The position numbers were made by a program, and so were the translations under genes. A stretch of DNA of 8,448 bases, from contig JAAFIG010000062.1 of the NCBI GenBank assembly GCA_013298595.1, positions 1 to 8,448 on the forward strand, in the 5' to 3' direction. Of the stretch, positions 1 through 8,448 are shown piece by piece. Source of the stretch: Deinococcales bacterium. GTDB taxonomy: Bacteria > Deinococcota > Deinococci > Deinococcales > JAAFIG01. Every line of letters starts with the position of its first letter. Position 1 is the first letter of the stretch. The notes below the pieces were generated by a model. It saw only the letters and a list, made by a program, of their open reading frames with translations, was not told the origin of the DNA and did no database searches.

Positions 1-130
1 ATTGAAGGCTCGAAAACGAGTTTGTCTCGTCAACAACAACCACACTGTCAAAGATCACACCCGCATTCGAGATGGTCTCGAACGAGGCGACGAAGAATGT
101 ATCACTAGTTTGATATTGTGTCAACACCAT
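1..130 (-). CDS. partial unrecognised protein, N-terminal 43 residues
   Basis: An open minus-strand frame begins with ATG at 130-128 and runs off the left edge after 43 codons, starting MVLTQYQTSD. An AGGAG Shine-Dalgarno at 134-138 sits 4 nt before the ATG, the main reason for calling it. The visible residues are rich in Val, Ser, Thr and Phe with no signal peptide or membrane helix. I do not recognise the family. Caveats: the two other minus frames and two plus frames are also open over much of this short stretch, and a TTGACA-N17-TACATT promoter-like pair lies inside the first 12 codons, so the true start might differ or the region may be non-coding. The hairpin-forming TTCGAGA/TCTCGAA at 66-82 lies within it. 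Confidence is modest because only 130 bases are seen. Confidence 0.4.
   Translation of the reverse strand, partial: MVLTQYQTSDTFFVASFETISNAGVIFDSVVVVDETNSFSSLQ
96..124 (-). promoter_or_regulatory. sigma-70-like -35/-10 pair inside the partial left gene
   Basis: On the minus strand TTGACA (124-119) is followed after 17 nt by TACATT (101-96), a near-consensus housekeeping promoter. It overlaps the start of the proposed partial coding region, so it is either a chance match, an internal promoter, or evidence that the real transcript begins near 89. No start codon lies 6-7 nt after the -10, unlike the leaderless promoters elsewhere in the window. Confidence 0.3.
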
Positions 131-167
131 GTGGCTCCTGTTTTGATTTTGTGTGTTTAAGCTGTGC

Positions 168-195
168 TTGACAGGCTTATTTTAGTATTTAAATT
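168..195 (+). promoter_or_regulatory. candidate plus-strand promoter in the left spacer
   Basis: TTGACA (168-173) and TAAATT (190-195) are separated by 16 nt in an AT-rich spacer. No coding frame follows on the plus strand; the next element is the hairpin at 273-305, which lacks a T-run in this direction. If active it would produce a short non-coding transcript reading antisense into the lysA 3' end. It is a sequence match only. Confidence 0.25.
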
Positions 196-272
196 CTTGG
201 GATAACTGTTTATACAGGTGTGTGAACTCGAGTACAAGAAAAAAGAAAACAACGTAGATTACCACATAAAAG

Positions 273-305
273 AGGATTCTTATTGTGCCTCACAATAAGA
301 ATCCT
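273..305 (-). terminator. Rho-independent terminator of lysA
   Basis: Bases 273-287 pair perfectly with 291-305 (15 bp) around a CCT loop. In the minus-strand transcript the hairpin lies about 40 nt past the lysA TAG and is followed by CTTTTAT, a short T-rich tail. In the plus direction it is followed by A-residues, so it is read as a terminator for lysA. The remaining spacer (131-272) carries one CTCGAG at 227 and no gene I can support. Confidence 0.7.
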
Positions 306-344
306 AAAAAGCTTAGAGCTAAAGTTTATTACCCTACTAAAAAT

Positions 345-1502
345 CTACTCGAGTTCATTACGTAGAATTTCTTCAATCGTATCGCGGCGACGTAAAACCA
401 CCCATTGCTGGTTCTCGAGTAAAACCTCGGTTGGACGCGGGCGGGTGAGGTAATGACTTGACATACTCGAGCCATACGCGCCTGCCACACTAATACAGAG
501 GATATCGCTAGGTTGCGGGTCTGCAAGTTGGACATCTCGAGCGAGGATATCGCCTGATTCACAAGCGGCTCCTGCAATATCGACAATGGTGTTTGCTCGA
601 GTTGAACTGAGATTCTCGACGGGATGGACTGCACTATAAAGCATAGGGCGCAATAATTCGGACATACCCGAATCAACAACGGCAAAAGCTCGAGCTGTGC
701 GTTTACGCTCTAGCACTTCGGTGAGCATGACTCCGCTTTCTGCAACCAACCAACGCCCTGGTTCAATCCAAAGTTCAGATGCACCAAAAGCATGGGCTGC
801 TTGATGCCCCAGTGTTGCCAGTGGTGCAAGATCAAATTGCAAACCAAAACCACCACCCATATCAAAGACTTGTCGAGCACCAATTTGTTTTGCTAAACCT
901 GCCATACGCTCGAGGGCAAGCGCATAATCATTAGGGTCTTCGATGCTGCTACCAATGTGCATTTGTAAACCAATCACATTTAAGCCGGCGCGTTCGGCAT
1001 TTTGAACCGCTGTTGGAACATCAGCCAGACTGACCCCAAATTTACTACTGGCATTGCCTGTTGCCAGATGATCGTGGGTTGAAACTTGCAAACCAGGATT
1101 GACCCGAATCAGGGTTTCTGCACCAGCCGCATATTTTGCAGCTCGAGGGGCTTCATCGGCATTATCAAGAATAATTCTGGCACCAATTTCCTTAGCTCTG
1201 ATGTAATCGGCATTGAGTTTCCCTGGTCCGTTCATCACGATTTGCCGACCTGTCGCACCTGCCAACACAGCTCGCTCGAGTTCACCACCAGACACAGCTT
1301 CAAAACCAACGCCAAGTGTATTAAGCCGCTTGAGGATACCCACATTTGGGTTGGCTTTCATGGCATAAAAGATTTTGGCAGTACCAAAAGCGGTTTGTAA
1401 ACGCTCGAGTTGGGTGGCAATGGTTTGCCAATCATAGGCGTACAAAGGTGTGCCGAACGTCTTAGCTGCTTGGAGTAAACGGGTTTTAAATTCTGGGCGC
1501 AT
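345..1502 (-). CDS. lysA: diaminopimelate decarboxylase
   Basis: LysA decarboxylates meso-diaminopimelate to L-lysine using pyridoxal phosphate, the last step of lysine synthesis in the cytoplasm. The 385-residue product has the fold-type III features in order: FYAMKANPN with the PLP lysine at K49, HIGSS at 182-186, the glycine-rich GGGF at 216-219 for phosphate binding, EPGR at 247-250, the active-site CESGD at 314-318, and GAYGSSMSSHY near 341-351 with the substrate/PLP tyrosine. Length is a little short of the usual ~410-420. The frame is open to 1544, but the start is placed at 1502 (MRPEF) because a TACAAT -10 box ends 7 nt before it and the longer form would overlap the divergent aldehyde dehydrogenase start. 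No Shine-Dalgarno is present, so the mRNA is probably leaderless. The gene carries about ten CTCGAG palindromes in all three codon phases. It appears monocistronic, with a hairpin terminator downstream. Confidence 0.95.
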   Translation of the reverse strand: MRPEFKTRLLQAAKTFGTPLYAYDWQTIATQLERLQTAFGTAKIFYAMKANPNVGILKRLNTLGVGFEAVSGGELERAVLAGATGRQIVMNGPGKLNADYIRAKEIGARIILDNADEAPRAAKYAAGAETLIRVNPGLQVSTHDHLATGNASSKFGVSLADVPTAVQNAERAGLNVIGLQMHIGSSIEDPNDYALALERMAGLAKQIGARQVFDMGGGFGLQFDLAPLATLGHQAAHAFGASELWIEPGRWLVAESGVMLTEVLERKRTARAFAVVDSGMSELLRPMLYSAVHPVENLSSTRANTIVDIAGAACESGDILARDVQLADPQPSDILCISVAGAYGSSMSSHYLTRPRPTEVLLENQQWVVLRRRDTIEEILRNELE

Positions 1503-1509
1503 GGTCTGG

Positions 1510-1515
1510 ATTGTA
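1510..1515 (-). promoter_or_regulatory. lysA -10 element (leaderless type)
   Basis: On the minus strand TACAAT (1515-1510) is followed by 7 nt and then the lysA ATG at 1502, so transcription would begin at or beside the A of the start codon. No convincing -35 is visible at the expected place (about 1533-1538), which falls between the -10 and start codon of the divergent gene. Confidence 0.65.
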
Positions 1516-1525
1516 CCTAAAATCG

Positions 1526-1531
1526 TATACT
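1526..1531 (+). promoter_or_regulatory. aldehyde dehydrogenase -10 element (leaderless type)
   Basis: TATACT is followed by 7 nt (GACAGGT) and then ATG at 1539. There is no separate leader or useful Shine-Dalgarno spacing. The expected -35 position would fall next to the lysA start codon and shows no TTGACA-like match. Its -10 is only 10 bp from the lysA -10 on the other strand. Confidence 0.65.
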
Positions 1532-1538
1532 GACAGGT

Positions 1539-3002
1539 ATGCAAACAAAACTTTTTATTGCTGGCGCTTGGGTTGAAGCAACAGGTGGTACGCTTGACGT
1601 GGTGAATCCAACCACTGAAGCTGTACTACACCAAGCTCCTGCTGCCAGTGCCGCCGATATTGATGTAGCTGTGCAAGCAGCTCGAATGGCTTTTAAAACT
1701 TGGAAACGTACTACTGGCACGCAACGAGCTGTGTACCTGCGTGCTATTGCCAAGAGCGTACAATCAAAAAAAGAAAGTTTAGCTCGGCTCGAGACACTGC
1801 AAAATGGTAAACCATTACCTGAAGCATTATGGGATATGGATGATGTGGCTGCTTGTTTTGAATATTATGCTGACTTAGCTGAACAATTAGATACAAGACA
1901 AGAGACCAGTATTGCTCTCCCCCATCCAGATTTTAGTAGTCTTGCCAGACTCGAGCCTGTTGGGGTTGTTGGGCAAATTATTCCGTGGAATTACCCATTG
2001 TTAATGCTGGCTTGGAAGGTTGCGCCAGCTTTAGCAGCCGGCTGTACAAGTGTACTGAAACCCTCAGAACTCACGCCATTAACTGCCCTCGAGCTTGGCA
2101 GCATTGCGCTCGAGGTTGAATTGCCCGCAGGTGTGCTGAACATTGTGACTGGTGGGCGCGAAGCAGGCGCAGCCCTTGCTAACCACGCGGGCATAGACAA
2201 ATTGGCATTTACAGGTAGTGTTGCGACAGGGCGTAGTGTTATGCAGGCTGCAACCGCAGGTATTAAAAATGTCACCCTCGAGTTAGGTGGCAAAAGCCCA
2301 ATACTGGTTTTTGATGATGCTGATCTCGAGCAAGCCATTGAATGGATTATGTTTGGCATTTTCTGGAATAAAGGCGAGGTTTGCAGTGCCACCAGCCGTT
2401 TACTTGTGCAAAGTGGTATTGCTCCAACACTCTTTGCCCGATTAAAGCTCGAGTGCGAAAAAATAAGCATTGGCGACCCACTCGAAGAGGGTGTGTTACT
2501 TGGACCACTGGTCTCGAAAGGGCAGTTCAACAAAGTCCAAAATTACTTTGAAATTGCCCAAACCGAAGGTTTAACCCTTTTAACAGGTGGCAAACGCCCA
2601 GCCCACCTTGCAACAGGGTTTTTCCTCGAGCCAACGGTTTACACCAATGTGCCAAGCACCAGCCGCTTATGGACAGAAGAAATATTTGGACCCGTACTGG
2701 TCGCCCAAACCTTTGATACCGCCATTCAAGCCTTGGAGCTTGCCAACAACAGCAACTTTGGATTGGGTGCAGCCGTACTTTCAACCAACCTTAAACGCGC
2801 CGAGCACATTGCTCGAGAACTCGAAGCAGGCATTGTTTGGATTAATTGCTCACAACCCACTTTCTGCCAAGCACCTTGGGGTGGTTTTAAACAAAGCGGT
2901 ATTGGACGTGAACTAGGACATTGGGGACTCGAGAATTACCTCGAGACCAAGCAAATCACCACGTATAACAGCAATAAACCGTGGGGTTGGTATATCAAAT
3001 AA
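1539..3002 (+). CDS. NAD(P)-dependent aldehyde dehydrogenase, ALDH10-like (betaine/amino-aldehyde type)
   Basis: This oxidises an aldehyde to its acid with NAD(P)+ in the cytoplasm. The 487-residue length is normal for the superfamily. Visible elements are PWNYP with the catalytic Asn at 151, the cofactor-binding LKPSE near 173-177 and FTGSVATG at 224-231, the general base E248 in LELGGKSP, and the nucleophile C282 in GEVCSATSRLLV. The C-terminal third has EEIFGPVL, NCSQP, APWGG and a terminal PWGWY; from memory, these and CSATSRLL are characteristic of plant-type ALDH10 betaine/amino-aldehyde dehydrogenases, suggesting aminoaldehyde or betaine aldehyde as substrate. Substrate is inference; no choline or polyamine gene is adjacent. 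The usual GQ before the catalytic VC/IC is GE here. The gene is divergent from lysA and followed two bases after its stop by a CTCGAG hairpin. CTCGAG mostly falls in phase as Leu-Glu in this gene. Confidence 0.9.
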   Translation: MQTKLFIAGAWVEATGGTLDVVNPTTEAVLHQAPAASAADIDVAVQAARMAFKTWKRTTGTQRAVYLRAIAKSVQSKKESLARLETLQNGKPLPEALWDMDDVAACFEYYADLAEQLDTRQETSIALPHPDFSSLARLEPVGVVGQIIPWNYPLLMLAWKVAPALAAGCTSVLKPSELTPLTALELGSIALEVELPAGVLNIVTGGREAGAALANHAGIDKLAFTGSVATGRSVMQAATAGIKNVTLELGGKSPILVFDDADLEQAIEWIMFGIFWNKGEVCSATSRLLVQSGIAPTLFARLKLECEKISIGDPLEEGVLLGPLVSKGQFNKVQNYFEIAQTEGLTLLTGGKRPAHLATGFFLEPTVYTNVPSTSRLWTEEIFGPVLVAQTFDTAIQALELANNSNFGLGAAVLSTNLKRAEHIARELEAGIVWINCSQPTFCQAPWGGFKQSGIGRELGHWGLENYLETKQITTYNSNKPWGWYIK

Positions 3003-3003
3003 C

Positions 3004-3033
3004 AGTAGGCTCGAGGTATGGCTCGAGCCTACT
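3004..3033. terminator. perfect hairpin between convergent genes, likely bidirectional terminator
   Basis: Bases 3004-3015 (AGTAGGCTCGAG) pair with 3022-3033 over a GTATGG loop, giving 12 perfect base pairs. It sits between the aldehyde dehydrogenase stop (3002) and the last roadblock stop (3050). Neither side has a good T-run (the plus side is AAAACCC then AATTTT), so termination is likely but not textbook. Each arm contains one CTCGAG palindrome. Confidence 0.55.
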
Positions 3034-3049
3034 AAAACCCTAATTTTAA

Positions 3050-3409
3050 TTATGATTTCGCTGCTTCAGATAAACGCGGCAAATACTTTTTGAGTTGAAA
3101 ACGCACCCGCCCGAGGTTCTGAGCGCTATCCAGTGTTGCCAGTAAACTGGCACCACCGACAGGGGCAAGCAGCACAGGACCTTCTTCAAATTCAACCATG
3201 ACTTGCGAGACTTCACCTTTACCAAAAAATTCGGCAAGGGCTTGAGAAGCCGCTAAACTCGAGGTAACAACACCACCAAGAAACTCGAGATCCACTGTTA
3301 CACTCGGCGCAGTAGCAGATTCGATAACAAAACCATCCTCTGAAACCAAAGCCACACTGGTCAGACCCTTAATGGTCAAAACTTCCTCGAGTAATGAGCG
3401 AATATCCAT
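3050..3409 (-). CDS. Roadblock/LC7 domain protein (third of three)
   Basis: A 119-residue single-domain protein opening MDIRSLLEEVLTIKG, then the typical roadblock strand pattern: a helix, TSVALVSEDGFVIES near residues 16-31 (hydrophobic strand, acidic/glycine turn, strand), a long helix with SSLAASQALAEFF, further strands around VMVEFEEGPVLLAPV, and a C-terminal helix ending in basic residues. Roadblock/LC7 proteins of the MglB type dimerise and often bind small Ras-like GTPases as activators or scaffolds; no GTPase gene is in the window. It lies 45 bp after the second roadblock gene and has its own TACACT box 7 nt before the ATG, so it may be transcribed both from the upstream gene and independently. 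It is the most canonical of the three. Confidence 0.8.
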   Translation of the reverse strand: MDIRSLLEEVLTIKGLTSVALVSEDGFVIESATAPSVTVDLEFLGGVVTSSLAASQALAEFFGKGEVSQVMVEFEEGPVLLAPVGGASLLATLDSAQNLGRVRFQLKKYLPRLSEAAKS

Positions 3410-3416
3410 AATTTGT

Positions 3417-3422
3417 AGTGTA
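3417..3422 (-). promoter_or_regulatory. internal -10 element for the third roadblock gene (leaderless type)
   Basis: On the minus strand TACACT (3422-3417) is followed by 7 nt (ACAAATT) and ATG at 3409. It lies in the 45-bp spacer after the second roadblock gene and matches the spacing seen at lysA and the aldehyde dehydrogenase. No clear -35 is visible. Confidence 0.55.
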
Positions 3423-3454
3423 CCTTTTTACAATGGGTTTTGTGGGTTATTTCC

Positions 3455-3805
3455 TTAGTTCTCGAGTTGCGAGACCAATTGCAATGATAAACGCGCCATT
3501 TCAACTTGTAGATTACGCGGGTCAGAACCGCGTTGCACTGCCACGGTTAAGGAATGCTGCAAACCAACCCGTAAAGAAATGACTTCAAAATGGTCAGTGG
3601 TAAAACTCCAGCGAAACAACTTACCACCACCTAAGTTTGTACCCGCAATACTGCTGGCACGGACTAAACTTGCGGTTTCAGCAGCCAAAATCTGACTGGA
3701 AATGACTGCTCCGCCAATGGATTCAATCTCGAGTCCACTATCACTGACCAGCACCGCTGTCAGCACATGCGGCATGGAAGCTAAACTGGCAAGCCATTGT
3801 CCCAT
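3455..3805 (-). CDS. Roadblock/LC7 domain-like protein (second of three)
   Basis: A 116-residue protein starting MGQWLASLASMP. It has the roadblock core pattern near residues 14-29 (LTAVLVSDSGLEIES), a central helix (about 35-52, QILAAETASLVRA), a strand rich region including FEVISLRV, and a C-terminal helix ending VSQLEN. The match to the family is weaker than for the third gene, but length, secondary-structure order and tandem position support it. Its ATG follows the TAA of the first roadblock gene with no gap, and no strong Shine-Dalgarno is in place, so translation is probably coupled to the upstream gene. No catalytic residues are expected; the role would be protein-protein interaction or GTPase regulation (inference). 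Confidence 0.65.
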   Translation of the reverse strand: MGQWLASLASMPHVLTAVLVSDSGLEIESIGGAVISSQILAAETASLVRASSIAGTNLGGGKLFRWSFTTDHFEVISLRVGLQHSLTVAVQRGSDPRNLQVEMARLSLQLVSQLEN

Positions 3806-4210
3806 TTAACTCAGCAATCCTTTCAATTGACGCGCAGTTTGCTCGAGTAGCAAGCGTGCTTTACCAATATTACCCGTTGGTTCTAGCATGAGGGAAACAA
3901 AGAAATCTTCGTTAATACTTTTGGTAAAACCAAGCACCATATCGGTTGCAATAAAAATTTCATGGACTTCACCTGCGCTTAGACTTGTTGCGTAAGCAGT
4001 ACGGGTATTGCGTAAAATATTGCTATGTTCAGCAACCACATTGCCTAAATTCAATTTGATTTCGTTGCTAAATTGCTCGATCAGTAAACCATCCATGCCA
4101 CCCAATGCTGCGCCAAGCGCACCATCGACACTCGAGACTAGGTTAGAAAGAATTTGGTCAATATCCACAGGTGAGCGCAGTGTAACACGAACCACCTGAT
4201 ATTGTCCCAA
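3806..4210 (-). CDS. Roadblock/LC7 domain protein (first of three)
   Basis: A 134-residue protein read from a TTG start at 4210 (MGQYQVVRVTL). After a ~15-residue N-terminal strand it shows a helix (VDIDQILSNLVSSVDG), then GALGAALGGMDGLLIEQ, which is the roadblock core, a long helix to about residue 80, strands around VHEIFIATD, and a C-terminal helix ending LKGLLS. TTG is preferred because an upstream TAA limits extension and the first bases TGGGACAAT repeat those of the next gene (ATGGGACAAT); a GTG at 4195 is the alternative. No convincing leaderless -10 or Shine-Dalgarno precedes it, so the start is the least certain of the set. Only 17 bp separate it from the divergent glycosidase, so its promoter must overlap that gene. 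Confidence 0.7.
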   Translation of the reverse strand: MGQYQVVRVTLRSPVDIDQILSNLVSSVDGALGAALGGMDGLLIEQFSNEIKLNLGNVVAEHSNILRNTRTAYATSLSAGEVHEIFIATDMVLGFTKSINEDFFVSLMLEPTGNIGKARLLLEQTARQLKGLLS

Positions 4211-4215
4211 GGAAG

Positions 4216-4221
4216 TATGCT
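4216..4221 (+). promoter_or_regulatory. glycosidase -10 element (leaderless type)
   Basis: TATGCT is followed by 6 nt (GAATAA) and ATG at 4228. The alternative ATG at 4246 has no -10-like sequence at this distance, so the box supports 4228 as the start. The expected -35 lies inside the first codons of the divergent roadblock gene. Confidence 0.55.
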
Positions 4222-4227
4222 GAATAA

Positions 4228-5703
4228 ATGATTAACAAATTGGTGATGGTAGACATTCCCGAACCAACCCTTTCCAAGGAAACTCGAGCGCATTTAATGC
4301 GTTTCCAACCTGGTGGCATTATTTTGTTTCGTAAAAACATTATTTCAATGCAACAAACCAAAGAATTAATCCTCGAGTTACAAGCCCTACTTGGCAAAGA
4401 TTTATTACTTGCTATTGACATGGAAGGTGGTGGTGTTTGGCGCACGAACTTCCTACCTTATGCCCCGAGTGCCATGAACCTTGGCTCAAGTAACAACCCT
4501 GCATTAGCCAGAGAGGTAGGTCAGATTGTTGGACGTGGTTTACGCAGCATGGGTATCAATTGGAATTTTGCCCCAGTGCTGGATATCAATAATAACCCAG
4601 CTAACCCTGTGATTTCAGATCGAAGTTTTGGTGAAAATCCTCAACGGGTTTCTGCGCTTGGTTTGGCTTGGGCTGACGGACTGATGAGCGCAGGTGTGGC
4701 GGCTTGCGCCAAGCATTTCCCTGGGCATGGCGACACGCACTTAGACTCGCACTTAGCCTTACCCACAGTCACCCGTAACCTCGAAGGACTCGAGGAATAC
4801 GAGCTTGTACCATTTAGAGCAGCTGTTGCCGCGCAACTCCCCAGCATCATGACTGCCCACATTATTTACCCCAGCATAGACCCAGACTTGCCCGCCACGT
4901 TATCCAAGAAAATCCTCACAGGATTACTGCGTGAACGTGCTGGTTACAATGGTGTCATTGTCACTGACAGTATGGGTATGCACGCCATAGACGAAAACTG
5001 GGGGCGTGGCGATGCAGCCATTCTCAGTGTCCAAGCTGGTTCAGATATGCTCGAGGCATTAGGGCGGCAAAGCGTACAAGAACAAACATTCTTAGCACTC
5101 GAGGAAGCCGCTAAGAACGGCAGTATTAGCTTAGCGCGGATAGATCAAAGCCTCGAGCGGTTACACGGCTTGGCTCGGCGTTTTCCAATTGCACCTCTCG
5201 AGTATCCCGAAAGTGTTATGCAAACCGATTCTTTGCACTTAAAACATGCTTGGCAACAAGGCATTGTTGCCTACAACAACCCAAAACCACCTACAATTGG
5301 TTCTCGAGTAACCGTTGTAGCCGCTGATGAAGTACCAGGGGAATACGTTTCTGAACTGGGTATTTCAGGTTCAAACCTCGTCGCTGCCCTCTCGAGTGCC
5401 TACCAAGTCTCCCCTATTTACTACCAACAAGACAACCCACTTGCCATACTCGAAGCAGTACAGAACGCCACAACCCCAATTATTTTTGCCAGCACCACCC
5501 GCAAACGCTTAACTGAAGAAGTTAAAGCACTGGCTCGAGCTGCCAAACCAGACTTACACCTTGCCCTATGGAATCCCTATAACGTCTTAGACGTTCCAGC
5601 CCCCGCAATTGTGACTTTTGGTTACCGCACCGAAGCCATTCAAGCTTTACTCGAGGTACTCAAAGGCGCAGCAATCACTGGTATTGCCCCAATTAGGCTA
5701 TAA
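4228..5703 (+). CDS. nagZ: family GH3 beta-N-acetylhexosaminidase, NagZ-like
   Basis: NagZ-type GH3 enzymes release N-acetylglucosamine from muropeptides or other GlcNAc glycosides during cell-wall turnover. In this 491-residue protein the family landmarks are PGGIILFRKNI (28-38), IDMEGG (63-68), KHFPGHGDT (162-170) followed by DSH at 173-175 (the Asp-His dyad that serves as acid/base in this subfamily), and VTDSMGM with the nucleophile D247. A C-terminal region of about 150 residues follows the TIM barrel, making it longer than single-domain proteobacterial NagZ (~340) and closer to two-domain versions. There is no signal peptide or lipobox, so a cytoplasmic recycling role is inferred. One oddity is GGG-V-W-R at 67-72 where the family usually has GGRVxR. 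It converges with hisD with an 8-bp gap and no terminator seen. The substrate is not proven, so the symbol is by subfamily. Confidence 0.82.
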   Translation: MINKLVMVDIPEPTLSKETRAHLMRFQPGGIILFRKNIISMQQTKELILELQALLGKDLLLAIDMEGGGVWRTNFLPYAPSAMNLGSSNNPALAREVGQIVGRGLRSMGINWNFAPVLDINNNPANPVISDRSFGENPQRVSALGLAWADGLMSAGVAACAKHFPGHGDTHLDSHLALPTVTRNLEGLEEYELVPFRAAVAAQLPSIMTAHIIYPSIDPDLPATLSKKILTGLLRERAGYNGVIVTDSMGMHAIDENWGRGDAAILSVQAGSDMLEALGRQSVQEQTFLALEEAAKNGSISLARIDQSLERLHGLARRFPIAPLEYPESVMQTDSLHLKHAWQQGIVAYNNPKPPTIGSRVTVVAADEVPGEYVSELGISGSNLVAALSSAYQVSPIYYQQDNPLAILEAVQNATTPIIFASTTRKRLTEEVKALARAAKPDLHLALWNPYNVLDVPAPAIVTFGYRTEAIQALLEVLKGAAITGIAPIRL

Positions 5704-5711
5704 ACAGTTCC

Positions 5712-7043
5712 CTAGTCCAACCGCGATTCAATCGCCCGAGCATGAGCTTCTAAACCCTCAGCTCGAGCCAGCGTTGTTGCATCAGCAGCCGTTCTGAGCA
5801 GCGTTTGCCGATTGACTGCGACAACACTGATGATTTTTTGAAAATCTCGTACATTGACCGGACTCGAGAATCTGGCTGTGCCCATGGTTGGCATGACATG
5901 GCTAGGTCCTGCGAGGTAATCCCCAAGAGCTTCCATACTGTTTTCACCAATAAAAACACCGCCAGCGTGTTTGATTTGTCCAAGCACAGCCCAAGGTTCT
6001 TGAATGAGCAGACAAAGGTGTTCTGGGGCATAGTGGTTTGCCAACTCGAGGGCAGTGCTGAGGTTTGGCTCGAGGATGAGTTTGCCGCGTTGTTGCCAAG
6101 CATTGCTTGCCCATGTGCGATTTGGTTCGGGCAGTGTTTCAATTTGTTGCTCGAGAGATTTGAGTGTTTGCTGGAGAATGTTGTGTGATAAGGCAATCAG
6201 TACAGGTTCAGCATCCACATGCTCGGCTTGGGCAAGCATATCAGCCGCGACATGCACTGGATTCGCGCTGTCATCGGCAAGAACCAGGGTTTCGGTCGGT
6301 CCAGGCAAGGAAATAATACCCACTTGCCCATACACTTGGCGCATGGCAAGTACAGTATAAATATTGCCTGGTCCACCAATTTTATCGACTTTAGGCACGG
6401 TTTCAGTCCCAAATGCCATCGCTCCAATTGCCACAGCTCCACCCAGCGCAAACACCCGTGTCACACCACTCTCAAGAGCAGCTACCAAGGTCGTTGGGTC
6501 TACCAAACCATTCTTTCCCGCAGGGCTACAGAGCATAATTTCAGGCACACCTGCTACACCAGCAATCACCGCTGTGTGAATCACACTCGAGGCAAGCGGA
6601 TTTGCCCCAGCAGGTGCGTACAAACCGACGCGTTCAATCGGGCGTACCAATTGCCCGAGCGCACCTTGGCTGGTGTGCTCGAGGAAACCATGAACTGGTT
6701 GTTGTAAATGAAAATCTCGGACGCGTTGCACGGCATGCCGAATGGCTTTTAACAAATTTGCTGGCATAGCATCTCTGGCAGCCAGCCATTGTTCTCGAGG
6801 AACTTCGATACCTGCAACAGGCAGACCATCAAGTTTTGTGGCGTACTCGAGCACAGCTGCATCGCCACGCATCTGAATTTCTTGCAGAATGCGTTTCACG
6901 GCTTGTTCAGGTGTTAATGCTTCGCCATATAAAGCCTGATTGCGCTCGAGAATGGCATTGGTTATTGCAGGTTGACCAAATGTTCGGGTAAGGGAGCGTT
7001 TTGCGGCTTCGCCTTGCAAGATAAGAGGATGCTCGAGTTTCAC
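5712..7043 (-). CDS. hisD: histidinol dehydrogenase
   Basis: HisD oxidises L-histidinol to L-histidine in two NAD-linked steps, the end of histidine synthesis. The 443-residue product (usual ~430) shows the NAD-binding region VGLYAPAG near 139-146, VPKVDKIGGPGN at 216-227, LPGPTE at 246-251, the zinc-ligand pair Q272/H275 in AQAEH, the catalytic E341-H342 in APEHL, D375 in GDYLAGPSH and H434 near the C-terminus, matching the known ligands (Q, H, D, H) of the E. coli enzyme. The start is set at GTG 7043 because TATATT ends 6 nt before it; the frame is open to 7076 but those residues (including FFVYIHN) are not typical of HisD. Departures from the common signature are IIS where IDx precedes the GP[ST]E motif, and AEHV for AEHD. 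No other his genes are adjacent, so the pathway is scattered here. Confidence 0.92.
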   Translation of the reverse strand: MKLEHPLILQGEAAKRSLTRTFGQPAITNAILERNQALYGEALTPEQAVKRILQEIQMRGDAAVLEYATKLDGLPVAGIEVPREQWLAARDAMPANLLKAIRHAVQRVRDFHLQQPVHGFLEHTSQGALGQLVRPIERVGLYAPAGANPLASSVIHTAVIAGVAGVPEIMLCSPAGKNGLVDPTTLVAALESGVTRVFALGGAVAIGAMAFGTETVPKVDKIGGPGNIYTVLAMRQVYGQVGIISLPGPTETLVLADDSANPVHVAADMLAQAEHVDAEPVLIALSHNILQQTLKSLEQQIETLPEPNRTWASNAWQQRGKLILEPNLSTALELANHYAPEHLCLLIQEPWAVLGQIKHAGGVFIGENSMEALGDYLAGPSHVMPTMGTARFSSPVNVRDFQKIISVVAVNRQTLLRTAADATTLARAEGLEAHARAIESRLD

Positions 7044-7049
7044 GTTGTG

Positions 7050-7055
7050 AATATA
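7050..7055 (-). promoter_or_regulatory. hisD -10 element (leaderless type)
   Basis: On the minus strand TATATT (7055-7050), preceded by TGTG, is followed by 6 nt (CACAAC) and GTG at 7043. This supports the shorter HisD start and a leaderless mRNA. No TTGACA-like -35 is visible. The upstream spacer (7056-7155) holds a strand-asymmetric purine-rich run but no gene. Confidence 0.6.
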
Positions 7056-7155
7056 CACAAAAAATTTCAGAGACACATGGGCAGCATGTATCTCTGATGG
7101 GGATGGGAAGAAAGAGGAAGTTAAATGAGGAAGGGTGAAAGTCGAAAAGGGAAAG

Positions 7156-7174
7156 ATAAAACACCATGTTTTAT
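7156..7174 (-). terminator. weak hairpin terminator after the 58-residue gene
   Basis: ATAAAACA (7156-7163) pairs with TGTTTTAT (7167-7174) around CCA. It lies directly after the TGA of the small gene in the transcript and is followed by CTTTCCCTTTTC. The stem is AT-rich, so the call is tentative. Confidence 0.4.
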
Positions 7175-7178
7175 TGGC

Positions 7179-7355
7179 TCAAGGTAAGACGAGTTGTTGT
7201 TCGTTCTCGAGTTTGGCTGCCCAGTTTTTCAGGGCATTGGCAATACGGCGGCGTAATGAAGGTTGGGTTGGTGTGCTGCGAGCAATGTATGCCTCGAGAC
7301 GCAGTTGAATAAGGTGGCTACGACCGTTTTCCAAAAGTTGTGAGTAGTGGTTCAT
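7179..7355 (-). CDS. 58-residue basic helical protein of unknown function
   Basis: The product opens MNHYSQLLENG and is dominated by predicted helices; residues about 35-50 (RRRIANALKNWAAKLE) form a basic amphipathic helix. It has no signal peptide, cysteines or recognisable catalytic motif. I do not recognise a named family; small proteins of this general shape with an Arg-rich C-terminal amphipathic helix occur in Chloroflexota and Actinomycetota (from memory, not checked). The frame is open to 7403, but the ATG at 7355 is chosen because AGGAGG sits 6 nt before it and a TTGACA/TATATT promoter lies just upstream. Unlike its neighbours it uses a Shine-Dalgarno. It is transcribed in the same direction as rnj but separated from it by a terminator, so it is likely its own unit. 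Confidence 0.7.
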   Translation of the reverse strand: MNHYSQLLENGRSHLIQLRLEAYIARSTPTQPSLRRRIANALKNWAAKLENEQQLVLP

Positions 7356-7361
7356 GTGGTG

Positions 7362-7367
7362 CCTCCT
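7362..7367 (-). promoter_or_regulatory. perfect Shine-Dalgarno of the 58-residue gene
   Basis: AGGAGG on the minus strand is separated by CACCAC from ATG at 7355. It fixes the start of the small gene and is the strongest ribosome binding site in the window. The predicted transcription start is at or beside its first base. Confidence 0.75.
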
Positions 7368-7373
7368 GAAGTA

Positions 7374-7403
7374 AATATAAAACAAAAACTTATAATTTGT
7401 CAA
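7374..7403 (-). promoter_or_regulatory. sigma-70 promoter of the 58-residue gene
   Basis: TTGACA (7403-7398) and TATATT (7379-7374) are 18 nt apart on the minus strand in a strongly AT-rich spacer. The start would fall near 7367, giving a leader of only about 12 nt that is mostly the Shine-Dalgarno. This is the only gene here with both consensus -35 and -10 hexamers ahead of a clear start. Confidence 0.65.
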
Positions 7404-7478
7404 GTCTTGTTTTCAATTGATTAAGATTTTTGATTCTTGAGTAAGAAATAGAAATCAAAAAATATTAAATAGAAAAAA

Positions 7479-7501
7479 GAAGTGGCTTGAGTTGCCACTT
7501 C
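7479..7501 (-). terminator. Rho-independent terminator of rnj
   Basis: GAAGTGGC (7479-7486) pairs with GCCACTTC (7494-7501) around a 7-nt loop. In the minus transcript the stem is followed at once by six T residues (plus-strand A-run 7473-7478). It lies about 30 nt after the rnj stop and separates rnj from the small gene. Confidence 0.85.
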
Positions 7502-7530
7502 CTTTTGAATTTTCGTTTTTGCTTTTATTC

Positions 7531-8448
7531 CTACTCCACCACAACGGGAATAATCATCGGATTACGCCCAGTGGCTTTGCGGACAAAACGCCTCACCATA
7601 TAATAGACATCGTCGCGCACAGCTTCAAGATGCTTTTTTTCTCTAGCACCTTTCTCGAGCACAGCAATCGTTTGGTCTTTGATCGTGTCAAACAGTTCTT
7701 GATTGGCATCTATAAAGCCTCGAGAAGCAATTTCGGCATGAGGATGTGGCGATAAAACACAACCAAGCACCAACACACCATCGCCCGCCATGCTTAACCG
7801 ATCCTCGAGAATACTGTCATTAACATCGCCCACACCAAGTCCGTCTACATAGACTGCACCTGCTGGGACAGTACCAACCACTTTGAAATCATCTTTGGAA
7901 ACATGGACAACGTCGCCGTTTTTCGCAATGATGGTGCGTTTTGGCGGGTTTGGAATACCTTCTGCCAACCATTGATGATTGATTTGTTGGCGTGGCTCGC
8001 CATGAAAAGGTAAAAACCATTTGGCTTGAGCAAGATTCAAAATCATTTTTAATTCTTCTTGACTGCCATGCCCACTGGCATGAACTTTGTAATTTGGTGG
8101 GTAAAAGACTTTAGCACCTTTAAGGTACAGGCTATTAATCACAACATTAATCGCTTCTTCGTTACCAGGAATTGGGCTGCTCGAGAGAATCACGGTATCG
8201 CCATGTTTAATACTGAGGCGCGGATGATTACCTGCGGCTAATCTCGAGAGCACGCTCATTGGTTGCCCTTGGCTACCTGTGCAAATAAAAACAGCTTGAC
8301 TGGCTTGTAAATCAGCAAATTCATCGGTGCTAATCAAGCGATCTTTGAGCGTCATATAACCAAGTTCTTGAGCGATCTCGGCGTATTTGTGCATACTCCG
8401 CCCTTCATCACCACCCGACGATTGTGCTTCTCGGCAATACGAATAATA
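7531..8448 (-). CDS. rnj: ribonuclease J, C-terminal part, with apparent frameshift near 8400
   Basis: RNase J is a metallo-beta-lactamase/beta-CASP enzyme with endonuclease and 5'-3' exonuclease activity in mRNA decay and RNA maturation. The continuous frame (7531-8394, 287 residues) carries the beta-CASP motif TGSQGQPMSVLSRLA (39-53), SSPIPGNE (72-79), VHASGHGSQEEL (104-115), and PFHGE (129-133) containing the last metal-binding His, then the C-terminal domain ending RKATGRNPMIIPVVVE. The N-terminal HxHxDH half lies beyond the right edge. Upstream of the apparent start, the homologous residues (IIRIAEKHNRRVVMKG) continue in a different frame to the window edge; joining them to RSMHKYAEIA restores the conserved GRSM sequence and requires one extra base at 8400/8401. 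This is either an assembly or sequencing deletion, or a real inactivating mutation. ATG 8394 is therefore not a true start. Confidence 0.9.
   Translation of the reverse strand, partial: YYSYCREAQSSGGDEGRSMHKYAEIAQELGYMTLKDRLISTDEFADLQASQAVFICTGSQGQPMSVLSRLAAGNHPRLSIKHGDTVILSSSPIPGNEEAINVVINSLYLKGAKVFYPPNYKVHASGHGSQEELKMILNLAQAKWFLPFHGEPRQQINHQWLAEGIPNPPKRTIIAKNGDVVHVSKDDFKVVGTVPAGAVYVDGLGVGDVNDSILEDRLSMAGDGVLVLGCVLSPHPHAEIASRGFIDANQELFDTIKDQTIAVLEKGAREKKHLEAVRDDVYYMVRRFVRKATGRNPMIIPVVVE

Follow-up and report, generated by a model that had tools for sequence, protein, structure and literature searches.

In an uncultured member of the Deinococcota (G000, 4.58 Mb) and its relatives, the hexamer CTCGAG forms a highly iterated palindrome shared across the lineage, held at about 6 exact copies per kb by a pressure on double-stranded DNA that is uniform and independent of position. 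The lineage was assigned through the relatives L017, L018 and Allomeiothermus silvanus (G022). A sequence-only reading of the window, i.e. the whole analysed stretch of 8,448 nucleotides, had likened the hexamer to the cyanobacterial palindrome HIP1 and named a genome-wide count as a check. That count gave 27,159 copies of CTCGAG versus 15 of the reversed control GAGCTC (observed/expected about 53), and 398 kb of the genome contained 2348 copies versus 43 expected under a first-order Markov model. The likeness to HIP1, with a different hexamer, is borne out: the palindrome is strongly over-represented genome-wide, in unrelated genes, in all frames and in intergenic DNA.

The window itself contains 60 exact copies (227-8248), the number that had been estimated. 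The claimed over-representation is real, but the proposed factor of about 30 is too low, as dinucleotide shuffles of the window yield 0.9 +/- 0.95 copies (maximum 5) and the excess is therefore about 67-fold. None of the window's other palindromic hexamers shows a comparable excess, and the one-mismatch neighbours of CTCGAG are near their expected counts. Phase 0 (Leu-Glu) accounts for 36 sites, phase 1 for 11 and phase 2 for 8. Five sites are located outside annotated ORFs; two of these (7206 and 7293; 7206..7298) lie in a probable 57-aa minus-strand ORF recognized by eye, which leaves three truly intergenic copies.

Along the window (sites, found by exact match, carry no strand), an intergenic copy at 227..232 is followed by ten sites in a lysA-like PLP-dependent decarboxylase gene (345..1544, minus strand; Pfam PF02784/PF00278): 348 and 414 in phase 0 (348..419), 466 (phase 2), 536, 596, 689 (phase 1) within 466..694, and 909, 1275, 1404 (phase 0) and 1142 (phase 1) within 909..1409. 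The aldehyde dehydrogenase gene (1539..3002, plus strand; PF00171) has eleven (1788..2945), at 1788, 1950, 2088, 2109, 2277, 2325, 2448, 2625, 2928 and 2940 in phase 0 and at 2812 in phase 1. An intergenic pair at 3010 and 3022 (3010..3027), between two convergent genes, is part of what by eye resembles a terminator-like inverted repeat. A Roadblock/LC7 ORF carries copies at 3258 (phase 2), 3284 and 3386 (phase 0) (3258..3391), and small ORFs carry those at 3461 and 3728 (phase 0; 3461..3733) and at 3842 (phase 0) and 4131 (phase 2) (3842..4136). Eleven sites each were found in the genes for a family 3 glycoside hydrolase (4228..5703, plus strand; PF00933), at 4283, 4372, 4789, 5050, 5098, 5152, 5197, 5303, 5391, 5534 and 5650 (4283..5655), and for histidinol dehydrogenase (5712..7076, minus strand; PF00815), at 5762, 5863, 6045, 6069, 6150, 6586, 6678, 6794, 6846, 6945 and 7032 (5762..7037). 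The ribonuclease J gene (7531..8448, minus strand; PF22505/PF17770), truncated by the contig end, has five, at 7654, 7719, 7804, 8180 and 8243 (7654..8248).

The earlier suggestion that the pressure acts on the DNA, rather than on protein or codons, holds for the genome at large. In the 398 kb the density is nearly equal in intergenic (5.5 per kb) and coding DNA (6.0 per kb), all phases exceed within-gene synonymous shuffles (8.3-fold in phase 0, 9.2-fold in phase 1 and 19-fold in phase 2), and the flanking bases show hardly any preference. The sites do not depend on gene start, stop, promoter side or terminator side, and their distribution is near-uniform (203 windows of 5 kb; mean 28.8, highest 44). 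Clustering at the replication origin was rejected, as no window was an outlier in 1.0 Mb, a stretch within which the region of dnaA itself was not pinpointed. The sites decay through ordinary transitions: the transition neighbours CTTGAG (5.8-fold) and CTCGAA (2.9-fold) are in excess, and transversion neighbours are at or below expectation. Low-GC islands with polysaccharide genes or restriction-modification cassettes are nearly free of sites, which indicates that foreign DNA acquires CTCGAG slowly.

The density of the motif is near the ceiling that the proteins permit and has partly passed it. Of all Leu-Glu pairs 67% are spelled CTCGAG (1.7% expected), and 63% and 37% of the available opportunities are occupied in phases 1 and 2, respectively. 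The dipeptide itself is 2.4-fold in excess (4998 Leu-Glu versus 2117 Glu-Leu; 428 observed versus 178 expected in reciprocal-best orthologues), so that CTCGAG reshapes proteins. At site 1950, for instance, the aldehyde dehydrogenase has Leu-Glu in a position occupied by Arg/Lys-Glu in 74 of 78 relatives. Genome G004 of the sister family shows neither the high occupancy of Leu-Glu pairs nor the dipeptide excess. A DNA motif can thus be strong enough to bend amino-acid usage.

Strong enrichment was found throughout the family of the window (f1: G000, G005, G006 and G007) and in three of the four genomes of the sister family f2 (G001, G002 and G003, but not G004). Meiothermus-like genera, among them the cultured A. 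silvanus, are moderately enriched and Thermus (g13) hardly at all; Deinococcus plasmids are not enriched. The drafts are 91-96% complete, except G002 (58%). Between G000 and G005, 281 of 457 sites are kept at a fourfold-site identity of 0.43; however, 194 Leu-Glu pairs share CTCGAG where about 173 would be expected if the sites were independent. Much of the sharing follows from high occupancy alone, and conservation is therefore weak evidence for site-by-site selection.

Copies less than about 30 bp apart are disfavoured. Measured against a null of real synonymous opportunities, the pair ratio falls to 0.28 at a spacing of 6-12 bp (z -11.8) and regains 1 by 40 bp in G000 and by 18 bp in G005, in which the repulsion is both weaker and shorter. 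The other palindromes and inverted hexamer pairs with four GC that were tested show no such effect, and hairpin avoidance was rejected as its cause, since neither other palindromes nor GC-matched inverted repeats are depleted. Interference between sites is of help in distinguishing selection or binding from a simple bias of mutation.

We favour, at about an even chance of being right, the view that CTCGAG is maintained by a reader of the exact sequence, through selection or drive that does not depend on position. Such a reader would be a homodimeric DNA-binding protein or enzyme that recognizes the hexamer exactly and symmetrically, presumably encoded in the core genome of both families, with a weaker counterpart in other parts of the phylum. 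Each copy would then confer a small advantage, of a scaled strength of about 4-5 if the occupancies are at equilibrium, either because the reader uses sites chromosome-wide (in nucleoid architecture, break repair or the marking of self-DNA) or because it drives their spread. The earlier suggestions of nucleoid organisation and of repair or recombination signalling may thus still hold. Selection on 27,000 individual sites is demanding, which makes drive equally plausible. The short-range repulsion may reflect a binding footprint or diminishing returns from a second nearby site. More tentatively, marking might proceed without methylation: a core protein other than a methyltransferase could read the exact hexamer at intervals of 100-200 bp over the whole chromosome, the demand for sites having overwritten protein sequence. 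This would amount to a code of a new kind, for genome architecture or self-identity.

Among the alternatives, a HIP-type origin survives best, although we consider it unlikely. In such a scheme, which Elhai put forward for cyanobacterial HIP1 and alternate HIPs (PMC4390886), the motif would be marked by an orphan methyltransferase, and repair or segregation machinery guided by methylation would create and keep the sites. An exact palindromic hexamer with hardly any flank preference resembles a methyltransferase target, where cyanobacterial genomes carry highly over-represented sequences, one or more putative methyltransferases able to methylate them were present (PMC4390886), and a conserved orphan CTCGAG methyltransferase has been reported in Nocardia (PMC4752239). 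A C5 methyltransferase (L227/L229/L228) is indeed common to G000, G005 and G003, and in G000 it is surrounded by DNA of native composition. However, it resembles M.HhaI, adjoins an HNH endonuclease in G003, and has no detected counterpart in G006, G007 or G001. Across PF07669, PF01555, PF00145, PF02086 and PF02384 no member is common to all enriched genomes, given their draft state, and the solitary methyltransferase suggested from the window is thus not supported, although the sequence of such an enzyme does not reveal its specificity. Neither MutH nor Vsr was found in f1, and Elhai's saturating repair model leads to spacing on a kilobase scale, against 30 bp here.

The six G000 methyltransferases in the searched families appear to belong to restriction-modification or accessory systems, or are not common to all enriched relatives. 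The TaqI-like N6 methyltransferase L114 (G000:C11) has no orthologue in the other Deinococcota genomes examined. L120 was rejected as a reader on account of an adjoining NotI-family endonuclease, L132 because its cassette, which includes GmrSD and HEPN genes, is low in GC and devoid of CTCGAG, and L257 for a lower-GC cassette with a DUF5817-like partner. L097 is 37% identical to its homologue in G003, which itself is about 40% identical to homologues in the non-enriched G004, and was likewise set aside. These recognizable accessory methyltransferases are unlikely to include the reader.

To our knowledge, the cause of HIP1 is unresolved and cyanobacteria provide the only clear HIP case, and we know of no report of a dipeptide excess or of short-range repulsion for HIP1. 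CTCGAG, with its 2.4-fold Leu-Glu excess and motif-specific repulsion, represents a HIP-like case in a second phylum that is denser (about 6 versus 0.5-2.5 per kb) and simpler, being a hexamer; it falls outside the strict definition of HIP1 (GCGATCGC) and lacks a common methyltransferase in the five Pfam families. Both are exact palindromes in genome-wide excess in unrelated genes, lineage-specific and lost in some relatives, with flanks that vary among lineages; G001 favours CCTCGAGG. Its relatives form a graded series, from f1 and most of f2 through the Meiothermus-like genera to Thermus, Deinococcus plasmids and G004, where enrichment is weak or absent, and the case allows a direct test of the methyltransferase model. 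In Nocardia the same hexamer clusters between dnaA and a DNA polymerase III gene (Blow 2016, PMC4752239), in contrast to its near-uniform distribution here. XhoI/PaeR7I-type restriction-modification systems share the recognition sequence as well, but their endonuclease (PF04555) was, as predicted from the window, undetected in every enriched genome of f1 and f2. In the phylum it occurs only in G012-G014, with a broken copy in G108, and its carriers G012-G014 have fewer sites (1390-1947) than their congeners G009-G011 without it (3640-4718).

Spread by DNA uptake, in which competence prefers CTCGAG-bearing DNA and recombination disseminates the motif, as for the USS of Pasteurellaceae and the DUS of Neisseria, seems rather improbable to us. 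Uptake motifs are 9-12 bp long, non-palindromic and present about once per kb. They share with CTCGAG their shortness, thousands of copies and possible drive; USS have been reported to be evenly spaced and such motifs tolerate mismatches (PMC1939737), unlike this exact palindrome with little flank information and an approximately six times higher density. Accumulation is uniform and independent of function, foreign islands lack sites, a second site on one fragment would bring diminishing returns, and efficient natural transformation is known in the phylum from Thermus thermophilus (PMC6561018). Yet Thermus, the competence model of the phylum, is hardly enriched, and repulsion over 30 bp would require very short recombining fragments.

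A functionless mutational or gene-conversion bias, turning near-matches into CTCGAG site by site, would agree with a position-independent pressure of equal coding and intergenic strength. It predicts mutually independent sites, however, whereas CTCGAG repels CTCGAG at short range as no other palindrome does, and the transition neighbours are in excess instead of being consumed; Vsr, moreover, is absent from f1. Because of the motif-specific repulsion we judge this process, one of the roles suggested earlier, quite improbable. Almost certainly, the cause is neither codon bias nor a peptide motif of Leu-Glu, nor an artefact of assembly or linkers: phase 0 is the commonest in the window, but the strong enrichment of phases 1 and 2 and of intergenic DNA rules out a codon or dipeptide cause, including the single-phase Leu-Glu bias that the sequence-only reading had named as refutation, and the pattern recurs in several genomes that were binned separately and in housekeeping genes unrelated to one another. 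As to phage as carriers, viral contigs among the matches listed in the scan for the CTCGAG pattern were mostly high-GC and of lower density.

Exact copies of CTCGAG number 60 in the 8448-bp window, against a mean of 0.9 and a maximum of 5 in 200 dinucleotide-preserving shuffles. Single-mismatch relatives are close to expectation there, TCGA outside CTCGAG occurs at the expected level, and none of the other palindromic hexamers compared in the window is similarly over-represented. The window is one entire contig (C59) of a draft genome (G000) of 4.58 Mb. A genome-wide count, which the sequence-only reading had proposed as a check, gives 27,159 copies (5.9 per kb) in G000 versus 15 of the reversed control GAGCTC, and upholds the excess. 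Three relatives in the same family carry 26,619-28,178 copies per genome and three members of the sister family 13,552-21,868; the fourth, G004, has 683 versus 1525 of the control. The closest named relatives, two 'Deinococcales bacterium' bins, reach 6.3 and 8.5 per kb. Enrichment is moderate in Meiothermus-like genomes. Among plasmid samples, observed/expected (O/E) is 2.8-3.8 for Allomeiothermus silvanus (to which a 100% plasmid match assigns genome G022) and 0.8-0.9 for two from Deinococcus, and 78 control loci of proteobacteria give 0.8; in the g13 genomes, taken to be Thermus, CTCGAG and control are near 1:1. Enrichment is strong both at 45% and at 60% GC. The iteration is real, strong and lineage-wide, and no description of it in Deinococcota was found in the mostly open-access literature searched.

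The window copies lie in genes of ordinary function according to Pfam matches (a lysA-like decarboxylase, an aldehyde dehydrogenase, a Roadblock/LC7 gene with two small neighbours, a GH3 hydrolase, histidinol dehydrogenase and ribonuclease J), with 36 in phase 0 (the Leu-Glu reading), 11 in phase 1, 8 in phase 2 and 5 beyond annotated ORFs. The earlier claim that the pressure is on DNA, not on protein or codons, holds: over within-gene synonymous shuffles the enrichment is 8.3x, 9.2x and 19x in phases 0, 1 and 2, and intergenic density equals coding density. Density is also level across gene starts and ends and in gaps of every type, whether the genes converge, diverge or run in one direction, and little information resides in the 12 flanking bases to either side. 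In 885 genes CTCGAG occupies 67% of the Leu-Glu pairs, where codon use elsewhere predicts 1.7%, as well as 63% and 37% of the opportunities in phases 1 and 2; in G004 it occupies 7% of Leu-Glu pairs versus 15% expected. No dipeptide exceeds expectation by more than Leu-Glu does (2.38x; 428 observed versus 178 expected in reciprocal-best orthologues), an excess absent from G004, and window site 1950 gives the aldehyde dehydrogenase a Leu-Glu pair in place of the Arg-Glu or Lys-Glu of 74 of 78 relatives. CTCGAG has thus changed proteins; the pressure on the hexamer is independent of location and confined to the exact sequence.

Across 67 orthologues shared with the family member G005 (fourfold-site identity 0.43), 61.5% of the G000 sites are conserved, the highest value among common hexamers (all-hexamer mean 19%). 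Leu-Glu pairs kept in both genomes share 194 sites; the two occupancies by themselves would give about 173, and most of the sharing therefore reflects saturation with some memory. Among non-site Leu-Glu pairs the transition products CTTGAG (5.8x) and CTCGAA (2.9x) are in excess and transversion products are not, so sites decay by ordinary mutation, without rapid conversion of near-matches. Islands of low GC are almost free of CTCGAG (G000:C34:75.3-83.2 kb, with polysaccharide genes; part of C1:265-271 kb; a methyltransferase cassette), suggesting that foreign DNA gains sites slowly. A single ORF of 6338 codons (G000:C4:53002-72015; L303:13002 onward) has a higher GC content (0.51) and half the site density.

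CTCGAG would be kept by selection or drive whose scaled strength, taken as the log odds of occupancy versus background under an assumed equilibrium, would be about 4-5; its reader, the protein recognising it, may be an exact dimeric one. The orphan methyltransferase suggested earlier is weakened as a candidate: profiles PF07669, PF01555, PF00145, PF02086 and PF02384 identify six methyltransferases in G000, for none of which orthologues were found in every enriched genome. As the genomes are drafts, the search covered these five families and sequence alone does not reveal specificity, the model is only weakened. One of the six, L120 (L147:13649-15495, G000:C34), adjoins a NotI-family endonuclease, probably as a restriction-modification pair; L132 adjoins GmrSD and HEPN genes in a cassette of 31% GC without CTCGAG; L114 occurs only in G000 among the phylum genomes searched. 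A C5 methyltransferase common to G000, G005 and G003 is M.HhaI-like and adjoins an HNH gene in G003. XhoI-family endonucleases occur only in G012-G014, which have fewer CTCGAG than their congeners, with a broken copy in G108. Among 13 genomes searched, G001 alone has Vsr and G033 alone has MutH.

Sites do not evolve independently. In 1.02 Mb, distances below 30 bp are depleted. Against a null of real synonymous opportunities, the ratio is 0.28 at 6-12 bp (z -11.8), then 0.38, 0.67 and 0.80, and 0.87 at 30-40 bp. Spacings of 60-200 bp are in excess and gaps of 500-1000 bp too few; in G005 the depletion is confined to <18 bp. Such interference is predicted by a footprint or by diminishing returns of nearby sites, but not by a mutational process making CTCGAG site by site, which we consider improbable. 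Hairpin avoidance is not a likely cause of the repulsion, as no comparable depletion is seen for seven further palindromes or for inverted hexamer pairs matched in GC.

HIP1 of cyanobacteria and the alternate HIPs are likewise exact, genome-wide and lineage-specific palindromes (PMC4390886), but their density is 0.5-2.5 per kb versus about 6 here, the phylum differs, and the five methyltransferase families searched gave no counterpart to their association with a methyltransferase. The sister-family genome G001 favours an extended form, CCTCGAGG (104 of 214 sites; L187-L189), which parallels HIP variants. In Nocardia an orphan CTCGAG methyltransferase is associated with motif clusters near dnaA (PMC4752239), unlike the pattern here.

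Many other palindromes are avoided, making CTCGAG the sole strong exception. The window has no GGCC, against 32 expected; in 398 kb of G000 its O/E is 0.01 (CCGG: 0.10), and G005 and G006 avoid it to the same degree. TTCGAA (3 of 133), GGCGCC (1 of 79) and GAGCTC (1 of 58) are also rare. GTAC is over-represented 1.6-2.3x in samples of G000, G005, G006, G007 and G001, and 1.3x in G004.

In the window itself, three small ORFs of similar size lie in tandem on the minus strand at 3050-4210, the first being the Roadblock/LC7 gene and the others lacking Pfam matches. A terminator-like inverted repeat between convergent genes (3005-3035) includes two CTCGAG copies in its stem, and a near-perfect inverted repeat 3' of the lysA-like gene (273-305; an opposite-strand self-match) is likely a terminator. 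A probable 57-aa ORF (7181-7437), whose start and upstream region are 80% identical to G000:C50:1881-1996, perhaps belongs to a small repeated gene family. Contigs C11 and C7 begin with copies of the window ends (1-126 and 8282-8448; 99-100% identity), which are probably assembly-graph overlaps.
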